A stretch of 55,010 nucleotides of DNA. It comes from Dehalococcoidia bacterium. GTDB lineage: Bacteria > Chloroflexota > Dehalococcoidia > CAUJGQ01. The position numbers and the translations under genes are program-made. The notes under the pieces were generated by a model that worked only from the letters and a program-made list of their open reading frames with translations, had not been told where the DNA came from and did not search any database. Location of the stretch: assembly GCA_035310145.1 (NCBI GenBank), contig DATGEL010000080.1, forward strand, positions 1 through 55,010. The letters are read 5' to 3'. How positions within the stretch are numbered: position 1 is the stretch's first letter; every line of letters starts with the position of its first letter. This document shows, in pieces, positions 1 through 55,010 of this stretch.

Positions 1-210
1 CATGATCACCAGCGCCAGCGCGATCGAGCCGTAGACCGCGCCGCTGCTCAGGCCATTGATCAGTTGTTGCTGGTCGAAGACCACATCGGCGCCGCTCAGC
101 GCCAGGGTGATCGCCCCGGCGTACAGCACGAGCATGAGCAGGACGAGCCGCCGCACCGGCGTGCCAAACGATCGCAGCCGCACAGGCTCCCTGCCCCGCT
201 TTTCCGACAT
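1..210 (-). CDS. Branched-chain amino acid ABC transporter permease, LivH-like (N-terminal part only)
   Basis: The minus strand reads open from an ATG at 210 to the window edge, giving 70 residues. A basic N-terminus is followed by a hydrophobic helix (LVLLMLVLYAGAITLAL) and then LINGLSSGAVYGSIALALV. The second segment matches the conserved first core helix of LivH-type permeases, in which INGL..G..Y...ALG is characteristic. Such proteins form the membrane channel of high-affinity leucine/isoleucine/valine or amide importers. A purine-rich GGGGGA lies about 14 bases upstream of the ATG. The gene is cut by the window, so its C-terminal two thirds and any partner genes are not visible. It follows the sulfite reductase on the same strand after about 300 bases, which does not suggest a functional link. 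The family call rests on the N-terminal motif alone. Confidence 0.7.
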   Translation of the reverse strand, partial: MSEKRGREPVRLRSFGTPVRRLVLLMLVLYAGAITLALSGADVVFDQQQLINGLSSGAVYGSIALALVIM

Positions 211-343
211 CCACGATGCCGCGTCCCCCAATCATGCGGCGAATGCGGCCATCAAGGGCAAGGCACGATGCATCGGCGCCAGATCGAGCAGGAGTCAGAA
301 TTGCCGACGCGCGAAGGCGATCGGCCGCGGGCGGGCCGCATGG

Positions 344-380
344 CCTCACCCCCGGCCCCTCTCCATCGTATGGAGAGGGG
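344..380. repeat. Palindromic intergenic repeat (C/G-rich stem, relic of a dispersed element)
   Basis: CCTCACCCCCGG is followed by a perfect 10-bp stem: CCCCTCTCCA (356-365), loop TCGTA, TGGAGAGGGG (371-380). The unit resembles the ends of the two elements at 5026-5216 and 41,940-42,092. It lies in the 297-base gap between the sulfite reductase and the permease, both on the minus strand. A second, imperfect C/G-rich inverted stretch lies at about 446-475. No gene is seen in 211-507. The hairpin could act as a terminator for the sulfite reductase, but it lacks a T tract on that strand. Confidence 0.6.
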
Positions 381-507
381 AGCTTTGGATCGGAGCTGTG
401 GAGCCGCTGCGCCTCGCCCTCAGCTCTGAGGCCGCGCGCCATGATCTCCCCTTCCCCACGCAGTAAGGAGCGGGGCAAGAGGAATGACTCCGGGCTGGGG
501 CCCGGCC

Positions 508-2256
508 TCAGTCCGCCGCGGCGATGGCCGGATCGGCCTGCCTGGCTCGCTCGACCTCCTGCGCCAGCGTGGCGTGGCCCACGCGCTCGCAGAAGTCACC
601 GAAGCCCTCGCTGCCGTGCCGTTCGATGCGGAACTTTTCGAACAGCGGGCGCAGCGTCGCGGCGACCTTCCGTGGCGGCACCAGCTCGGCCACAAGGCCG
701 TTCAGGCGCGTGCCCTCGGGGTTGCCGCCCACGTAGACGTTGTAGGCGCCGCCCGTGCGCCCCACCAGGCCGATATCCGCCACCCAGGGCCGGGCGCAGC
801 CGTTCGGACAGCCGGTCATGCGGATGCTGAGCGGCTCGGCGCCCAGGCCGAGGTGAATCAGCAGCTCCTCCACGTCGTCCACCACGGCGGGCAGGGCACG
901 CTCGGCGTCGGCGATGGCCAGGCCGCAGGTGGGCAGCGCCGGACAGGCCATGGCCGCGCGGCGGGCCGGCAGCGGCGGCTTTACGCTCACGCCGTGCTCT
1001 GCCAGCAACGCCAGCAGCGGGTGCTCGTCCTCGCGGCGGATACTGGTCAGCAGCACGTTCTGCTGCGGCGTGAAGCGCAGATCGAGGTTGAAGCGTTGCA
1101 CGGCCCGGCGGAGGGCCGTGCGCAGGTGCGCGTGCTCATCGTCGCGGATGCGGCCGTTCTCCACATAGAGGCCAAGGAAGAACCGGCCATCCGGCTGCTC
1201 GCCGCGCTCGAGGTGGTCGGCGATGCCGGTGATCGGCGGGTTCACCGGCCTGGCAGGGGTCTTGCCCAGCCGCTTGCCCAGCTCCTCGCGGAACGCCTCG
1301 ACGCCCCACTCGTCGATCAGGTACTTGAGCCGGGCGCGCTTGCGGTCGGAGCGGTTGCCGAAGTCGCGCTGGATGGCGACCACGGCTTCCACCGCGGCGA
1401 ACAGCTCATCCGCCGGCACGAAGGCGATCGGGCTCGCCAGGCGCGGGTAGGTCGTGCGCACGCCGAAGGACATGCCCAGCCCGCCACCGGCCAACAGGTC
1501 CCAGCCGCGCAACCGCCCGCGCTCCAGCACCGCCAGCAGGCCCAGGTCGTTGGTGTGCACGTCGATGCAGTTGTCGTGCGGCAGCGCCAGGCCGATCTTG
1601 AACTTGCGCGGCAGATAGGCGGCGCCGTAGAACGGCTCCTGCTCGGCGGCATCGGCAGCGTCGGCGGCAGCCGCATATGGCTCGCCGTCCAAAAACAGCT
1701 CGGCGTAGGCGCGGGTGCGCGGCAGAAAGTGGTCGCTGAGCGCGCGCGCCGTCTCCAGCAGCCGCAGCCGCTGGTTTTCGGCCGTCGGCGCCGGGCAGCA
1801 GACGACGTTACGCACCACGTCGCCGCAGGCGCCGAGCGTCGTCAGCAGCGCGTCGTTGATCTCACGCAGCGTGCGGCGCAGGTTGCGCTTCAGCACGCCG
1901 TGCAACTGGATGTCCTGCCGCGTGGTGATGCGCAGGCTGCCGTTGGCGTAGCGCCCGGCCAGCCGGTCGAGCTCCAGATACGCGGCGCCGCTGATCGCGC
2001 CGGCGGGCAGCTTGGTGCGCACCATGAACATGTGCTGCCTGCCGCCCTCGCCGGCGTGGCGCAGCTCGGCGCGGCGGTCGCGGTCGTCCTGCTGGTAGAC
2101 GCCGTGGAACTTCAGCAGGCTGGCGGCGGGGCCGCCGAGCGCGTCGCCCTCGCGTGCCAGCTCGTCGGCGAGCGAGCCGCGCAGGGCATTGCTGCTGGTC
2201 TTGATCTGCTCAACTTTGGACGGTGCGCCGGCGACCGCCCGACCCGAGTCTGCCAT
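508..2256 (-). CDS. sir: Ferredoxin-dependent sulfite reductase (siroheme / 4Fe-4S hemoprotein)
   Basis: This 582-residue protein belongs to the nitrite/sulfite reductase hemoprotein family, which catalyses six-electron reduction of sulfite to sulfide in assimilatory sulfur metabolism. LLKFHGVYQQDDRD near the N-terminus is typical of ferredoxin-sulfite reductases. SLRITTRQDIQLHG matches the siroheme-contacting R.TRQ.xQ segment. The cluster ligands appear in the C-terminal half as ACPALPTC (Cys-x5-Cys) and TGCPNGCARPW (Cys-x3-Cys). The ATG at 2256 is chosen because GGGAGG lies 6 bases before it; an upstream alternative at 2307 has no such site and would overlap the promoter-like palindrome. 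Nitrite reductases share the fold, so sulfite as substrate is inferred from the N-terminal signature. No sulfate-activation gene is adjacent. Confidence 0.88.
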   Translation of the reverse strand: MADSGRAVAGAPSKVEQIKTSSNALRGSLADELAREGDALGGPAASLLKFHGVYQQDDRDRRAELRHAGEGGRQHMFMVRTKLPAGAISGAAYLELDRLAGRYANGSLRITTRQDIQLHGVLKRNLRRTLREINDALLTTLGACGDVVRNVVCCPAPTAENQRLRLLETARALSDHFLPRTRAYAELFLDGEPYAAAADAADAAEQEPFYGAAYLPRKFKIGLALPHDNCIDVHTNDLGLLAVLERGRLRGWDLLAGGGLGMSFGVRTTYPRLASPIAFVPADELFAAVEAVVAIQRDFGNRSDRKRARLKYLIDEWGVEAFREELGKRLGKTPARPVNPPITGIADHLERGEQPDGRFFLGLYVENGRIRDDEHAHLRTALRRAVQRFNLDLRFTPQQNVLLTSIRREDEHPLLALLAEHGVSVKPPLPARRAAMACPALPTCGLAIADAERALPAVVDDVEELLIHLGLGAEPLSIRMTGCPNGCARPWVADIGLVGRTGGAYNVYVGGNPEGTRLNGLVAELVPPRKVAATLRPLFEKFRIERHGSEGFGDFCERVGHATLAQEVERARQADPAIAAAD

Positions 2257-2287
2257 GATGCCCTCCCGGCCTGTTCCGCAGCTCGCT

Positions 2288-2317
2288 ATCTTGATTGAGT
2301 AAGTCAACTATATCAAG
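2288..2317 (-). promoter_or_regulatory. Candidate promoter overlapped by a palindromic operator, upstream of the sulfite reductase
   Basis: On the minus strand, TTGATA (2316-2311), a 17-base spacer and CAAGAT (2293-2288) form a weak sigma-70-like promoter. Two nested inverted repeats lie within it: CTTGAT/ATCAAG (2290-2295 and 2312-2317) and TTGA-N5-TCAA (2295-2307). The segment is strikingly AT-rich for this genome. The layout fits repressor control of the reductase, perhaps by an Rrf2-type sulfur or iron regulator, but the regulator identity is inference only. Confidence 0.45.
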
Positions 2318-2493
2318 ATTACGGGCGGAAGCAAGGCCAGGCCAGGGCACAGGGCGCAGCCCCGCGGGAGCGCGTGCCTCGGGCCGTCGCATCTGCCGAC
2401 GCGACCGACCTCGCCTTCAGCCCCGACGCTCCCGATGGCGCTCTCCCCTTGACCGGTCATCGGGTGCCACGGGATGGACCGGGGCTGGAGGTC

Positions 2494-3291
2494 TCAGGCG
2501 CGGCGCGGGCCGCGTGCCGCATCGACCACGTAGCCGCCGTCTACCGTGATCGCCTGACCGGTGACGAACGAGGACTCGTCGCTCGCCAGCCAGAGCGCGG
2601 CCTGGGCGATGTCGAGCGGCTGGCCGGCGCGCCGGATGGGCTGGATCTGCGCCATGCCCGCCACCCGCACCTCGCGCGGGATCGTATTCTGGAAGCGCGG
2701 GTTGTCCAGCACCAGCGGCGTGGCGATGCCGCCGGGACAGATGCAGTTGGCGCGGATGTTCTGCTCGGCGTACTCCACGGCCAGCACCCTGGTGAGCTGG
2801 ATCACGCCGCCCTTCGCCGCGCTGTAGGCGCCCAGCGTGGCGAAGCCGAGCAGCCCTGCGATCGAGGCGGTGGAGATAATCGAGCCGCCGCCGCGCTCCA
2901 GCAGGTACGGCAGGCAGTGCTTCATGCCGAGCCAGACGCCCTTCAGATCGATGGCGATGATGCGGTCGAAGTCCTCCTCGCCGGCGTCGCCGATGCGGCC
3001 CTCGTTGAAACCGATACCCGCGTTGTTGTAAACCACGTCGATGCCGCCGTACAGTTCGGCGGCACGGCGGAACATCGCCTGCACGTCCTCGCCGGCGGAG
3101 ACGTCGGTGTGCAGGTAGGCCGCCCTGCCGCCGCCGGCGGCGATCTCGCGCGCCACCGCCTCGCCCTTCTCGTCCTGCAGGTCGGCGATCAGCACCGCCG
3201 CGCCTTCCTGCGCGAACAGCCGCGCCGTCGCCTCACCCATACCGGACGCGGCGCCCGTGATCACCGCGACCTTTCCCGCCAGGCGTGTCAT
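2494..3291 (-). CDS. SDR family NAD(P)-dependent oxidoreductase
   Basis: This 265-residue classical short-chain dehydrogenase has a complete Rossmann fold. The cofactor glycine motif TGAASGMG spans residues 12-19, NNAG lies near residue 90, a serine in STAS near 143, and the catalytic YSAAK near 156. An acidic residue after the second strand (LIADLQDE) favours NAD over NADP. The C-terminal FVTGQAITVDGGY motif is the usual family ending. AAGGAG lies 8 bases before the ATG. It resembles glucose-1-dehydrogenase/3-oxoacyl reductase-like members, but the substrate cannot be read from sequence. It is separated from its neighbours by about 200 bases on each side and looks monocistronic. Confidence 0.88.
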   Translation of the reverse strand: MTRLAGKVAVITGAASGMGEATARLFAQEGAAVLIADLQDEKGEAVAREIAAGGGRAAYLHTDVSAGEDVQAMFRRAAELYGGIDVVYNNAGIGFNEGRIGDAGEEDFDRIIAIDLKGVWLGMKHCLPYLLERGGGSIISTASIAGLLGFATLGAYSAAKGGVIQLTRVLAVEYAEQNIRANCICPGGIATPLVLDNPRFQNTIPREVRVAGMAQIQPIRRAGQPLDIAQAALWLASDESSFVTGQAITVDGGYVVDAARGPRRA

Positions 3292-3501
3292 CGTGGTACT
3301 CCTTCGTGACTGACTTGTCGGGCCGAGCGTCCGCGCGGCGCGTCCCGTGATTCTTATCGCGCTCTCAGCTTTCCCTCAACCGGCCCTCACCTTCGCGCTG
3401 TGAGATGTGCTCAGGGCAACGCGCGCCGCCGGCTGCTCGTGTTGAACTAGAGAGGGAAGCAGTCCGCCGGCAACCCGACCTCCGAGGGGAAACCGCCCGT
3501 C

Positions 3502-4080
3502 ATGGATCTGTTTATCGTTCTCGTCGCCGTCGCGCTGTTCGCGACCATGTTGATGCCGCTGCCGGCGCCCGCCGCGCTGGCGGTCGTGCTCTGGGCGCTG
3601 GACTGCGGCGTGCCGCTGCCGCTCGTGCTCGCGCTCTACCTGGCGCAGGACGTGCTCTCCTACCTGGCGATCCAGCGGCTGCTGCCCGCGCTTACCCGCC
3701 GGCACCGTTCGCTCAGCGGCATCGTGGCGCGGGGTGCGCCGGCGTGGCTGCGCCGGCGCCTGAGCGGCGGCGTGCATGGCACGGCAAGCAGTCGCGCCGG
3801 CCTCTTCTCCGCGTCGCTGGTCAGCTTCTACGCGGGCGCAGCGCTGGCGACGCTGCACAACGGCGCCGCTCTGCGCTCCGCGGCCGTCGTGATCGCGGCG
3901 GACGTGCTCAAGTGGGCGAACGGGCTGGCGCTGGCGCTGGGCCTGGCCCACGCGCTGCCCGGCTCGCCCTGGACCACATTGGCCGCATCGGCCGCGGGGC
4001 TGGCACTGATCCCCGTGCTGCGCGCCCTGCCGCGCAGGCAGCGGCCGGCGCCGGCGTTGGCACCGGTTCGCGTGCAGTGA
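3502..4080 (+). CDS. Conserved hypothetical integral membrane protein
   Basis: The 192-residue protein has hydrophobic segments at about residues 2-34, 40-62, 105-125, 128-150 and 155-175, implying four to five membrane helices. Positively charged loops (RRHR, RRR) lie between them and a basic, proline-rich tail follows. The start is supported by GAGGGGA about 11 bases upstream. The layout recalls small DedA/VTT-like or undecaprenyl-processing membrane proteins, but no diagnostic motif was recognised. It is followed by metF after 65 bases on the same strand. An upstream match to the element end CGGCCCTCACC lies at 3381-3394. Function unknown. Confidence 0.6.
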   Translation: MDLFIVLVAVALFATMLMPLPAPAALAVVLWALDCGVPLPLVLALYLAQDVLSYLAIQRLLPALTRRHRSLSGIVARGAPAWLRRRLSGGVHGTASSRAGLFSASLVSFYAGAALATLHNGAALRSAAVVIAADVLKWANGLALALGLAHALPGSPWTTLAASAAGLALIPVLRALPRRQRPAPALAPVRVQ

Positions 4081-4145
4081 GCGTAGCCCCGTGATTCGCG
4101 GCTCGCGGCGGTGACAGCCCCGGCGGCGTGTGCGAAGATCGCTGC

Positions 4146-5006
4146 ATGCGCATCGACGAATCGCTCACGCCCGGCAATCCGTCGTTTTCGATGGAGTTCT
4201 ACACGCCGCAGACGCCCGCGGGCTGGCGCACGCTGTGGCGCACGCTCGAGACGCTGCGCGAGTTTCGCCCGCGCTACGTCTCCGTCACCTACGGCGCCGG
4301 CGGCTCGCAGCGCGGCGCCACCTTCGACGCCGTGGCGCGGATCAAGCGCGAATACGGCATCGAGGCGATGGCGCACGTCACCTGCCTCAGCCATACGCGC
4401 GATGAGCTGCGCGCGATTTTCCAGAAACTGCGCGACGACGGCATCGAGAACGTGATCGCCCTGCGCGGCGACCGGCCGCGCGATCTGCCCGACTTCCAAC
4501 CTCCCGTCGACGGCCTGCCGCACGCCACGGAGATGATGCGCTTCATCCGCGAGGAGGGCTACGACTTCTGCCTGGCGGGCGCGGCCTATCCGGAGATGCA
4601 CCCGGAGAGCCCCGACCGCGCCACGGACCTGGCGCACACGCGCCTGAAGGTCGCGGCCGGCGCCACGCTGCTGATCACGCAGCTCTTCTTCGACAACGCC
4701 TTCTACTTCGACTTTATGGAGCGGGTGCGCCGCGCCGGCATTGACGTGCCGGTGATTCCCGGCATCATGCCGATCGTCGATATCGCCCAGATCCGCCGCA
4801 TTACCCAGGGCTGCGGCGCCACGATCCCGGCGCGGCTGGAGAACGAGCTGCAGCGCTGCGACACGCCCGAGGCGGCGCTGGCGCTCGGCGTGCGCTGGGC
4901 GACGATGCAGTGCGTGGAGCTGCTGGAGCGCGGGGCGCCGGGCATCCACTTCTACACGCTGAACCGCAGCCCCGCCACGCGCCTGGTGCTCGAAGCCCTG
5001 GGGTAG
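4146..5006 (+). CDS. metF: Methylenetetrahydrofolate reductase
   Basis: The protein (286 residues from this ATG) reduces 5,10-methylene-THF to 5-methyl-THF using an FAD-bound TIM barrel, supplying methyl groups for methionine synthesis. SMEFYTPQTP at the N-terminus corresponds to the family's S.EFfPP segment. YVSVTYGAGGS is the substrate/FAD motif with VTYGAGG. HVTCLSHTRDEL, NVIALRGDRP and ITQLFFDN are all conserved, as is PVIPGIMPI. The length matches bacterial MetF (about 290). An in-frame GTG at 4128 would add six residues, but the ATG at 4146 places the conserved N-terminus correctly. It may be cotranscribed with the preceding membrane protein. The repeat element at 5026 begins 19 bases after its stop. 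Confidence 0.92.
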   Translation: MRIDESLTPGNPSFSMEFYTPQTPAGWRTLWRTLETLREFRPRYVSVTYGAGGSQRGATFDAVARIKREYGIEAMAHVTCLSHTRDELRAIFQKLRDDGIENVIALRGDRPRDLPDFQPPVDGLPHATEMMRFIREEGYDFCLAGAAYPEMHPESPDRATDLAHTRLKVAAGATLLITQLFFDNAFYFDFMERVRRAGIDVPVIPGIMPIVDIAQIRRITQGCGATIPARLENELQRCDTPEAALALGVRWATMQCVELLERGAPGIHFYTLNRSPATRLVLEALG

Positions 5007-5025
5007 GAGTGCCGGCCGCGGCGTT

Positions 5026-5216
5026 CGGCCCTCATCCTCTCGTCTCTCCTTCGTTGGTTGGAGATGCCGTTCCACGGCATGGCGGTCCTGGCGGGAAGGA
5101 GACGATCCAGCCTGGAGCGTTCCGATCTCCGTACGGTTAACCCGACGGCGTTCGAGCCGCGCCGAGCTGAGTCTCCCCTCTCCCAGGATTGGGAGAGGGG
5201 CCGAGGGTGAGGGCCG
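5026..5216. mobile_element. MITE-like non-coding element with terminal inverted repeats (copy 1)
   Basis: The left end CGGCCCTCATCCTC (5026-5039) and right end GAGGGTGAGGGCCG (5203-5216) are inverted repeats matching at 13 of 14 positions. Internal to the right end is a perfect 11-bp hairpin, CCCCTCTCCCA / TGGGAGAGGGG (5175-5185, 5190-5200) with loop GGAT. A smaller hairpin, ATGCCGT-TCC-ACGGCAT, lies at 5064-5080. No target duplication was recognised and no transposase is encoded. It sits between metF and the convergent amidotransferase gene, and overlaps the last 80 bases of the latter. The same ends occur at 41,940-42,092. Confidence 0.65.
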
Positions 5217-5976
5217 AGAGGCCGGCGACGAAGTTCGGCACCACGGCGCTCGCTTCGCTCAGGTCGATCGTGCGCAACTCGGCGGCCAGTGCGGTGACAT
5301 CCTGCCCCGCGGCCGCGAGCTCGGCCGCATCGTGCTCGGCGATGGCGGCCAGCACGGCGCCGCTGATCTCGGGGTGGAACTGCACGCCCAGCACGCTGCC
5401 ATGCGCGAAGGACTGCACACCGTGGTCGCTCTCGGCCAGCAGCGCGGCGCCGGGCGGCAGCTCGCTCACCACGTCGTAATGACCCTGCGCGCCGCGGAAG
5501 ACGTGCGGCAGACCGGCGAAGAGCGTGGGATGAGCGCGGCCCGCGTCCGTCAGGCGCAGCTCGCAAAAGCCGAACTCGCGCCCCAAAGGGTTGCGCACGA
5601 CCGCGCCGCCCAGCGCCGAGGCGAGGATCTGGTGACCGAAGCAGATGCCCAGCACCGGGAAACCGGCAGCGTGCAGCCCGCGCAGGTACGCCTCCAGCCG
5701 CAGCATCCACGGCGCCCGTTCGTATACCGCCGCCAGGGAGCCGGGCACGATCGCGGCGACGAAGCCGGCCGTTTTCGGCAGCGGCGAGCGGCCGTCGTAC
5801 GCGGGCACCCCGACAAGCTCGCTGTCAGGCAGCAGGCGACGCAGCCAGCCCGTGCCGTTCGACTCGGCGCCGAGCCAGCTCACGGGCGGCATCGTCTCCA
5901 GCACGAGGATGCGCCGGCGGCCGCTTTCTGAGGCCGGCGCATCGAGTTCGCGGCCCGGTTTCGCTGGTGCCGTCAT
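5137..5976 (-). CDS. Class I glutamine amidotransferase domain protein (GMP synthase-like)
   Basis: The 279-residue protein is a stand-alone class I (triad) glutaminase. The nucleophile elbow is GICFGHQILA (Cys near residue 107) and the catalytic His-Glu pair lies in VQFHPEIS. These enzymes release ammonia from glutamine for transfer to an acceptor. The acceptor here is unknown; YgaD/GMP synthase-like or gamma-glutamyl-hydrolase-like members are possible. GGAGGA lies 9 bases before the ATG at 5976; the frame stays open far upstream, but that region is occupied by clpS. The last residues (LTLGPSPNPGRGETQLG) are encoded by the terminal repeat of the element at 5026-5216. The native stop was therefore probably lost or displaced. 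ClpS lies upstream on the same strand, 53 bases away. Confidence 0.8.
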   Translation of the reverse strand: MTAPAKPGRELDAPASESGRRRILVLETMPPVSWLGAESNGTGWLRRLLPDSELVGVPAYDGRSPLPKTAGFVAAIVPGSLAAVYERAPWMLRLEAYLRGLHAAGFPVLGICFGHQILASALGGAVVRNPLGREFGFCELRLTDAGRAHPTLFAGLPHVFRGAQGHYDVVSELPPGAALLAESDHGVQSFAHGSVLGVQFHPEISGAVLAAIAEHDAAELAAAGQDVTALAAELRTIDLSEASAVVPNFVAGLSALTLGPSPNPGRGETQLGAARTPSG

Positions 5977-6029
5977 CCAGTGTGATCCTCCATTTCTCGT
6001 CGTCGTGCTGATCTCGACCGGGGCCGGCG

Positions 6030-6329
6030 TCAGTCGTCCGGCTCGATCGTGCTGGTCAGGCCGAACTGCTCGAGCCGCTCGCGGTAGAACTCGGCGCGCT
6101 CTTTCGGCGTGACGATCACCAGTGCCACGCCCTCGCTGTGCGCCTCGAACATGATCGCCGTGGCCTCGTCCGGCGTCAGGCTTTGCACGGTCAGCAGCAG
6201 CGCGTAGACGACGTGCTCCATCGAGTTGTAGTCGTCGTTGTGCAGCATCACCCGCCACGGCGGCAGCAGCACCGTGGTGGTGGTGGTGCGCTCTTCGATA
6301 TCCGGTGTGCTGACCGCCGCAGGACGCAT
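6030..6329 (-). CDS. clpS: ATP-dependent Clp protease adaptor ClpS
   Basis: This 99-residue adaptor delivers N-degron substrates to ClpA or ClpC AAA+ unfoldases. LLPPWRVMLHNDDYNSMEHV is the signature N-end recognition segment, and HNDDxxxxxHV contains residues that bind the substrate alpha-amino group. EATAIMFEAHSEGVALV forms the following helix and strand. The ATG at 6329 has GGAGG eight bases upstream; a GTG at 6350 is in frame but lacks such a site. The N-terminal tail is short and Thr-rich (TTTTTVLL). It is followed on the same strand by the amidotransferase. The oxidoreductase at 6500 is divergent, so promoters for both genes must lie in 6330-6499. Confidence 0.92.
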   Translation of the reverse strand: MRPAAVSTPDIEERTTTTTVLLPPWRVMLHNDDYNSMEHVVYALLLTVQSLTPDEATAIMFEAHSEGVALVIVTPKERAEFYRERLEQFGLTSTIEPDD

Positions 6330-6499
6330 CGTTGCCGCCTCCGGCCTCACGCGGGCCGCTCTGCTTCGGCACCATTCTACCGTGTGGAGCGTCGGGCGAA
6401 GCGTGCAGGCGGGGACGGGCGCTGGTACAGTACGGCCTGAAGCGGTCGCGCGGGCGGCCGCCCCCGGCCCGCGCCAACTCTGCTGAAAGAGGTCTCAGG

Positions 6500-7492
6500 A
6501 TGTCCGCTGCCGCTCGTCCGATTCATTTCGGCGTCTCGCTGCCGCAGATCAGCCGTAGCTGGGAGGAGACGCGCCATGCCGCCGAGACCTTCGAGCGGCT
6601 CGGCTACGACTCGGTCTGGCTGAACGACCATCTCTACGGCGTGCCGCGGCCGGACATCCCGATCCTCGAATGCTGGACCACGCTCACCGCCGTGGGCGCG
6701 GTCACCGAGCGGGTGCAGCTCGGCACGGTTGTCTCGCCGCCGGGCTTCCGCAACCCGGCGCTGCTGGCCAAGATCGTGGCCACGCTCGACCAGATTACGA
6801 ACGGCCGCGTGATCCTCGGCATGGGCGCCGGCTGGTTCGCGCAGGAGTTCCGCGGCTACGGCTTTCCTTTCCCGGAGACGAAGGCGCGGCTGGAGCAGCT
6901 CGCGGAGGCGGCGGAGATCAGCAAGCGCGCCTGGACCGAGCCCGGGCTCAGCTTCCAGGGCAAGCACTTCCAGACCGAAAACCTGATCCTCGCTCCCGCG
7001 CCGGTGCACCAGCCGCACCCGCCCATCCTGATCGGCGGCGGCGGCGAGAAAGTCCTGCTGCGCATTGCCGCGCGCTGGGCGGACATCTGGAACAACCCCG
7101 CGGCGCAGCAGACGCGGCTGGAGCAGAAGATCGACATCCTCAAGCGGCACTGCGCCGCCGTCGGCCGCGACCCGGCCGCGATCACCATCTCGCAGCAGTG
7201 CCTCGTGCTGATCGCGCGCAACGAGGACGAAGCCGGGTCCATGATCGAGCGAGCGACGAAGCTGTTCGGCGGGCACATGGGCGACGTGCACGGCCCGCTG
7301 GCGATCGCGGGCACGCCGGAGACGGTGGCGGCGCGCATCCAGCGTCACATCGACCTCGGCTGCACGATGTTCGTGATGGAGTTCTTCGGCCGCGACACGC
7401 GCGAGCCGGCGCAGCTCTTCGCCGAGACGGTGCTGCCGCGCTTCCGCGAGGGCGCCGGCAGCCGTGCGCCCGCGGCCGCCCGCGGCGCCTAA
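6500..7492 (+). CDS. LLM-class F420-dependent oxidoreductase (TIGR03560-like)
   Basis: The 330-residue protein has the luciferase-like monooxygenase TIM barrel. FGVSLPQ opens the barrel. LGYDSVWLNDHLY, PILECWTTLTAVGAVTERVQLG, RNPALLAKIVATLDQITNGR and ILGMGAGWFAQEF follow in the order seen in the Rv1855c/TIGR03560 group of F420-dependent enzymes. PHPPILIGGGGE is the characteristic phosphate-binding turn. Substrate and reaction are unknown. AAAGAGGT lies 7 bases before the ATG at 6500; the longer in-frame start at 6332 overlaps the clpS start region. An extended -10 candidate (TG-N-TACAGT, 6423-6431) could drive transcription. F420 use is inferred from the subfamily, since FMN-dependent members share the fold. 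Confidence 0.85.
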   Translation: MSAAARPIHFGVSLPQISRSWEETRHAAETFERLGYDSVWLNDHLYGVPRPDIPILECWTTLTAVGAVTERVQLGTVVSPPGFRNPALLAKIVATLDQITNGRVILGMGAGWFAQEFRGYGFPFPETKARLEQLAEAAEISKRAWTEPGLSFQGKHFQTENLILAPAPVHQPHPPILIGGGGEKVLLRIAARWADIWNNPAAQQTRLEQKIDILKRHCAAVGRDPAAITISQQCLVLIARNEDEAGSMIERATKLFGGHMGDVHGPLAIAGTPETVAARIQRHIDLGCTMFVMEFFGRDTREPAQLFAETVLPRFREGAGSRAPAAARGA

Positions 7493-7683
7493 CCCTGATT
7501 CGGCTTGCGCCGAGTCTGTCCCTTCCCGACGCTGGCAGGGACGCCTGGAGCGCTCCCGCTGTCGTGCGAGGGCAGCGGATCCTGGTGTCCTTGCAGGACG
7601 CGCGGCGCAAGCGTCGGAGGCCTCCAGTAACAGCCATCGCCTGCGAGGTCGGGGTAGGCGCAGCGGGTGAGCGTGGGCACGTC

Positions 7684-7695
7684 GTTCGCGCGAAC
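7684..7695. promoter_or_regulatory. Perfect 12-bp palindrome in the 260-base gap before the UbiB-family gene
   Basis: GTTCGCGCGAAC is fully self-complementary and lies 58 bases upstream of the next start codon, followed by an AT-richer AATACGGTACGAT. TACGAT could serve as a -10 hexamer, though no good -35 is seen. It is a plausible operator. The rest of the gap 7493-7752 holds no supported gene. Confidence 0.3.
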
Positions 7696-7752
7696 AATAC
7701 GGTACGATCGAAGCGGGCGGGCCGCGAACAGGTCCGCTCGTGGAGACAGGGC

Positions 7753-9087
7753 GTGTTCCTCGTAGGTCAGACCGGCCGCCTGCTGGACCTCGGCACGGCG
7801 GCCTTTCGCATCTTCTTCGGCTACATGGCGCTGCGCTGGCGCCGGCGGTACCTGCACCAGACTATCCCGCCCGAACGCTGGTCGCGGCAGCACGCGCTGG
7901 CGGCGGGCCTGCTCTACGGCGCCGCCGTTCGCCGCCAGGGGCTGCTGATCAAGCTCGGCCAGCTGATCGCGGCGCGGCCCGACATCTTTCCCAGCGAATA
8001 TGTGCGCGAGCTGTCGCGCCTGCACGACCGTGTGCCGCCGCGCAGCTACGCGGAGATCGCGCCGGTGCTGCGGCGCGGCCTCGGCACGGCGCCGCAACGC
8101 GTGTTCAAGAACTTCGACCGCACGCCGCTCGCCGCGGCCTCGCTGGCGCAGGTGCACCGCGCCGTCTTGCAGGACGGGCAGGAGGTCGCGGTCAAGATCC
8201 AGTACCCGGGCATCGAGTCGGTGGTGAAGGCCGACCTCTTCGGGCTGAACGTCGTCAAGTGGGCGCTGGCGCGGCTGCTGCCCGAGCTGAACATCGGCGA
8301 GATCGTCGATGACCTGCGCGCCTCGATTCCGCAGGAGCTCGACTTCGTGCACGAGGGCCGCAACGCCGAGCGCGTGGCCCGCAACTTCGCCGGCAAGCCG
8401 GGCGTGATCGTGCCGCGCATCGTCTGGGAGCACAGCTCGCGCCGCGTGCTGGTGATGGAGTTCATCCGCGGCATCAAGATCACCGAAACGGAGAAGCTGC
8501 GCGAGGCGAAGATCGATCTGAAGGCGCTCTGCCGGCTCTTCCTTGGCATCTACTTCGATCAGATCATGGTGCACGGTTTCTTTAACGCCGACCCGCATCC
8601 CGGCAACCTGCTGGTCGTGCCGCGGAGTGGCGGCGAGGCGGAGATTACCCTGCTCGATTTCGGCCTGGTGAAGGAGCTGACGCCCCGGTTCCGCGTGGGC
8701 TCGGCCTATCTTTGCCGCGCGATCCTCACCTTCGACCCGATCGCCACGCGCGAGGCGTACCACCGCATGGGCGTGCGCACGCGCGACGACTCGCTGCAGA
8801 CCTACGTCACCCTGGGCACACTCTTCCTCGGCTTGCCGGAACACATCCGCGGCGAGAAGAGCCTGTTCGACCAGCAGTCGTGGGAGCAGAGCGGCATCGA
8901 CGTGCGGGCGATGTACCGCGCCGACCCCGTGATCAGCCTGCCGCCGGAGCTGCTGCTCGTTGGCCGGGCGATCACACTGATGGGCGGCGTGATGTTCGCC
9001 CTCGACATGTGGGCCGACATGTGGTCGATGATCCTCGACTACAGCAATCGCGTGATCGCTGAGTACGAGGCGGAGCGCGTCGCCTGA
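7753..9087 (+). CDS. AarF/ABC1/UbiB kinase family protein
   Basis: This 444-residue protein belongs to the atypical protein-kinase-like ABC1/UbiB family, linked to quinone and isoprenoid lipid metabolism. The family's invariant features appear in order: KLGQLIAARPD (the KxGQ motif that covers the active site), AAASLAQVHRA (Ala-rich loop), VAVKIQYPG (nucleotide-binding Lys), QELDFVHEGRNA, FFNADPHPGN (catalytic loop) and LLDFGLVKEL (metal-binding DFG). A hydrophobic segment near residue 400 may anchor it to the membrane. The GTG at 7753 is preceded by GGAGA at a 6-base spacing. No quinone-biosynthesis gene is adjacent. Whether it acts as a kinase or an ATPase cannot be told from the sequence. 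Confidence 0.88.
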   Translation: MFLVGQTGRLLDLGTAAFRIFFGYMALRWRRRYLHQTIPPERWSRQHALAAGLLYGAAVRRQGLLIKLGQLIAARPDIFPSEYVRELSRLHDRVPPRSYAEIAPVLRRGLGTAPQRVFKNFDRTPLAAASLAQVHRAVLQDGQEVAVKIQYPGIESVVKADLFGLNVVKWALARLLPELNIGEIVDDLRASIPQELDFVHEGRNAERVARNFAGKPGVIVPRIVWEHSSRRVLVMEFIRGIKITETEKLREAKIDLKALCRLFLGIYFDQIMVHGFFNADPHPGNLLVVPRSGGEAEITLLDFGLVKELTPRFRVGSAYLCRAILTFDPIATREAYHRMGVRTRDDSLQTYVTLGTLFLGLPEHIRGEKSLFDQQSWEQSGIDVRAMYRADPVISLPPELLLVGRAITLMGGVMFALDMWADMWSMILDYSNRVIAEYEAERVA

Positions 9088-9132
9088 CCCGTTCGACGCT
9101 CGCGCGGGCGGGCAGGCTGGTAAGATCGGCGT

Positions 9133-9462
9133 ATGTGGGAGAGCGACGGACCCTACACGCCGGACGAGCTACGGGCGATGCGCCGCCTGATCGTCGCGTC
9201 CGGCATCGGCATCGCGGAGTGGGTGCAGCGCACGCGGCGCTCGGCCGAGTTCGTGCGCTCGCTCAGCGCCGAGCAGGCCGAGGTGATTACCACCGAGGCG
9301 CTGGCCGTTGCCGCCGAGCCGGACGACCTCGGCGGCGCGGTGGAGATGGCCGAGGCGATCGCCGTCTTCGCCGGCGTGGCGCCGGCGGAGCGGCAGAAGA
9401 CGCTCTGGCGCCTGCTGCTGGAGTTCCGGCACCGCCATTATCCGCGGTCATGCGATGAATAA
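9133..9462 (+). CDS. Hypothetical protein
   Basis: This 109-residue, mostly helical and charged protein has no recognised domain. It starts MWESDGPYTPDELRAMRRL and has alternating acidic and basic helices with no signal peptide or membrane segment. Codon use is that of the surrounding genes. It lies 45 bases after the UbiB-family gene on the same strand and is followed by another small acidic, helical protein, so the three may form one operon. No clear Shine-Dalgarno is visible. Confidence 0.5.
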   Translation: MWESDGPYTPDELRAMRRLIVASGIGIAEWVQRTRRSAEFVRSLSAEQAEVITTEALAVAAEPDDLGGAVEMAEAIAVFAGVAPAERQKTLWRLLLEFRHRHYPRSCDE

Positions 9463-9480
9463 CCGGGCTGGGTGGAGACG

Positions 9481-9822
9481 ATGGCGAGTGACGCGGCCGG
9501 CGACGCGAACGGCGGCGGAGCGCCCGGCATGCTGCCCTGGCAGCGCCGCCTGAGCGAGCACCTGGCGGGCCTGAGCGCGGCGCAAACTGAAGCGTTGCAC
9601 GCCGACGCCGTCAGCCGGCTCGACCGCGCCGCGCGCGCCCGGCCGCTGACGCTGGCAGAAACGGCGACGCTCAGCGCCCTGGCCGCCTATCTGGCGCCGC
9701 GTGTCGCGCGGCGCAGCGACGGCAAGCCCGCGATCGATGAAGCGGTGCTCTTCGGCCTGATGGCGGGCTACCAGCTGGCGATCGGCGAACAGTCGCCGCT
9801 GGAGCCCGACCCCTTCGCCTGA
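9481..9822 (+). CDS. Hypothetical protein
   Basis: This small cytoplasmic protein (113 residues from this ATG) is rich in Ala, Leu and Arg, with predicted helices in QRRLSEHLAGLSAAQTEALH and LTLAETATLSALAAYL. No family was recognised. A GTG at 9472 would add three residues; the ATG at 9481 is preferred because GGTGGAG lies just upstream. It begins 18 bases after the previous small gene on the same strand. It ends 44 bases before the convergent anti-sigma gene. Confidence 0.45.
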   Translation: MASDAAGDANGGGAPGMLPWQRRLSEHLAGLSAAQTEALHADAVSRLDRAARARPLTLAETATLSALAAYLAPRVARRSDGKPAIDEAVLFGLMAGYQLAIGEQSPLEPDPFA

Positions 9823-9866
9823 CCTGCCCGCGTCGGCGCGAGCGTGCGTGGTGATTGCCGTGTCCG

Positions 9867-10814
9867 CTACTGCAGCGAGGCGTGCAGATCACCGCCCAGC
9901 ACCGGCTGGCGCTGACCGTTGTCCGGCGTCGCCTGCAGCACGACGCTGAGGTGATAGCCCGCGCCCACGTTCCAGCGCGTCATATCGATCGCGCGGAAGG
10001 CGGAGCCGGAGCCGTCCGGCGTGAGGGCGCCGCCGTCCCACTTGTTGTCACCAGACGTAAACCAGATGTGATACTGCTGCCCCGCGGCGGCCGGCGGCAG
10101 GTGCTGCACCAGCACCACGCACTGCTTCTTCTCCGGGTTCCAGATCACGCCGCCGGTTGCCGTGGCGTTCTGCGCGGGGTCGAGCTCGCTGGTGACCGTG
10201 CCCTGGGAGGCCAGCAAGGTCAGCGCCGTCTGCGAGACGGGCAGAAAGCCCTGCGGCTGGCTGCGCGCCAGCGCCTGCTGGTGCTTCACGTCCGAGAGCT
10301 GGCCCTGCAACGAGAGCGACCACGCCGCCAGCCCGACCAGCGCCAGCAGCAGCGCCGCCGCCGCCAGCGCCGGCAGACGCGGCCCGCCGGCCAACACTCG
10401 CCGCCAGCGGCTGATCGGCACGGGCGCCCGACCATGCTCCGCGGCTGGCGGCGATCCAGACGGTGCGGCCGTTCGCGGCGGCGCGAACTCGCGCACGTTG
10501 TTTGCCGGTGCGGGCGACTGTGAGGCGCTGCCTGCCGTCTCCGCTGCCGGACCGGGCCTGCGAGCAAAGCCGGCGGCATCGACGCCCGCAGCCTCGGCGC
10601 CGACCGCGGCGAGCACGCGATCGCGCAGCGCCGCCGGGGCGCGCCTCGCCGGGGCGCTCAGCGGCAGACGCTCGACCACGGCGCGGGCAAGCCGCAGCTC
10701 CCGCGCGCAGGCCGCGCAGCCGGCAACGTGCTGCTCCGCCGCCGCCGTCTCCTCGGGAGAGAGGGCGCCCAGCGCCAGCGCCTCGACGTTTTCGCGAAAC
10801 TCCTCGCAGGTCAT
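9867..10814 (-). CDS. Anti-sigma factor, RskA/zinc-finger type
   Basis: The 315-residue protein has the anti-sigma layout. An N-terminal zinc-binding anti-sigma domain (MTCEEF... EQHVAGCAAC, the H-x3-C-x2-C ligands) occupies residues 1-50. A long Pro/Ala-rich linker reaches about residue 140. One membrane helix (LAAAALLLALVGLAAW) lies near 150-165. The extracellular RskA-like domain (GGVIWNPEKKQCVVLVQHLPP...YHIWF..G) follows. The domain inside the cell would hold the sigma factor inactive, and regulated proteolysis of the membrane protein would release it. Its ATG overlaps the sigma gene's stop (ATGA at 10,811-10,814), showing translational coupling. Confidence 0.88.
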   Translation of the reverse strand: MTCEEFRENVEALALGALSPEETAAAEQHVAGCAACARELRLARAVVERLPLSAPARRAPAALRDRVLAAVGAEAAGVDAAGFARRPGPAAETAGSASQSPAPANNVREFAPPRTAAPSGSPPAAEHGRAPVPISRWRRVLAGGPRLPALAAAALLLALVGLAAWSLSLQGQLSDVKHQQALARSQPQGFLPVSQTALTLLASQGTVTSELDPAQNATATGGVIWNPEKKQCVVLVQHLPPAAAGQQYHIWFTSGDNKWDGGALTPDGSGSAFRAIDMTRWNVGAGYHLSVVLQATPDNGQRQPVLGGDLHASLQ

Positions 10815-11395
10815 AGGACGCCTGTGCTCTCTGTCTCCACTCCAAGTGCAAAGCGCAGCTTGCGCATGCCCAGCCGCACGCGCGTCTTGATCGTGCCCAG
10901 CGGCGTGCGCAACTGCTCCGCGATCTCCTGCTGCGTCAGGCCGCCGAAATAGGCCAGCTCGATCGCCTCGCGCTGCTCGACCGGCAGTTGCTGCAACGCC
11001 GCGCGGATTTCGCTCCGCTCCGACGAGAGCACGGCCAGCCGCGCCGGGTCGGCCGCGTTCTCGTCCACCGGGTCGTCGGCGCCCTCGGCGGGCGGCGACT
11101 CGTGCAGCCGCCGCCGCCCGCGCGAGCGGACTTCATCGACGGCGCGGTTGCGGGCCACGCTCAGCAGCCAGGACATGAACCGCCCTCGATCCGCGTCAAA
11201 GCTGGCGGGGAAGCGCCAGAAGCGCAGGAAGACGTCCTGCACCACATCCTGCGCCGCCGCCGGATCGGCCAGCACGCGCATCGCCACACCGTAGACGAGG
11301 TCGGCGTAGCGATCGTAGACGATGCGGAAGGCGATCTCGTTGCGCGCAGCAATGAGCGCGGCCAACTCCTCGTCCGTCCGCTCAAGGTCAGACAC
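10811..11395 (-). CDS. ECF-subfamily RNA polymerase sigma factor
   Basis: This 194-residue sigma factor has region 2 (AFRIVYDRYADLVYGVAMRVL...AQDVVQDVFLRFWR, with SWLLSVARNRAVDEVRSR for promoter melting). An acidic linker follows, then region 4 (LPVEQREAIELAYFGGLTQQEIAEQL..PLGTIKTRVRLGMRKLR), a helix-turn-helix that reads the -35 element. It is most like SigK/SigL-type ECF factors paired with RskA. The GTG at 11,395 fits the usual family N-terminus, but an upstream extension is open in frame and the start is not certain. The htrA-like gene diverges from it, and three direct repeats lie between them. Confidence 0.88.
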   Translation of the reverse strand: MSDLERTDEELAALIAARNEIAFRIVYDRYADLVYGVAMRVLADPAAAQDVVQDVFLRFWRFPASFDADRGRFMSWLLSVARNRAVDEVRSRGRRRLHESPPAEGADDPVDENAADPARLAVLSSERSEIRAALQQLPVEQREAIELAYFGGLTQQEIAEQLRTPLGTIKTRVRLGMRKLRFALGVETESTGVL

Positions 11396-11530
11396 ACCTG
11401 CACCCGTTCTCTCGACGCTGACCGACCCACGGCCAGGGCAGAGCAGAACGCGGCGTCCTGTCGGTAATACGCTGCAAAACGCCGCACGGATTGGCCGCGC
11501 CTGCCGGGCGCGCGACGCGACCGCCTCATT

Positions 11531-11554
11531 GTAGCAGCGTAGCAACGTAGCAGC
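11531..11554. repeat. Three tandem 8-bp direct repeats in the ECF sigma / protease divergent region
   Basis: GTAGCAGC, GTAGCAAC and GTAGCAGC follow one another without a gap. They lie in the 281-base region between the divergent starts of the sigma factor (11,395) and the HtrA-like protease (11,677). Spaced repeats of this kind can bind an activator, or may be a simple slippage product. No other feature was found in this gap. Confidence 0.45.
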
Positions 11555-11676
11555 CGCGCCACTCCCGGTTTCACAGTCTTTTAGCACCGCATTAACCGCC
11601 GGAGCCTAGGAGCGTGGCAGCGGCCGGCGTAGCGTGAAATGCAGAGAACCGCGCAGTCCGAAGGAGAGCATCTGTC

Positions 11677-12972
11677 GTGAATCATGCACGCTTCGCCGCG
11701 CTGGCACTGGCCGGCGTGGCCCTCGCGGCGTCGGTGGCCTGCACCGGCAAAGCCAAACCGGCCGCGACCAACAACGCCAACACCGCCGCCCCGGCGGCCG
11801 CGGCCAGCCCGGCCGCAAGCAGCGTCCGCGGCGCCGCGAGCACTGTCGCCGCCGGCTCATCCAGCAGTGCAGCGGCCGCTGCGACAGCCGCGCCGTCCTC
11901 GAGCGGCGCCGCGTCCGCCGCCAGCCCAACCCTGACCACGGCAACCAGTCCGGTGGTGAGCAGCGGCTCGACCACCGACGTGGTGAACGCGCTGCGCCCC
12001 AGCGTCGTGCGTATCCGCACCGAAGCCTCGCAGATCGGGCCGTTCGGCTCGATCGGCAACGCCTCGGGCACGGGCACCGGCATGATCCTCGACACCGACG
12101 GCCACGTGCTCACCAATAACCACGTCGTTACCCTGGGCAGCAACACGCCCGCGAACAAGATCATGGTGGATCTGGCCGACGGCGAATCGGTGCCGGCCAC
12201 GATCGTGGGCCGCGAGCCGTCGGCCGACCTCGCGGTGCTCAAGATCAGCGCCAAGAGCCTGACGCCGGTGAAGTTCGCCGATCCGAAGTCGCTGCAGGTC
12301 GGGCAGGACGTGATCGCAATCGGCTACGCGCTCGACCTCGGCTCGACGCCGTCGGTGACCAAGGGCGTAATCAGCGCCCTCAACCGCCAGATCGATGAGA
12401 CGCTGCAGGGCGGCAACGGCAGCCCCTTCGGCGGTGGCACGCCCAACATCGTCGGCGGCGCGATCCAGACCGACGCGGCGATCAACCCCGGCAACAGCGG
12501 GGGCCCGCTCGTTAACATGCAGGGCGAAGTCGTCGGCGTGAACACGGCGGGCATCTTCCGCAGCGACAACGGCGAGCCCGTCTCCGGCATCAACTTCGCC
12601 GTCTCGGTCGACACGGTGCTGCCGGTGACGAAGGCGCTGATCAGCGGCGGCAAGGTCGACCGCGGCTTCCTGGGTGTGAACCTGGTGCCGATCACGCCCA
12701 ACGAGGCGCAGGCGAACAACCTCGCGGTGAACGACGGCGCCGGCGTGGCCAGCGTGGTGAGCGGCTCGCCCGCCGACCAGGCCGGGCTCAAGGCGGGGGA
12801 CGTGATCGTGAAGCTGGGCAGCCGCGACATCCGCAGCGTTGGCGACATCCAGCAAGCGCTGATCGAGAACGGCCCCGGCAAGAAGGTCACGGTCGAGTTC
12901 TACCGCGGCAAGGACAAGCAGAGCGTGGACGTGACGCTGGGCTCGCGCCCCACGACCAGCCAGGGCGGCTAG
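11677..12972 (+). CDS. Extracytoplasmic serine protease, HtrA/DegP-like, probable lipoprotein
   Basis: This 431-residue trypsin-fold protease carries the full catalytic triad: His in LTNNHVV, Asp in SADLAVLK and Ser in GNSGGPLV. A C-terminal PDZ domain follows (GFLGVNL...SGSPADQAGLKAGDVIVKL). A signal segment (ARFAALALAGVALAASVAC) ends at a possible lipobox cysteine, followed by a low-complexity Ala/Ser/Thr linker of about 80 residues. The enzyme would degrade or refold damaged proteins outside the membrane. AAGGAGAG lies 8 bases before the GTG start at 11,677. It diverges from the ECF sigma/anti-sigma pair, so it may be one of the sigma factor's targets; this is an inference from position. 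Confidence 0.9.
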   Translation: MNHARFAALALAGVALAASVACTGKAKPAATNNANTAAPAAAASPAASSVRGAASTVAAGSSSSAAAAATAAPSSSGAASAASPTLTTATSPVVSSGSTTDVVNALRPSVVRIRTEASQIGPFGSIGNASGTGTGMILDTDGHVLTNNHVVTLGSNTPANKIMVDLADGESVPATIVGREPSADLAVLKISAKSLTPVKFADPKSLQVGQDVIAIGYALDLGSTPSVTKGVISALNRQIDETLQGGNGSPFGGGTPNIVGGAIQTDAAINPGNSGGPLVNMQGEVVGVNTAGIFRSDNGEPVSGINFAVSVDTVLPVTKALISGGKVDRGFLGVNLVPITPNEAQANNLAVNDGAGVASVVSGSPADQAGLKAGDVIVKLGSRDIRSVGDIQQALIENGPGKKVTVEFYRGKDKQSVDVTLGSRPTTSQGG

Positions 12973-12987
12973 CGACCAGCGCGGCAC

Positions 12988-13040
12988 GCGGCAGCGGCCC
13001 CACCCTCCGCGATACCTGTGGAGGAAGGGGCCGCTGCCGC
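12988..13040 (+). terminator. Strong hairpin after the HtrA-like protease gene
   Basis: A perfect 14-bp stem, GCGGCAGCGGCCCC (12,988-13,001) and GGGGCCGCTGCCGC (13,027-13,040), encloses a loop with its own CTCC/GGAG pairing. It starts 15 bases after the protease stop codon. There is no T tract, as is common in very GC-rich genomes. Confidence 0.6.
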
Positions 13041-13176
13041 GCGCCGTGTCGCCTACCCCTCCCGCGCCGGACTGCTCGGACCTTCCCTTTCCACAGGGGA
13101 GGGCGGCCCGAGAGCTTTCGACAGCCCTCGAATGGCCCATTCATGTCGGGCCAGAGCGCAGCGCAACGGTTGCAGA

Positions 13177-13193
13177 TGGGCGCACTGCGCCCA
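13177..13193. other. 17-bp palindrome in the 270-base gap before a membrane-protein gene
   Basis: TGGGCGCA-C-TGCGCCCA is a perfect inverted repeat with one central base. It lies about 120 bases upstream of the ATG at 13,311. It may be an operator or an mRNA hairpin. The rest of 13,041-13,310 holds C/G-rich sequence resembling the dispersed repeats (CCCTTTCCACAGGGGAGGG near 13,083) but no supported gene. Confidence 0.35.
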
Positions 13194-13310
13194 GGTCAAA
13201 CGGAGACTTCGCACGCAGCCGCGGCGTTCTGCAGATTGCCGCTCCGCGGCGATGTTGAATCAAGGCGGGGGAGGCCCGGCCGCGCGTGCGCGTCTGCTAC
13301 GCTGCCAGCG

Positions 13311-14831
13311 ATGGGCCTGCGCCGCTCCCTTGCCGCCGCTTCGCCGATCTTCGGCAGCTCCGCGCCGCTCTGGACGGCGGCGTTGCCCGCCGTCGCCTTC
13401 GTGGCGGCCACGCTGCAACTCGCGCTTTCCGCCGTCGATCCGGACTACTGGTGGCACCTGACCACCGGCCGCTGGATCCTGGACCACAGCCGCATTCCCA
13501 CCACCGACCCGTTCTCCTTCACGCACGCCGGCCAGAACTGGTACGCCCACGAGTGGCTCTCGGAGCTGGCGCTGGCGCTGGCGGACAAGATCGCCGGCTA
13601 CAGCGGCGGCATCCTGCTCACGGCGGTGATCGTGGCGGCGGGCGCCTGGCTGCTGGGCCGCGCCGCGCGTTACTACGGCGCCACGTCGCTTGAGGCGTTT
13701 CTGCTGGTCTGCGGCGGCAGCTTCTTCATCCTGCCCAACATCGCCGTGCGGCCGCAGGTCTTCGGCTGGGCGCTGTTCGCGCTGGTGCTGCACGAGCTGG
13801 CGGCGCACGACAGCGGCGTCCGGCCCCGCCTCTGGCAGCTCGCGCCGATCTTCCTGCTCTGGATTAATGTGCATCTTTCGGCGCTGATGGGCGGCGGCGC
13901 CGTGGCGCTCTACGTGCTGCACCGTGCCCTGCGCTGGTGGTTCAGCCGCGGCTCCGAGCGCGGCTGCGAGTGGCGGCGCCTGCGCCACGCCTTCCTCGCC
14001 GCCGCGCTCGCGGCGCTTGCGCTCTGCCTCAATCCGCGCGGGCCGGCGCTGATCTGGTTCTCCCGCACCTATCTCAACCCCCATGCCGTGCGCCTGCGCT
14101 ACATTGGCGAGTGGCAGCGGCCCAGCTTCTCCGGCGATGACCGCTGGCTGTTCGCGGCGGCGGCGGGCATCGTCGTGCTCACCCTCTTGACCGCGCTCTG
14201 GCAGCGGCGGCTGTGGCCCGGCGTGCTGGCGCTGGTTTTCGCCGCCTCGGCGCTGCGGGCCACGCGCTACGGGCCGCTGTTCGGCATCGTCGCCATCCCC
14301 GCCGCGGGCTGGGTGGTGGCGCGCTTCCGTCTGCGCCGCGGTCTTCCCGTCGCGCGGCCGGCGCCGCGCATCCTCTGGGCGGGGCTGGCGCTGTGCACGT
14401 TGCCGGCGATCTGGGCCGGCGCCTGGCTGCGCGGCCCGTCGCAGTTCCGCCGTGTCCCCGACGCGCACGTCGGCGGCTACCCCGTGGATGCCGCAGCCTG
14501 GGTGCAGCAACACCGACCCCGCCCGCGGCTGTTCAACGAGTACGGGTGGGGCGGCTTTTTGATCTACACGTTCGCCCCTGATCGCGCTGTCTACATGGAC
14601 GGACGCGAGGAGATGTACGGCGAGCGCTTCTTCGACCACTTCGTGCGCACGATCGACGCCGAGCCGGGCTGGCAGCAAACGCTGCGCGATGCGAAGATCG
14701 ATGCGGCGATCCTGGCGCCGGGCGGGGCGCTGGCAACGGCGATGGACAACGATCCCGGCTGGCGCCGCACCTATGGCGATGCCGTCGCCGTGGTCTACGT
14801 CCCGTCAGACACCACCGCGAAGCGGCCCTGA
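13311..14831 (+). CDS. Polytopic membrane protein, GT-C glycosyltransferase-like
   Basis: The 506-residue protein has about ten to twelve hydrophobic helices and a C-terminal soluble domain. An acidic first loop, VDPDYWWHLTTGRWIL, is followed by PTTDPFSFTHAGQNWYAHEWLSEL. Such a loop with an acidic pair and a nearby His/Trp is typical of GT-C fold enzymes that use lipid-linked sugars. The soluble end includes FNEYGWGGFLIY and VYMDGREEMYGE. Members of this widespread bacterial family are uncharacterised. The ATG at 13,311 is chosen because the frame upstream has atypical composition. The DUF2332 gene starts at the base after the stop codon, suggesting an operon. Confidence 0.65.
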   Translation: MGLRRSLAAASPIFGSSAPLWTAALPAVAFVAATLQLALSAVDPDYWWHLTTGRWILDHSRIPTTDPFSFTHAGQNWYAHEWLSELALALADKIAGYSGGILLTAVIVAAGAWLLGRAARYYGATSLEAFLLVCGGSFFILPNIAVRPQVFGWALFALVLHELAAHDSGVRPRLWQLAPIFLLWINVHLSALMGGGAVALYVLHRALRWWFSRGSERGCEWRRLRHAFLAAALAALALCLNPRGPALIWFSRTYLNPHAVRLRYIGEWQRPSFSGDDRWLFAAAAGIVVLTLLTALWQRRLWPGVLALVFAASALRATRYGPLFGIVAIPAAGWVVARFRLRRGLPVARPAPRILWAGLALCTLPAIWAGAWLRGPSQFRRVPDAHVGGYPVDAAAWVQQHRPRPRLFNEYGWGGFLIYTFAPDRAVYMDGREEMYGERFFDHFVRTIDAEPGWQQTLRDAKIDAAILAPGGALATAMDNDPGWRRTYGDAVAVVYVPSDTTAKRP

Positions 14832-15950
14832 GTGAGTGACGGGAACGGACGCGTGGTCGATGACACGCCGGGGCGCTCGCCAGCGGATCTGGCGAAGCGC
14901 TTCCTGGTCTTCGCGGAGAACGAGTGCCGCGGCCGCTCGCCGCTGTACGAGCGGCTGAGCGTCGCCATCGCCGGGGATGAGGATCTGCTGCGGCTGGCGG
15001 CGGCCGCGCGCGAGCGCCAGCCCGTGCCAAACCTGCTCTTCGGCGCGGTGCAGCTCCTGCTGCTGAAGGGCGAAGGGCCGGAGCTGGCTCGCTTCTACCG
15101 CACGCTGGGCAGCGACCAGCCGCCGGAGATCGACCCGTTTCCAGCGTTCCGCGCCTTCTGCCTTGGACACGCGGACGCGATCGCCGCGATCCTGCGCGTG
15201 TGCATCGTGCAGACGGCGCACGCGCGGCGCTGCGCCCTGCTGCTGCCGGCCTTCGCGCTGGTCAGCCGCGGCTTCGGGGGCCGGCCGCTGGCGTTGATCG
15301 AGGTCGGCGCCAGCGCGGGGCTGAACCTGGTCTGGGATCGCTACGGCTACAAATATTCGAACGGGCGGCGCTGCGGCGATCCCGCCGCGGCCATGCAGCT
15401 CACCTGCGAGCTGCGCGGCCCACTGGCGCCGCCGCTGCCGGATGCATTGCCGGAGGTCGGCTGGCGTCTGGGCCTCGACCTCAACCCCATCGACCTCGGC
15501 GATCCGGAGGAGTCGCTGTGGCTGCGGGCGCTGATCTGGCCAGACGAGCCGGGGCGAGCCGAGTTGCTGCGCCAGGCGATCGCCGCCGCGTCCGGCGCCG
15601 GGCTTCCCCGTATAATCGCCGGCGACGCGCTGAAGACGCTGCCCGCCGCGCTGGCCGAGGCGCCGCGCGAGCTGCCGCTGTGCGTCTACCACAGCTTCAC
15701 GCTCAACCAGTTCTCCGGGGACGCCCGCCGCGAGTTCAACGCCCTGCTCGCGGCGGCGGCACGCACGCGCGACCTCGCGGTCGTTTCGCTGGAAGCGCTG
15801 ACACGGCTCACCCCGATCCCCGAGCTCACCCTGCGGCTGCCAGCGGACTCAGAACCGCGTCCGCTGGCGCACTGCGATCCGCACGGCGCCTGGCTGGAGT
15901 GGGCTGATTCCGACAGCGCCGTTCCCCGCGATACGGGAGCAGGAGCATGA
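14832..15950 (+). CDS. DUF2332 domain-containing protein
   Basis: This 372-residue protein matches the DUF2332 family across its length. The signatures are FAENECRGRSPLYERLS, a central VQTAHARRCALLLPAF and LIEVGASAGLNLVWDRYGY. The last, glycine-rich, motif resembles a methyltransferase S-adenosylmethionine loop, which suggests but does not prove an enzymatic role. SFTLNQFS resembles a later conserved strand. It starts at a GTG directly following the preceding stop codon, so it is probably translated by coupling. Its stop overlaps the ATGA start of the next gene. Biological role unknown. Confidence 0.8.
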   Translation: MSDGNGRVVDDTPGRSPADLAKRFLVFAENECRGRSPLYERLSVAIAGDEDLLRLAAAARERQPVPNLLFGAVQLLLLKGEGPELARFYRTLGSDQPPEIDPFPAFRAFCLGHADAIAAILRVCIVQTAHARRCALLLPAFALVSRGFGGRPLALIEVGASAGLNLVWDRYGYKYSNGRRCGDPAAAMQLTCELRGPLAPPLPDALPEVGWRLGLDLNPIDLGDPEESLWLRALIWPDEPGRAELLRQAIAAASGAGLPRIIAGDALKTLPAALAEAPRELPLCVYHSFTLNQFSGDARREFNALLAAAARTRDLAVVSLEALTRLTPIPELTLRLPADSEPRPLAHCDPHGAWLEWADSDSAVPRDTGAGA

Positions 15951-16351
15951 CCATGGACACCGCAAAGCGCGACGCCCTGATCGGCACGCCGCACACCGCC
16001 GTGCTGGCGACGCAATGGACGCGAGGCCGCGTGCACACGGCGCCGGTCTGGTATCTGTATGAAGACGGCGTGTTCAAAATCATCACGGAGCGCGGCTCGC
16101 AGAAGCACCGCAACGCCGTGCGCGCCGGCCGCGCCACGATCTGCGTGGACGAGCGCGACGGCCGCTTCGCCTACGTGATGGCCGAGGGGCCGGTGCGCGT
16201 GGTCGATCCGGTCTCCTTCGAGCAGCGGCTGGCGCTGCACCGGCACTACCGCGGCGAAGAAGGCGCCCACCGTGCCGTCGACGGCGGCGGCCATGAGAAG
16301 ATGGTGATGCTGGTGGTCACGCCGGAGCGCTGGATCGGCTGGGGACTCTAA
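15947..16351 (+). CDS. Pyridoxamine 5'-phosphate oxidase-fold protein (PPOX class, possibly F420/FMN-binding)
   Basis: This 134-residue split-barrel protein has HTAVLATQWTRGRVHTAPVWYLYEDG, then SQKHRNAVRAGRATICVDERD and YVMAEGPVRVV. This is the order seen in the Rv1155/TIGR03618-like group that binds F420 or FMN. The ATG overlaps the DUF2332 stop (ATGA). A second in-frame ATG six bases on, at 15,953, is better spaced from AGGAG, so the true start is one of these two. Together with the LLM enzyme at 6500 it hints at F420 use, but the cofactor cannot be assigned from sequence alone. Confidence 0.75.
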   Translation: MTMDTAKRDALIGTPHTAVLATQWTRGRVHTAPVWYLYEDGVFKIITERGSQKHRNAVRAGRATICVDERDGRFAYVMAEGPVRVVDPVSFEQRLALHRHYRGEEGAHRAVDGGGHEKMVMLVVTPERWIGWGL

Positions 16352-16358
16352 GCGCCGC

Positions 16359-17654
16359 TCAGCGGGTCGGTGAAGCTTCTGCGGCCCAGCCGGCGCGGCG
16401 CGGCAGCAGCGCGGCGAGCGGCAGGCACATCACCACGGCGATCAGGGCGAAGCCGGTGAAGGCCGGCGCGTAGCCGTGGCCGTTGTCGTAGAGCGCCCCG
16501 GCGATCACAGGACCGAGCACCAGCCCCGGTTGCAGCAGCAGGAAGAAGACGCCCTGAATGCGGCCCAGCGCCGCCGGGTCGAAGTCGCGCGCAAACAGCA
16601 TCACCGCGAGGATGCGGATATTGCCGGCGCCGAGCCCGAAGGCGAGCACGAACAGCAGGAGCACGGGCAGCGACTGCGGCGCCAGCGCAAAGGCGAGCAG
16701 GCCGGCCGCCTGCAACGTGAAGCTGACGATCGCCAGCAGCAGCGGGTCGAAGGAGTCGGCCAGCCAGCCGCAGCCCAGCCGGCCGCCCGCGCCGAGCACG
16801 TTCACGGCCGTCACCGCCGTCACGGCCAGCGAGTCGGCCAGGCCCGCGTCTTTCAGGCGCGGCAGCATCAGCAGCAGCGCCGCCTGGTTGCCGGCCTGCA
16901 CGCCGCAGGCCGCGATCGTGATCCACCAGAAGCGCCGGCTGCGCAGCGCCGCGCTCAGGGCGCCGCCACCCGTGCGAACGGCGCCTGAGGACGCCGTCCG
17001 CCAGCGTCCGGCGCGGGCAGGGCGCTCGCGCCGGGCGCCCGCGGCCGATTCTTCGCGGCCGAGCGGCAGCAGGCCGAGGTCTTCCGGCCGGTGCCGCAGC
17101 AGGGCGCAGGCGGGCAGGCTGACGATGAGCATGACAACGCCGGCGATCGCGAAGGCCGTGCGCCAGCCCGCGGCATCGACCACCGGCTTCCACACGGGCA
17201 CGAGAAAGGCGCCGATCGAGCCGCCGCCGAGGATCAGCCCGATCGCCAGGCCGCGCCGGCGCTCGAACCAGAGGGCGGCGGCAGCCGGCCCCGTGCCCGA
17301 GGCCCAGATCCCGTAGCCGATCGAGACCAACGCCCACGCGGCCAGAAAGCCGCCCAGGGAGCTGGTGCGGCTGAGCGCCAGCAGCCCCAGTCCGCCGCAG
17401 AAGCTCGCCAGAATCAGCATGCGCCGCGGGCCGGAGCGGTCGAACCAGGCGCCGACCAGTGGCGCCACCACGCCTGTCAGCACGTTGGTGAGCGAGAAGA
17501 TGAAGGCCAGCAGCGCCGCGCTCCAGCCGAAGGCATGGCGCACGGGGGTGAAGAACACGGTGAGGCCGTAGATCAGCGTGCCGGCCCAGTAAATGTTGAG
17601 CACGACGAAGCCAAGCACGATCCACCAGCCGTAGAACACGTGCCGGCTCGTCAT
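16359..17654 (-). CDS. MFS transporter (oxalate/formate antiporter-like family)
   Basis: The protein (431 residues from this ATG) has twelve hydrophobic helices in two halves with an Arg-rich central loop. YGWWIVLGFVVLNIYWAGTLIYGLTVFFTPV at the N-terminus is typical of the OFA/monocarboxylate branch of the major facilitator superfamily. GAWFDRSGPRRML is the cytoplasmic motif between helices 2 and 3. The substrate is unknown and is probably a small carboxylate. A GTG at 17,681 would add nine residues. It converges on the PPOX gene, with stops seven bases apart, and diverges from the GH15 gene. Confidence 0.82.
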   Translation of the reverse strand: MTSRHVFYGWWIVLGFVVLNIYWAGTLIYGLTVFFTPVRHAFGWSAALLAFIFSLTNVLTGVVAPLVGAWFDRSGPRRMLILASFCGGLGLLALSRTSSLGGFLAAWALVSIGYGIWASGTGPAAAALWFERRRGLAIGLILGGGSIGAFLVPVWKPVVDAAGWRTAFAIAGVVMLIVSLPACALLRHRPEDLGLLPLGREESAAGARRERPARAGRWRTASSGAVRTGGGALSAALRSRRFWWITIAACGVQAGNQAALLLMLPRLKDAGLADSLAVTAVTAVNVLGAGGRLGCGWLADSFDPLLLAIVSFTLQAAGLLAFALAPQSLPVLLLFVLAFGLGAGNIRILAVMLFARDFDPAALGRIQGVFFLLLQPGLVLGPVIAGALYDNGHGYAPAFTGFALIAVVMCLPLAALLPRRAGWAAEASPTR

Positions 17655-17794
17655 CGTCTGGCTCTGCTCCGCCTGGCCCACGCATGCTGCCGCCGAGGGC
17701 AGGCAGCGCCGCGGCCAACGCTGCTAGCATGGGTGCACATCAGCCCCTACTGTAGCAGCCGTCGTGCCGTCGTAATGAGAGAAAGGACGCGGGC

Positions 17795-19648
<1,854 letters not shown>

Positions 19649-19662
19649 CAGCCGGGCGCCGC

Positions 19663-21531
19663 CTACGCCTCACCCGCCAGCAGGTCGCGGCCATCCGCCT
19701 GCGCCGGCGGCTCGATGCCCAGCAGCGCCGCCAGCGTGGGCGCCAGATCGATCGCGCGGGCGCCGGGCAGCCGCAGCCCTGCCGGCACGCCGGGGCCGGC
19801 CAGCAGCAGCGGTGGGCGCATGTTGACGTTCAGCCGCTCGTCGATCGCGTCCGGCAGGTAGCCGTGCTGGCCGAGCAGCGGCGAGGGGGCGATCAGCTCA
19901 TGCGCGTCGGGCGCGTCGAACTGGTGCGGCGGCGCGGCGAAGACGACGACATCGCCGCTGCGGCCGGCAAAGCGCATCGTCGCCGGGCCGCACGAAGTCG
20001 GAATCGCTCCCGTCTCCTCGAAGCCGTAGACCGCGTCGATCGCACGCTCACCGTTGCCGTTCAGCGCCAGGAAGGCCGCCTTGATGCGCTCGCAGGTTGA
20101 GGCGTACGCGGCCGCGGGCACCACGCCGCCCGGCTCGCGCCCGGCCAAATTGACGTAGACGTTGCAGGTGCCGCCGGCCCAGAAGGCGACGGCGCGGCTC
20201 TGCGGCAGCGGCTGGCCAGCGGCGTCCGCGACCAGCAGGCCAGCGCGCTCCAGCACCAGATTGGCGTTGATCGAGCGCCAGGCGGCGCCGAAACCGTGGT
20301 CGGCGCTGACCGCAACCAGCGCGTCGTCCGGCATCTGCTCGAGCAGGAAGCCGAGCAGCCGGTCGGCTCCCGCGTAGGCCGCGCGCAGGTAGCGTTCATA
20401 GCGCGCCGCCTGCGCCGGGTCGTAGCCGGGGTAGGCCGGCGTGACGCAGGCCATGAACTGGTGTGAGAACTCGTCGGTGACGGGCGCCCCGGCGAAGAGC
20501 AGATCCGGCTGATACGCTTCGATCGCATGGCGGTAGACGGCCTCGACGTTGGCGTAGAACATCAACCCCTGCTCGACGTAGGTCTCGGCGTCGACCAGGC
20601 CGGCCTCGATCGGGCCGTGATCGGCCGTCTCCGGCACGGCGAAGACCTCGCTCGCCAGCAGATCTTCGAGGTCCGGCCGGCTGGCCCGCGCCCGTGAGAT
20701 CGTGGTGAAGGCGAGCCAGCACTGCGCCAGGTCCGGCGCCAGCGCGATCAGCTTGAAGTGCAAGCCGGCCAGCCGCCCGTCGCTGAGACGCACACGCACC
20801 GGCGCCCACTCGCCCGGCCGCAGCGTGGCGACTTCGCTCATGCCGTCGCGCCGTTCGGCGATCAGCACGCGGTCGTAGCCGGTGGCGCTCGTCGCGTAGA
20901 CATAGGCATGGTAGACGCGGTCCGGATTCTCCGCGGGCCGCGTGCTGGCGATGGTGAGCTCGGCCTCGCGCGGCGGCAGCGTGCTCGGCGGCGCGTTCCG
21001 CCAGCCCGTGGCGGGCGGGAAGTCGCTGCGCAGGTCCGCCAGTCCTAGCCGCGCCGCGATCTCCGAGCGGTAGCCCGGCGGGTCGTGCCGCAGCAGGGCG
21101 CCGCGGGCGGAATAGAAGGTGCGGAAGTCGATCACCGGGCCGGCACAGGTCGCGGGCAAAGTGCCCGGCCACTCGACGCAGGCGACGCTCAGGCCCTGCC
21201 GCTCCGCCGCCTGGGCCAGCGTCTCCGCCTGCAACAGCCGGGCATCGAAGCCGGAGGACGCCTCGGTGATCGGCGTGTCGGTGGCGTGGAAGACGTTGTT
21301 GATTGCGCCGCTGGTGCCGGACCAGGCGCCCGTCTGCAGCGTGGCCCAGCCGGCGCCCGTGTTGGTGGGCAGCGCCGGCAGGCAGCCGCCGGCGCCGCTG
21401 ACGCCGCGCGCCAGCAGCCGCTGAAACACCGGCATGGCGCCCGCGGCAACGTAACGCGCCATCAGGTCGTGGCGCATCCCGTCTGAGGCGAAGAACAGCA
21501 GGCGGCGGGGACGGTCGGCCTGGGTGCTCAT
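19663..21531 (-). CDS. Alkaline phosphatase superfamily protein (type I phosphodiesterase / nucleotide pyrophosphatase-like)
   Basis: This 622-residue enzyme has the metal-binding core of the alkaline phosphatase superfamily. LLFFASDGMRHDLM carries the first Asp, PTNTGAGWATLQTGAW the probable Thr nucleophile, and APVTDEFSHQF and AVSADHGFG further metal ligands. The C-terminus has the usual SPLLGQHGY and LAPTLAALLGI segments. A large insert at about residues 215-330 is not recognised. Likely substrates are phosphodiesters or phosphonates. The ATG at 21,531 is chosen because upstream codons in frame are Arg-rich antisense of the next gene. It converges with the GH15 gene, with stops 15 bases apart. 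Confidence 0.8.
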   Translation of the reverse strand: MSTQADRPRRLLFFASDGMRHDLMARYVAAGAMPVFQRLLARGVSGAGGCLPALPTNTGAGWATLQTGAWSGTSGAINNVFHATDTPITEASSGFDARLLQAETLAQAAERQGLSVACVEWPGTLPATCAGPVIDFRTFYSARGALLRHDPPGYRSEIAARLGLADLRSDFPPATGWRNAPPSTLPPREAELTIASTRPAENPDRVYHAYVYATSATGYDRVLIAERRDGMSEVATLRPGEWAPVRVRLSDGRLAGLHFKLIALAPDLAQCWLAFTTISRARASRPDLEDLLASEVFAVPETADHGPIEAGLVDAETYVEQGLMFYANVEAVYRHAIEAYQPDLLFAGAPVTDEFSHQFMACVTPAYPGYDPAQAARYERYLRAAYAGADRLLGFLLEQMPDDALVAVSADHGFGAAWRSINANLVLERAGLLVADAAGQPLPQSRAVAFWAGGTCNVYVNLAGREPGGVVPAAAYASTCERIKAAFLALNGNGERAIDAVYGFEETGAIPTSCGPATMRFAGRSGDVVVFAAPPHQFDAPDAHELIAPSPLLGQHGYLPDAIDERLNVNMRPPLLLAGPGVPAGLRLPGARAIDLAPTLAALLGIEPPAQADGRDLLAGEA

Positions 21532-21586
21532 CTCGAAGAGTATACGACGGCCGGCTGCCGGCGCTGCTTCGCGCACACCATCGAAG

Positions 21587-22234
21587 CTACGACTCGGAAG
21601 GCGCCGCCTCCGCGGCGGGCGCCTCCGCCTCGGCCGGCGGCGCCTCGGCGGCGGCCTCCTCGACTTCCTCTTCCGCGGCCGCCTGGCGCGTGACGCTGGC
21701 AACGAGCAAGTCGGGGTCGGCCAGCAGCGTGACGTTGGCAGGCACGGGCAGGTCGCGGACGTGGATCTGCGAGTCGAAGCCGGTCATGCCCGAGATGTCG
21801 GCGGCGATGTGCTGCGGGATATCGCCCGGCAGGCACTCGACATCAACCCGATCCAGCGCCTGCACCACGAGGCCGTCGAGATCGGCGACCGGGGCGCTGC
21901 CGCTGAGGACAACCGGCACGGCGACGGACATCTTCTCCGTCATCGAGACCTGCTGGAAGGCGACGTGCTTCAGCTGGCCCGTCAGCGCGAAGCGCTGGAT
22001 CTCGCGCACCACGGCCGTGCGCGGCGCGCTCTCGCCGTCCACCGTGATCGCGACCAGCCCTGTGTGGCCGGCGGCGTGCACCACATGCCTCAGCTCGCGT
22101 TCGCCGGCCTGCACCGGCGTGGACTGCTGGCCGCGGCCGTAGACGTTGCAGGGCACGAGCCCTGCGCGGCGCAACCGGCTGACTTTCTTGCCGAGCACAG
22201 TGCGCGGCTGCGCGGCGAGTTCGGTCGTAGCCAT
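21587..22234 (-). CDS. rplY: Large ribosomal subunit protein bL25 (CTC-type general stress protein)
   Basis: The 215-residue protein is the long (CTC/TL5) form of bL25, which binds 5S rRNA. The N-terminal L25 domain spans residues 1-90 (LRRAGLVPCNVYGRG contains the rRNA-binding Gly-Arg loop). The second, beta domain follows (VPVVLSGSAPVADLDGLVVQAL... DIPQHIAADISGM). The C-terminal tail is a low-complexity Glu/Ala run (EEEVEEAAAEAPPAEAEA), typical of this form. AAGGAG lies about 11 bases before the ATG. The gene stands apart from other ribosomal genes, as is usual for bL25, and diverges from queA. Confidence 0.93.
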   Translation of the reverse strand: MATTELAAQPRTVLGKKVSRLRRAGLVPCNVYGRGQQSTPVQAGERELRHVVHAAGHTGLVAITVDGESAPRTAVVREIQRFALTGQLKHVAFQQVSMTEKMSVAVPVVLSGSAPVADLDGLVVQALDRVDVECLPGDIPQHIAADISGMTGFDSQIHVRDLPVPANVTLLADPDLLVASVTRQAAAEEEVEEAAAEAPPAEAEAPAAEAAPSES

Positions 22235-22404
22235 GACGGTGAAGGCTCCTTCAGGCCGGGCGCGGCGCCGCGGCGAGCGCAGACAACAGGGCCGGTGCCT
22301 GCAAATGGGCGTACTACAACGTGGGCGCGAAGCCCCACACACTGGCGGATCGTAGCAACGGCCCGCGTATTGCGTCAATTTCGCGCCTTCCGCACGCTCG
22401 AGCT

Positions 22405-23445
22405 GTGCGAACCGCCGACTTCGACTACGAGCTGCCGCCCGAGCTGATCGCCCAGACCGCCGCCGAGCCGCGCGACGCCTCGCGGCTGCTGGTGCTGCCC
22501 GCCGAGGGCGAGGCCGAGCACCGCGTCTTCCGCGACCTGCCCGGCTATCTGCGCCCCGGCGATGCGCTGGTGCTCAACGACACGCGCGTGATCATGGCGC
22601 GGCTGCGCGGGCGCCTGCTGCCCGGCCGCGGCGGCGTGGAAGCGTTGCTGCTGCGCGATCTCGGCGACGGGCGCTGGGAGGCGCTGGTGCGGCCAGGTCG
22701 ACGCTTGCGGCCGGGGCGCGAGGTTGACTTCGACGGCCTGCGCGGCACGGTAGACGAGGCGCGCGGCGAGGGCTTCGCCGTGCTGCGCTTTCCGCCGGGC
22801 ACGGATCCGACCGCGCACGGCGCCCTGCCGCTGCCCCACTACATCCACGAGCTGCCGGCCGACCCGGAGCGCTACCAGACCGTCTACGCCCGCGCGCCCG
22901 GCAGCGCCGCCGCGCCCACGGCCGGCCTGCACTTCACGCCGGCGTTGCTCGACCAGCTTCGCGGGCGCGGCGTCGGCGTGCACTTCCTCACGCTGCACGT
23001 CGGGCCGGGCACCTTCCGGCCCGTCTCGGTCGACGATCCGGCCAGGCACCCGATGCACGAGGAGTGGTTCACGATCGCGGAAGAAACGGCGGCGGCGCTG
23101 AACGCGGCACGGGCGTCCGGCGGGCGCATCGTGGCGGTGGGCACGACCGTGGTGCGCACATTGGAGCAGGTGGCGGCCGACACGCCCGACGGCGCCCTGC
23201 GCGGCGCCCGCGGCTGGACACGGCTGCTGATCCTGCCGGGCTACCGGTTCAGAGCGATCGACGCGCTGATCACTAACTTCCACCTGCCGCGTTCGACGCT
23301 GCTGATGCTCGTCTCCGCCTTCGCGGGGCGCGAACGGGTGCTGGCCGCCTACGCCGAGGCCGTGCGCCGGCGCTACCGCTTCTACTCCTTCGGCGACGCG
23401 ATGCTGCTCTTCCCAGCACGCGGCGGCGAGCCGGCGATGCGCTGA
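22405..23445 (+). CDS. queA: S-adenosylmethionine:tRNA ribosyltransferase-isomerase
   Basis: This 346-residue enzyme transfers and isomerises the ribosyl part of SAM onto 7-aminomethyl-7-deazaguanine at tRNA position 34, making epoxyqueuosine. Family marks include FDYELPPELIAQ at the N-terminus, DALVLNDTRVIMARL, ALPLPHYIHE, YQTVYA, GSAAAPTAGLHFTPALL, LHVGPGTFRPV and ITNFHLPRSTLLMLVSAFAG. All are intact and the length is normal. The GTG at 22,405 gives the standard N-terminus, although the local ribosome site is weak. Tgt, which acts two steps earlier in the pathway, is in this window at 47,003. Confidence 0.94.
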   Translation: MRTADFDYELPPELIAQTAAEPRDASRLLVLPAEGEAEHRVFRDLPGYLRPGDALVLNDTRVIMARLRGRLLPGRGGVEALLLRDLGDGRWEALVRPGRRLRPGREVDFDGLRGTVDEARGEGFAVLRFPPGTDPTAHGALPLPHYIHELPADPERYQTVYARAPGSAAAPTAGLHFTPALLDQLRGRGVGVHFLTLHVGPGTFRPVSVDDPARHPMHEEWFTIAEETAAALNAARASGGRIVAVGTTVVRTLEQVAADTPDGALRGARGWTRLLILPGYRFRAIDALITNFHLPRSTLLMLVSAFAGRERVLAAYAEAVRRRYRFYSFGDAMLLFPARGGEPAMR

Positions 23446-23451
23446 CGCTCG

Positions 23452-24789
23452 CTACGCCGGCAGCGGCGCGGGCACGGCGGCGCCGAGCACACTCTCGCAC
23501 CAGGCGGCCACGCGCAGCAGCGCCTCATCCGCCCGCGGCCGGCCGACGAGCTGCAGGCCCAGCGGCAGGCCCTGGGCGTCGCGGCCGCCGGGCAGCGCGA
23601 TCGCCGGCGGGCCGAACATCGTCCAGGGCGCGTTGAACGACGGGTCGCCGGTGAAGTCGAGCCCTTCAGGCGCCGGGCCGGCCGCCGCGGGCACGAGCAG
23701 GGCATCGAAGCGCTGAAGCAGCGGCAGCGTGCGCTGCAGCAGGTCGGCGCGCACGCGCTGCGCCTCCAGATAGGCCGTGGCGGGCAGCAGCAGCCCCGTC
23801 TCCACCAGGGCGCGCAGGCGCGGCGGATACTCGGGCAGGTGTTCGCCGTAGGTGCGGCTGTGAAAGGCGGCGGCCTCGGCGGCCATGATCACGTGGTGCG
23901 CCTCCAGCGTCAGTTCAAACTCCGCCGGCAGCGCCGCCTCCTCCACCCGCGCCCCGGCGCTCGCCAGGCGCCGCGCCGCCGCGGCCAGCATCGACTCCAT
24001 CTCAGCGTGCAGGCGGTTGGGGAAAAGGCGCGGCACGACGCCAAGCTGCGGCGCGGTGTCCGGCCTGCCGCCCTCCGGCTCGGCCACCCACTCGGGACGC
24101 GTCATCACGTCGAGCAGCAGCGCCGCGTCGGCCACGGTGCGGGTCAGCGGCCCCAGCGTATCGAGCGACCAGGCGAAGGGGATCACGCCCTTGCGGCTGA
24201 TGCGGCCGAAGCTCGGCTTGAAGCCGACGACACCGCAGAACGAGGCCGGCCGCAGCACTGAGCCGGCCGTTTGCGTGCCCAGCGCGGCTGGCGCCATCGC
24301 CGCGGCCACGGCAGCCGCCGAGCCGCTGCTGGAGCCGGCCGGCGTATGTGCCGGGTTCCAGGGATTCACCGTCTCGGCCGGATCGCCCATGGCGAAGGTC
24401 GTGGTCGCGGTCTTGCCCAGGATCAGCGCCCCGGCCTTGCGCAGCGCCGCCACCGAGGCCGCATCGCGCGCCGCGGGTGGCGCGTCCGCGAGAAAGGCGG
24501 CGTTGGCGCGCGTGGGCAGGCCGGACACGTCGTAGATGTCCTTCACGCCGACCGGCACACCGTGCAGGGGGCCGCGGAAGGCGCCGGCCCGCGCCTCACG
24601 GTCGAGCAGGGCGGCCTCGGCCTCCACGGCCACGCGGTCGATCGCCACCCACGCTTTCAGGCGGCCGTCAAACGCGTCGATCCGTTCGAGCGCCGCCGCG
24701 GCGATCTCGCCGGGCGAGACGGCGCCCTCGTGCACCAGGCGGCTGAGCTGGGTGGCGCTGTGCGAGAGCAGGCTCGAGGTCGTGGTCAT
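23452..24789 (-). CDS. Amidase signature enzyme (AtzE/GatA-like)
   Basis: The 445-residue amidase-signature protein has an intact Ser-cisSer-Lys triad: Lys83 in VGVKDIYD, cis-Ser155 in AGSSSGSAAA and nucleophile Ser177 in GTQTAGSVLRPASFCG. In most relatives the last motif reads GTDTGGS; the Asp is Gln here. The C-terminal half lacks the GatA tRNA-linked features and no gatB or gatC is nearby, so it is unlikely to be the tRNA amidotransferase. Its ATG overlaps the TGA of the upstream DUF4089-like gene (24,786-24,789), pointing to an AtzG-AtzE-type complex. It is convergent with queA. The substrate amide is unknown. Confidence 0.85.
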   Translation of the reverse strand: MTTTSSLLSHSATQLSRLVHEGAVSPGEIAAAALERIDAFDGRLKAWVAIDRVAVEAEAALLDREARAGAFRGPLHGVPVGVKDIYDVSGLPTRANAAFLADAPPAARDAASVAALRKAGALILGKTATTTFAMGDPAETVNPWNPAHTPAGSSSGSAAAVAAAMAPAALGTQTAGSVLRPASFCGVVGFKPSFGRISRKGVIPFAWSLDTLGPLTRTVADAALLLDVMTRPEWVAEPEGGRPDTAPQLGVVPRLFPNRLHAEMESMLAAAARRLASAGARVEEAALPAEFELTLEAHHVIMAAEAAAFHSRTYGEHLPEYPPRLRALVETGLLLPATAYLEAQRVRADLLQRTLPLLQRFDALLVPAAAGPAPEGLDFTGDPSFNAPWTMFGPPAIALPGGRDAQGLPLGLQLVGRPRADEALLRVAAWCESVLGAAVPAPLPA

Positions 24790-25010
24790 CGCCCGCCTTC
24801 CTCTCCCCGGCCCTCCCCCGATCCCTCGGCGGAGAGAGTAGGCGGCTCAACGCCCGGATCGAGCGCATAGCCACGCAGGGCGGCGCAGGCGCGGGCCGTG
24901 CGCTCGACGCTCGGGCGCAGCGCGACGGCGCGGGCCTGGCCGTAGGCGGCCCGGGCGGCGGCGAGCAGCGAAGGCAGGGAGGCGCGGTCGGCAGCAGGCA
25001 GCTCGTTCAT
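24786..25010 (-). CDS. Small DUF4089/AtzG-like protein coupled to the amidase
   Basis: This 74-residue protein starts MNELPAADRASL, has a helical centre and ends in a Gly/Glu/Arg tail (TLSAEGSGEGRGEEGG). Its TGA overlaps the ATG of the amidase in an ATGA junction. Short helical proteins of the DUF4089/AtzG family often precede amidase-signature genes and form a complex with the enzyme, as GatC does with GatA. The match here is from size, helix content and position, not from a strong motif. The tail is read from a C/G-rich stretch (24,801-24,836) resembling the dispersed intergenic repeats, so the native C-terminus may have been extended by it. Confidence 0.6.
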   Translation of the reverse strand: MNELPAADRASLPSLLAAARAAYGQARAVALRPSVERTARACAALRGYALDPGVEPPTLSAEGSGEGRGEEGGR

Positions 25011-25054
25011 GGCCTGCACTCTACCACGGGCGCGCCTGGGGCCGGAGACGCGGC

Positions 25055-26320
25055 TCACTCGATCGCGCGCATCTCGCCGCCCGCGGCCCAGCACGCCGCC
25101 AGCGCCGCGAGTCCGAGCAGCCCGCTGCCGGTGACGGCCGCGACCGGACCGCTCGCTTCGGCGATCGCGCCCAGGGCGAACATCGCCAGCGGCAGCGTGC
25201 CGATCGCCATGCTGAGCACACCCATCACGCGGCCGCGCACGTGCTCCTCGGAGACGGAGAGCACCAGCGTCGCCTGCATCGTCGAGAACCCCGACATCCC
25301 GACACCGGCCACGATCAGCGCCCCGAACGCCATTGGATACATCGTGGCCAGGGCGAAAACGATCAACGCCGACAAAGCGATGCCGACACCGCCGGCGTAG
25401 AGCCGCACGCGCCAGGCGCGCCGGTCTGCCGCCGCGATCAGGCAGGCGCCCAGCAGCGAGCCGCCGCCCGCGGCGCTGCCCAGCACGCCCGTCCAGAAGG
25501 CGTTGACCCCGAGTCCCTTCGCGAAAACGGGCACCAGCGGCAGGTAGGTGAAGTAGAAGACGTTCATCACCACGGAGATGGAGAGCAGACCGAGCAGAGC
25601 GCGGTGGCGCGCGGTGTAACGCAAGCCCTCCGCCAGTTGCGCCCGCAGCGCCGCCCGCGCCGGCGCGACGCGGGCGCGCGCCGGCACGCGCACGCCGATC
25701 AGGCAAACCGCCGCGAGCGCGCAGCAGAGGCCGCTGGCACAGAAGGCCACGCCGCTGCCGGCCACGTTGATGATCGCGCCGCCGAGCAAGTTGCCGATCA
25801 ACGTGCCGCTGGTCTGGTTGATCGCTTCGAGAGCGAAGGCGTTGCCGAGCAGTTCGGCGCCGGTGAGATCGCCGATCAGGGCGCGGCGGCAGGTGAGGTC
25901 GGCGACGCCGCCCAGGCCCATCAACACCATCGCCAGGTAGATCTGCCAGGGCTGCGAGCGCCCGGCCACGACCACGACACCGATGACCAAAGCGACCGCG
26001 ACCAGCAGCCAGAACTGCAGGCGCAGCACGCGCAGGCGGTCGAAGCGATCGGCCACCACACCGCCGGCCAACCCACCCACGAACAGTGGTGCGAAGTAGG
26101 CGGCGCCGACGAGCTGCACCAGCAGCGTCGAGCCGCTCTGGTGATAGACGAGATAACTGCCGGTGAACAGGCTCAGCCAGCGCGCCGTGTTCCAGAAGAA
26201 GCCGCTGACGAAGAAGCGTGGATAGGTGGGCAACGCCAGGGCGCGCAGGGCGCCGTCCCGCCGTGCGGTTTCGGCAAGCGGTTGCGCGGTGCTGCGGATC
26301 GAGGCCATCCTGCCCAGCAT
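25055..26320 (-). CDS. MFS transporter (EntS/DHA3-like exporter)
   Basis: This 421-residue protein has twelve membrane helices, with an N-terminal ALPTYPRFFVSGFFWNTARWLSLFTGSYLVY typical of the DHA3/EntS branch. The GGVVADRFDRLRVL motif A lies between helices 2 and 3, and SVSEEHVRGRVMGVLSMA is the equivalent motif in the second half. These proteins export siderophores, macrolides or other drugs. The start could also be at 26,308 (the fifth codon, ATG). It is followed at 45 bases by the small amidase partner on the same strand, but no functional link is evident. Confidence 0.82.
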   Translation of the reverse strand: MLGRMASIRSTAQPLAETARRDGALRALALPTYPRFFVSGFFWNTARWLSLFTGSYLVYHQSGSTLLVQLVGAAYFAPLFVGGLAGGVVADRFDRLRVLRLQFWLLVAVALVIGVVVVAGRSQPWQIYLAMVLMGLGGVADLTCRRALIGDLTGAELLGNAFALEAINQTSGTLIGNLLGGAIINVAGSGVAFCASGLCCALAAVCLIGVRVPARARVAPARAALRAQLAEGLRYTARHRALLGLLSISVVMNVFYFTYLPLVPVFAKGLGVNAFWTGVLGSAAGGGSLLGACLIAAADRRAWRVRLYAGGVGIALSALIVFALATMYPMAFGALIVAGVGMSGFSTMQATLVLSVSEEHVRGRVMGVLSMAIGTLPLAMFALGAIAEASGPVAAVTGSGLLGLAALAACWAAGGEMRAIE

Positions 26321-26378
26321 GCCGGCCGCCGGCCCGAGCGTGCAACGGGAATGGTTTCGCCGCCGGGCGCGATCGACG

Positions 26379-27722
26379 TCAGCGTGCCGGCGTGGCCGCG
26401 GGCGGCGGCGAAAGCGCCAGGATCGTGACCTCGACTTTGGCCGGCGTCACGCCGTCCTTCTCCAGCCCGACCGGCAGCGCGACCTTCGGCTCCAGGCTGT
26501 AGCTTCCGGGCGAGAGGCCGCTCAGATCCACCGTCGCAGTGATCTGCCTGGCGATGTCGTCCGGCTTCAAGGCGAGGATCTGCGGCAACGGCCCAGAGAA
26601 GGCCACCGTCACCGTCGTGTTCTGCGTCTGCACCTGCGTGCCGGGCGCGGCATTGACGAACCTCGGCGCCACCAGCACCGAGCTCGAACCGCGGATCGGC
26701 TGGACGGAAACGGTGGCCGTCACCGTCGTCGCGTCCACGACCGTCACGCCGGCGGGCGGTTTCAGCGCGACGACGCGCTTCACGTCGCCCGTGGCGCCCT
26801 CCACCTCGAGCGTGTCGGTCGCGATCGTCGTGACGCTGTTGAGCACGTCGAGCGTGCCCTGGATCGTCACACTCGGCGGATCGGAGGCGACGCCCACGAC
26901 CTGGTAGCCGGGCGCGGGCTTGCCGTGCGTCTGCACGCCGACGTACGCCTCCTGCGAGAAGACCGCGCGCCGGATGGCGACGTGGATCGTCGCGGTTGCC
27001 GGCTGCACGGTCGGCCCGCTGACCGTGCGGCCGTCGCTGCTGCGCGCGATCAGCGGCACGGTGACCGTGGTGGAGACCGAGAGGCCGGTCAGATGCAGAT
27101 CGGCGTACACACTGTCCACTGCGTCCACGTTCTGCTTGAGGCCGACGACCTGCGCCTGCGCGGGGTCGGAGGTGGGCGCCGAGGCCAGCTCGAAGCCGAC
27201 GGGTAATGAATCGACCTGGTTGATGCGGATCGGCACCGTTTGCTGCGCTTCCGGCTGCAGCGTGACGAAGACGGTCTGCGGATCGACTTCGGCGCGCACG
27301 CCTCGGCGTTTCACGTTGGCGTGCACGGGCACGAGAAATGTCTCGCTGGTGCCGTCGGTGCGCGTGGGCTGGGAAACGCCGGCCATGTCGGCGAACAGGT
27401 CGATGTTGTTCGTCTGCACCGCCTGCACGTCGGAGTTGGCGCCGATCAGCGTCAAATTGATCTGGTTGGGGCTGATGCTCGTCGGGATGAAGCCCTTGGG
27501 CGCGTTGTGCAGCTGTCCCTGGTCGGTGGCGAGCTGCAAGGACGGGAAGGGGCGCCGCGTTGTGGGGTTCTCCTCGTTGGTGACGTAGACCCAGAGCACC
27601 GTCGCCAGCGCCAGCGAGAGCAGCATCAGCGGCGAGTTGACCAGCAGCGTGCGGCCCGCGCGTCTCCCGTCCTGCCGAAACCAGTGCCAGATCCGCTCAG
27701 CCCACGCCACCGCCGCTGCCAC
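26379..27722 (-). CDS. cdaR: CdaR/YbbR-like protein, regulator of the diadenylate cyclase
   Basis: This 447-residue protein has one N-terminal membrane helix (LMLLSLALATVLWVYV, residues 32-47) followed by NEENPT. About four extracytoplasmic YbbR beta repeats follow; their repeated features are V.VP..., GY.V..V...P..V.I.G and similar, at about residues 50-430. CdaR proteins bind and modulate the membrane-bound c-di-AMP synthase CdaA. The GTG at 27,722 overlaps the end of cdaA by 26 bases; a GTG at 27,710 is a close alternative. The tail is Pro/Ala-rich. Gene order cdaA-cdaR is the classical one, though glmM, often third, is missing here. Confidence 0.88.
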   Translation of the reverse strand: MAAAVAWAERIWHWFRQDGRRAGRTLLVNSPLMLLSLALATVLWVYVTNEENPTTRRPFPSLQLATDQGQLHNAPKGFIPTSISPNQINLTLIGANSDVQAVQTNNIDLFADMAGVSQPTRTDGTSETFLVPVHANVKRRGVRAEVDPQTVFVTLQPEAQQTVPIRINQVDSLPVGFELASAPTSDPAQAQVVGLKQNVDAVDSVYADLHLTGLSVSTTVTVPLIARSSDGRTVSGPTVQPATATIHVAIRRAVFSQEAYVGVQTHGKPAPGYQVVGVASDPPSVTIQGTLDVLNSVTTIATDTLEVEGATGDVKRVVALKPPAGVTVVDATTVTATVSVQPIRGSSSVLVAPRFVNAAPGTQVQTQNTTVTVAFSGPLPQILALKPDDIARQITATVDLSGLSPGSYSLEPKVALPVGLEKDGVTPAKVEVTILALSPPPAATPAR

Positions 27723-28569
27723 CCCGTTGCAGGTCTTCCACCGTCTCGCCCGGCCGGATCAGCCGCAGCGTCGCGCCCTCCGTTTGGCCGGCGTGCTGCT
27801 GCAAGACGCTGCGCAGCCGGTCGGCGCCGAGCCCCGGCAGCAACTGGCCGTTGAAGGCGACGGAGATCGCGCCCGTCTCCTCGGAGACGACGATCACCAC
27901 CGCGTCCGTCTGCTCGCTGATGCCCAGCGCCGCGCGGTGGCGCGTGCCCAGGTGCCCCGGCATCACCGCTTCGGACGGCGGCAGGATGCAGCGCGCGGCG
28001 GCGATGCGGTTGTCGCGCACGATCACCGCGCCGTCGTGCAGCGGCGAGTTGCGCCAGAAGATGTTGATCAGCAGGTCCTTGGTCGGCACGGCGTCCACCG
28101 TGGCGCCGGAGCGCAAGAAGTCGTCCAACCCCGTCTCGCGCTCGATCACGATCAGGGCGCCGAGGCGGCGCGCCGACATCTCGATCGCCGCCTCGGAAAG
28201 TGTCGTCAGCACGGGCGCGGAGGCGCGGCGGTGGCGGCGGGCGGCGACGCGCGAGCGACCGAGGCGCTCCAACGCCCGGCGAATCTCCGGCTGGAAGACG
28301 ATCGGCACGGCGACGAGCAGCGCCGGCAGGGAGTTGCGCAGCACCCAGTCCACCGCGTGCAACTGGCTGCCGAACAGGCTGGTGAGCGCCACGCCGCCGG
28401 CGACGATCACGGCGGCGCCCTTGACCATGGACATACCGGAGGCGCCCTTGAGCCAGACGAGCGCGGCGTAGATCACGATCGCGATCAGCAGGATGTCGAG
28501 CACGTTGAGCGCGTCGATCCGGCGCAACGTGTCGATGAAGGTCTGAATCGACTGCGGAGCCTGCGGCAT
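27697..28569 (-). CDS. cdaA: Diadenylate cyclase CdaA (c-di-AMP synthase)
   Basis: The protein (290 residues from the ATG at 28,569) joins two ATP molecules into c-di-AMP, which controls potassium and turgor. Three membrane helices occupy about residues 22-100 (LDILLIAIVIYAALVWL, then AAVIVAGGVALTSLF and LPALLVAVPIVFQPEIRR). The DisA_N catalytic domain follows. It contains ALIVIERETGLDDFLRSG, the DGA motif in SPLHDGAVIVRDN and the RHR motif in GTRHRAALGISEQTDA, with VVSEETGAISVA near the end. All active-site motifs are intact. It is followed directly by cdaR with overlap. The argF-like gene lies 33 bases upstream on the same strand. Confidence 0.93.
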   Translation of the reverse strand: MPQAPQSIQTFIDTLRRIDALNVLDILLIAIVIYAALVWLKGASGMSMVKGAAVIVAGGVALTSLFGSQLHAVDWVLRNSLPALLVAVPIVFQPEIRRALERLGRSRVAARRHRRASAPVLTTLSEAAIEMSARRLGALIVIERETGLDDFLRSGATVDAVPTKDLLINIFWRNSPLHDGAVIVRDNRIAAARCILPPSEAVMPGHLGTRHRAALGISEQTDAVVIVVSEETGAISVAFNGQLLPGLGADRLRSVLQQHAGQTEGATLRLIRPGETVEDLQRGGSGGGVG

Positions 28570-28602
28570 CGTTCGCTGTCTTGCTGGCCCGGCCAAGCCG
28601 GC

Positions 28603-29541
28603 CTAGCGCATGAACGCCTCGTCGCGCACGCCGCCCAGCATCAGCGCGAGCAGGGCCTGCTCGGAGTGCAGCCGGTTCTCCGCCTGATCGAAGACGATCG
28701 AGCCGGGCGACTCCATCACGTCGTCGCTGATCTCCTCGCCGCGGTGCGCGGGCAGGTCGTGCATGATCAGCACGCCGGCGGGGGCGCGGGAGACCAGCTC
28801 CATATCCACAGTGTACGGCGCGAAGACCTCCCGGCGAATGGCCGTCTCGCGCTCCTGGCCCATGCTGATCCAGACATCGGTGTAGATGATCTGTGCCTCG
28901 CGCACCGCCTCGGCGGGCTCTGCGACCTGGCGGATCGTGCCGCCGGAGGCGGCGGCGAAGACTTCGGCGCGGGCCAGTGGCTCGGCCGGCACCTCGTAGC
29001 CCTCCGGGCAGGCGAGGGCGACATTCAGCCCGGCCATGGCGCAGGCCTGCACCAGCGAGGCGGCGACGTTGTTGCCGTCGCCGATGTAGGCGAGCTGCAC
29101 GCCTTTCAGCTCGCCGGTGTGCTCGCGGATCGTCATCAGGTCGGCCAGCGCCTGGCAGGGATGCTCGGTGTCGGAGAGGGCGTTGATCACGGGCACGGTG
29201 GCGTACTGCGCCAGCTCTTCGACCGTGGCCTGCGCCATCGTGCGGGCGGCGATGATGTCGTACATGCGGCTGAGCACGCGGGCCACGTCTTTGACCGGCT
29301 CGCGCACGCCGAGGCCGACCTCGGCGCCGGAGAAGTAGGTGACGTCGCCGCCGAGCCGCTTCATGCCGACCTCGAAGCCGGCCTTGGTACGCGTGGAGGG
29401 CTTCTCGAAGAGGAGCGCGAGCTGGCGGCCGTCCAGCAGCCGGCCGGGACGGGCGCGCTTGAACTCCGTCGCCACGTCGAGGATGCGCAGCAGGTCGCGT
29501 ACGTCCAGATCGCCCACGGTCAGCAGATGGCGGCCGCGCAT
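28603..29541 (-). CDS. argF: Ornithine carbamoyltransferase family protein
   Basis: This 312-residue protein is full length for OTCase. The carbamoyl-phosphate motif FEKPSTRTKAGFE is at residues 45-57, RTMAQATVEELA near 100, DTEHPCQALADL near 128, and the C-terminal catalytic loop reads MHDLPAHRGEEISDD. In characterised OTCases that loop is HCLP; here the Cys is Asp. The STRTK motif and HPCQ identify the carbamoyltransferase superfamily, and arginine biosynthesis or catabolism is the expected pathway. The loop change leaves some doubt about whether ornithine is the substrate. The start at 29,541 places the conserved N-terminus correctly. No other arg gene is adjacent. Confidence 0.85.
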   Translation of the reverse strand: MRGRHLLTVGDLDVRDLLRILDVATEFKRARPGRLLDGRQLALLFEKPSTRTKAGFEVGMKRLGGDVTYFSGAEVGLGVREPVKDVARVLSRMYDIIAARTMAQATVEELAQYATVPVINALSDTEHPCQALADLMTIREHTGELKGVQLAYIGDGNNVAASLVQACAMAGLNVALACPEGYEVPAEPLARAEVFAAASGGTIRQVAEPAEAVREAQIIYTDVWISMGQERETAIRREVFAPYTVDMELVSRAPAGVLIMHDLPAHRGEEISDDVMESPGSIVFDQAENRLHSEQALLALMLGGVRDEAFMR

Positions 29542-29747
29542 CGTCACCCCCGCGTCCTCCGGGTAGGTGCGAGATCCATGGACAGCATGAAGCGCGCCGC
29601 TCGCGCAGCGGCCAGCCGATTGTAGCACGGGCGGGCGGCGGGTTGAGGGCGCGGGGCGCAGGTCGTGGGGAAGAGTTGGCGAGAGCCGGACAGTCCTCCG
29701 TTCCCATACCGTTCCCGTTTGCGTACTAACGCGGAACCGGATACCGC

Positions 29748-29777
29748 TTGACAGGAAACGCGCGGGAGGGGTAGCGT
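29748..29777 (+). promoter_or_regulatory. Candidate sigma-70 promoter of the RHS region
   Basis: A perfect TTGACA (29,748-29,753) is separated by 18 bases from TAGCGT (29,772-29,777), which matches only three of six -10 positions. It is the only TTGACA in the 553-base gap between argF and the RHS gene. The same GGTAGCGTA/T string appears again at 54,723-54,730. Confidence 0.4.
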
Positions 29778-29819
29778 TCCCGGCACTGGCCCGAGCCAAA
29801 ACCGCTGCGGAACTTTGCC

Positions 29820-30071
29820 GTGGGCCGTTCGCGTCGGCGCCTGGTGTTGATCCTCGCCGCGAGCACGGCCCTGCCCTTCGGCGCCGCGGTGGCCGTCTCG
29901 TCCGCCCAGTAGAGCCCGCCGGCGCCCAGCACCGCGCACCGCGCCCCCACCGTGCCGCCGCAGGTCTTGCCCTACCATCTACCTCCGCATGACCTTACGC
30001 CGGCGCCCCGCGAGCACGTGCCCGCCAGGAACGCGCGCCCCCACTCGCTGCCAGACCGCACGGGCCCGTAA
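29820..30071 (+). pseudogene. Remnant of a secreted protein gene, interrupted by an in-frame TAG
   Basis: A GTG at 29,820 opens a frame encoding GRSRRRLVLILAASTALPF followed by GAAVAVSSAQ, a convincing signal-peptide pattern. It stops at TAG (29,910-29,912) after 30 codons. The same frame then continues open for 52 more codons (SPPAPSTAHRAPTVPPQ..., proline-rich) to a TAA at 30,069-30,071. It ends 24 bases before the RHS start. The simplest reading is a decayed N-terminus of an exported protein; a real 30-residue peptide or a recoded stop is less likely. No homologue was recognised. Confidence 0.35.
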
Positions 30072-30094
30072 CGCCGCCCGCCGCGAGGTGTTGC

Positions 30095-33000
30095 ATGCCG
30101 TCCCTGCCCGGCCGCCCGGCCAGGTTCCTGCTCCAGATCGTCGCGGCGCTGGGCCTCGCGCTGGGCCTTGCCGCCGCGCTGGCGGCTTTGCCCGCCGTGG
30201 GGCAAAGCGGGGCGCCGGGCGTGCCGACTATGGTCTCGCCCGCCGAGGGCTCGCAGGGCAACAGCCTCACCGCCACCATGTCCTGGCAGCAGCCCAGCGG
30301 CGCCGTGGCCGGCAGCACCGTCTACAGCGTGCTGCTGGTCGACGCCGTCACCGGGCAGTGGCTGGCGATCCAGAGCACGACCGCCCTCAGCTACGGCTTC
30401 GCCAGCACCGAGGGGCTGCAGTACGGACGGGAATACTACTGGACCCTGCAGGCCTGCAATGGCGGCAACTGCAGCGCCTGGGCCCGCGTCTGGGGCATCT
30501 GGACGCAGACACCGCCGGGGGCGCCCGGCTTCCCGCCGCTGACCACGCCCGCCGTGGGCGCCACGGCGACCGGCACCACCCCCACGCTCGCCTGGACCGC
30601 CCCCGGCGGCAGCACCAGCGGCAGCACGACCTACGCCGTTGGCTTGATCGACGCCGCCACCGGCGCCCCGCTCGCCGCCCTGCAGCCCACGACGGCGACC
30701 AGCATCGCCGTGCCGCCGGGCGAGAACCTGGCGCTGGGCCACACCTACGACTGGAACGTGACCGCCTGCAACGGGGCGCTCTGCTCCGGCTACGGCCCCT
30801 GGTCCTGGTTCGCCACCTCGTCTGCCCCTGGACAGGCGCTGCAACTCTCCCCCGCGAACAACAGCACGAACGTCAATCCGAGCGGCTATCCACTCCTCTC
30901 CTGGAACCAGCCCGCCGGCGCGATCTACGGCAGCACGACCTACACCGTGAGCGTCTGGGATCCGTACGGCGACCCGAACGGCCACCTGCTGGCGGACCTC
31001 GCCGCCGGCACGGCGCTCAGCGTCGCCATTCCGCCCGGCGAGGGGCTGCTCTACGGCCAAGACTACTACTGGAACGTCAACGCCTGCACCGGCAGCAGTT
31101 GCTCCGGCTACAACAACACCTGGTGGAAGTTTACGACGGCGCCGCAGCCTCCGGCCTCGGCAAGCCTGGCCGCGCAGCAGAGTGTGCCCAACGGCGACTT
31201 CGGCGGCAGTCCGCCCACGAGCTGGACCACGCCGGTCGTCGCCTGGACCAGCACGGCGCCCACCCAGCAGGATCCCAACACCTGGACGCTGACGCAAACC
31301 ACGCCGATGACGATCACCTTCCCCAGCACGTGCAGCGGCGGCGGCTCGTGCGCCCTGTTCCACATCGGCTACACATTCCCCTCGGCCGCGGCGGCGCTGT
31401 TCGTGAACTGGGTGGTAGGAGGGAGCGCGACGCAAGCGTATGCCGACTACGGCATGAACTACGGCAGCTACGGCACGTGGCTGGAGGCGGTCTTCGGCAT
31501 CCCTTCGACGGCGGCCTCGCCCGGCTCCGTGCAGATCGCCCTCTCCAGCGGCGCGCAGATCGCCTATCTCGAGCGCACCGATGTGCCCAGCGCGCATGCG
31601 ATCCCGCGCGTGGGGCTCGCGGCCGAGGCGCGCTTCCCCAAGGTGACCTCGGCCTTCGCCGGCGCCGGTGTGGATACGGTCACCGGCGCGTTTGGCGACG
31701 CCGCGGCCGATCTCAGCCTCGCCGGGCTGAGCGGTCCGCTGGGCTTCAGCCGCGCCTACCACAGCCAGGCGCTGATCGCGCCGATGGCCACGGGTACGCT
31801 GCCGGCGCCGCTGGGCAACCGCTGGACCCACAACTGGCAGGCGAGCCTGATGCTGCTGAACGCCGGCGGGGCGATCGTACGCACGCCGGGCGGCGGCGCC
31901 TACAGCTTCAGCGGCAGCGGCCCCTACACGCCGCCCAAAGGGGTGGGCGCGAGCCTGGTGAGCGGCGGGGCGGGGGTGCTGGTGCTCACCACCGCCGACC
32001 AAATGCAGTATGTCTTCAGCAACGTCGGCGCCGGCGGCGGCGTGGTCAGCGGCGCGGCGCCGCCCTGGCCGCTGACCGCGGTCAAGGACCGTAACGGCAA
32101 CACCACCGCGCTCAGCTATGATGGGCAGGGGCGGCTGACGACGATTGCCGATGCCAACGGCCGTTCGCTCAGCCTCAGCTACCAGCCGGGCTCGCCGCTG
32201 ATCCAGACTGTCTCGGACAATGCCGGGCGCACGGTGAGCTTCGGCTACACGGCCACCAGCGCGGGAGGCGACGACCTCACCAGCGTGACCAACGTGCTGG
32301 GCGGCGTCACGCACTACACCTACACCACCCCGGCGAACGGCGACTGGCTCGCACAGATCACCGACCCGCTGGGCCACGTCGTGCTGACCAACAGCTACGA
32401 CGGCAGCGCCCGCGTGGCCACGCAACAGGACGGGGCCGGCGGCACGATCACCTACCATTACCAGACGCCAAACGCGGGCATCACGCAGGTGGTGGACCAG
32501 CGCGGCCAGAGCTGGACCTACTATTTCAACGCGGCGCTGTGCACCACGGACGTGGTCAGCCCGGCGGGGGTGCGGGCGAGCTGGACGTACGACAGCGACA
32601 ACAACGCGATGAGCAGCGCCAACACGCAGAGCGTGACCGGCGCCTACACGTATGACACGAGAGGCAACCGGCTGACGAGCGAGGACGCGCTCGATTACAT
32701 CACGACCTCCACCTACGACAGCTTCAACGACGTGTTGACGGTCACCGACCCGAAGCACGGCGTGACGACCAACACGTTCAACGCCTACGGCAACCTAACC
32801 AGCACAAGGAACGCGGGCGGCAACACCACCAGCTATACCGTCAACAGCCTGGGGCAGGTCACCGCCGTGACCACGGCCCGCGGCTTCACCACCCAGTTCG
32901 GCTACACCAATAGCTATCACGACCGCACGACGGTGACCGACCCCTGGAATCTGGTCACGAGCACGGGCTACGACGCCGTCGGGCGCGTCACCAGTGTCAC

Positions 33001-35308
33001 CGACCCGCTCAACCACACCACCTCCTACAGCTACACGCTCGGCAGCGGCGAGACCGACAAGGTGATCGACGCGCTGGGCGACACGACGACCACCACGCTG
33101 AACGCGGCGGGCCAGACGGCAAGCGTGCAGGACCCGGACGGCCACACCACCAGCTACGCCTACGAGGGCCGCGGCCTGTTGCACACGGTGACCGACGCCC
33201 GCGGCGGCGTGACGACCTACGGCTACGACGCCGGCGGCAACCGCACGAGTGTGCAGGACGCCAACGGCTCCACGACGAGCTACACGTTCAACGCCGACGG
33301 CCAGGCGCTCACGGTGACGGACCCGCTCGCCCGCACGCTGCTGACCTTCAGCTACGACACGGTTGGCCGCACGGCGACGCGGCGGGATGGCCGCGGCCTG
33401 ACCACGAGCTACGGCTACGATGCCCGCAACCTGCTGACGAGTGTGCAGTACGCCAGCGGCGCGGCGAACGTCGCCTACGGGTACGACGCGCTCGGCAACC
33501 GGACGTCGATGGCGGACAGCACGGGCACCACGAGCTACCAGTACGACGCGCTGAGCCGCCTGACCAGCGTCACCTTCCCCGGCAACCGCACCGTGCAGGA
33601 CGCCTACGATGCCGACAACAACCGCACGACGATCTACTACAGCGGCAGCCAGCGCCCCGTCAGTTACACCTACGACCAGTTCGACCGGCTGAGCACGGTG
33701 ACCGACTGGACCGGCGCCGTCTTCAGCTACTACTGGGACAACGCCGGGCGCTCGCTGGGCGTGGTGCTGCCTTCGAGCACGGGCATCGCCAGCACGCTCG
33801 CCTACGACAACGCCAACCGCGTGACCGGCATCTGCTGGTACCGTAACTCGACCTGTCTGACCGCGGCGAACTATACTCTCGACGCCGCCGGCAACCGCAC
33901 GAACAAAACGCTCACGGGCAGCTACTTGCCGGCCGCCTCGACGGGCACCGAATCCTACACGCTGGACCCGCTGAACCGTCTCACCAGCGCGGCGTATCCC
34001 AACGGCGGCGGCACGACGAGCTACAGCTACGACGCCGTGGGCAACCGCCTGAGCCTGACGACCGCCGCGGGCACCACAAGCTACGCCTACGACCACGCGG
34101 ACCAACTGCTGAGCGTCACGCCGCCGGGCCAGGGCGCCATCAGCTACGCCTACGACCCAAACGGCAACCAGACGGCGCGCGGCGCCGACAGCTTCAGCTG
34201 GGACGCGGAGAACCGGCTGACGGCGGCGACGGTGGCCGGGCAGGGCGAGACGAACACCTATAACGGCGACGGGCTGCGCCAGAGCCGCACGGCGGGCGGC
34301 AACACCAAGAGCTTCGTCTGGGATGTTGGCAACACCCTGCCGGTGCTGCTGGACGACGGCAGCCAGTACGTCTACGGCCTCGGCCTCATCAGCCGCGTCA
34401 TCGGCAACCAGACCTATTACTACCTGACGGACGGCCTGGGCTCGACGCTGGCCGTGGTGGACAGTGCCGGCACCTTGCAGCAGAGCTACGCCTACGACGT
34501 CTTCGGCGCGGTGACCAGCCAGAGCAGCAGCCTGGGCAGCGAGCCGCAGTTCGCCGGGCAAGAGACCGACCCGGACGGGCTGCAATATCTCCGCGCCCGC
34601 TTCTACGACCCCGCCACCGGGCGGTTCTTGAGCCGCGACCCCAGTCCCGGATGCGTGTTTGACCCAGCGCACGTCCAACCGTATGTCTACGCCGGCGACG
34701 ACCCGGTCGGCGCGGTGGATCCGTCCGGCCTGTGCCAGGTATCCCTTGGCCATAGGCCGTTGAGAGGCGTCGCCTACGAACCTACGGCAGAAGTCTCACA
34801 CCTGGCGGTCCGGCTGTATGACCCGACCACGAAGACGACAACATATTGTGAAGGTTACGCCGATAACGGGCCCTCAGGCGTGATCGCTGGAAATCCTGGC
34901 AATGTCTACGGGCAATGCGGCGGCCGCCTTACGTCGCCCGTGAGCGAATGGCAGGCTCTAGGGCCAGACGACGGAGGATCCTGCGATGCGCAGCTAGACG
35001 CCATCAATGCGTACTATCGTGAACTTCGTGCCGCAAATGTACCGTACGACGTGCTCAACGCCAACAGCAATACCGTAGCGTACTACACGCTGATCTCGAT
35101 CGGAATTAGCCCGCCAGACCTCGGCGCTCTCTTCCCTCCTGGCACTCCTATACTCATTCCAGGCCCACTCGGGCCAATACCGCTTGGAGGGAGCCCGTCG
35201 GTCATAGCGCCTGGTTATGCGCCGACTCCGACATTCGCGCCTGGAAGGGTGACGCCGATGTGTGCCCCTGACCCGTACTGCGGGATGCCCATTGCGCAGT
35301 CGCCCTGA
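30095..35308 (+). CDS. Secreted RHS/YD-repeat polymorphic toxin-like protein
   Basis: This 1737-residue protein starts with a signal peptide (residues 1-36). Three fibronectin-like repeats follow (about 44-136, 140-245, 248-350), each ending in a Cys pair (ACNGGNCS, ACNGALCS, ACTGSSCS). An RHS entry segment, VDTVTGAFGDAAADLSLAG, lies near 525. Tandem YD repeats (YDA.GN/YDSDNN type) run from about 670 to 1490. The RHS core domain follows: YLTDGLGSTLAVVD...DPDGLQYLRARFYDPATGRFLSRDP, ending DPSGLC at 1542-1547. Residues 1548-1737 form a unique tip whose DNA is visibly less GC-rich than the core. In this family the repeats form a shell around a C-terminal toxin released after the core. GAGGTG lies just before the ATG. 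Confidence 0.92.
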   Translation: MPSLPGRPARFLLQIVAALGLALGLAAALAALPAVGQSGAPGVPTMVSPAEGSQGNSLTATMSWQQPSGAVAGSTVYSVLLVDAVTGQWLAIQSTTALSYGFASTEGLQYGREYYWTLQACNGGNCSAWARVWGIWTQTPPGAPGFPPLTTPAVGATATGTTPTLAWTAPGGSTSGSTTYAVGLIDAATGAPLAALQPTTATSIAVPPGENLALGHTYDWNVTACNGALCSGYGPWSWFATSSAPGQALQLSPANNSTNVNPSGYPLLSWNQPAGAIYGSTTYTVSVWDPYGDPNGHLLADLAAGTALSVAIPPGEGLLYGQDYYWNVNACTGSSCSGYNNTWWKFTTAPQPPASASLAAQQSVPNGDFGGSPPTSWTTPVVAWTSTAPTQQDPNTWTLTQTTPMTITFPSTCSGGGSCALFHIGYTFPSAAAALFVNWVVGGSATQAYADYGMNYGSYGTWLEAVFGIPSTAASPGSVQIALSSGAQIAYLERTDVPSAHAIPRVGLAAEARFPKVTSAFAGAGVDTVTGAFGDAAADLSLAGLSGPLGFSRAYHSQALIAPMATGTLPAPLGNRWTHNWQASLMLLNAGGAIVRTPGGGAYSFSGSGPYTPPKGVGASLVSGGAGVLVLTTADQMQYVFSNVGAGGGVVSGAAPPWPLTAVKDRNGNTTALSYDGQGRLTTIADANGRSLSLSYQPGSPLIQTVSDNAGRTVSFGYTATSAGGDDLTSVTNVLGGVTHYTYTTPANGDWLAQITDPLGHVVLTNSYDGSARVATQQDGAGGTITYHYQTPNAGITQVVDQRGQSWTYYFNAALCTTDVVSPAGVRASWTYDSDNNAMSSANTQSVTGAYTYDTRGNRLTSEDALDYITTSTYDSFNDVLTVTDPKHGVTTNTFNAYGNLTSTRNAGGNTTSYTVNSLGQVTAVTTARGFTTQFGYTNSYHDRTTVTDPWNLVTSTGYDAVGRVTSVTDPLNHTTSYSYTLGSGETDKVIDALGDTTTTTLNAAGQTASVQDPDGHTTSYAYEGRGLLHTVTDARGGVTTYGYDAGGNRTSVQDANGSTTSYTFNADGQALTVTDPLARTLLTFSYDTVGRTATRRDGRGLTTSYGYDARNLLTSVQYASGAANVAYGYDALGNRTSMADSTGTTSYQYDALSRLTSVTFPGNRTVQDAYDADNNRTTIYYSGSQRPVSYTYDQFDRLSTVTDWTGAVFSYYWDNAGRSLGVVLPSSTGIASTLAYDNANRVTGICWYRNSTCLTAANYTLDAAGNRTNKTLTGSYLPAASTGTESYTLDPLNRLTSAAYPNGGGTTSYSYDAVGNRLSLTTAAGTTSYAYDHADQLLSVTPPGQGAISYAYDPNGNQTARGADSFSWDAENRLTAATVAGQGETNTYNGDGLRQSRTAGGNTKSFVWDVGNTLPVLLDDGSQYVYGLGLISRVIGNQTYYYLTDGLGSTLAVVDSAGTLQQSYAYDVFGAVTSQSSSLGSEPQFAGQETDPDGLQYLRARFYDPATGRFLSRDPSPGCVFDPAHVQPYVYAGDDPVGAVDPSGLCQVSLGHRPLRGVAYEPTAEVSHLAVRLYDPTTKTTTYCEGYADNGPSGVIAGNPGNVYGQCGGRLTSPVSEWQALGPDDGGSCDAQLDAINAYYRELRAANVPYDVLNANSNTVAYYTLISIGISPPDLGALFPPGTPILIPGPLGPIPLGGSPSVIAPGYAPTPTFAPGRVTPMCAPDPYCGMPIAQSP

Positions 35309-35310
35309 TC

Positions 35311-35535
35311 ATGCAGCAAGTTTTGCTCGTGCTGTTCTGGAAACTTACCGTATTGATTGCTCTGATTGTGGCCGCGTTAGGCCCAGCAGGTGCAGCGGCT
35401 TGCTATGCGCTGTCCCGGTACAGAGAAGGCAGACTCTGGCGACACCAGCGAGTCCTGGTGACGATTGCGGCTTGCTGGTGTGTCTGCATAGCCGGGTGTT
35501 GGCTGTTCCTCTGGTGGCTCGCGTCCGATCTCTGA
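35311..35535 (+). CDS. Small two-helix membrane protein, candidate RHS immunity protein
   Basis: This 74-residue protein begins two bases after the RHS stop. Two hydrophobic segments (VLLVLFWKLTVLIALIVAAL near 4-23 and VTIAACWCVCIAGCWLFLWW near 49-68) flank a basic loop (SRYREGRLWRHQR). Like the RHS tip, its codons are less GC-rich than the genome, suggesting the two entered together. RHS/CDI toxin genes are normally followed at once by a small immunity gene, so position is the main argument. Membrane immunity proteins usually accompany toxins acting at the membrane or in the envelope. No known immunity family was recognised. Confidence 0.55.
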   Translation: MQQVLLVLFWKLTVLIALIVAALGPAGAAACYALSRYREGRLWRHQRVLVTIAACWCVCIAGCWLFLWWLASDL

Positions 35536-35576
35536 GCGTTCTTGAAAAGTCGCGCCGGCCAAATCAATGCCGGAGG

Positions 35577-35808
35577 GACGCCGAGAACCGCCCGACCGCG
35601 GCCACGGTGGGCGGGCGGCCCAACGACTACCTCACGGACGGCCTCGGCTCCGCGATCGCGGAAGTCATCAGCACGGGCACGAACGTGCTGAGCCGGCAGT
35701 ACGACGTCGTCGGCGCGGTGCTGAGCACCATCGGCAGCCTCACCGACGAGCGCCAGTTCGCCGCCGGCGAGCAGGCGGACCCCACCGGGCTCACCTACCT
35801 GCGCGCCG
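35577..35808 (+). pseudogene. Decayed second RHS core fragment
   Basis: The plus-strand frame here reads DAENRPTAATV, then NDYLTDGLGSAIAEV...LSRQYDVVGAVLSTIGSLTDERQFAAGEQADPTGLTYLRA. It matches DAENRLTAATV (codons near 1370) and YLTDGLGSTLAVVD...YDVFGAV...SLGSEPQFAGQETDPDGLQYLRARFYD in the intact RHS gene. About 60 codons between the two blocks are missing, and the copy ends where the FYDP motif should begin, at the stop of the CorC-type gene. There is no proper start and no tip. It is a truncated orphan core left by recombination. Confidence 0.75.
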
Positions 35809-37086
35809 TCAGCTCGCCCGGGGCGACACCGGCGTGGGCTGCAGGCGGGTGACGCGCACTTTGCGGATGCGCCGGCCGGTGACGGAGAGCACGCGCAGGC
35901 GCAGGCCGTCCACGTCCACCGTGTCGTTCGGCGCCGGGATCTTGCCCAGCCGGTTGATGATCAGGCCGCCCACGGTGTCGAAGTCGCCCTCCGCGACCTC
36001 CACGTCGAACAGCTCTTTCAGCACGTAGACGTTGGCGCTCGCGTCCACCACCGCGTCGTCGTCGCCGGCGCGCACCCAGCTCGGCTCGCCGTGGTCGTAC
36101 TCGTCCTCGATCTCGCCGATGATCTCCTCCACCAGGTCTTCGATCGTCAGCAGCCCCGCCGTGCCGCCGTACTCGTCCACCACGATGGCGATGTGGATCT
36201 TGCGCGCCCGCAGCTCCTTCAGCAGCTCGTCCACCGGCTTCGATTCGGGCACGAACACCGCCTCGCGCGCCAGCGTGCGCAGGGGCACCTCGCCGCCCCC
36301 GCGCGAGAGGTGCGCCAGCAGGTCTTTGGCGTAGATCACGCCGATGATGTTGTCGATCGTGCCGTCGTACAGCGGAATGCGGCTCAGCCCCTTCTCGGCC
36401 ACCAGCGCGGCCACGGCGGCGATCGTGGCGCTCACGCCCACGCCGATGATGTCGATGCGCGGCACCATGATCTCGCGCGCCGTCGTGTCCTCCAGCTCGA
36501 TCACGGCGCGGATCATCTCGCGCTCTTCGGCCTCGATGCCGCCTTCGCTCTCCTCGCGCTCCACCAGGCGCAGCAGCTCCTCGTCGCCCTCCTGCGGCTG
36601 CGGCGCCGGGCGCAAGGGCGGCAGCTTCAGCAGGGCGCGGCCGGGCAGATCGGCCAGCATACCGGGCAGATAGAACAGCAGGCGCAGGGCATTGACCAGC
36701 GGACTGAGCACGGGCAGCCAGCGCTCGGGGTTGCGGGTGATCAGCACGCGCGGCACGCCCTCGATCAGGCAGGCGGCGGCGATCGCCAGCACACCCGTGG
36801 CCACAACAGGCTCGGCCGAGACGCCCGTGCGCCGCACCACCAGCGCTACCGCCGCCGCTACGCCGATCACGAGCCAAACCGTGCGCGCGACGATCAGCGC
36901 GGCGGTCAGCCGTTCACGCTCGAGCACGAACTGGCTGGTGCCTTCCGGCCGCGGCTGGCGCGGGGCAGGCGGGCGTGTGCGGCTGCGCAGGGCGATGAGG
37001 CCGGCCGCCTGGGCCGCGGCCGTGAGGAAGAGCGCGAGGGCGGCGCCGGCTACCAGGCACGCGCCCAACCAACTGTCTGCGTCCAA
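35809..37086 (-). CDS. CorC/HlyC-type CBS-domain membrane protein
   Basis: This 425-residue protein has an N-terminal membrane region (hydrophobic segments near 8-30, 65-85, 92-112 and 125-145; a divergent DUF21/CNNM domain). REMIRAVIELEDTTAREIMVPRIDI then leads into a CBS pair, with YDGTIDNIIGVIYAKDLL and KIHIAIVVDEYGGTAGLLTIEDLVEEIIGEIEDE. A C-terminal CorC/HlyC transporter-associated domain follows (DTVGGLIINRLGKIPAPND). Such proteins are linked to magnesium or cobalt efflux, or to magnesium sensing. The start appears to be TTG, with AAGGTGAT about 12 bases upstream; a shorter start is possible. The stop touches the RHS remnant. Confidence 0.85.
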   Translation of the reverse strand: MDADSWLGACLVAGAALALFLTAAAQAAGLIALRSRTRPPAPRQPRPEGTSQFVLERERLTAALIVARTVWLVIGVAAAVALVVRRTGVSAEPVVATGVLAIAAACLIEGVPRVLITRNPERWLPVLSPLVNALRLLFYLPGMLADLPGRALLKLPPLRPAPQPQEGDEELLRLVEREESEGGIEAEEREMIRAVIELEDTTAREIMVPRIDIIGVGVSATIAAVAALVAEKGLSRIPLYDGTIDNIIGVIYAKDLLAHLSRGGGEVPLRTLAREAVFVPESKPVDELLKELRARKIHIAIVVDEYGGTAGLLTIEDLVEEIIGEIEDEYDHGEPSWVRAGDDDAVVDASANVYVLKELFDVEVAEGDFDTVGGLIINRLGKIPAPNDTVDVDGLRLRVLSVTGRRIRKVRVTRLQPTPVSPRAS

Positions 37087-37255
37087 AGCGGACGGATCAC
37101 CTTACGAACGGCGCCGGAAGTAGCAGCATCCGGCCGCCAAAATTGACGGTTCCATTCTACCGGCTCGGAAGGTGGCCGGTCAAGATACATCGGAGCCGCA
37201 TTGCTTACATAGTGACCGCCTCGCCGCGCCGACACGCGGGAAGCCAACCGGCACA

Positions 37256-37264
37256 TGCTATACT
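37256..37264 (+). promoter_or_regulatory. Extended -10 promoter for alaS
   Basis: TGC-TATACT forms an extended -10 element (TGnTATAmT), in a noticeably AT-richer patch of the 263-base gap between the divergent CorC-type and alaS genes. A start about 37,271 would give an 80-base leader. No T-box-like anticodon structure was recognised in that leader, and nothing else is seen in the gap. Confidence 0.5.
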
Positions 37265-37349
37265 CTGAAAACCTTGCAGCTACCACCTATCCGGACGGCT
37301 CGCTCGTGATGGTAAATCCGGGCGAAACCGCATACATCGAGGCCTTTCC

Positions 37350-39989
37350 GTGTCCAGCGGACTCAGCGACGACGTTCGTGCCCAGTTTCTGCGCTTCTTT
37401 GAAGATCGCGGGCACCGCAGGGTCGCGTCGGCGGGCCTCGTGCCGATCGACGACCCCACGCTGCTCTTCACCAGCGCCGGCATGGTGCCGTTCAAGCCGT
37501 ACTTCATGGGCCGCGCCGTGCCGCCGGCGCCGCGCCTGACCACCGCGCAGCGCTGCTTCCGCACCACGGACATCGACTCCGTGGGCGACATCAGCCACAA
37601 CACCTTCTTCGAGATGCTGGGCAACTTCAGCATCGGCGACTACTTCAAGTCGGATGCGATTCCCTGGGCCTGGGAGCTGGTGACGCGCGGCTTCGGCCTG
37701 CCCAAAGAGCGGCTCTGGAACACCGTCTACACCGACGACGACGAGGCCTTCGACCTCTGGGTGAAGCAGGGCCAGCGGCCGGAGCGCGTGCTGCGCTACA
37801 GCGAAGCCGACGGCAACTACTGGCTCTCCGGCGATATCGGCCCCTGCGGCCCCTGCTCCGAGATCTTTTACGACTTCGGCGAGGAGCTGGGCTGCGGCCC
37901 CGACTGCGAGCCCAAGCACGACTGCCCGCGCTTTCTCGAGATCTGGAACCTCGTCTTCATGGCCTTCTATCAAGAAGCGCCGGGCAAGCGTACGCCGCTG
38001 CCGAAGAAGAACGTCGACACCGGCGCCGGGCTGGAGCGGATCACCCGCGTGCTCGCCGCCGTGCCATCTTCCTACGACACCGACGTCTTCCAGCCGATCC
38101 TCAGCACGATCGGCGGCGTCACCGGCGCCGAGTACGGCCGCGACGACGACACGACGCGGTTGATGCGCATCATCGCCGACCACACCCGCGCCGTGACCTT
38201 CCTGATCGCCGACGGCGTGCTGCCCGCCAACGAGAAGCAGGGCTACGTGGTGCGCCGCCTGATTCGCCGCATGATGTACAGCGGCCGCCTGCTCGGCCAC
38301 GAAGGGCCGTTTCTCGGCACGATCGCCGACGCGGTGATCGACCGGCTGGGCGACGTCTACCCGATCGCGCGGCAGCAGCAGGAGAACATCCGCGCCGCGC
38401 TGCTGGCAGAAGAGCGTCGCTTCGGCGCCACGCTCGAAGCCGGCACCGAGCGGCTGGAGGCGCTGATCGCGGACCTGAGCGGCAAGGGCGACGCGCTGCC
38501 CGGCGAGGAGGTCTTCCGCCTCTACGGGACGTACGGCATTCCCCTGGAGCTGACGGAGGAGATCGCCGCCCGCCACGGCCTGCGCATCGACCGCGAAGGG
38601 TTTGAGCACGAGCTGGAGGTCGAGCGGCAGCGCAGCCAGGCGGAGGGCAAGTTCCGCGACGAGGTCGTGAGCGAGGCACGCGTGCGGCTCGCCGGCGCCG
38701 GCCGCGGCGGCCGCTTCGTCGGCTACGAGACGCTGCGCACGGAGACGTCGATCGAGGGCATCCTCGCCGGTTCCGAGCTGCTGGAGCGGGCGCACGCCGG
38801 CCGGCAGGTCCAGGTCGTGCTGCACGAGACGCCGTTCTACCCGGAGGGCGGCGGGCAGGTGGGCGACGCGGGCGAGATTCGCACCGAGTCCGGCACCGTG
38901 CGCGTCGAGGACACCCGCCGCGACGAGGGGCTGATCCTGCACAGCGGCGTGGTGGTCGACGGCACGATCGCGCTGGAACAGCGCGCCGAGGCCATTGTCG
39001 ACACCGCGCGCCGGCAAAACACGACGCTGAACCATTCCGGCACGCACCTGCTGCACGCCTCGCTGCGTGCTGTCCTGGGCAGCCACGTGCGCCAGATGGG
39101 CTCGCTGGTGGCGCCGGAGCGGCTGCGCTTCGACTACCAGCAGCCCGAGGCGCCGACGGCCGAGCAGCGCCTCGCCGTCGAGCGGCTGGTGAACGAAAAG
39201 ATCCGCCAGGACATTCCGATAACTACCAGGGTGATGAACCGCGAGGCTGCGCTGGGCGAGGGCGTGCTCGCCTTTTTCGGCGACAAGTATGGGGACGAAG
39301 TCCGCGTCGTGGAGATGAACGACGGCTCACACCGCTTCAGCGCCGAGCTGTGCGGCGGCACGCACGTGCACGAGACGGGCGAGATCGGCATGTTGCTGCT
39401 GGTGGGCGACGCCAGCATCGGCGCCGGCATACGCCGTGTCGAGGCGCTTACCGGCAGCCACGCCGAGCGCTACGTGGAGCACCAGATCCACCGGCTGGAG
39501 CGGATCGCGCAGACGCTGGGCACGCAGCCGGAGGGGATCGAGGCGCGCCTCGAGTCGCTGATGGCCGATCTCGACCGCGCCCGCAAGCAGCAGGCCGAAA
39601 CGCAGCGGCAGAGCGGCCGCCAGACGGCCGACGAGCTGGCGGGCGCCGCCGAGCGCGTGGGCGATGTGGGCGTCGTGGCGGCGCGAGTTGACGGAATCGG
39701 TATAGACGGTATGCGCGAGATCGGCGACGGTATCCGCCAGAAGCTGCACCGCGCCGCGATCGTGCTGGGCTCGGCAGGCGACGGGCGCGTGCAGTGCGTG
39801 GTGATGGTCTCGCCGGAGCTGGCGCCGCCGCTGGATGCACGCGAGATCTTGAACCAGGGGCTGGCGACCGCGGGTGTACGCGGCGGCGGCCGGCCACAAC
39901 TCGCCCAGGGCGGGGGCACGAACCCGGCCGCACTCGACCAGGCGCTGGCCGCGGCGCGGCAGTTCATAAAGGAGCGCCTCTCTGGCTGA
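37350..39989 (+). CDS. alaS: Alanyl-tRNA synthetase
   Basis: This 879-residue class II synthetase is full length. The aminoacylation domain has LLFTSAGMVPFKPYF, RLTTAQRCFRTTDID and HNTFFEMLGNFSIGDYFK. SGDIGPCGPCSEIFYD and KKNVDTGAGLERI follow. The editing domain has the metal-binding NHSGTHLLHASLR and CGGTHVHETGEIG (HxxxH and CxxxH). The C-Ala domain ends with GGGRPQLAQGGG. GAGG lies 7 bases before the GTG start at 37,350. An unusual CxxC-rich insert, CGPDCEPKHDCPRF, near residue 184 resembles a zinc knuckle seen in many bacterial AlaRS. The gene heads the housekeeping cluster. Confidence 0.97.
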   Translation: MSSGLSDDVRAQFLRFFEDRGHRRVASAGLVPIDDPTLLFTSAGMVPFKPYFMGRAVPPAPRLTTAQRCFRTTDIDSVGDISHNTFFEMLGNFSIGDYFKSDAIPWAWELVTRGFGLPKERLWNTVYTDDDEAFDLWVKQGQRPERVLRYSEADGNYWLSGDIGPCGPCSEIFYDFGEELGCGPDCEPKHDCPRFLEIWNLVFMAFYQEAPGKRTPLPKKNVDTGAGLERITRVLAAVPSSYDTDVFQPILSTIGGVTGAEYGRDDDTTRLMRIIADHTRAVTFLIADGVLPANEKQGYVVRRLIRRMMYSGRLLGHEGPFLGTIADAVIDRLGDVYPIARQQQENIRAALLAEERRFGATLEAGTERLEALIADLSGKGDALPGEEVFRLYGTYGIPLELTEEIAARHGLRIDREGFEHELEVERQRSQAEGKFRDEVVSEARVRLAGAGRGGRFVGYETLRTETSIEGILAGSELLERAHAGRQVQVVLHETPFYPEGGGQVGDAGEIRTESGTVRVEDTRRDEGLILHSGVVVDGTIALEQRAEAIVDTARRQNTTLNHSGTHLLHASLRAVLGSHVRQMGSLVAPERLRFDYQQPEAPTAEQRLAVERLVNEKIRQDIPITTRVMNREAALGEGVLAFFGDKYGDEVRVVEMNDGSHRFSAELCGGTHVHETGEIGMLLLVGDASIGAGIRRVEALTGSHAERYVEHQIHRLERIAQTLGTQPEGIEARLESLMADLDRARKQQAETQRQSGRQTADELAGAAERVGDVGVVAARVDGIGIDGMREIGDGIRQKLHRAAIVLGSAGDGRVQCVVMVSPELAPPLDAREILNQGLATAGVRGGGRPQLAQGGGTNPAALDQALAAARQFIKERLSG
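39968..39984 (+). promoter_or_regulatory. Ribosome-binding site supporting a CTG start
   Basis: AAAGGAG (39,968-39,974), then seven bases, then CTG (39,982-39,984). This purine run lies inside the last codons of alaS and precedes no other usable start. It decides the start of the following gene. Confidence 0.55.
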
Positions 39990-41934
39990 GGATACCGCTT
40001 CGCAGAGCCACGCCCCTTCGCCACTCGGCTCGCGCCCGCGCCCGCCGCAACCGGAGCCGCCGAAGCCGGACATTCGCACGGTCGCCGGCGCCAACGGCGC
40101 GGCGCTGGTTGACGCGCCGCCGCCCGATCCGCCGGATCCGCCCGATCAAGATGAGGCCTCCACACTGAGGTCCGTGTTGGCCGGCGATGCTGCACCCGAC
40201 GCCGCGCCCGCGCCGCGCCTGTCTCGCCGCCGGGCGTCTGCGCGTTCCGTCGCGCCGCCGCCTGACGAACGTGAGTCCGACGACACCATCGGAGCTGAAG
40301 CGCCCCAGCCGGATCCGCCGCCGGCCGCCGTCGCGGCGGGCAACGGCGTCCTGCCCCATGCCGATGCCGAGGGCAGCCAGTCGGTTGCCGAGACAACGCG
40401 GCTCTCGCTTGACGCGCCGCCCGCCGCAGCCGCGCCGGAGGCAGAGCAGCCGGAATTCGTGGAGCCGCCGCTGCCGGCGCCGGTGCGCCGGCCGGCTCGT
40501 CTCCTGCCGCGCGCTGAGCAAGGCGTAGAGGCGCCGGCGAAGCCGGGGCTGATCGCCCGCATCCTTGCGCCGTTCACCGGTCAGAAGCCGCCGCGTCCGG
40601 CGCCGTCGCGCGCCCTGCAAGTGGCCGAACCCGCCGCCGCGCCGGCCGCGGCACGGCCCAGCCGCCGCGCGATGCGGCCGCTGCCCTGGGGCCGCGACTT
40701 TGCCGCGGCCGTGATCCGCCGTGAGGACTCGCTGACGGCGATCTTCGGCAAGCTCGATGCGGCCGATTCGCCGCGCGTCGCCCTGGTCGCGCCGCGCGGC
40801 AACGAGGAGCTGGCCCGCGCCCTCGGCATGCGTCGCCTGCGCCGCCACGTCGACACGACCGGCAAGGACGTGATGATCGTCACCCACTCCGGGGCGCTGC
40901 GCGGGCGGGCGCGCGAGGTTGGACTGGCGACGGTCGGCAACGTCAAGAAGGTGGACTTCGAGCGCTACGGCCGCGGCGGCGTGCGCGTCGGCGGCGTGAT
41001 CGTGCCGCTGCCGGGCGTCGGCCTGATCGTGCGGCTGGCGGCGTTCGCCGGCGCGGTGGCGCTGCTGGCGGCGGCGGTGCTGCTCTATCTGCCGCAGGCA
41101 ACGGTGCAGGTCTACCCGCAGCTTCAGCCCTTCGCCAATACACTCTCACTCACGCTGGCGACCGACGCGCCCGCGCTCTACAAGCCGGGCGGCGAAGTCC
41201 TCGCCCATCTGCAACGCGCCTCGATCACCCGCACGATCGACTTTCCCGTGAGCGGCCAGGCGACGGTCAAGGCGCCGGACGGCTCCGACAAGCAGGTTGC
41301 GGCTGCCAGCGACGACGACATCAAGCGTGGCACGGCCTTCGCCCAGCAGGTGCTGCTGCGTGAAGGCCGTAAGTCGCTGGAAGACCGCAACAAGGACCAG
41401 GCGCTCTTCCAGGACAGCGCCACGCTCAGCGCCTTCGAGTCGAAGGCCAGCGCCAAGGCCGGAGAGGCGACGGATCTGCTGGAGATCACAGCGTCGGGGC
41501 AGATCTCCATGCTGAGCGCCGACAAGAGCCTGCTGCGCTCGGTGCTGGAGCAGTCGGTGGCGCCGAACGTGGACAAGAACCTGCAGTTCGTGCCCGACAC
41601 CTTCCAGGTCGCGGTGCTGAGCGCGGGCCAGTTCGACAAGGCGAACAACCGCATCGCCGTACAGGTGAAGCTCAGCGAGGGCGCCACCCGCGCCTTCAGT
41701 GTGCCCGCGCTGCGCAAGGCGCTCGCCGGCAAGAGCCGCCATGACGCACAGCAGGCGGTGGTCGAGCGCGTGGACCAGAGCGCCCCGGCGAAGATCGGCG
41801 TGCAGCCCGGCTGGGCGCCCTGGCTGCCGCGCTTCACGGGCCGCATCGATGTCAAGGTCGGCACGCCGACGCCGTCGCCCACGCCATCGCCGACCGCGGC
41901 GCCCACCCCCGCGGCCACGCCAGCGCCGCGGTGA
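39982..41934 (+). CDS. Unknown single-pass membrane protein between alaS and ruvX, probable CTG start
   Basis: The frame encodes 650 residues if it starts at CTG (39,982), or 586 from the GTG at 40,174. Upstream residues are Pro/Asp/Ala-rich (PPPDPPDPPDQDE) exactly like the downstream disordered region, so they look coded. AAAGGAG ends 7 bases before the CTG, ideal spacing, and no ATG/GTG/TTG is in frame there. A cytoplasmic domain follows the disordered part: SPRVALVAPRGNEELARALGMRRLRRHVDTTGKDVMIVTHS, alpha/beta and nucleotide-binding-like. One membrane helix lies near residue 350, then a beta-rich extracytoplasmic part and a Thr/Pro/Ala tail. Similar proteins in Firmicutes and CPR bacteria are loosely called baseplate-J-like. 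Function unknown. Confidence 0.75.
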   Translation: MAEDTASQSHAPSPLGSRPRPPQPEPPKPDIRTVAGANGAALVDAPPPDPPDPPDQDEASTLRSVLAGDAAPDAAPAPRLSRRRASARSVAPPPDERESDDTIGAEAPQPDPPPAAVAAGNGVLPHADAEGSQSVAETTRLSLDAPPAAAAPEAEQPEFVEPPLPAPVRRPARLLPRAEQGVEAPAKPGLIARILAPFTGQKPPRPAPSRALQVAEPAAAPAAARPSRRAMRPLPWGRDFAAAVIRREDSLTAIFGKLDAADSPRVALVAPRGNEELARALGMRRLRRHVDTTGKDVMIVTHSGALRGRAREVGLATVGNVKKVDFERYGRGGVRVGGVIVPLPGVGLIVRLAAFAGAVALLAAAVLLYLPQATVQVYPQLQPFANTLSLTLATDAPALYKPGGEVLAHLQRASITRTIDFPVSGQATVKAPDGSDKQVAAASDDDIKRGTAFAQQVLLREGRKSLEDRNKDQALFQDSATLSAFESKASAKAGEATDLLEITASGQISMLSADKSLLRSVLEQSVAPNVDKNLQFVPDTFQVAVLSAGQFDKANNRIAVQVKLSEGATRAFSVPALRKALAGKSRHDAQQAVVERVDQSAPAKIGVQPGWAPWLPRFTGRIDVKVGTPTPSPTPSPTAAPTPAATPAPR

Positions 41935-41939
41935 GCTTT

Positions 41940-42092
41940 CGGCCCTCATCCCCCGGCCCCTTCCCCCAATCCTGGGGGAAGGGCGATCCTTGAGGACTGG
42001 GCGAGAGGGTCTCGAATTAACCGTTCCGGCTCCGGAGCGCCCGACGCCGGATCACCCGCTCCCAGGATTGGGAGAGGGAGGGGTGAGGGCCG
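41940..42092. mobile_element. MITE-like non-coding element with terminal inverted repeats (copy 2), abutting the ruvX start codon
   Basis: The left end CGGCCCTCATCCCC (41,940-41,953) and right end GGGGTGAGGGCCG (42,080-42,092) are inverted repeats matching at 12 of 13 positions. An 11-bp hairpin, CCCTTCCCCCA / TGGGGGAAGGG (41,958-41,968, 41,973-41,983), sits inside the left end. CTCCCA-GGAT-TGGGAG (42,059-42,074) sits inside the right end. The element starts 5 bases after one stop codon and ends at the base before the ruvX ATG, so it fills the whole gap. The right end supplies GAGGGAGGGG and GTGAGGG, the only purine-rich sequence that could act as the ruvX ribosome site. No transposase is present. 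Confidence 0.65.
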
Positions 42093-42527
42093 ATGCCCCG
42101 GCTGCTCGGCGTGGACGCGGGTGAGGAGCGCATCGGGCTGGCCGTCGGCGACGAGGGCGGGCTCATAGCCGTGCCGCTCGCTATTATTGAACGGCGCGGC
42201 CGCGCCCTCGACCGTGTGGCCGAGGAGATCGCCGCACGCGCGCACGCCGAAGCAGCGGAAACGATCATTGTCGGCCTGCCGCTCAACATCGACGGCACGG
42301 AAGGGCGGCAGGCTAAGCGGGCGCGCGGCCTCGGGCGGCGCATTGCCGCGGCCAGCGGTCTGCCGCTGGCGTACTGGGACGAACGCATGAGCAGCTTCAT
42401 CGCCGAGAGCCGCCTGGCGGAGGCGCGGGCGGCCTCCGTCCGTCGTGGCCGCAGGCACGTCGACGACCTGGCCGCGGCCGTGATCTTGCAGTCGTACCTC
42501 GACGCGCGGCGAGGAGGCGGCGCTTGA
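42093..42527 (+). CDS. ruvX: RuvX/YqgF family Holliday junction resolvase-like nuclease
   Basis: This 144-residue RNase-H-fold protein has LLGVDAGEERIGLAVGDE at the N-terminus with the catalytic Asp, IIVGLPLNIDGTEG with the central strand, and PLAYWDERMSSFIAE and HVDDLAAAVILQSYLD with the later acidic residues. YqgF-family proteins process pre-16S rRNA ends or resolve junctions. The length is normal. The start codon follows directly on a repeat element. The TTGA overlap with mltG (42,524-42,527) shows coupling. Confidence 0.92.
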   Translation: MPRLLGVDAGEERIGLAVGDEGGLIAVPLAIIERRGRALDRVAEEIAARAHAEAAETIIVGLPLNIDGTEGRQAKRARGLGRRIAAASGLPLAYWDERMSSFIAESRLAEARAASVRRGRRHVDDLAAAVILQSYLDARRGGGA

Positions 42528-43618
42528 AGGCGTTCCTGATCGTCGTGGCCGGCTTTGTCGTGGCGGGCGTGTTCGTGCTGGTCGGCTGGCGAGCGATCGC
42601 AAACGTCGGCGGCTGGGCACTGGCAAGCCCGCAGCCGGTCGCCGTCGGCACCCCAGCCGCCGGCAGCGGCCAGACGATCACGATCAAGATCGACAAGGGT
42701 GAGAACGCCCGCACGATCGGCGACAAGTTGCAGAAGGCGGGTGTGGTGCGCAGCGCCACCTGGTTCCGCATGCTCGCCGAGATCGACGGCATCCAGAGCG
42801 ACCTCGCCGCCGGCAGCTACACCTTCCAGCCCGACACCGACACGCAGGCCGTGCTCGATCGCATCAAGGCCGGCTTCTATCAGCCGCAGATCCTGGTCAC
42901 GATCCCCGAGGGGCTGCGCATCGAGCAGGTGGCCGACCTGCTGCAGAAGAAGGGTGTGATCCAGGCGCAGCCGCTGCTCGACGCGATCCACGCCGGCCAG
43001 GCGCCCGCCGATCTGCCCGCCCTCGGCGACCTGCTCGCCGACCGGCCGCAGGGCATCGGCCTCGAAGGCTACGTCTTCCCCGACACCTACTACTTCCCGA
43101 TCAAGGCAACGCCCGCCGACGTCATCAAGGAGATGCTCAACGCCCTCGGCGACCGCTTCGACCCCGAGCTGCGCGCCGCGATCAAGGCCGAAGGGCTGAC
43201 GGACTACCAGGCGCTCACCCTCGCCTCGATCGTGGAGCGCGAAGCGCAGGTGCCGTCCGAGCGGGCGATCATCGCCTCGGTCTATCTCAACCGGCTGAAG
43301 GCGGGCATGCCGCTGCAGGCCGACCCGACGGTGCAGTATGCGCTCACCCAGGATGCGAACAGCGTTTCTTCCTTCGGCTGGTGGAAGCAGGAGCTGACCC
43401 AGGACGACTTGAAGGTGCAGTCGCCGTACAACACCTACGTCAACGCCGGCCTGCCCGCCGGGCCGATCTGCAACCCCGGACGCGACGCGATCGCCGCCGT
43501 CGCCCACCCCGCGCAAACGACGTTTCTCTATTTCGTGGCCAAGGGCGACGGCAGCCACGCCTTCGCGACGACACTGGCCGAGCACAACGCCAACGTGCAG
43601 AAGTACCAGAGGCAGTAG
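42524..43618 (+). CDS. mltG: Endolytic transglycosylase MltG
   Basis: This 364-residue protein has one N-terminal membrane helix (FLIVVAGFVVAGVFVLVGW) followed by a LysM-like segment (KGENARTIGDKLQKAGVV). The YceG/MltG catalytic domain contains LEGYVFPDTYYFP and ALTLASIVEREAQVPSERAIIASVYLNRL, with catalytic Glu near residue 238. QADPTVQYAL and YNTYVNAGLPAGPICNPG follow. MltG cuts nascent glycan strands and sets their length. GAGGAGG precedes the TTG start by 6 bases. Its presence indicates a peptidoglycan wall, notable because some Chloroflexota lack one. Confidence 0.93.
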   Translation: MKAFLIVVAGFVVAGVFVLVGWRAIANVGGWALASPQPVAVGTPAAGSGQTITIKIDKGENARTIGDKLQKAGVVRSATWFRMLAEIDGIQSDLAAGSYTFQPDTDTQAVLDRIKAGFYQPQILVTIPEGLRIEQVADLLQKKGVIQAQPLLDAIHAGQAPADLPALGDLLADRPQGIGLEGYVFPDTYYFPIKATPADVIKEMLNALGDRFDPELRAAIKAEGLTDYQALTLASIVEREAQVPSERAIIASVYLNRLKAGMPLQADPTVQYALTQDANSVSSFGWWKQELTQDDLKVQSPYNTYVNAGLPAGPICNPGRDAIAAVAHPAQTTFLYFVAKGDGSHAFATTLAEHNANVQKYQRQ

Positions 43619-43622
43619 GCGT

Positions 43623-44504
43623 ATGCCGCAGCCCGCCCTGATCGGACTGATCGGCGACCCGGTCGGCCACTCGATCTCGCCCGTCTTCCAGCAGGCCGCG
43701 CTCGACGCGCTCGGCATCGCCGCCCGCTACGAGCGCTGGCAGACACCGGCGGCGGACCTGCCGGCCCGCATCGCTCTGCTGCGCCACGAGCCCTACCTCG
43801 GCGCCAACGTGACCGTGCCGCACAAGGAGGCCGTGCTCGCGCTGCTGGACGAGGTCGATCACCTTGCCCGCCGCGCCGGCGCCGTGAACACGATCCGGCG
43901 CGAGGGCGATCGGCTGCTCGGTTTCAACACCGACGTGGCCGGCTTCCGCCGCGCCCTGCGCGAGGCCGGCGGCTTCGACGCGGGCGGCAAGCGCGTGATC
44001 GTGCTCGGTGCGGGCGGCGCGGCGCGGGCTCTGATCCTGGCGCTGGCGCAGGAGGGCGCGGCCACCGTCGCCGTGGCCAACCGACATGCCGAACGCGCCG
44101 AGCGGCTGGTGCGCGAGCTGCGCTCCGACGCGGCGCCGGACCTGGTCACGTTGCCCTGGGCGGAAGCGACGAACGCGGCGGCGCTGCGCGGCGCCAACCT
44201 TTTGCTACACTGTACGACGCTGGGCATGGCCGGATCGGACGGCGCGGACGTCTCGCCCGTGGCGGCGGAAGCGCTGCACGCGCGGCTGTTCGTCTGCGAC
44301 ATCGTCGCCAATCCGCTTGAGACGCCGCTGCTCGCGGCGGCGCGCGCGAAGGGGGCGCGAACCCTGGGCGGGCTGCCGATGCTGGTCTACCAGGGCGCCG
44401 CCGCCTTCACCCTCTGGACCGGGACCGCGGCGCCGGCAGACGTGATGCTCGCCGCCGCCGAGCGGGCGATGGCCGGACCGGCTGCGAAGTCTGGTATAGC
44501 CTGA
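43623..44504 (+). CDS. aroE: Shikimate dehydrogenase
   Basis: This 293-residue NADP-dependent enzyme reduces 3-dehydroshikimate to shikimate. Its marks are GDPVGHSISPVFQQAAL (shikimate-binding Ser-x-Ser), NVTVPHKEAVL (catalytic Lys), GAVNTIRR, GFNTDVAGFRRAL (catalytic Asp), VLGAGGAARAL (cofactor loop), VANRHAERAERL (Arg for NADP phosphate) and MLVYQGAAAFTLWTG. It begins 5 bases after mltG. aroKB, two genes downstream, supplies two other steps of the same pathway. Confidence 0.95.
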   Translation: MPQPALIGLIGDPVGHSISPVFQQAALDALGIAARYERWQTPAADLPARIALLRHEPYLGANVTVPHKEAVLALLDEVDHLARRAGAVNTIRREGDRLLGFNTDVAGFRRALREAGGFDAGGKRVIVLGAGGAARALILALAQEGAATVAVANRHAERAERLVRELRSDAAPDLVTLPWAEATNAAALRGANLLLHCTTLGMAGSDGADVSPVAAEALHARLFVCDIVANPLETPLLAAARAKGARTLGGLPMLVYQGAAAFTLWTGTAAPADVMLAAAERAMAGPAAKSGIA

Positions 44505-44546
44505 CCTGGCCGCGGAGCGGCGGCCATCTGAGAAAGCGCGGGAACC

Positions 44547-45266
44547 GTGGGCTGGGGCATTCTGATCGTCACCTTGATTAGCCTGTTCTTCGGCTTCGCC
44601 ATCGTGCAGGAGATGTTTCGTCAGCGGCACTGGCGCGGCCTGGTGAACAGCGGCGACCGCTGGGCGATCAAGACGCTGGTGGAAGAGGAGATCGGCCGCT
44701 GGCGCAACCAGCGCATGCCGAAAGGCATGAACCCGCTGCTGTGGCACGGCATCCAGACCGCCGAGGTGATCAGCGTCGGGCGCGAGGTGATCACGCTGAT
44801 GGCCACGACCGAAGCCGAGTACCGCGTGATCGCGGGCCGGCCGCAGCAGGTCAGCCCGCCGCTTGAAGAGGGGATGAAGGTCGCCGCCGCGCTGATCGAG
44901 CGCATGCTGTACGACGTGCCGAACGTGCGCCTCGCGCTGGTGCGCATCGATGTCTACACCACCTTTCGCGCGGAAGACGGTACGCCCGACCAGCAGTGCA
45001 TCCTCAGCGTCACCGCCGATCGCGCCGTGGCCGATCGCATCCCCTGGGAAGAGTTGACACCGGCAGAGATCGTCGGCCGCTTCGAGGGCCGCTCTCTGGT
45101 CGGCGCCAACGGCGCGGCGCTGGCGGTAGACCCCGGCCCGCCGCTGAGCGACAGTGAAGATGAAGGCGCCGGCGGCGAGGGTGGCGAGCCGCCGCCGGGC
45201 ATGTCGCTGCCGCCGTCGCGCAACGGCCACGGTCCGTTGACGCCGGACCATACGACCACCGACTGA
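44547..45266 (+). CDS. Membrane-anchored hypothetical protein of the aro cluster
   Basis: This 239-residue protein has one N-terminal helix (ILIVTLISLFFGFAIVQEMF) and then a soluble part with RQRHWRGLVNSGDRWAIKTLVEEEIGRWRNQRMPKGMNPLLWHGIQTAEV. A beta-rich section follows (ISVGREVITLMATTEAEYRVI, VRLALVRIDVYTTFRAEDG), with an acidic, Gly/Pro-rich tail. The family was not recognised, though it is probably conserved at this place between aroE and aroK in related genomes. The start is GTG and the ribosome site is weak. It could be a structural or regulatory partner of MltG or the unknown membrane protein upstream. Confidence 0.65.
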   Translation: MGWGILIVTLISLFFGFAIVQEMFRQRHWRGLVNSGDRWAIKTLVEEEIGRWRNQRMPKGMNPLLWHGIQTAEVISVGREVITLMATTEAEYRVIAGRPQQVSPPLEEGMKVAAALIERMLYDVPNVRLALVRIDVYTTFRAEDGTPDQQCILSVTADRAVADRIPWEELTPAEIVGRFEGRSLVGANGAALAVDPGPPLSDSEDEGAGGEGGEPPPGMSLPPSRNGHGPLTPDHTTTD

Positions 45267-45302
45267 GCGGCCCTCGCCGGTCCGCCGCCCGGAGGCGCGT
45301 TC

Positions 45303-48187
<2,885 letters not shown>

Positions 48188-48218
48188 TCGTTCCCTGTTG
48201 TTCCTATCCCTGTACGGC

Positions 48219-48248
48219 GTGACAGCAGAAATTCCGTTCGGGTAGTAT
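48219..48248 (+). promoter_or_regulatory. Candidate promoter of the acylphosphatase gene
   Basis: GTGACA (48,219-48,224), an 18-base spacer and TAGTAT (48,243-48,248) form a good sigma-70-like promoter in an AT-rich patch after tgt. Transcription would start near 48,255, leaving at most a 10-base leader before the GTG at 48,264. Confidence 0.5.
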
Positions 48249-48263
48249 GGCGCCCAGCGTTAT

Positions 48264-48581
48264 GTGGATCCTTCGCCGGTGACGGCCGAACGCGGTGAAC
48301 GCCGCGAGCAGACGTTGCACGCGATCGTGCATGGCCGCGTGCAGGGCGTCGGCTACCGCGACTTCGTGCAGCGCACGGCACAACGGCTCGGCATCAGCGG
48401 CTGGGTGCGCAACCGCGACGACATGCGCTCGGTCGAAGTGGAGGCGAGCGGCGAACGCGTGGCGCTGGAGCGGCTGGTCGAACGGCTGCGCGAAGGACCG
48501 CGGCTGGCCTACGTCACGGAGTTGGAAACGGCCTGGTCCGAAGGCGGCAGGCAAGTTTCGGGCTTCGAGATCCGATACTGA
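48264..48581 (+). CDS. acyP: Acylphosphatase
   Basis: This small enzyme (105 residues from the first GTG) hydrolyses acyl phosphates such as carbamoyl and acetyl phosphate. HAIVHGRVQGVGYRDFVQRTA holds the phosphate-binding Arg in the VxGRVQGVGYR motif, and GISGWVRNRDDMRSVEVEASG holds the catalytic Asn in WVRN. The second GTG at 48,279 is an alternative start that would leave a more usual leader after the promoter. Length after that start is about 100, normal for the family. A membrane-anchored protein gene follows 28 bases downstream. Confidence 0.92.
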   Translation: MDPSPVTAERGERREQTLHAIVHGRVQGVGYRDFVQRTAQRLGISGWVRNRDDMRSVEVEASGERVALERLVERLREGPRLAYVTELETAWSEGGRQVSGFEIRY

Positions 48582-48609
48582 TCGCAACCGAAGGAGCTGC
48601 GACGACGCG

Positions 48610-50055
48610 ATGGCCAGGAGCTGGACCCGCCACGGCTCAGGTAACGGTGGCTGGCGCGATCCGCGCCTCCGTGGCCGGCTGCTCGGCGGCCTTGCGATCG
48701 CGGCCGGCAGCATCATCATGCTGCTGCTCTACCGCGCCTACGGCCAGCCGTCGAGCAACCGCAGCGAACTGGTGATCCGCAGCGCCCCGGCGACGGCCCC
48801 CCCGGCCTCGACCGGCGCCGTCACGCCGCTCACGGCCCCGGTCGAGGCGCCTACGGCGGCGCCGCCTGCCACGGCGGCTGCGCGTACCATGCCGGCCACG
48901 GCGGGACTCCTGCGACCCGGCGCGACCTCGACCGGGCGGCTCGACCTCTCGCTCGACGGCGCAAGCCCCGGCCAGGTCGCGGTCGCCAGCCGCTACACGG
49001 TGACCACCGGCTGCGAGCCGGTCTTCGCCGATCTCTTCGCGCTTCGCGATGGCCGCTGGGGCCGTGTCTGGAGCGCGAACGATGACGGCGCCTTCGGCCC
49101 GCTGCTGCCCCCGCCGCAGCCGAGCGCCTCCGGCTGCTACCCACAGCTCAAGCTCTTCGCCGCCCAGCCGACCGCCAACGGCGCTGCCGAGCTGCTGCTT
49201 TCCGCCGCCTACGCCGACGGCAGCGCCCGTTTCGTCGCACTCGGCTGGGATCAAGCGAAGGACGCGCCCGCACCGCTCTTCGACTGGCGCACCGGGCCGA
49301 ACGGCCGCGTGACGCGCTCGCCCGACGGCCAGCGCGTCGAGATCGCGGAATCCGTGCTCCCCCCGGCGCTGCCGTTAGAGCTGCAGTTCGCCGGCGACAA
49401 CGGCCGGCTGACGCAGCTCGTCTCGTTCGAAAGCGGCGCACCGGCAGTCGTCTCGCGCAAGCTTGCCGCGAACTGCGACTACGGCCAGATCACGCCCGGC
49501 AGCGTGGCGAGCTGGCAGGGCGGCGCGCCGGCGCTGCTGGTGATTGACTGCTCAAGCGGCGAGCACCAGGTCGTGGCGGCGAGCGCGGCGCCGGCGCTCC
49601 AGCCGGCCGGCATCGGTTGGCAGGATCTGCGCGACGGCGACACGGTGCAGATCGACTACACGGCGGACTCGCTGGAGCCGCCCGGCATCGAGGCCGCCGT
49701 ACCCGCCGCCGCCGCGATCGTCGACTACGCCGCCAACACGCGTCGCACCGCGGCGCAGCGCGGCGCCCAGACCAACACCCCGCGGTCCCCTGCGCCGGCG
49801 GCGCCCGCCCGCCAGTCCCTGCCCGCCGGCGGTTCAGGCAATCGTACGCAGGGCAGCAGCTCGACGCGCACCGGCACGAGCAGCGGCACGACGAGCGGCA
49901 GCACAAGCCGCTCGGCCACCGGCAGCACCGGCTCTGGCAGCACGAGCAGCACGCGTGCACAGCCCGCAGCCACCCGTTCCGCCCCACCGGCGCCACTGGT
50001 GACGCCACCGCCGCCGCCGCGCGGCCTGCCCGGCGCCGCGCCGCCATCGCCATAA
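48610..50055 (+). CDS. Membrane-anchored extracytoplasmic hypothetical protein with Pro/Ser/Thr-rich regions
   Basis: The protein (481 residues from this ATG) has a basic cytoplasmic start (RSWTRHGSGNGGWRDPRLRG) and one membrane helix (LLGGLAIAAGSIIMLLLY, residues 24-41). A Pro/Ala/Thr linker follows, then a beta-rich domain near residues 100-370 containing GCEPVFADLFALRDGRWG, SGCYPQLKLFAAQ and LAANCDYGQITPGSVASWQG, with Cys residues that could form disulfides. The tail is Ser/Thr/Gly-rich then Pro-rich (LVTPPPPPRGLPG). No family was recognised. AAGGAG lies 13 bases before the ATG. The gap 50,056-50,236 to the convergent ABC gene holds nothing supported. Confidence 0.65.
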   Translation: MARSWTRHGSGNGGWRDPRLRGRLLGGLAIAAGSIIMLLLYRAYGQPSSNRSELVIRSAPATAPPASTGAVTPLTAPVEAPTAAPPATAAARTMPATAGLLRPGATSTGRLDLSLDGASPGQVAVASRYTVTTGCEPVFADLFALRDGRWGRVWSANDDGAFGPLLPPPQPSASGCYPQLKLFAAQPTANGAAELLLSAAYADGSARFVALGWDQAKDAPAPLFDWRTGPNGRVTRSPDGQRVEIAESVLPPALPLELQFAGDNGRLTQLVSFESGAPAVVSRKLAANCDYGQITPGSVASWQGGAPALLVIDCSSGEHQVVAASAAPALQPAGIGWQDLRDGDTVQIDYTADSLEPPGIEAAVPAAAAIVDYAANTRRTAAQRGAQTNTPRSPAPAAPARQSLPAGGSGNRTQGSSSTRTGTSSGTTSGSTSRSATGSTGSGSTSSTRAQPAATRSAPPAPLVTPPPPPRGLPGAAPPSP

Positions 50056-50236
50056 GTCCATCCGTAAGGGCGCGCCCGCCGCTCGCCGGTCGTGGCGCTG
50101 CCGGCTCCGCCACGAAACGTGCTCCGCATTCCACCGCGGCCGCAGCGGCGGGCGCAGCATCAGCCGCCGAACCGGCTGCACGGTACCCGGTGAGCGCAAC
50201 GAGCCGCATGCCCGCGCCGGGTGAACATGCGACGGC

Positions 50237-50971
50237 TCAGGCAGCGGCAACCGGAGCCCGGGCGCCGAGGTAATCGACCTTTTCGACGCCGTCGCGCCGC
50301 GCGCTGGCGCCGTCGCGCACGACCAGTCCGTCTCGCACCGTGATCGTGCGCCGCGTGAAGGCCGCGACCTCCGGCTCGTGCGTCACCAGCACCACCGTGA
50401 TGTGCTGCTCCGCGTTCAGCTCCGCGAACAGATTCATGATCTCTTCCGACGCGCGCGTGTCCAGTGCCCCGGTGGGTTCGTCCGCCAGGATCAGCGACGG
50501 CCGCGAGACCATGGCGCGGGCGATCGCCACGCGCTGCTGCTGTCCACCCGAGAGCTCGTTCGGCCGGTGTTGCAGCCGATCGCCGAGGCCGACTCGCGCC
50601 AGTGCCTGCGTCGCTGGTTCGCGGCGCTCACGCACGCCGGCGTAGAGCAGCGGCAGCTCGACCTGCTTGATCGCCTCGACGCGCGGCAGCAGGTTGAACG
50701 ACTGAAAGACGAAGCCGATCTTGTGCAAGCGCACCCGCGCCAGCTCGTCGTCCGCCATCTGGCTGACCTCCAGGTCGTCGATCTGGTACGAGCCGGACGT
50801 CGGCGTGTCGAGACAACCGATGATATTCATCAGCGTCGACTTGCCCGAACCCGACGGCCCCATGATCGCCACGAACTCCCCATCCTCGATCGCGATATCC
50901 ACCCCTCTGAGCGCATCGACGACGACGTCGCCCATGACGTAGCGCTTGGCGATCTGGCTCAGACGCAACAT
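50237..50971 (-). CDS. ABC transporter ATP-binding protein (MacB/LolD type)
   Basis: This 244-residue ATPase has Walker A GPSGSGKST, the Q-loop FVFQSFNLLPR, signature LSGGQQQRVAIARA, Walker B LILADEPTGALD and the switch His in VTHEPEV. This layout, with SFNLLP and the spacing of EPTGALD, belongs to the LolD/MacB family that drives mechanotransmission rather than transport through the membrane domain. GGAGG lies 6 bases before the ATG. Its partner permease gene diverges from it, starting 194 bases away, with palindromes between them. No membrane-fusion gene is adjacent, as is often the case in Gram-positive-type systems. Confidence 0.9.
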   Translation of the reverse strand: MLRLSQIAKRYVMGDVVVDALRGVDIAIEDGEFVAIMGPSGSGKSTLMNIIGCLDTPTSGSYQIDDLEVSQMADDELARVRLHKIGFVFQSFNLLPRVEAIKQVELPLLYAGVRERREPATQALARVGLGDRLQHRPNELSGGQQQRVAIARAMVSRPSLILADEPTGALDTRASEEIMNLFAELNAEQHITVVLVTHEPEVAAFTRRTITVRDGLVVRDGASARRDGVEKVDYLGARAPVAAA

Positions 50972-51028
50972 TCCGCACCTCCACGTCTCCTGACACAAGC
51001 GTAGCGGCGCTGGATTGGAAGGCGCTGA

Positions 51029-51086
51029 ATGCTGGCGAAGAAGCTTCTCAGCATGAGCGTTCGCTCAGCATGTGAACGTTCACATG
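51029..51086. promoter_or_regulatory. Three adjacent palindromes between divergent ABC transporter genes (operator cluster)
   Basis: From left to right: ATGCTG and CAGCAT (51,029-51,034 and 51,049-51,054) enclose the palindrome AGAAGCTTCT (51,039-51,048). TGAGCG-TT-CGCTCA follows at 51,054-51,067. Then comes CATGTGAACGTTCACATG (51,069-51,086), an 18-bp perfect palindrome. GTGAACGTTCAC is the kind of site bound by TetR-family repressors. The cluster is placed to control both the ATPase gene (minus) and the permease gene (plus). No regulator gene is seen in the window. Confidence 0.6.
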
Positions 51087-51164
51087 CACGCGCAACGTTC
51101 GTCACATCTCGGGTCAATATCGTGAGTTCAGAGACAGGTTGCGCATGGGTTGGAAGGGGACGTG

Positions 51165-52412
51165 ATGGATCTCGTTGAAACGCTGCGCACGGCGCTGGCG
51201 TCGCTCGCGGCGAACAAGCTGCGCTCGGGGCTCACCATGCTCGGCATCGTGATCGGCGTGGGCGCGGTGATCGCGCTGATGTCGATCGGCAGCGGTGCCC
51301 AGGCGGCGATTGCGCAGAACATCAAGAGCCTGGGCGCCAACCTGATTACCATCACCCCCGGCGCCGTCAGCACGGGCGGTGTCTCGCAGGGGAACGGCAG
51401 CGCCCAGACGCTTACCACAACCGACGCCAGCGCGATCGCGGGCAACGCGTCCGATGTGGCCGACGTCTCCCCGGAGCTCAACCTCGGCCAGAACGCACAG
51501 ATCGTCTATCAGGGACAGAACGTCTCCACCAAAGTCAACGGCGTGACGCCGGCCTACGCCGACGTGCACGACTTTCAGGCGACGCTGGGCGCCTGGTTCG
51601 CGGACAGCGACGTGCAGGCCAAGTCGCGGGTGGTGATGCTCGGCGCCAACGTAGCGCAGGCGCTGTTCGGCGCCGCCGATCCCACCGGCCAGCAGGTCAG
51701 CATCCGCGTCGGGCCGCGGCCGGTTGCGCTCACGGTCGCGGGCGTGCTGCAAAGCAAGGGCGGTGGGCCGCTGGCCAACGTGGACGACCAGGTGCTGATC
51801 CCAATCACGACACTGCAGTCGCAGTTCTCCAACCCGCGCAACCCTCAGGGCAGCGCCCAGGTCTCGCAGATCGTTGTGAACGCGACCAGCAGCAAAACGA
51901 TCGACGCGGCGAAGCTGGAGATCACCGACATCCTGATCGCGCAGCACGGCAAGGTGGACTTCCTCGTGCAGACGCAGAGCGATCAGGTGGCGGCGCAGGC
52001 GGGCACCACCCAGGTGCTGACCATCCTGCTCGGCGCCGTCGCCGGTATCTCGTTGCTCGTCGGCGGCATCGGCATCATGAACATCATGATCGTCTCCGTC
52101 ACCGAGCGCACACGCGAGATCGGCATCCGCAAGGCGATCGGCGCGCAGCGCGGCCAGATCCTCGCCCAGTTCCTCAGCGAATCGCTGCTGGTGAGCGTTT
52201 GCGGCGGGCTGAGCGGCATCGTGATCGGCGTCGGCGCCTCGCGGCTGATCGACGGCGTCAAGCTCAGCGGCCAGCCGCTGCAAACGTTCGTCTCCACCGG
52301 CTCGGTGCTGCTGGCGGCCAGCGTCTCCGTCGCGATCGGCCTGGTGTTCGGCGTCTACCCCGCCTGGCGCGCCTCGAACCTGCGCCCGATCGAAGCGCTG
52401 CGCTACGAGTAA
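51165..52412 (+). CDS. ABC transporter permease (MacB/FtsX type)
   Basis: The protein (415 residues from this ATG) begins with an amphipathic LVETLRTALASLAANKLRSGLTMLG segment and the first helix IVIGVGAVIALMSIG. An extracytoplasmic MacB_PCD domain follows (about residues 45-275), then three C-terminal helices (ILLGAVAGISLLVGGIGIMNIMIVSV, LSESLLVSVCGGLSGIVIGV and VLLAASVSVAIGLVFGVYPAWRAS). ERTREIGIRKAIGA and the ending PIEALRYE are the classical FtsX marks. AAGGGGA lies about 6 bases before this ATG; an earlier in-frame GTG at 51,150 is less well placed. Likely exports a peptide, antibiotic or lipid. Confidence 0.9.
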   Translation: MDLVETLRTALASLAANKLRSGLTMLGIVIGVGAVIALMSIGSGAQAAIAQNIKSLGANLITITPGAVSTGGVSQGNGSAQTLTTTDASAIAGNASDVADVSPELNLGQNAQIVYQGQNVSTKVNGVTPAYADVHDFQATLGAWFADSDVQAKSRVVMLGANVAQALFGAADPTGQQVSIRVGPRPVALTVAGVLQSKGGGPLANVDDQVLIPITTLQSQFSNPRNPQGSAQVSQIVVNATSSKTIDAAKLEITDILIAQHGKVDFLVQTQSDQVAAQAGTTQVLTILLGAVAGISLLVGGIGIMNIMIVSVTERTREIGIRKAIGAQRGQILAQFLSESLLVSVCGGLSGIVIGVGASRLIDGVKLSGQPLQTFVSTGSVLLAASVSVAIGLVFGVYPAWRASNLRPIEALRYE

Positions 52413-52415
52413 GCA

Positions 52416-52449
52416 AACGCAGCCCCGCCCCTGGGGGCGGGGCTGCGTT
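52416..52449 (+). terminator. Near-perfect hairpin after the ABC permease gene
   Basis: A 16-bp stem AACGCAGCCCCGCCCC / GGGGCGGGGCTGCGTT with a two-base apex (TG) starts 3 bases after the stop codon. It ends in TT followed by GAAGG, so there is no T tract. It is the strongest hairpin in the window. Confidence 0.75.
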
Positions 52450-52469
52450 GAAGGAATGGACGGATCGTC

Positions 52470-52694
52470 ATGCCCACCCTGCAGCCGCCCCATCGTCAGC
52501 GGCGCCGAGCAGAACGCAGCAGGCTCGCCGGCCAGATGTGCTCAAGCGCAATCGCCGTCGGCGTGCTCGTGATCGTGCTCGCCGGTATCTTCCGCTTCGC
52601 CACCGGCGAGTCGCCCTGGCCGATCTTCCTGCTGGTGGAGCTGCCAAGCGCCGCCACGGCGTTCGCCCTGCTGACGCTCACGGCGCCGCGCTGA
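52470..52694 (+). CDS. Small two-helix membrane protein
   Basis: This 74-residue protein has a basic N-terminus (HRQRRRAERSRLAG) and two hydrophobic segments (AIAVGVLVIVLAGIFRF and PIFLLVELPSAATAFALLTL). The ATG at 52,470 is preceded by GGAATGGACGGAT, a weak ribosome site. It lies after the hairpin terminator of the ABC permease gene, so it should have its own promoter. It converges on the selenoprotein candidate, with stops 42 bases apart. Function unknown. Confidence 0.5.
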   Translation: MPTLQPPHRQRRRAERSRLAGQMCSSAIAVGVLVIVLAGIFRFATGESPWPIFLLVELPSAATAFALLTLTAPR

Positions 52695-52735
52695 TCTAGC
52701 AGCACGGCGAGGCGCGGTCTCGCCGCGCTGCCGAT

Positions 52736-53362
52736 TCAGGGAGAGCCGGGCGGGGCGATCGCCGCCGCCGGCCGGCGCAGCGCCACACCGGTGCGGCCGG
52801 CTTCGGCGGTCTGCGCGTCGAGCTGCAGGCCGAAACCGTCGGCCAGCCGCGTCAAGTAGTTGAAGATGCCGACGATGTGCGCGACCTCCAGCAGCGCCTC
52901 GTCGTCGCAGCCGAGGTCGCGCAGCGGCTGCCAGTCGTCGCGTGTCATGCGCGTGGGCGTGGCGCTCAGCTTCTCCGCCACCGTACACAGCGCCCGATCG
53001 CGCGGAGCCAGATCCGGCAGGTCGCGCCAGCGCCGTTCTTTGATCGCCTGCACCAGCTCGGGCTCGCCGTCTTCAACACGCAGAAACTCCGCGTGCGACT
53101 GCGTTCAATAGGTGCAGTCCTGGGCGCCGGCGGCCACGGCGGCGACCATCTCCTTCTCGCGACGGCTGAGCGCGCCGGGGGCGAACATCACCTGGGCAAA
53201 CAGGCTGAGGAACGGCTGCCCGAAGCGCGGGTGGGCGCGCAGCAGCCTGCCCATGTTGGCGACAAAGCCGAAATCGTAGCCGCCGCGCTTGCCGGGCGGA
53301 GCGCTCGCCTCGATCGCGGCCGCGCTCGGCAGTGTCACCCAGGCGGCATCTTGCTCGATCAT
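52736..53362 (-). CDS. AhpD-like / carboxymuconolactone decarboxylase-family peroxidase, probable selenoprotein (in-frame TGA at Cys position)
   Basis: The frame is open for 208 codons if the TGA at 53,105-53,107 is read through. Before it: MIEQDAAWVTLPS, FGFVANMGRLLRAHPRF, FAPGALSRREKEMVAAVAAGAQDCTY. After it: TQSHAEFLRVEDGEPELV, LAPRDRALCTVAEKLSATP, EVAHIVGIFNYLTRLADGFG. Both halves match one uninterrupted peroxidase-related AhpD-like protein. In that family the active site reads CxxCxxxH; here it is Cys83-Thr-Tyr-TGA86-Thr-Gln-Ser-His90, so the stop replaces exactly the second catalytic cysteine. A hairpin follows at once (see 53,076-53,096). Reading TGA as selenocysteine explains this; a point mutation TGC to TGA is the alternative. 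GAGGGG lies 9 bases before the ATG at 53,362. Confidence 0.8.
53076..53096 (-). other. Candidate bacterial SECIS hairpin
   Basis: Counting from the base after TGA on the minus strand, GCACGCGGA (9-17) pairs with UCUGCGUGU (21-29), with G-U at the bottom and one internal G-U. The loop is GUU, beginning with G. A stem of this kind with an apical loop starting in G, about 16-37 bases after the UGA, is what bacterial SelB-dependent SECIS elements require. Here the loop G is at +18. The stem lies fully in coding sequence. Confidence 0.7.
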
Positions 53363-53462
53363 CGCTCGGATCCCCTCGCTTCCGCGTCGCGCTGTCGCCA
53401 ACGCCGATCAGCGCGACGTGCCACAGCAATCACACCGCGCAGCAGACGTTCGCACAAGCCGC

Positions 53463-53478
53463 GGCGCCGATCGGCGCC
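53463..53478. promoter_or_regulatory. 16-bp perfect palindrome upstream of the selenoprotein candidate
   Basis: GGCGCCGATCGGCGCC is fully self-complementary and lies about 100 bases upstream of the AhpD-like start on the minus strand, in the 343-base gap between two divergent genes. It may be an operator, although such sequences also arise by chance in GC-rich DNA. Confidence 0.35.
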
Positions 53479-53515
53479 TGGCGGCGGCTTATGTCTGTGC
53501 CCTCAGACCGCCGTC

Positions 53516-53551
53516 TTAACAGCATCACGGGCATCATGTTATAAGATAACA
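53516..53551 (+). promoter_or_regulatory. Sigma-70 promoter with overlapping operator, upstream of the LPKTG protein
   Basis: TTAACA (53,516-53,521), an 18-base spacer and TATAAG (53,540-53,545) match the consensus at five of six positions each. The -10 sits inside TGTTAT-AAG-ATAACA (53,537-53,551), a perfect inverted repeat. This is the best promoter in the window and lies about 155 bases before the start codon of the surface protein. The overlapping palindrome suggests repression. Confidence 0.65.
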
Positions 53552-53705
53552 GACCGCCGCGCCGGGGTTCGCCGGCGGTGCGCCGACCAGCGATCGCAGC
53601 AGCACCGCGTAGCGGCGCGGCCGGCAGTGCGCATCGCTCGCTCGACGGTCGTACGACGCGAACCCTGAGGGAACCAGCATAGCCCGATTCAGAAAGGAGA
53701 GGGGG

Positions 53706-54470
53706 ATGAAGGTGAGGGGAAGGAGCGCGGGCCCGATCGCGCTGGCCGCCGCCCTGGCCTTGTTGGGCGGCGTGGCCGGCGGCGCGCTGCCCGCCGCACA
53801 GGCACAGTCGGGGACGCCGACTCCTGCGGCGAACGTCGGCGGCCCGTCGGCCGTGCCCTCGGCGCGGTTCTTCGGATCGGTGAAGGTGGGCAACAGCAAC
53901 CCGCCCGATGGCACGACGGTGGTGGCCTCCGTGACGGGTGTCGCCTGCGGCTTCGGCACCGTCGCGAACGGCCAGTACTTCGTCGACGTGCAGGCGATTG
54001 CCGGCTGCACCACGCCAGGAGCGAGCGTCAGCTTCGCCGTCGGCGGCCAGACGGCGAGCACCACCGGCACCTTGCCGGGCGTGCCCGGTGCGGTCCAGCT
54101 CAACCTTTCCGTCAGCCAGGCCACACCCACGCCGGCGCCGGCGGCGACCTCCGCGCCAACACCGCCGCCACCGCCCAGCCGGCCGACGACCGCGCCGCCG
54201 CCGCCGCCCCCACCGCCACCAACGAGTCGCACGGCAACGCCGCGTCCCACGACCGCAACGCCGCGGACGCCGACGCCCGCCGCGGCACGCCGTCAGGCCG
54301 TGACCGGCCAGAAGCCGGCTGCCGCACAGCCCGCGGCGCGGGTCGCCCTGCCAAAGACCGGCGCCGGCGGCGCGAGGACGGATCACGACGGGCTACTGGC
54401 CGTCGTCGCCGGCCTCCTGGGCTTGAGCCTCGCCGGCATCGGACTGCTGCGCCTGCGCCGCTCGTCATAG
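53706..54470 (+). CDS. Secreted surface protein with LPKTG sortase-type anchor
   Basis: This 254-residue protein begins with a signal peptide (GPIALAAALALLGGVAGGALPAAQA, cut near residue 33). A small beta domain at about residues 50-138 (FFGSVKVGNSNPPDGTTVVASVTG, then CGFG... and AGCTTPGASVSFAVGG) holds two Cys that may pair. A long Pro/Thr/Ala-rich spacer follows. The C-terminus has LPKTGAGG, a hydrophobic helix (LLAVVAGLLGLSLAGIGLL) and a basic tail RLRRSS, the standard layout of a sortase substrate. AAAGGAG lies about 6 bases before the ATG. No sortase gene is present in the window. The beta domain resembles small binding modules common in Chloroflexota and archaea. Confidence 0.8.
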   Translation: MKVRGRSAGPIALAAALALLGGVAGGALPAAQAQSGTPTPAANVGGPSAVPSARFFGSVKVGNSNPPDGTTVVASVTGVACGFGTVANGQYFVDVQAIAGCTTPGASVSFAVGGQTASTTGTLPGVPGAVQLNLSVSQATPTPAPAATSAPTPPPPPSRPTTAPPPPPPPPPTSRTATPRPTTATPRTPTPAAARRQAVTGQKPAAAQPAARVALPKTGAGGARTDHDGLLAVVAGLLGLSLAGIGLLRLRRSS

Positions 54471-54530
54471 ACGGGCGCGGCCGGCGGCGCCATCGAGATT
54501 TTGCCCGAAGGCAACCCGCGGTTGAGCAGG

Positions 54531-54567
54531 GAGCGGAGCCGGTGCGAACGCCGGCTCCGCTCTTTGT
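54531..54567 (+). terminator. Intrinsic terminator after the LPKTG gene
   Basis: GAGCGGAGCCGG and CCGGCTCCGCTC form a 12-bp perfect stem with an 8-base loop (TGCGAACG), followed directly by TTTGT. It lies 60 bases after the stop codon and is the only hairpin in this window with a run of T. Confidence 0.8.
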
Positions 54568-54763
54568 ATCCTCGCCCGGCAGCAGCGGGTGGTCGCCTGC
54601 ACCCGACGGAGTAATCCGCCGGCGAATCGCTGCCGCCGATCCGTTAACCAATCGCAGGATTTCGCGTTGTACGAAATGGACCGCCGTAGCCGCGGGCCGT
54701 TGGCGCGAGCGTCGGCCCATGCGGTAGCGTAGCCTCGTTGGCTTTTCCATGAGAGGAGAGCAC

Positions 54764-54886
54764 ATGCGCGAAGGGCAACAGGCGGCATGCGCCCATGTTG
54801 CCGGGTTCAGGCAGGCGATCGACTCGTCGACGAGCCTCGCATCCCGCGAGGCTGCGATAAGAGCTTTGACAGGAGTAGCACCTTGA
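54764..54886 (+). CDS. 40-residue small ORF coupled to the following secreted-protein gene
   Basis: The ATG at 54,764 is preceded by AGAGGAGAG at close spacing, one of the best ribosome sites in the window. The product begins MREGQQAACAHVAGFRQAI and ends ALTGVAP. Its TGA overlaps the TTG start of the next gene (TTGA, 54,883-54,886). The coding region holds the palindrome CTCGTCGACGAG (54,823-54,834) and the hairpin AGCCTCGC-ATCCC-GCGAGGCT (54,833-54,853). It may be a leader peptide that controls the next gene, or a small functional protein. The 196-base stretch 54,568-54,763 holds no other gene, but does contain TTTCG-N7-CGAAA near 54,659-54,675. Confidence 0.5.
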   Translation: MREGQQAACAHVAGFRQAIDSSTSLASREAAIRALTGVAP

Positions 54887-55010
54887 GTATCCGCAAGCGG
54901 ATTCTCGCGTTGGTGGGAGCGGGGGCGCTGGCCGTGGTGCTGGGCGGGGTGGTGACGAGCCACCGGGCCAGCCATGTAGAGGCGGCGGCGCCGACGCAGG
55001 CGGCGATCGG
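54883..55010 (+). CDS. N-terminal part of a secreted protein (cut by the window edge)
   Basis: A TTG at 54,883 with AGGAG seven bases upstream opens a frame that runs to the end of the window (42 codons). It encodes SIRKRILALVGAGALAVVLG followed by GVVTSHRASHVEAAAPTQAA, a basic start, a hydrophobic core and an Ala-rich likely signal-peptidase site. The mature protein is not visible. The start overlaps the stop of the small ORF upstream, implying coupled translation. Confidence 0.6.
   Translation, partial: MSIRKRILALVGAGALAVVLGGVVTSHRASHVEAAAPTQAAI

What the first reader, a model, noticed from the sequence alone, without database searches (positions are those of the whole stretch)
52736..53362. 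Probable selenoprotein: AhpD-like peroxidase with TGA in place of the catalytic CxxC second cysteine
The minus-strand frame holds two halves of one AhpD/carboxymuconolactone-decarboxylase-like protein, separated only by TGA at 53,105-53,107. The flanking residues read Cys-Thr-Tyr-[TGA]-Thr-Gln-Ser-His, while the family motif is CxxCxxxH. A chance nonsense mutation would rarely hit precisely the redox-active cysteine while leaving the following 122 codons open and well conserved. Established knowledge: in M. tuberculosis AhpD the second Cys of the pair lies next to the conserved His and is redox-active, and Sec commonly replaces such Cys in peroxidases. The claim that the host decodes UGA here is an inference.
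Basis: partly seen in the sequence, partly recalled or inferred. Interest (0 to 1): 0.92.

Follow-up and report, generated by a model that had tools for sequence, protein, structure and literature searches.

The report
Selenocysteine AhpD-like peroxidase-related enzyme gene
A bacterial gene interrupted by an apparent stop codon almost certainly encodes a selenium-containing AhpD-like redox enzyme: the genome has the machinery to read that codon as selenocysteine, and relatives keep the same codon and RNA hairpin, so it is a well-supported new member of an already known family.

Summary
Minus strand 53362-52736 is one reading frame (208 residues) interrupted only by TGA at 53107-53105, in Cys-Thr-Tyr-[TGA]-Thr-Gln-Ser-His, at the second cysteine of the AhpD CxxCxxxH site. 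The same assembly carries tRNA-Sec (anticodon UCA), selA, selB and selD, and its selD has its own in-frame TGA. Three close relatives (64-68% identical) have TGA at the same codon, as do 17 more distant homologues. Codons after the TGA are under purifying selection (dN/dS 0.20-0.34). A hairpin that fits the published bacterial SECIS rules (8 bp, GUU loop starting 17 nt after UGA) is in the same place in 13 of 21 Sec forms, against 0.7 expected from synonymous shuffles, and in 0 of 12 Cys forms; it shows compensatory changes. The protein scores above the cut-off of TIGR01926 (peroxidase-related enzyme). AhpD-like CxxU selenoproteins have been known since 2005, and a 2026 review lists this family as TIGR01926, CxxU. 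So it is real and nearly certain as a selenoprotein, but a new member of a known kind. Physiological substrate and reductant are not known.

The parts
52736..53362 (-). ORF of the AhpD-like (TIGR01926, peroxidase-related) selenoprotein, 208 aa with Sec86, including its terminal TGA stop at 52738-52736
53105..53107 (-). in-frame TGA read as selenocysteine (codon 86, motif CTYU-TQSH)
   Evidence: TGA at the same codon in L032, L033, L034 and at the aligned position of 17 further homologues
53077..53095 (-). predicted bacterial SECIS hairpin: CACGCGGA-GUU-UCUGCGUG, apical loop starts 17 nt after UGA
   Evidence: fits the bSECIS rules given in PMC13188914
53114..53116 (-). Cys83, the partner thiol of the CxxU redox pair
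   Evidence: invariant in 20 aligned homologues
53093..53095 (-). His90 of the CxxUxxxH motif; with Glu71, Cys83, Tyr85 and Sec86 it has the spacing of the AhpD proton relay

Best explanation
The gene encodes a single-domain, all-helical AhpD/CMD-fold oxidoreductase of the TIGR01926 peroxidase-related subfamily whose second active-site cysteine is selenocysteine. During translation, SelB carrying Sec-tRNA(Sec) binds the hairpin just after the UGA and inserts Sec at codon 86 in place of termination. The product has the five residues of the AhpD proton relay, Glu71-Cys83-Tyr85-Sec86-His90. It most likely cycles between Cys thiol/Sec selenolate and a selenenylsulfide, reducing a peroxide or another electrophilic or disulfide substrate. 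Shown by sequence: frame, family, Sec machinery, conserved UGA, selection downstream, conserved hairpin with covariation. Inferred: actual Sec insertion, peroxide as substrate, and the reductant.
For: TIGR01926 above cut-off across the TGA. tRNA-Sec, 74.4 bits against a gathering score of 47, anticodon TCA; selA 519.6 bits (cut-off 267.9); selB 325.2 (242.25); selD 365.5 (125), whose own active site reads SCGG[TGA]ASK. L032, L033 and L034 have 64, 64 and 68% identity and TGA at the same codon, with dN/dS of 0.20-0.34 in the 103-104 codons after the TGA. 21 TGA forms and 12 Cys forms were collected. The genomes of L033 and L034, G243 and G165, both have a strong tRNA-Sec match. The hairpin at +17 is in 13/21 Sec forms against 0.67 expected (0 of 2000 simulations reach it) and in 0/12 Cys forms; in the 13, 89.4% of cells pair and two pairs change on both sides, far above slid controls. 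AlphaFold2 model pLDDT 91.7; best PDB matches are AhpD-like proteins 6k40, 2oyo, 2prr, 3c1l.
Against: No expression or mass spectrometry data. The genome is a fragmented assembly (148 contigs, 3.6% contamination), and the sel genes lie on other contigs than the window. The hairpin in this gene taken alone is only mildly unusual: z -1.47, P = 0.07 for at least 6 bp given the protein and codon usage. Rows are related by descent, so the hairpin statistic overstates independent evidence. Eight of the 21 Sec forms lack this exact hairpin; four of these have a different one starting at +24 or +36, and the others are weaker. Three genomes with TGA forms (G006, G118, G423) gave no tRNA-Sec match at E 1e-8, though G006 and G118 are only 80-82% complete.
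Confidence: 0.96

Rival explanations
1. Pseudogene: the TGA is an ordinary nonsense mutation in a CxxC protein, and the C-terminal half is decaying.
For: The genome has intact Cys paralogues of the family, such as those on contigs 109 and 128, that could cover the function.
Against: The same TGA is in three relatives at 64-68% identity, the downstream half is under purifying selection and no other disruption exists. A loss-of-function mutation would not recur at the same redox codon in 20 homologues, many of which share a hairpin.
Confidence: 0.01
2. Sequencing or assembly error turned a Cys codon into TGA.
For: Raw reads are not available here.
Against: Other assemblies carry TGA at the same codon, and the genome has the Sec machinery.
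Confidence: 0.01
3. UGA is read as Trp or Cys by another recoding or a variant genetic code.
For: The frame is open under any code that reads TGA as a residue; one gene cannot exclude it.
Against: The same gene ends in TGA and a complete Sec system with a UCA-anticodon tRNA-Sec is present. The TGA replaces a redox Cys, as expected for Sec and not for Trp.
Confidence: 0.01
4. A Sec protein, but its substrate is not a peroxide: for example a reductive dehalogenase-like or disulfide-reducing enzyme on the same fold.
For: The model also matches the AhpD-fold debrominase Bmp8 (6ohi, TM 0.67-0.74), and most of the family is functionally uncharacterised.
Against: Closer matches in sequence and fold are AhpD-like proteins (6k40, 2oyo), and all five AhpD proton-relay residues are kept.
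Confidence: 0.2

Closest known systems
AhpD-like selenoprotein family, TIGR01926 / COG2128, CxxU (PMC1088965, 2005; PMC2398784, 2008; review PMC13188914, 2026)
   Same: TIGR01926 above the curated cut-off, CxxU motif with Sec at the second Cys, Sec machinery in the host, hairpin after UGA.
   Different: A subgroup (window, L032, L033, L034) in which every member found has Sec; identity to the other Sec forms collected is only about 26-40%.
NF041238 AhpD_rel_CFYUT (seleno)protein ('hypothetical protein 1' of the Sargasso Sea set)
   Same: CxYUT motif, same domain; partial match of 59.9 bits.
   Different: Well below the cut-off of 175 bits, and the model is longer (357 positions, matched at 215-342); not a member.
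M. tuberculosis AhpD (Cys130/Cys133) and P. aeruginosa PA0269
   Same: AhpD fold; Glu/Cys/(His or Tyr)/Cys/His relay with identical spacing.
   Different: Cys in place of Sec; low sequence identity.
D. radiodurans AhpD-like 6k40 and D. geothermalis 2oyo (solved structures)
   Same: Best sequence and fold matches (phmmer 6e-23 and 4e-23; Foldseek E 4e-10 and 7e-9).
   Different: CxYC in place of CxYU; 28-29% identity.

Membership tests
TIGR01926 peroxidase-related enzyme | score above the curated cut-off (81.8 bits) | tested here: met
   111.6 bits, residues 30-178
TIGR01926 peroxidase-related enzyme | AhpD fold and the Glu, Cys, Tyr, Cys/Sec, His relay with its spacing | tested here: met
   Glu71, Cys83, Tyr85, Sec86, His90; model pLDDT 91.7 with matches to 6k40, 2oyo, 2prr
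Bacterial selenoprotein | in-frame UGA at a position that is Cys in homologues, flanked by conserved sequence on both sides | tested here: met
Bacterial selenoprotein | host has selA, selB, selC, selD | tested here: met
Bacterial selenoprotein | bSECIS: loop 3-9 nt, upper stem 4-16 bp, G in the first two loop positions, 16-37 nt from UGA, MFE <= -7.5 kcal/mol (PMC13188914) | tested here: met
   loop GUU, stem 8-9 bp, 17 nt, -12.1 kcal/mol; conserved with covariation
Bacterial selenoprotein | Sec demonstrated in the protein | not testable with these tools
   needs mass spectrometry or 75Se labelling
NF041238 AhpD_rel_CFYUT | score above the curated cut-off (175 bits) | tested here: not met
   59.9 bits, partial match
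AhpD alkylhydroperoxidase (enzyme activity) | reduction of alkyl hydroperoxides or of AhpC | not testable with these tools
   no assay; none of the neighbouring genes scanned is an ahpC

The most novel reading that the evidence does not exclude
The subgroup formed by this protein and L032-L034 is an exclusively Sec-dependent AhpD-fold enzyme whose substrate is not a peroxide (for instance a reductive dehalogenation or a disulfide/persulfide reduction), which would be a new selenoenzyme activity.
Probability: 0.1. Interest if true: 0.5.

Novelty: new member of a known kind. Interest (0 to 1): 0.3.

Why it matters
Standard annotation would split this gene into two fragments or call it a pseudogene; the evidence shows that it is intact and very probably selenium-dependent. 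It adds to the selenoproteome of this lineage, which holds many Sec forms of the TIGR01926 family next to Cys forms, a good natural set for asking when Sec is exchanged for Cys. It does not change the picture of how bacterial selenoproteins work.

Tried and rejected
Rfam on the window found nothing at the gathering threshold, so the hairpin was tested by rule, shuffles and covariation. The neighbourhood gives no functional lead: a MacB-like ABC permease and an ABC ATPase on one side, a protein without a Pfam match on the other, and other neighbours in L033 and L034. Pseudogene, sequencing error and variant code were considered and rejected (see rivals). A scan of the window for further TGA read-through frames showed only this one with a CxxU-type redox context; the rest look like neighbouring or antisense frames and were not followed. 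L035, a partial hit at 69% identity, could not be read across the TGA position. The tRNA-Sec model also weakly matches a tRNA-Ser (L002, 48 bits, called tRNA-Ser by ARAGORN), so only the 74-bit match was counted. The first tree lost the Sec labels because the file names drop the code; it was redone. In one search the P value 0.0 for three Cys forms without any hairpin is an artefact of the script; one search replaces that test. Paper searches found no enzyme assay of a Sec AhpD.

Full report
Observation. On the minus strand 53362-52736 reads as one protein of 208 residues, MIEQ...PGSP, if the TGA at 53107-53105 is passed; the terminal codon 52738-52736 is also TGA. The flanks are CTY-TGA-TQSH. 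The read-through protein matches NCBIfam TIGR01926 at 111.6 bits (cut-off 81.8) over residues 30-178, which spans the TGA, and Pfam CMD over 49-99. In the solved relatives 2oyo and 6k40 the TGA position is the second Cys of CxYC.

Sec machinery. The window is contig 80 of an assembly of 5.3 Mb, 99.8% complete with 3.6% contamination. It holds a tRNA-Sec with anticodon UCA (74.4 bits), selA (519.6 bits), selB (325.2 bits) and selD (365.5 bits). The selD active site reads SCGG-TGA-ASK, so it too is a likely selenoprotein. These lie on contigs 66, 91, 49 and 119.

Relatives. Three proteins at 64, 64 and 68% identity have TGA at the same codon: L032, from a record titled as an Acidobacteria metagenome bin; L033, genome G243; and L034, genome G165. 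G165 and G243 have tRNA-Sec. Between these four the 103-104 codons after the TGA have dN 0.18-0.25 and dS 0.70-1.17 (ratio 0.20-0.34), comparable to the codons before it; this is direct evidence that the downstream half is translated in frame. Seventeen further homologues at about 26-40% identity also have TGA at this position, and the 12 other homologues tested have Cys. A tree separates nearly all Cys forms from the Sec forms and joins the four close sequences at 99/99; the CALC Cys form L048 falls among the Sec forms, on a long branch, so a Sec-to-Cys change there is possible but not shown.

SECIS. The review PMC13188914 defines bSECIS as loop 3-9 nt, upper stem 4-16 bp, G in the first two loop positions, 16-37 nt from UGA, MFE at or below -7.5 kcal/mol. 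Here CACGCGGA-GUU-UCUGCGUG (53095-53077) starts its loop 17 nt after UGA and has -12.1 kcal/mol. The same geometry is found in 13 of 21 Sec forms against 0.67 expected when codons are exchanged for synonyms (0 of 2000 simulations), and in 0 of 12 Cys forms. Among the 13, pairs 17-27 (G-C to C-G) and 20-24 (A-U to G-C or C-G) change on both sides, and sliding the partners destroys pairing. The 17-27 change couples a Gly/Ala codon with a synonymous Leu codon, CTC to CTG, which protein constraint alone would not explain. Caveats: rows share descent (the 17-27 change may be a single event), and for the window gene alone the hairpin is only modestly unusual. Four Sec forms of another subgroup have a different hairpin starting at +24 or +36.

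Function. AlphaFold2 with the 20-row alignment gives pLDDT 91.7 and pTM 0.89; the best solved matches are AhpD-like proteins 6k40, 2oyo, 2prr and 3c1l, and at lower rank the debrominase Bmp8 and sestrin. Glu71, Cys83, Tyr85, Sec86 and His90 have exactly the spacing of the relay described for M. tuberculosis AhpD (Glu118, Cys130, His132, Cys133, His137) and PA0269 (Glu36, Cys48, Tyr50, Cys51, His55) in PMC3141380. A thiol/selenol redox cycle at Cys83-Sec86 is therefore likely; peroxide as substrate is the default by family, not shown. The gene stands alone: its neighbours are a MacB-like ABC permease, an ABC ATPase and an unassigned protein, and neighbours differ in L033 and L034.

Known or new. 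AhpD-like CxxU selenoproteins were reported in 2005 with 27 Sargasso Sea sequences and predicted SECIS elements (PMC1088965), counted at 299 and 70 in the ocean survey (PMC2398784), and listed as 'AhpD-like protein, TIGR01926, CxxU' in the 2026 review (PMC13188914). The finding is therefore a new member of a known kind. It is not a member of NF041238, whose cut-off it misses by far.

Noticed in passing
L028:1450-2043 (G000 contig 31, about 51491-52084): The same genome has a second, distant AhpD-like gene with in-frame TGA (CRYUTISH) and a hairpin ACGGGGC-GUU-GCUCCGU at +17, so the host probably makes at least two AhpD-like selenoproteins besides SelD.
   Followed up: partly
L019:309-1241: selD of the host contains an in-frame TGA in its active site (SCGG-TGA-ASK), that is, a probable selenocysteine SelD.
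   Followed up: partly
L023 and L030 (genome G006, contig 124, 3159-4183): Two tandem AhpD-like genes, each with TGA at the CxxU position (CRYUTVHH, CRDUTIHH); no strong tRNA-Sec match was found in that genome, which is about 80% complete.
   Followed up: no
L048, L049, L052: Cys forms with motif CALCQELH; L048 falls among the Sec forms in the tree, possibly a reversal from Sec to Cys.
   Followed up: no
window 45303-47006 +: Fused shikimate kinase and 3-dehydroquinate synthase gene, followed by queuine tRNA-ribosyltransferase and acylphosphatase.
   Followed up: no
window 53706-54470 +: Pro/Thr-rich secreted-type protein without Pfam match, with an LPKTG motif, a C-terminal hydrophobic stretch and a basic tail, resembling a sortase substrate.
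   Followed up: no

Follow-up and report, generated by a model that had tools for sequence, protein, structure and literature searches.

The RNA hairpin directly downstream of an in-frame TGA in an AhpD-like (TIGR01926) gene is very probably a bacterial SECIS (bSECIS) element, at which SelB would mediate the insertion of selenocysteine (Sec) at the UGA to yield a redox product with a CxxU-xxx-H motif. The gene lies in the window, the whole stretch of 55,010 nt that was analyzed here, and its features are compiled in Table 1. Its TGA is conserved among homologues, the hairpin covaries, is constrained and is largely limited to homologues with TGA, purifying selection is detected and the genes of the Sec machinery are present. 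A first-pass annotation of this DNA had put the hairpin forward as SECIS-like support for recoding, a proposal that conservation, covariation and the Sec machinery genes bear out. In the proposed mechanism, the apical loop with its conserved G at +18 would be bound by SelB carrying Sec-tRNA(UCA) and GTP, the UGA would then be read as Sec, and translation would proceed as far as the terminal TGA (52736). The resulting protein, with the AhpD/CMD fold and the CxxU-xxx-H motif, would be a thiol/selenol redox enzyme, probably a peroxidase or a peroxidase-related enzyme.

Table 1. Features of the AhpD-like gene and its hairpin; positions refer to the window.
Feature	Position	Strand	Description or basis
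AhpD/CMD-like gene	52736..53362	minus	208 codons with in-frame TGA; translated with TGA = U
Start ATG of AhpD-like gene (probable)	53362-53360	minus	
In-frame TGA, proposed Sec codon (residue 86 from ATG)	53107-53105	minus	C-T-Y-U-T-Q-S-H; aligned TGA in homologues
Hairpin as first reported	53076..53096	minus	9 bp, GUU loop; fold
Conserved 7-bp core of the putative bSECIS	53078..53094	minus	RNAalifold consensus of 17 TGA forms; leave-clade-out model R1
Apical loop GUU	53085..53087	minus	G at 53087 = +18 from UGA
Terminal stop TGA of AhpD-like gene	52738-52736	minus	

The ATG is taken as the probable start because of a GAGGGG sequence upstream and of the orthologue L034. The in-frame TGA occupies the second redox position of a C-x-x-C motif. 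The readthrough translation scores 111.3 bits against the NCBIfam model TIGR01926 (peroxidase-related enzyme; cut-off 81.8) and 36.3 bits against Pfam CMD (cut-off 23), and the solved relatives of the protein by sequence include 2oyo and 6k40, among others. Downstream of the TGA, six pairwise comparisons (four orthologues) gave pN values of 0.15-0.20 and pS values of 0.42-0.60; since pN stays well under pS, this part of the gene is under purifying selection. An ordinary gene caller would end the protein at residue 85 or split the gene in two, and the evidence points to one selenoprotein. A divergently placed gene at 53706-54470 on the plus strand encodes a secreted-looking, proline/threonine-rich protein that ends in LPKTG, a hydrophobic stretch and RRSS; we take it to resemble a sortase-anchored protein on account of the LPKTG motif.

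Homologues were collected by searching 400 genomes of the phylum, in which 57 places in 51 genomes matched at an E-value of 1e-15 or better. These were supplemented with six places from a search of relatives (G001, G006, G031, G059) and with L034, the single locus that a search of genome contigs with the window protein returned. L037 (G101, 69% identity) spans only the part past the site and is excluded from all Sec/Cys counts, and neither L012 (E 7e-7), which gave no match on re-examination, nor L013 (E 7e-5) belongs to the Sec/Cys set. Locus L020 returned the neighbouring gene, which is counted as L014, and the second copy intended there was entered as L091. The codon aligned with the in-frame TGA is TGA in 35 and Cys in 28 of the 63 classified homologues, hereafter TGA and Cys forms, and nothing else in any of them. 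All three full orthologues (L034, L035 and L036; 64-69% identity) carry the TGA and keep the stem, the loss of which from orthologues with TGA had been named in the first-pass annotation as an outcome that would argue against a SECIS. A second AhpD-like gene in the same genome, the paralogue L010, also has TGA at this site.

The genome that contains the window encodes a tRNA-Sec (74.4 bits, anticodon tca, i.e. UCA), selB (325 bits), selA (520 bits) and selD (366 bits). A second RF01852 match over the cut-off was rejected as tRNA-Sec and is a tRNA-Ser. The selD gene (L090, contig C119) has an in-frame TGA within SCGGU, so SelD is probably a selenoprotein itself. Among 54 other genomes searched, selA exceeded the cut-off in 26 of the 27 that have a TGA form and in 19 of the 26 whose forms are all Cys, as well as in G101, where the site is not covered; the one genome with a TGA form in which selA was not found is G238, which is 84% complete.

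On the minus strand, the sequence reads UGA-ACGCAGUC-GCACGCGGA-GUU-UCUGCGUGU. Nine consecutive pairs, two of them G-U, enclose the loop, whose G lies 18 nt past the UGA. This is the structure that had originally been described, and it is exact both in the sequence and in the minimum-energy fold, which holds precisely the 9-bp stem at all three lengths folded; the folding energy amounts to -12.1 kcal/mol for the 21-nt hairpin and to -14.5 kcal/mol for 40 nt from the UGA. Of the two lengths, 7 bp is the more likely for the functional stem: the outer two pairs (53095-53096 with 53076-53077) lack conservation and occur in only seven and four, respectively, of the 17 TGA forms that share the window register. 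The loop G is invariant in all 17 of these rows, which were selected by that register. According to the Fig. 2 legend of PMC13188914 on the bSECIS consensus model (bSECISearch), a bSECIS has an apical loop of 3-9 nt, an upper stem of 4-16 bp, a G at loop position 1 or 2 that is usually followed by G or U, a spacing of 16-37 nt between UGA and apical loop, and an energy of -7.5 kcal/mol or lower. The window hairpin, with a 3-nt loop, a stem of 7-9 bp, G first and then U, and a spacing of 17 nt, lies within all numerical limits quoted from that source and shows no difference from the consensus.

The comparison of Sec and Cys homologues that the first-pass annotation had proposed as a check separates the two forms. 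A hairpin of bSECIS geometry at -6 kcal/mol or lower is found in 32 of 35 TGA forms versus 5 of 28 Cys forms, so that the stem is far from equally present in the latter, which had been listed as the other possible refutation; at -8 kcal/mol or lower the counts are 20/35 and 4/28. Median hairpin energies are -8.2 for TGA and -3.3 for Cys forms (Mann-Whitney p 5e-6, a value that ignores relatedness), and the hairpin is better than 95% of its own synonymous shuffles in 10/35 and 2/28, respectively. For the 17 TGA rows of the window register, RNAalifold predicts a 7-bp stem at -9.27 kcal/mol with two pairs changed on both sides: pair 17-27 is G-C in 13 rows and C-G in four, and pair 20-24 occurs as A-U, C-G, G-C and G-U. 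The same program returned no consensus pair among the 28 Cys forms. Since the 17 rows (alignment A1) were picked by register after inspection of the data, the covariation test is fairer on the full set of 35 TGA rows. There, 64.1% of cells pair in the window register and none of 500 shuffles reaches the covariation score, versus 37.9% of cells in the 28 Cys rows, for which 481 of 500 shuffles lie at or above the observed score. Codon usage gives a further contrast: pairs of sequences with identical amino acids share the codon at a rate of 0.91 in the hairpin versus 0.55 elsewhere in the window clade, 0.73 versus 0.49 in the 17 TGA forms and 0.44 versus 0.48 in Cys forms. The hairpin codons are thus synonymously constrained only in TGA forms.

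Exceptions occur on both sides. Three TGA forms (L047, L077 and L078) have a weak bSECIS-type hairpin or none, and strong SECIS-like hairpins that fall below their synonymous shuffles are present in two of the Cys forms, L018 and L059. The 10-bp hairpin of L018 (1741-1779, minus strand) belongs to a Cys form that groups, on a long branch, with a clade of TGA forms (the WFLQLQG type described below), and because of this grouping L018 may have changed recently from Sec to Cys and kept its hairpin as a relic. When hairpin and Sec were compared in a sign test that takes account of the tree, only two independent pairs lay on supported branches, so that the test is without power; at -8 kcal/mol, the hairpin ran counter to Sec in 0.9 of these pairs and with it in 0.4, on average. 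As the tree contains few independent Sec/Cys changes, the contrast between the forms does not represent many separate events. The comparison of covariation between TGA and Cys forms can tell true bSECIS elements from chance hairpins in GC-rich DNA.

Additionally, the site is recovered by a covariance model (R1) that was built from 13 TGA rows outside the clade of the window gene. Within the window, R1 detects the site at 29.5 bits (E 1.3e-5), followed by a next best match of 10.9 bits. In the 5.3-Mb genome, only the paralogue L010, a member of the training set, ranks above the site, and the third match (C12) scores 18.4 bits with an E-value of 0.93. A model from the same alignment without base pairs (R2), which uses sequence only, found nothing in the window at an E-value of 5 or below. 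Among 49 other loci, R1 retrieved the three orthologues and then, weakly, the TGA forms L077 and L078; it matched no Cys site, and its one remaining match, in L016 (E 0.98), lies off the site.

Viewed as a single sequence, the hairpin is far less conspicuous. Its dinucleotide-shuffle z-scores range from -0.9 to -1.3, and of the 1103 TGAs in the window, 47 are followed by a bSECIS-type hairpin of equal or greater strength, as are 4.1% of 10884 positions sampled there, in agreement with the earlier caution that GC-rich DNA forms hairpins readily. With the peptide kept the same, the 9-bp stem in the window register arises in 0.2% of 20000 synonymous recodings; among 4000 of them, 3% form some bSECIS-type hairpin of this stability. 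Folding energy of the single sequence was discarded as proof, because z is about -1 and roughly 4% of positions in this GC-rich window match the hairpin. These background values are also what speaks for the view that the TGA is a real stop, left by a pseudogene or truncation, or a sequencing error for a Cys codon, with the hairpin as a by-product of GC-rich DNA. However, three full orthologues and the paralogue L010 have TGA at the same codon, purifying selection continues past it, the stem covaries and is synonymously constrained, and the Sec machinery is complete in the genome, all of which makes a stop or an error very improbable. In searches with Rfam, nothing in the window reached the gathering level, and the matches obtained for 52900-53300 were all attributable to chance. 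A separate hairpin of -24.5 kcal/mol (52700-52738, minus strand) is located directly 3' of the terminal TGA of the gene and passes the geometric bSECIS rule; it is probably a gene-end inverted repeat and serves as a warning about the use of this rule in GC-rich DNA.

Readthrough might also proceed by other means, if the UGA were read by a near-cognate or suppressor tRNA or underwent another type of recoding, so that Trp or Cys would be inserted and the hairpin would be incidental or would slow the ribosome. All 28 homologues that lack the TGA have Cys at the aligned position, which is the usual Sec/Cys pairing, a tRNA-Sec with the anticodon tca is encoded in the genome, and the loop G and stem obey the bSECIS rules. 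Decoding of the UGA as anything but Sec is consequently considered extremely improbable.

With the hairpin interpreted as a bSECIS, two other groups of TGA forms present a different geometry. Five forms of the HAHDLRAEV type (L040, L042, L048, L049 and L069) have a 7-bp stem and a 6-nt CGUGCU loop that starts at +25, and seven forms of the WFLQLQG type (L066, L068, L072, L074, L076, L080 and L082) combine a 6-bp stem and, at +26, an AGUU loop. Each set constitutes one clade with full support, and the hairpins of both are positioned 7-8 nt farther downstream than that of the window gene and cover different parts of the protein. Many TGA subfamilies, that of the window gene among them, place a loop with G first at +18. 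Here, too, codons are shared more often at the shifted hairpin than elsewhere (0.80 versus 0.43 in the HAHDLRAEV type and 0.92 versus 0.57 in the WFLQLQG type). The departure in loop position from the bSECIS consensus is a feature of these two subfamilies and not of the window gene. On balance, the SECIS hairpin seems to have been relocated along the message within one AhpD-like family, with the Sec codon remaining fixed; relocation is the simple reading because +18 forms occur throughout the tree, whose root is unsettled. If this holds, nature provides in this family a series of SECIS positions on a single protein fold. The shifted hairpins of the sister clades lend themselves to a natural experiment on how much change in the UGA-to-loop distance SelB can tolerate.

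Selenoproteins of the AhpD-like CxxU kind are an established group, to which the window gene adds a clade. Members of TIGR01926/COG2128 have been described in a table of PMC13188914 and in PMC1088965 and PMC2398784, and COG2128 selenoproteins also appear in PMC1794560. The window protein has in common with these proteins a TIGR01926 score over the cut-off, the CxxU motif and a hairpin directly 3' of the UGA, and it differs in belonging to a distinct clade of the AQDCxYUxQSHAEFLR type, for which the literature search found no paper naming it. NF041238 (AhpD_rel_CFYUT, alkylhydroperoxidase-related (seleno)protein), which matches over profile positions 215-342, represents a related domain that, judging by the model name, carries Sec at the corresponding site. 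Membership of the window protein in that family was rejected, since the protein is shorter and reaches only 60.1 bits where the cut-off is 175.

The AQDCxYUxQSHAEFLR-type clade was seen in three genomes of the phylum of the window, including its own, and in one Acidobacteria MAG (metagenome-assembled genome), with a partial fourth in G101. Among the 110 genomes of the class of G165, no orthologue was found beyond that in G165 itself. Near this orthologue lies a 412-aa ORF (L089:4715-5953), which looks like an IS256-type transposase. The transposase-like ORF nearby and the presence in one of 110 genomes of the class hint at horizontal transfer or misbinning of the G165 orthologue.
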